Below, piece after piece: positions 1-5,617 of a DNA stretch of 5,617 nucleotides. The translations under genes and the position numbers were made by a program. Source of the stretch: Lachnoclostridium sp. UBA739 (GTDB lineage Bacteria > Bacillota_A > Clostridia > Lachnospirales > Lachnospiraceae); assembly GCA_002297865.1 (NCBI GenBank), contig DBKX01000403.1, positions 6,090 to 11,706 on the forward strand, written 5' to 3'. Position 1 is the stretch's first letter. Every line of letters starts with the position of its first letter. The notes beneath the pieces are model-generated. The model was given only the letters and a program-made list of their open reading frames with translations. It was not told the DNA's origin and did not search any database.

Positions 1-457
1 AGAATATGCGTTAGATGCATACAATTTAGCAGCGTTTGGTTACATAACAAAACCAATAGATGAAAAGAAATTTGAAAGGCTATTTGCACGTGCGTTGGTA
101 CAGCTTAGGGGGATTAACGCAATCAAGAATAATCATAACATTGAGTTTGTTGCCAATGGGAAAAAGCAGCTTGTAAAAGAAAAAAATATTTTATATGTCG
201 AAAAGTGTGGACATACTGTGAACATTGTTACAGATAAGCAAACCTTTTGTGTGTATGATTCTTTAAAGAATCTAGAAGGAAAATTTTCGAATATTTTTTT
301 ACAGGTGAACAAAGGTACATTAGTAAACCGTAATTATATAACAGAAATAACAAATCAGACTATTTTTATTACGACAGGAAAAAGTTTTAGTATACCAACT
401 CGTAAAGTAAAAGAAGTACAAGAAGCATATAAGAAAACAGCAGAAAATGAATTGTAA
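1..457 (+). CDS. LytTR-family response regulator, 3' part (5' end outside window)
   Basis: Two-component response regulator that would bind DNA through a LytTR domain after phosphorylation of its receiver domain. The frame is open from base 2, and 151 residues are visible. Residues 1-32 are the end of a CheY-like receiver: the segment AFGYITKPID carries the conserved Lys-Pro (K17, P18) that follows the last beta strand. From about residue 46 to 148 is a LytTR domain, with the typical core FLQVNKGTLVNRNYITEI and a closing SIPTRKV strand. Family members are usually about 235-250 residues, so the N-terminal part with the phospho-acceptor Asp is missing because the window begins inside the gene; it is not a truncation. 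A TTG at base 95 could be taken as a start, but the receiver homology upstream shows it is internal. The partner kinase is not in view. Family assignment is firm; the signal and targets are unknown. Confidence 0.93.
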   Translation, partial: EYALDAYNLAAFGYITKPIDEKKFERLFARALVQLRGINAIKNNHNIEFVANGKKQLVKEKNILYVEKCGHTVNIVTDKQTFCVYDSLKNLEGKFSNIFLQVNKGTLVNRNYITEITNQTIFITTGKSFSIPTRKVKEVQEAYKKTAENEL

Positions 458-468
458 ACAAGGATACA

Positions 469-526
469 GTTGCAAAAATGAAGTAAATTTGACTTTTAAT
501 GCATGGTTATGACGTATTTTTGTAAC
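469..526 (+). repeat. Inverted repeat downstream of the response regulator
   Basis: GTTGCAAAAAT (469-479) can pair with ATTTTTGTAAC (516-526): 11 pairs including one G-U, with a loop of 36 bases. It begins 12 bases after the regulator stop codon and lies upstream of the promoter at 573-601. It could be a 3'-end hairpin of the regulator mRNA or a protein-binding site. There is no clean T-run directly after the stem (bases 527-536 are mixed, then TTTTTG), so it is not a convincing terminator. A smaller hairpin, TGTAA/TTACA (521-525/532-536) followed by TTTTTG, overlaps its right arm and could be a weak terminator. Confidence 0.4.
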
Positions 527-572
527 TAGAATTACATTTTTGAAATAATGTTGACTGAAATTGTAATATCGA

Positions 573-601
573 TTGTGAGGAAAAGTAAACCGGGGTATAA
601 T
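573..601 (+). promoter_or_regulatory. Sigma-A-type promoter for the candidate non-coding RNA
   Basis: TTGTGA (573-578) and TATAAT (596-601) are separated by exactly 17 bases. The -10 box is a perfect consensus and the -35 box matches at four of six positions. Transcription should start around 607-609. No protein-coding frame with a ribosome site follows for over 500 bases, and the first strong downstream signal is the terminator at 1039-1074, so the promoter appears to serve an untranslated RNA. Confidence 0.72.
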
Positions 602-607
602 AAAGTC

Positions 608-1074
608 ATTCAATAAGACATGAGGTAACAAGTAATCAGGTTTTAAGAAACGGTATTTATTTCATTCCCCCCCTAAATTTGAGATAAGATATCGACTTGA
701 ATACAACTTATGTTTTAGGATTACCAGAACACACAATCAGATGACGCAGTAAAAGTACATAAGAAGAATCTAGATATCCCCTAACGAGAAAAATACGAAG
801 GATAAGTTTGAAGAACAAGGTGGCTATTGTGCGCAAATAGTCAACAAAAGAGGAGCAAGCTTTTACATTTTGAGGTGTAATAGCACGAAATCCATAGCTG
901 TAAGAAAATAGGTCGGAACTTACAGGAGAGCAGTCTAAAGAGAAAATGCAATTAACACAAAGAACTTGACATACCAATGAGGAACAGTTTTAAAAGACAC
1001 AAAAGTTAACATGTACATATTAGAAATGAATAAGTATTAAAGGGGAGGCTTTCTGAATAGAAGGTCTCCTTTTT
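608..1074 (+). ncRNA. Candidate structured non-coding RNA of about 465 nt, class unknown
   Basis: What is seen: a strong promoter ending at 601, an intrinsic terminator at 1039-1074, and no credible ORF between them (every ATG-started frame on the plus strand is stopped within about ten codons). The predicted 5' end pairs with the region just before the terminator in nested order: 608-611 with 1028-1031, 612-615 with 1018-1021, 618-622 with 1010-1014, and 626-629 with 1005-1008. Further helices fit inside: 652-656 with 971-975; 696-699 with 816-819; 705-711 with 802-808; 715-719 with 780-784; and local hairpins 821-843 (8 bp), 859-884 and 898-925 (7 bp, perfect). The plus strand is A-rich (128 A against 63 T in 701-1000, counted by hand), as in large RNAs with purine-rich loops. 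I see no RNase P, tmRNA, SRP, T-box or group II intron signatures. It could be a large structured RNA or a trans-acting regulator. A long leader of the aminotransferase is less likely, because that gene has its own promoter. Confidence 0.6.
1039..1074 (+). terminator. Intrinsic terminator of the candidate RNA
   Basis: Bases 1039-1054 pair with 1059-1074 over 16 consecutive pairs, four of them G-U, around a four-base GAAT loop. The 3' side ends in a run of five T. It lies 78 bases upstream of the aminotransferase start codon and upstream of that gene's own promoter, so it closes the RNA unit rather than the protein gene. Confidence 0.88.
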
Positions 1075-1091
1075 AAATTTCTATAAATATC

Positions 1092-1120
1092 TTGCTTGGG
1101 AAAAAACTTTAGCATACAAT
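1092..1120 (+). promoter_or_regulatory. Promoter of the aminotransferase gene
   Basis: TTGCTT (1092-1097) and TACAAT (1115-1120) have a 17-base spacer. Transcription would start near 1127, giving a leader of about 26 bases that contains AGGAG (1141-1145), seven bases before the ATG at 1153. The promoter lies after the terminator at 1039-1074, which makes the gene a separate transcription unit. Confidence 0.7.
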
Positions 1121-1152
1121 AAGATGAGAAAGAGTATGAAAGGAGTTTTATC

Positions 1153-2340
1153 ATGATTTCAGAAAAAATGTACCAGTTAGGCAGTCATCGCTCTGTTATT
1201 CGTGAAATTTTCGAATATGGTAAAAAACGTAAGTCAGAGATAGGTGAAGATAAGGTATTTGATTTTAGTCTTGGTAACCCAAGTGTACCAGCACCAGCAT
1301 GTGTAAATGAAACGATTATTGAGTTGTTAAACACAGAGGACCCTATCCTTTTACATGGATATACTTCTGCACAAGGTGACTTTAATGTTCGTAAGACCAT
1401 CGCAGATTATGTAAATGGAAAGCACCAGACATCTATTGGACCAGATGACATCTATATGACCATGGGAGCAGCAGCTTCACTTTGTGTAGGATTCAAAGCA
1501 ATCTGTCTTCCAGGAGATGAATTTATTACATTCACTCCATATTTTCCAGAATACCGCGTTTTTGTTGAGGCAATGGGCGGAACATTAGTGGAAGTACAAT
1601 CCAATCAGAAAACATTCCAGATTGATTTTAACAATTTTGAAAAAGCAATTAACCCTAAAACAAAAGCAGTTATTATTAACAGTCCAAACAATCCTTCAGG
1701 CGTTATTTTCACAGAAGAAAGCATTATTAAGCTTTCAGCACTGTTAAAAGCAAAATCAGAGGAATATGGACATCCAATTTACTTGTTCTCGGATGAACCT
1801 TATCGTGAACTGGTATACGATGATATTAAAGTGCCATATTTAATCAACTACTATGATAATACATTTGTATGCTATTCCTATAGTAAATCACTTTCACTTC
1901 CAGGTGAACGTATTGGATACATAGTTGTTTCAAATAAAATGGAACAGAATAGAGAAATCTACGCAGCAGTATGTGGTGCAGGCAGAGCACTTGGTTATGT
2001 TTGTGCAAGCAGTCTGTTCCAGCAGGTGATTGCAAGATGTATTGATAAAACTGCTGATATCAGCATTTACAAGAAAAACAGAGACTTATTATACAATGGA
2101 TTAACAGAACTAGGTTACTATTGTGTTAAACCAGATGGGGCATTCTATCTATTTGTTCAGGCATTAGAAGAGGATGCAACGGCATTCTGTGAAAAGGCAA
2201 AGAAATATGAATTGCTTCTTGTACCAGGGGATGACTTTGGAACAAAAGGGTATGTAAGAATTGCTTACTGTGTAACAACAGAGCAGATTGAAAATTCTTT
2301 ACCAGCATTTAAAAAGCTGGCAGAGGAATATAAGAAATAA
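1153..2340 (+). CDS. Pyridoxal phosphate-dependent class I/II aminotransferase
   Basis: A 395-residue fold type I aminotransferase, the usual full length, transferring an amino group between an amino acid and a 2-oxo acid in the cytoplasm. Visible landmarks are GNPSVPAP (41-48), HGYTSAQG with Tyr70, the cofactor-phosphate loop GAAAS (105-109), SPNNPSG with Asn180, SDEPY with Asp214 (pairs with the pyridine nitrogen), SYSKSLSLPGERIGY with the Schiff-base Lys245 and Arg253, and GYVRIAYC with Arg369, which should bind the substrate carboxylate. All key residues are present, so it should be active. The start is supported by AGGAG seven bases upstream. It stands alone between its own promoter and the terminator at 2385-2451, so context does not reveal the substrate. 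Proteins of this kind are often annotated as aspartate or aromatic aminotransferases, but I cannot choose from the sequence. Confidence 0.95.
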   Translation: MISEKMYQLGSHRSVIREIFEYGKKRKSEIGEDKVFDFSLGNPSVPAPACVNETIIELLNTEDPILLHGYTSAQGDFNVRKTIADYVNGKHQTSIGPDDIYMTMGAAASLCVGFKAICLPGDEFITFTPYFPEYRVFVEAMGGTLVEVQSNQKTFQIDFNNFEKAINPKTKAVIINSPNNPSGVIFTEESIIKLSALLKAKSEEYGHPIYLFSDEPYRELVYDDIKVPYLINYYDNTFVCYSYSKSLSLPGERIGYIVVSNKMEQNREIYAAVCGAGRALGYVCASSLFQQVIARCIDKTADISIYKKNRDLLYNGLTELGYYCVKPDGAFYLFVQALEEDATAFCEKAKKYELLLVPGDDFGTKGYVRIAYCVTTEQIENSLPAFKKLAEEYKK

Positions 2341-2384
2341 ATGAAAGAGTGTTATAGGTCAGTATAGCATATGTGAAGTTTGTT

Positions 2385-2451
2385 AGGACTCTATGTCAAG
2401 TGGTGTCGTTTGCTTATTAGATTAACGTCATTACTGGGCATAGAGTTTTTT
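2385..2451 (+). terminator. Intrinsic terminator after the aminotransferase, with a large loop
   Basis: ACTCTATG (2388-2395) pairs perfectly with CATAGAGT (2439-2446), followed by a T-run to 2451. G-U and A-U pairs can extend the base of the stem outward to 2385. The enclosed 43 bases are far more than a normal terminator loop and can form a short inner stem CGTT/AACG (2407-2410/2424-2427). It sits 45 bases after the stop codon and is oriented for plus-strand transcription only: the reverse strand has no T-run after the stem. The perfect arms around a filler could also be a tiny mobile-element remnant with terminal inverted repeats. Confidence 0.65.
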
Positions 2452-2543
2452 GCTGTCCATTATGTCTCAAATCTCAATCGTTTATTATAGAGGAAAGCAG
2501 GAAGTGGAGTAAACAGGGAAAATATAGAATGTTTTTGAAACTT

Positions 2544-3272
2544 TTATATCCAACCACCATCCAGACGTAGAATCTGACTCGTCATATAATTATGACCAGT
2601 TGCTATGGAGTAAGCAAGTTCTCCCACTTCTTCAGGGCGTCCCATGCGACAGGATGGGATTTCGTCTATTAAAGCGTTCCTGTCTTCTGGTTCTAGAAAC
2701 TGATTCATTTCGGTATCAATACAGCCACATGCGATTGCATTTACCTGGATATTGCTTGGTGCCAGTTCCTTCCCTAGAGCTTGTGTAAAGGCATTGATCC
2801 CACCTTTTGTAGCACTATAAGCAACTTCACAAGAAGCCCCAACGACACCCCATACGGAGGAAATGTTTATTATTTTTCCGCCGCCATTGGCAAGCATAAA
2901 TGGAATTACTTGAGAGCTGCAATTGTACACAGAGGTAAGGTTTGTACTGATAATTTCGTTCCATTCATCAGGTTTCATGTCTTGAAGCAGTCCAATTTTT
3001 GAAATGCCAGCATTGTTTATAAGAACATCAATGGTTCCAAAATGAGATTTGATTTCTTCATAAAATCTGCTTACGGTTTCATAGTCGCCTACATTTCCTT
3101 GTAGAGAAAGGCAGGAAGTTCCCAGACTCAGAATTTCTTCTTCTAAAGATTTCATAGCCTCTATATTAGAAATGCAATTGATTACCACATTCCAGCCATT
3201 TTTGGCAAACGTAAGAGCACAGGCCTTACCGATTCCCCTTGAAGAACCTGTAATAAAAACTGTTTTTTTCAT
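2544..3272 (-). CDS. FabG-like short-chain dehydrogenase/reductase; possibly EF-P 5-aminopentanone reductase (YmfI type)
   Basis: A 242-residue classical SDR that would reduce a carbonyl with NAD(P)H in the cytoplasm. Visible are the nucleotide motif TGSSRGIG (8-15), NNAG (86-89), the conserved Asn111, and the catalytic Ser139, Tyr152 and Lys156 (YSATK), with the same spacing as in E. coli FabG. The C-terminus LRLDGGWI is typical of the family. The segment SSVWGVVGASCEVAYSATKG resembles, from memory, the YmfI branch, which reduces the 5-aminopentanone group on elongation factor P; plain 3-oxoacyl-ACP reductase is the alternative. No fatty-acid synthesis genes are nearby, which is mild support for a stand-alone role. 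The start at 3272 (MKKTVF) is chosen because AGGAG lies eight bases upstream; an in-frame GTG at 3281 overlaps that ribosome site and is unlikely. All catalytic residues are intact. Confidence 0.9.
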   Translation of the reverse strand: MKKTVFITGSSRGIGKACALTFAKNGWNVVINCISNIEAMKSLEEEILSLGTSCLSLQGNVGDYETVSRFYEEIKSHFGTIDVLINNAGISKIGLLQDMKPDEWNEIISTNLTSVYNCSSQVIPFMLANGGGKIINISSVWGVVGASCEVAYSATKGGINAFTQALGKELAPSNIQVNAIACGCIDTEMNQFLEPEDRNALIDEIPSCRMGRPEEVGELAYSIATGHNYMTSQILRLDGGWI

Positions 3273-3280
3273 GATTGTCA

Positions 3281-3285
3281 CTCCT
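3281..3285 (-). promoter_or_regulatory. Ribosome binding site that fixes the dehydrogenase start
   Basis: On the minus strand AGGAG is followed by eight bases and then ATG at 3272. The upstream in-frame GTG at 3281-3279 shares its first base with this site, so it cannot be served by it. This sets the protein at 242 residues rather than 245. Confidence 0.8.
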
Positions 3286-3344
3286 GTTAATAAGTATTAC
3301 ATATCTCTTCCGAGCTAAACACCCAATGAGTGTATGTCTATGTA

Positions 3345-3374
3345 AGTATATCATATGCATAGAAATGTTTCCAA
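3345..3374 (-). promoter_or_regulatory. Promoter of the dehydrogenase gene (minus strand)
   Basis: Read on the minus strand, TTGGAA (3374-3369) is followed after 18 bases by TATACT (3350-3345). Transcription would start near 3338, leaving a leader of about 65 bases. An imperfect inverted repeat, ACAC/GTGT (3319-3322 and 3330-3333), falls inside the early leader and might form a small hairpin or operator. Confidence 0.55.
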
Positions 3375-3385
3375 AACAGAAAAAG

Positions 3386-3414
3386 TTGATATTACAAAAG
3401 CTATCTGTTATACT
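3386..3414 (+). promoter_or_regulatory. Promoter of the envelope gene cluster
   Basis: TTGATA (3386-3391) and TATACT (3409-3414) are separated by 17 bases, with transcription expected near 3421. It is divergent from the dehydrogenase promoter; the two -35 boxes are 11 bases apart, so factors binding there could affect both units. The leader to the ATG at 3469 is about 48 bases. Confidence 0.68.
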
Positions 3415-3468
3415 AAATAAGTTAGTTAGAATTTTTAGGAAAAAGATTGATAGGTATAGGATGAGTAA

Positions 3469-4569
3469 ATGAAAAAGAAATCGGGACAAATATTTATAAG
3501 AGGATTTGTAAAAACATTTTTAAGTGTGTGCGCGTTAGTGCTAATATTTTTTGCAAGTTATAAGCTAACGGGAGTGTATTTAGAGAAAAACGGGGAAAAG
3601 AACTCCGGCGATAAAATAAATATGCAGCGAGAAGGAAGAATTGATTCTGTTGCGTTTAATCTGATATTCTGCTTGAACGAAACAAGCAAAGAATTAGAAC
3701 AAGTTGTTTTGGAAACATTGAATACTAAGACAGATTGTCTTGTATATACTACGATTCCAATGAATACAAGACTTGCTATGTCTAACGAGCTTTATCAGGA
3801 ATTTTGCCAGAATAACAGTGATGTACCACAGATTATATCATTTGATTCATTTAAGGATTATGTGAAACCAGCGGAATACTATGATTTTGCAGCAAAGTTA
3901 GTAGATGATGCATTAGGTATTGATATCAGCTATTATACAATTGTTCCATTAGATGTATTTGCTGATGTATTTGTTAAAGAAAAAGATCATGTTGAATTAA
4001 CAGAGACAGTAAAAAAGACAGTTTCAGAGTTTGATGAAACAAGGATTATTAATTATTTGACTGATTTTTATAAAAACACAAAAAGCAATCTGTCATTGGA
4101 ACAGAGATTAACGTATACTCCAGCACTATCCAAAGTTGTATGGGAAGATGTCATATATCATGTGATTCCTGGACAAGACGAAAGCATGGGATATGTAATT
4201 GATACAGAAAAGTCAACTGCAATCTGGGATGCTATGAGGAATAATTACGTAGCGGAAGAGATTAAGGGACTTGTAGGACTTGCAGAAAGGGTATCGTTAG
4301 ACAAAAATATCATTATATACAATGGAAGTGGTATCAATGGTCTTGCAAGCAATATACAGGATAAGTTAGAAGCAGAGGGCTATACAATAAGTCAAATAGG
4401 AAATTATACAAGCAGTGATGTACAGAATACCATTATTCAAGTAAAAGAAAAGGGACTTGGTAATGATTTGATTTCTTACTTTAAAACTGCAACCGTCGAA
4501 ATTAATGAGAATATGCCGGATGGGGTAGACATACAAATTATACTTGGAAAATCAGAGTCTGCATCGTAA
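3469..4569 (+). CDS. Membrane-anchored divergent LCP-like protein with C-terminal LytR_C domain
   Basis: A 366-residue protein with a short basic N-terminus, one transmembrane segment (about 13-35) and an extracytoplasmic remainder. Residues about 58-250 resemble a LytR-CpsA-Psr (LCP) domain in layout: a beta strand, the TTIPMNTRLAM stretch (94-104) where LCP enzymes have the PRDT motif, and LGIDISYYTIVPLDVFADVF (149-168), which matches the LCP 'gi.idyyv.vd...f' stretch. Residues 280-361 are a good LytR_C domain (IIIYNGSGINGLASNI to DIQIILGKS). LCP enzymes attach teichoic acids or capsule to peptidoglycan through conserved Arg and Asp residues that bind the lipid pyrophosphate. Here the PRD triplet reads P97-M98-N99, so catalysis is doubtful. 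Met at 3469 is preceded by a weak AGGATGAG. It is first in an apparent operon with the TagA-like gene 37 bases downstream. The LytR_C call is firm; the LCP relationship is moderate. Confidence 0.82.
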   Translation: MKKKSGQIFIRGFVKTFLSVCALVLIFFASYKLTGVYLEKNGEKNSGDKINMQREGRIDSVAFNLIFCLNETSKELEQVVLETLNTKTDCLVYTTIPMNTRLAMSNELYQEFCQNNSDVPQIISFDSFKDYVKPAEYYDFAAKLVDDALGIDISYYTIVPLDVFADVFVKEKDHVELTETVKKTVSEFDETRIINYLTDFYKNTKSNLSLEQRLTYTPALSKVVWEDVIYHVIPGQDESMGYVIDTEKSTAIWDAMRNNYVAEEIKGLVGLAERVSLDKNIIIYNGSGINGLASNIQDKLEAEGYTISQIGNYTSSDVQNTIIQVKEKGLGNDLISYFKTATVEINENMPDGVDIQIILGKSESAS

Positions 4570-4606
4570 GGTGAAACTACAGGAATTGTTGTAAAGGAAT
4601 GACTAT

Positions 4607-5347
4607 ATGGAAGCGAAAGTAAACATAATGGGACTGGACGTTGATTTAATCAGCACTGACTTATTTACTAGAAGAATGGAAGAGTATTTAACCAACGACT
4701 ATCTCAATTTAATATTTATACTATCCACAACAATGGTATATGATGCAATGGAAAATGAGGCTTATAAAGAGACTCTTTCCAAAGCGGATATGCTCATTCC
4801 GGGCGAGGAAGCGATGCTTACAGAGTTCCACGTGGATGCGCTTAGAGAAACAGGAATTGTAACCAATTACCGTTGTATGTATCAGATGCTGGATGCTATC
4901 AAGGATGATAATAAAACAATGTATCTGGTAGGAGTTGATGAATTGGAAATGAAGCGCTTTATGAAGTTAAGTAAAGAACTTTTTCCAGGTATAAATATTT
5001 TAGGTGCATATTGTGTATCGGAAGAAATAAATATGGAACTGGTAGTAAATGAAATTAATGGAGCCTATCCAGATATTCTGACGGTGATTATGAATTCACC
5101 AGAACAGGAAAACTGGATTGTTGAAAATAGTGCAAAAATAAATGCCAAGCTTTGTATTGGAATTGGTGGAGTGATTAAAAAAATGTTAGAAGAATACAAA
5201 GAAGCACCAGTCCTTTTCCGTAAGCTAGGTTTAGAAGCTGTGTATAGTAAGCATATTAAAAAGGCTATTATTAAGCTAAGGAAGCTATGGCAAAATCGTA
5301 TATTCGAACGTAAGGTAGAACATTATAAAAATAAAAAAGGTGAATAG
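4607..5347 (+). CDS. WecG/TagA/CpsF (GT26)-like protein, probably missing catalytic residues
   Basis: A 246-residue protein with the length and order of the WecG/TagA/CpsF glycosyltransferases, which add N-acetylmannosamine-type sugars to a lipid-linked acceptor on the cytoplasmic face of the membrane. Matching parts are IMGLDVD (7-13), ADMLIPGEEAM (60-70), MYLVGVDE (105-112), YPDILTVIMNSPEQENWI (154-171, the family's 'PkQE.wi' segment), GIGGVIKK (185-192), and EAPVLFRKLGLEAVY (199-213, for 'RAP.....GLEWlyR'). Differences are marked: the 'T.N' near residue 42 reads STTM, the Asp-Gly after 'adl.ip' reads G66-E67, RAP is EAP and GLEW is GLEA. The conserved Asp is the proposed base in TagA, so activity is doubtful. 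The basic C-terminal tail (214-246) could hold it at the membrane, like the TagA appendage. AAAGGA lies eight bases before ATG 4607. It sits between the LCP-like gene and a YitT gene with no large gaps. Confidence 0.82.
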   Translation: MEAKVNIMGLDVDLISTDLFTRRMEEYLTNDYLNLIFILSTTMVYDAMENEAYKETLSKADMLIPGEEAMLTEFHVDALRETGIVTNYRCMYQMLDAIKDDNKTMYLVGVDELEMKRFMKLSKELFPGINILGAYCVSEEINMELVVNEINGAYPDILTVIMNSPEQENWIVENSAKINAKLCIGIGGVIKKMLEEYKEAPVLFRKLGLEAVYSKHIKKAIIKLRKLWQNRIFERKVEHYKNKKGE

Positions 5348-5359
5348 TTGGATAGAAAC

Positions 5360-5617
5360 ATGAATGACAGAAAAACGAGACAGAATAGTAAATGGATTAG
5401 ATTACTGATTATTACAATAGGGACATTTATAATGGGGGCAGGGGTTAATCTGATTTATGAACCTATGAATATGGTTGTAGGTGGAGTTTCAGGTTTAGCG
5501 ATTGTTGTGAAGAAGGTTACAGAAGGAGTTATAAAAGGCGGGGTACCAGTATGGATTACTACAGCGGTTGTCAATATTCCTTTGTTACTCTTTGCATTAA
5601 AGGTTAAGGGTGCAAAC
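5360..5617 (+). CDS. YitT family membrane protein, 5' part (3' end outside window)
   Basis: The first 86 residues of a YitT (DUF161) integral membrane protein. Seen are a polar basic N-terminus, transmembrane segment one at about 12-32, the family signature NLIYEPMNMVVGGVSGLAIV (30-49), and another hydrophobic segment from about 65 to 80. Full-length members are about 280-300 residues with five or six membrane spans and a cytosolic DUF2179 domain; that part is outside the window. The transport or signalling role of the family is not established. ATG 5360 is the given start, preceded by a weak GGAT. An in-frame TTG at 5348 directly follows the upstream stop codon and has AAAGGTG five bases before it, so it is a real alternative that would add four residues. 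Either way the gene is almost contiguous with the GT26-like gene, so co-transcription is very likely. Confidence 0.9.
   Translation, partial: MNDRKTRQNSKWIRLLIITIGTFIMGAGVNLIYEPMNMVVGGVSGLAIVVKKVTEGVIKGGVPVWITTAVVNIPLLLFALKVKGAN

Follow-up and report, generated by a model that had tools for sequence, protein, structure and literature searches.

The window analysed here, a stretch of 5,617 nucleotides from Lachnoclostridium sp. UBA739, a bacterium of gut or rumen type, very likely contains, as judged from its sequence, a real RNA gene at positions 607-1076 that is conserved and structured and belongs to no described family. The best explanation that our analysis offers is that this RNA would be a two-component-controlled antisense regulator with a C-rich loop, working like RNAIII, VR-RNA or SpoZ; its functional kind is already known and its sequence family is undescribed. 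In the form of this explanation that we prefer, and to which we give slightly better than even chances, the non-coding RNA would be switched on by the adjoining orphan AgrA-like regulator and its C7 loop would pair with G-rich ribosome-binding sites in the manner of RNAIII. We infer that the RNA is transcribed, that the adjoining regulator activates it and that it pairs with targets. Agr-like effector RNAs are known for few species, and a conserved RNA with a C-loop, next to the gene of an orphan AgrA-like regulator, provides a concrete candidate in a Lachnospiraceae relative. The following features are discussed, with L001 standing for the corresponding locus of the sister species [Clostridium] polysaccharolyticum:

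2-457 (+): orphan AgrA-like LytTR response regulator, C-terminal part, cut by the window start (Pfam LytTR, E 3.7e-15)
541-567 (+): candidate operator, TGAAAT (541-546) and TGTAAT (562-567), 21 bp apart, read from the alignment
573-601 (+): predicted RNA promoter, TTGTGA-17-TATAAT, from a motif scan, kept in L001
607-1076 (+): RNA gene of ~470 nt with predicted start, based on synteny, conservation, structure and the lack of an Rfam match
614-717 (+): 5' domain with P1 (614-624/707-717), P2 (633-637/694-699) and P3 (652-664/680-693), based on independent folds, shuffles and double changes
667-673 (+): C7 run (C6 in L001) of the apical loop, a proposed pairing seed, within the conserved block TCATTCCCCCC
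775-781 (+): another C-rich motif, TATCCCC in the window and TATCCC in L001, conserved in the alignment and possibly a further seed
822-842 (+): hairpin A, 7 pairs (13/13 cells paired, 1 double change)
859-884 (+): hairpin B (7/7 pairs kept, 3 changed on both sides)
898-925 (+): hairpin C, CUGUAAG/CUUACAG with a conserved CGGAA in the loop (7 invariant pairs)
1037-1076 (+): intrinsic terminator with an 18-pair stem, from a terminator scan, kept in L001
1092-1120 (+): promoter-like TTGCTT-17-TACAAT of the aminotransferase, read from the sequence and the L001 alignment

The probable RNA gene and its counterpart in a sister species

The predicted promoter consists of a -35 element (TTGTGA, 573-578) and a -10 element (TATAAT, 596-601) separated by a 17-nt spacer. 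With 10 of 12 consensus matches and an aligned counterpart in L001 (TTGTAA-17-TATAAT), the near-consensus promoter that a first-pass annotation of this DNA had placed at 573-601 was borne out, in a window where promoter-like sites show no excess (22 vs. a shuffle mean of 23.4). The terminator that this annotation had given as 1039-1074 with 16 pairs is likewise present and kept in L001, but it extends over 1037-1076 and has 18 pairs; the stems of the other three of the four terminator-like sites in the window comprise 5 pairs each. On the plus strand, the window's list of open reading frames holds no frame of at least 40 aa between 457 and 1153, in agreement with the earlier statement that this region carries no protein gene. 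On the minus strand, the frames 708-977 and 320-631 have no Pfam or NCBIfam match at E ≤ 0.001. The RNA, in which the annotation had recognised no known class, did not match Rfam 15 (4227 families) at E ≤ 1. For this reason, ROOL, GOLLD, OLE and raiA, likewise large structured Firmicutes RNAs that had been suggested as possible relatives, were not found at this threshold and the suggestion is unsupported.

Of 80 retained loci that encode an aminotransferase relative, one, L001, matched the RNA region collinearly at the DNA level. The order of LytTR regulator, RNA and aminotransferase is the same there, as are promoter and terminator, and the hairpins are kept as well, so that the conservation in relatives that had been called for was found in the sister species. 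The aminotransferase of L001 is 94% identical to that of the window and the regulator 88% over the 151 aa present in the window, compared to 57% identity (205/358 aligned positions) for the RNA, in which the longest identical blocks are CGGAACTTACAG (12 nt) and TCATTCCCCCC (11 nt). No protein frame is kept between the two RNAs. A DNA search of 397 genomes of the family (E ≤ 0.001) gave matches in four, G001 and three genomes with short matches of 27-35 nt (G152, G213 and G393). In a pattern search of G001, CATTCCCCCC was found at 5 places, one of which is the RNA locus and the other four of which lie within open frames, and the motif of hairpin C, when up to three mismatches were allowed, at 29 places, of which 8 were examined (the locus and seven places within open frames). 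Since these open frames comprise 240-890 codons, the places outside the locus were taken as coding.

The gene 3' of the RNA encodes, according to a profile search, a PLP-dependent aminotransferase with its start codon at 1153, and the terminator ends ~77 nt upstream of it, a distance at which the RNA could be a 5' leader or attenuator of this gene with a conditional terminator at 1037-1076. We consider this reading improbable, as a promoter-like element follows the terminator in both species (1092-1120 in the window, TTGCCA-17-TACAAT in L001), no antiterminator was seen and no riboswitch family of Rfam was matched. The element, which is missing from the promoter-scan list because its first hexamer matches at 3 of 6 bases only, suggests that the RNA is not a leader of the aminotransferase.

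Local folds and the C-rich loop

Folded alone, window positions 607-720 and L001 positions 3344-3449 adopted an identical three-part hairpin with the C-run in the apical loop (z -2.56 with 6/200 shuffles as stable for the window, z -3.93 with 1/200 for L001). These single-sequence folds are independent of the alignments A2 and A3, of which A3 puts the 3' arm of P1 differently near its end; pair counts refer to A2. In this alignment, all pairs of the 5' domain are kept (27/27), three of them with changes on both sides, and the domain differs from column shuffles with a z of -3.70 (4/1000). The sequence of the apical loop, CCCCCC(C)UAA, lies inside one of the longest conserved blocks. The predicted unpaired probability of the C7/C6 run is 1.0 in both the window and L001, and that of the TATCCCC motif at 775-781 only 0.5.

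The internal hairpins of the first-pass annotation (821-843, 859-884 and 898-925) were confirmed and are all kept in L001. Hairpin A was aligned separately; its one double change is too little to test, and its shuffle control was not significant (249/500). The segment holding hairpins B and C reached a z of -3.68 (6/1000 column shuffles), with hairpin C representing sequence conservation without covariation because its seven pairs are invariant. Taken together, the 5' domain, hairpin B and hairpin C have 41 pairs, which are kept in 82 of 82 cells of A2, six of them with changes on both sides, vs. 33-45% kept in slid controls; the count is favoured by the fact that the structure was derived from the same two sequences, and covariation is thin because these are the only two orthologous sequences. 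Neither the middle segment (z +0.36) nor the 3' segment (z -1.59, 66/1000) was significant, and all 397 alignment columns together gave a z of -2.40 (2/200).

A closing helix between the predicted first nucleotides (608-629) and the bases just before the terminator (1005-1031) had been the core of the structure proposed earlier. It does form in the single-sequence minimum-energy fold of the window (12.7 expected pairs), where it is favoured over the local fold by 1.6 kcal/mol at full length (-89.9 vs. -88.3 kcal/mol) and the pair probability of P1 is ~0.1. However, the 5' strand of the window pairs better with local segments starting at 679-695 than with its closing-helix partner (-13.9 vs. 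-9.1 kcal/mol), and 12 of 87 overlapping internal segments do so at least as well as that partner (shuffle p 0.04). The best partner of the 5' strand is the local one in both RNAs, and the equivalent ends of L001 pair no better than chance (-5.9 kcal/mol, p 0.67), for which reason the closing helix was rejected as a conserved fold. The comparative evidence, as far as sequences go, speaks for a local hairpin domain at the 5' end (614-717) with a C7 loop rather than for a 5'-3' closure. In the species of the window, the RNA may switch between P1 and the closing helix. The earlier idea of a self-contained structured RNA with a promoter and terminator of its own is supported by the conservation in L001 and the compensatory changes, but the architecture differs from the one proposed.

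In the sister species, the RNA gene contains a tandem array of 16/32-nt units (CAAAAGA...) at 3718-3839 of L001. The array is absent from the window and was thus rejected as a common feature of the RNA. An open frame of 86 aa runs over these repeats and, together with the fast divergence and a z of only -2.01 for the fold of the whole window RNA (3/100 shuffles as stable), it could be taken as a sign that there is no functional RNA and that the hairpins arose by chance in an AT-rich spacer or decayed gene. This is quite improbable in our judgement, given that the 86-aa frame has neither a counterpart in the window nor a Pfam match, that the 16-nt repeat unit does not keep the reading frame, and that promoter and terminator are conserved along with a structure that shows compensatory changes. 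Rather unlikely, in our view, is also a structured non-coding RNA with another job, such as a protein sponge or scaffold or a member of an unrecognised large class, next to which the LytTR gene would lie incidentally. The missing Rfam family, the CGGAA loop of hairpin C, the most conserved hairpin, as a possible protein site and the repeat array inside the L001 RNA would agree with such a role, but the window has no array, the C-run belongs to one of the longest conserved blocks, and regulator and RNA occur together in both species.

The orphan regulator and known regulatory RNAs

According to the explanation that we prefer, the orphan AgrA-like LytTR regulator encoded just upstream would activate the promoter at 573-601 and the transcript, 607-1076, would stop at the terminator of the RNA gene. 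The hairpin at its 5' end would present an unpaired C7 loop, and perhaps also the second UAUCCC motif, and the C7 loop would block the translation of target mRNAs by pairing with their G-rich ribosome-binding sites. C-rich seeds fit any strong ribosome-binding site.

The regulator is called an orphan AgrA-like protein because no kinase or AgrD adjoins the L001 copy, which has thiamine genes upstream. The regulator had 22 matches among 5.8 billion proteins searched, 14 of them full-length at 72-87%, followed by one fragment (91% over 59% of the query) and a drop to 34%. Close orthologs with genomic context were found in 1/395 genomes at E ≤ 1e-60, and in 2/397 and 1/392 at E ≤ 1e-45. A second genome, G055, encodes five regulators at 36-43% identity, each followed by a small peptide that passes the NCBIfam TIGR04223 (AgrD) cut-off (5/5); in G001, the peptide at locus L127 passes this cut-off and the one at L128 has no AgrD match. 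Both genomes have two AgrB genes each, and for the two regulators tested, those at L183 and L184, the gene upstream was confirmed to encode a GHKL kinase domain. In a tree of 37 regulators, from which L150 was left out, the clade of the window, represented by L001 and four protein relatives, falls within a group of 18 rows (92/99) alongside regulators of G001 and G055.

As a predicted operator of this regulator, the TG(A/T)AAT pair at 541/562 is suggestive only. In the alignment, the L001 region contains TGTAAT twice with the same spacing of 21 bp. In a test of repeat spacings, 21 bp was not conspicuous. A third candidate half-site at 521 is present in the window only; an operator with three half-sites (p 0.014/0.005 in the window vs. 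0.55/0.62 in L001) was rejected as a common feature.

In the available text of the cited sources, staphylococcal RNAIII is described as binding ribosome-binding sites via C-rich loops (PMC2837412) and LytTR-type regulators as driving RNAIII, VR-RNA, VirT and VirU (PMC7602753, PMC10602386). The window RNA resembles RNAIII, as portrayed there, in being a large RNA (514 nt for RNAIII) beside a LytTR-type regulator and in its C-rich hairpin loop (PMC7602753, PMC2837412). The C7/C6 run is apical in the domain folds, with a predicted unpaired probability of 1.0 in window and L001, and the adjoining AgrA-type LytTR regulator is grouped with regulators of AgrD-bearing loci. Unlike RNAIII, the window RNA matches none of the Rfam models (E ≤ 1, 4227 families) and shares no small hld-like (delta-haemolysin) frame with L001, and its regulator is an orphan to which, judging from the L001 context, agrB, agrC and agrD are not adjacent. 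The Rfam entry of Staphylococcus aureus RNAIII is RF00503.

SpoZ of Clostridioides difficile is, by the description in the available text, also a large RNA (528 nt predicted, ~560 nt on northern); its activator RgaR has no adjoining kinase gene and acts via direct repeats whose critical Gs, at -51 and -72, are 21 bp apart (PMC10602386). It differs in its copurification with Hfq and in a proposed antisense action on a small ORF nearby, and that text does not mention a C-rich loop (PMC10602386). VR-RNA of Clostridium perfringens, as outlined in its source, is similar in being a 386-nt RNA driven by VirR and different in that its pairing leads to cleavage and stabilisation of the colA mRNA (PMC7602753). 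For C. difficile, a paper from 2013 states in its available part that a divergent RNAIII transcript had not been identified (PMC3754575). In the literature, with subscription papers mostly outside the scope, we found no report of a Lachnospiraceae RNA of the RNAIII-like kind, of a LytTR-linked small RNA or, judged by title, of an autoinducer-linked RNA.

Two further matches were noted. An open frame at about 1500 of L137 (G001, contig C15) holds AGGGGGGGAATGAT, an almost perfect complement of the C-loop block that is conserved in the L001 RNA; as a candidate target site of that RNA it is possible but unsupported. Window positions 3312-3421 gave a sub-threshold match to the FdoG1 thermometer (23.3 bits vs. 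a gathering score of 50) that is probably due to chance.

C-runs at related regulator loci

The genomes G001 and G055 supply parallel loci at which a pairing of regulator and RNA can be checked. Downstream of the regulator at L132 lies a 12-pair hairpin whose loop contains CCCCCC, at L150 a terminator-like hairpin has a loop with CCCCC, and C5 runs occur downstream of the regulators at L126, L183, L185 and L186. All six runs are predicted to be mainly unpaired (0.8-1.0), and the two C4 runs at L184 have values of 0.6 and 0.68; for these seven loci, the RNA ends used in the calculation were cut by hand. The regulators of L126 and L185 are 50% identical and both loci hold ATTAAGCCCCCTT; the 13-mer common to them was matched in 91/2000 simulations.

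In an unselected test of all regulators, a sense-strand C5 run in the downstream gap was found for 4 of 14 regulators in G001 (1.4 runs expected, P 0.058) and for 2 of 5 in G055 (0.45 expected, P 0.076), the run at L186 being excluded since its gap is interrupted by a frame of 100 aa or more. Because the excess over all regulators examined is marginal, we rejected C-run frequency as grounds for a strong claim. Among 29 regulator loci of other genomes (L097-L125), many of which have little or no gap, none has a C5 run in the downstream gap, and on the regulator tree the trait is unclustered (6 changes, 500/500 shuffles as low). We regard the parallel loci as leads and not as proof. It appears somewhat unlikely to us that agr-type quorum sensing in Lachnospiraceae commonly acts through effector RNAs with C-rich loops, several AgrA-like regulators in two genomes, whether orphan or at AgrD-bearing loci, each having an RNAIII-like RNA of its own; our estimate is the lower because C-runs lend no support outside G001 and G055. 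If true, RNAIII-type control would reach well beyond the staphylococci, with several regulator-RNA pairs per cell.

A few observations at these loci concern other elements. On the minus strand of L132 in G001, 9667-9738 matches a group II intron above the gathering score. The AgrD-bearing loci L183 and L184 of G055 have a 23-nt block, GCTTTTAACCCCTTACCCCTTTT, in common and a similar small protein downstream. At 5596-5664 of L150, three 23-bp repeats (GTAGACAG...) follow the gene of an orphan LytTR protein; the autocorrelation peaks at lags of 23 and 34, and the repeats are perhaps an array of regulator sites.
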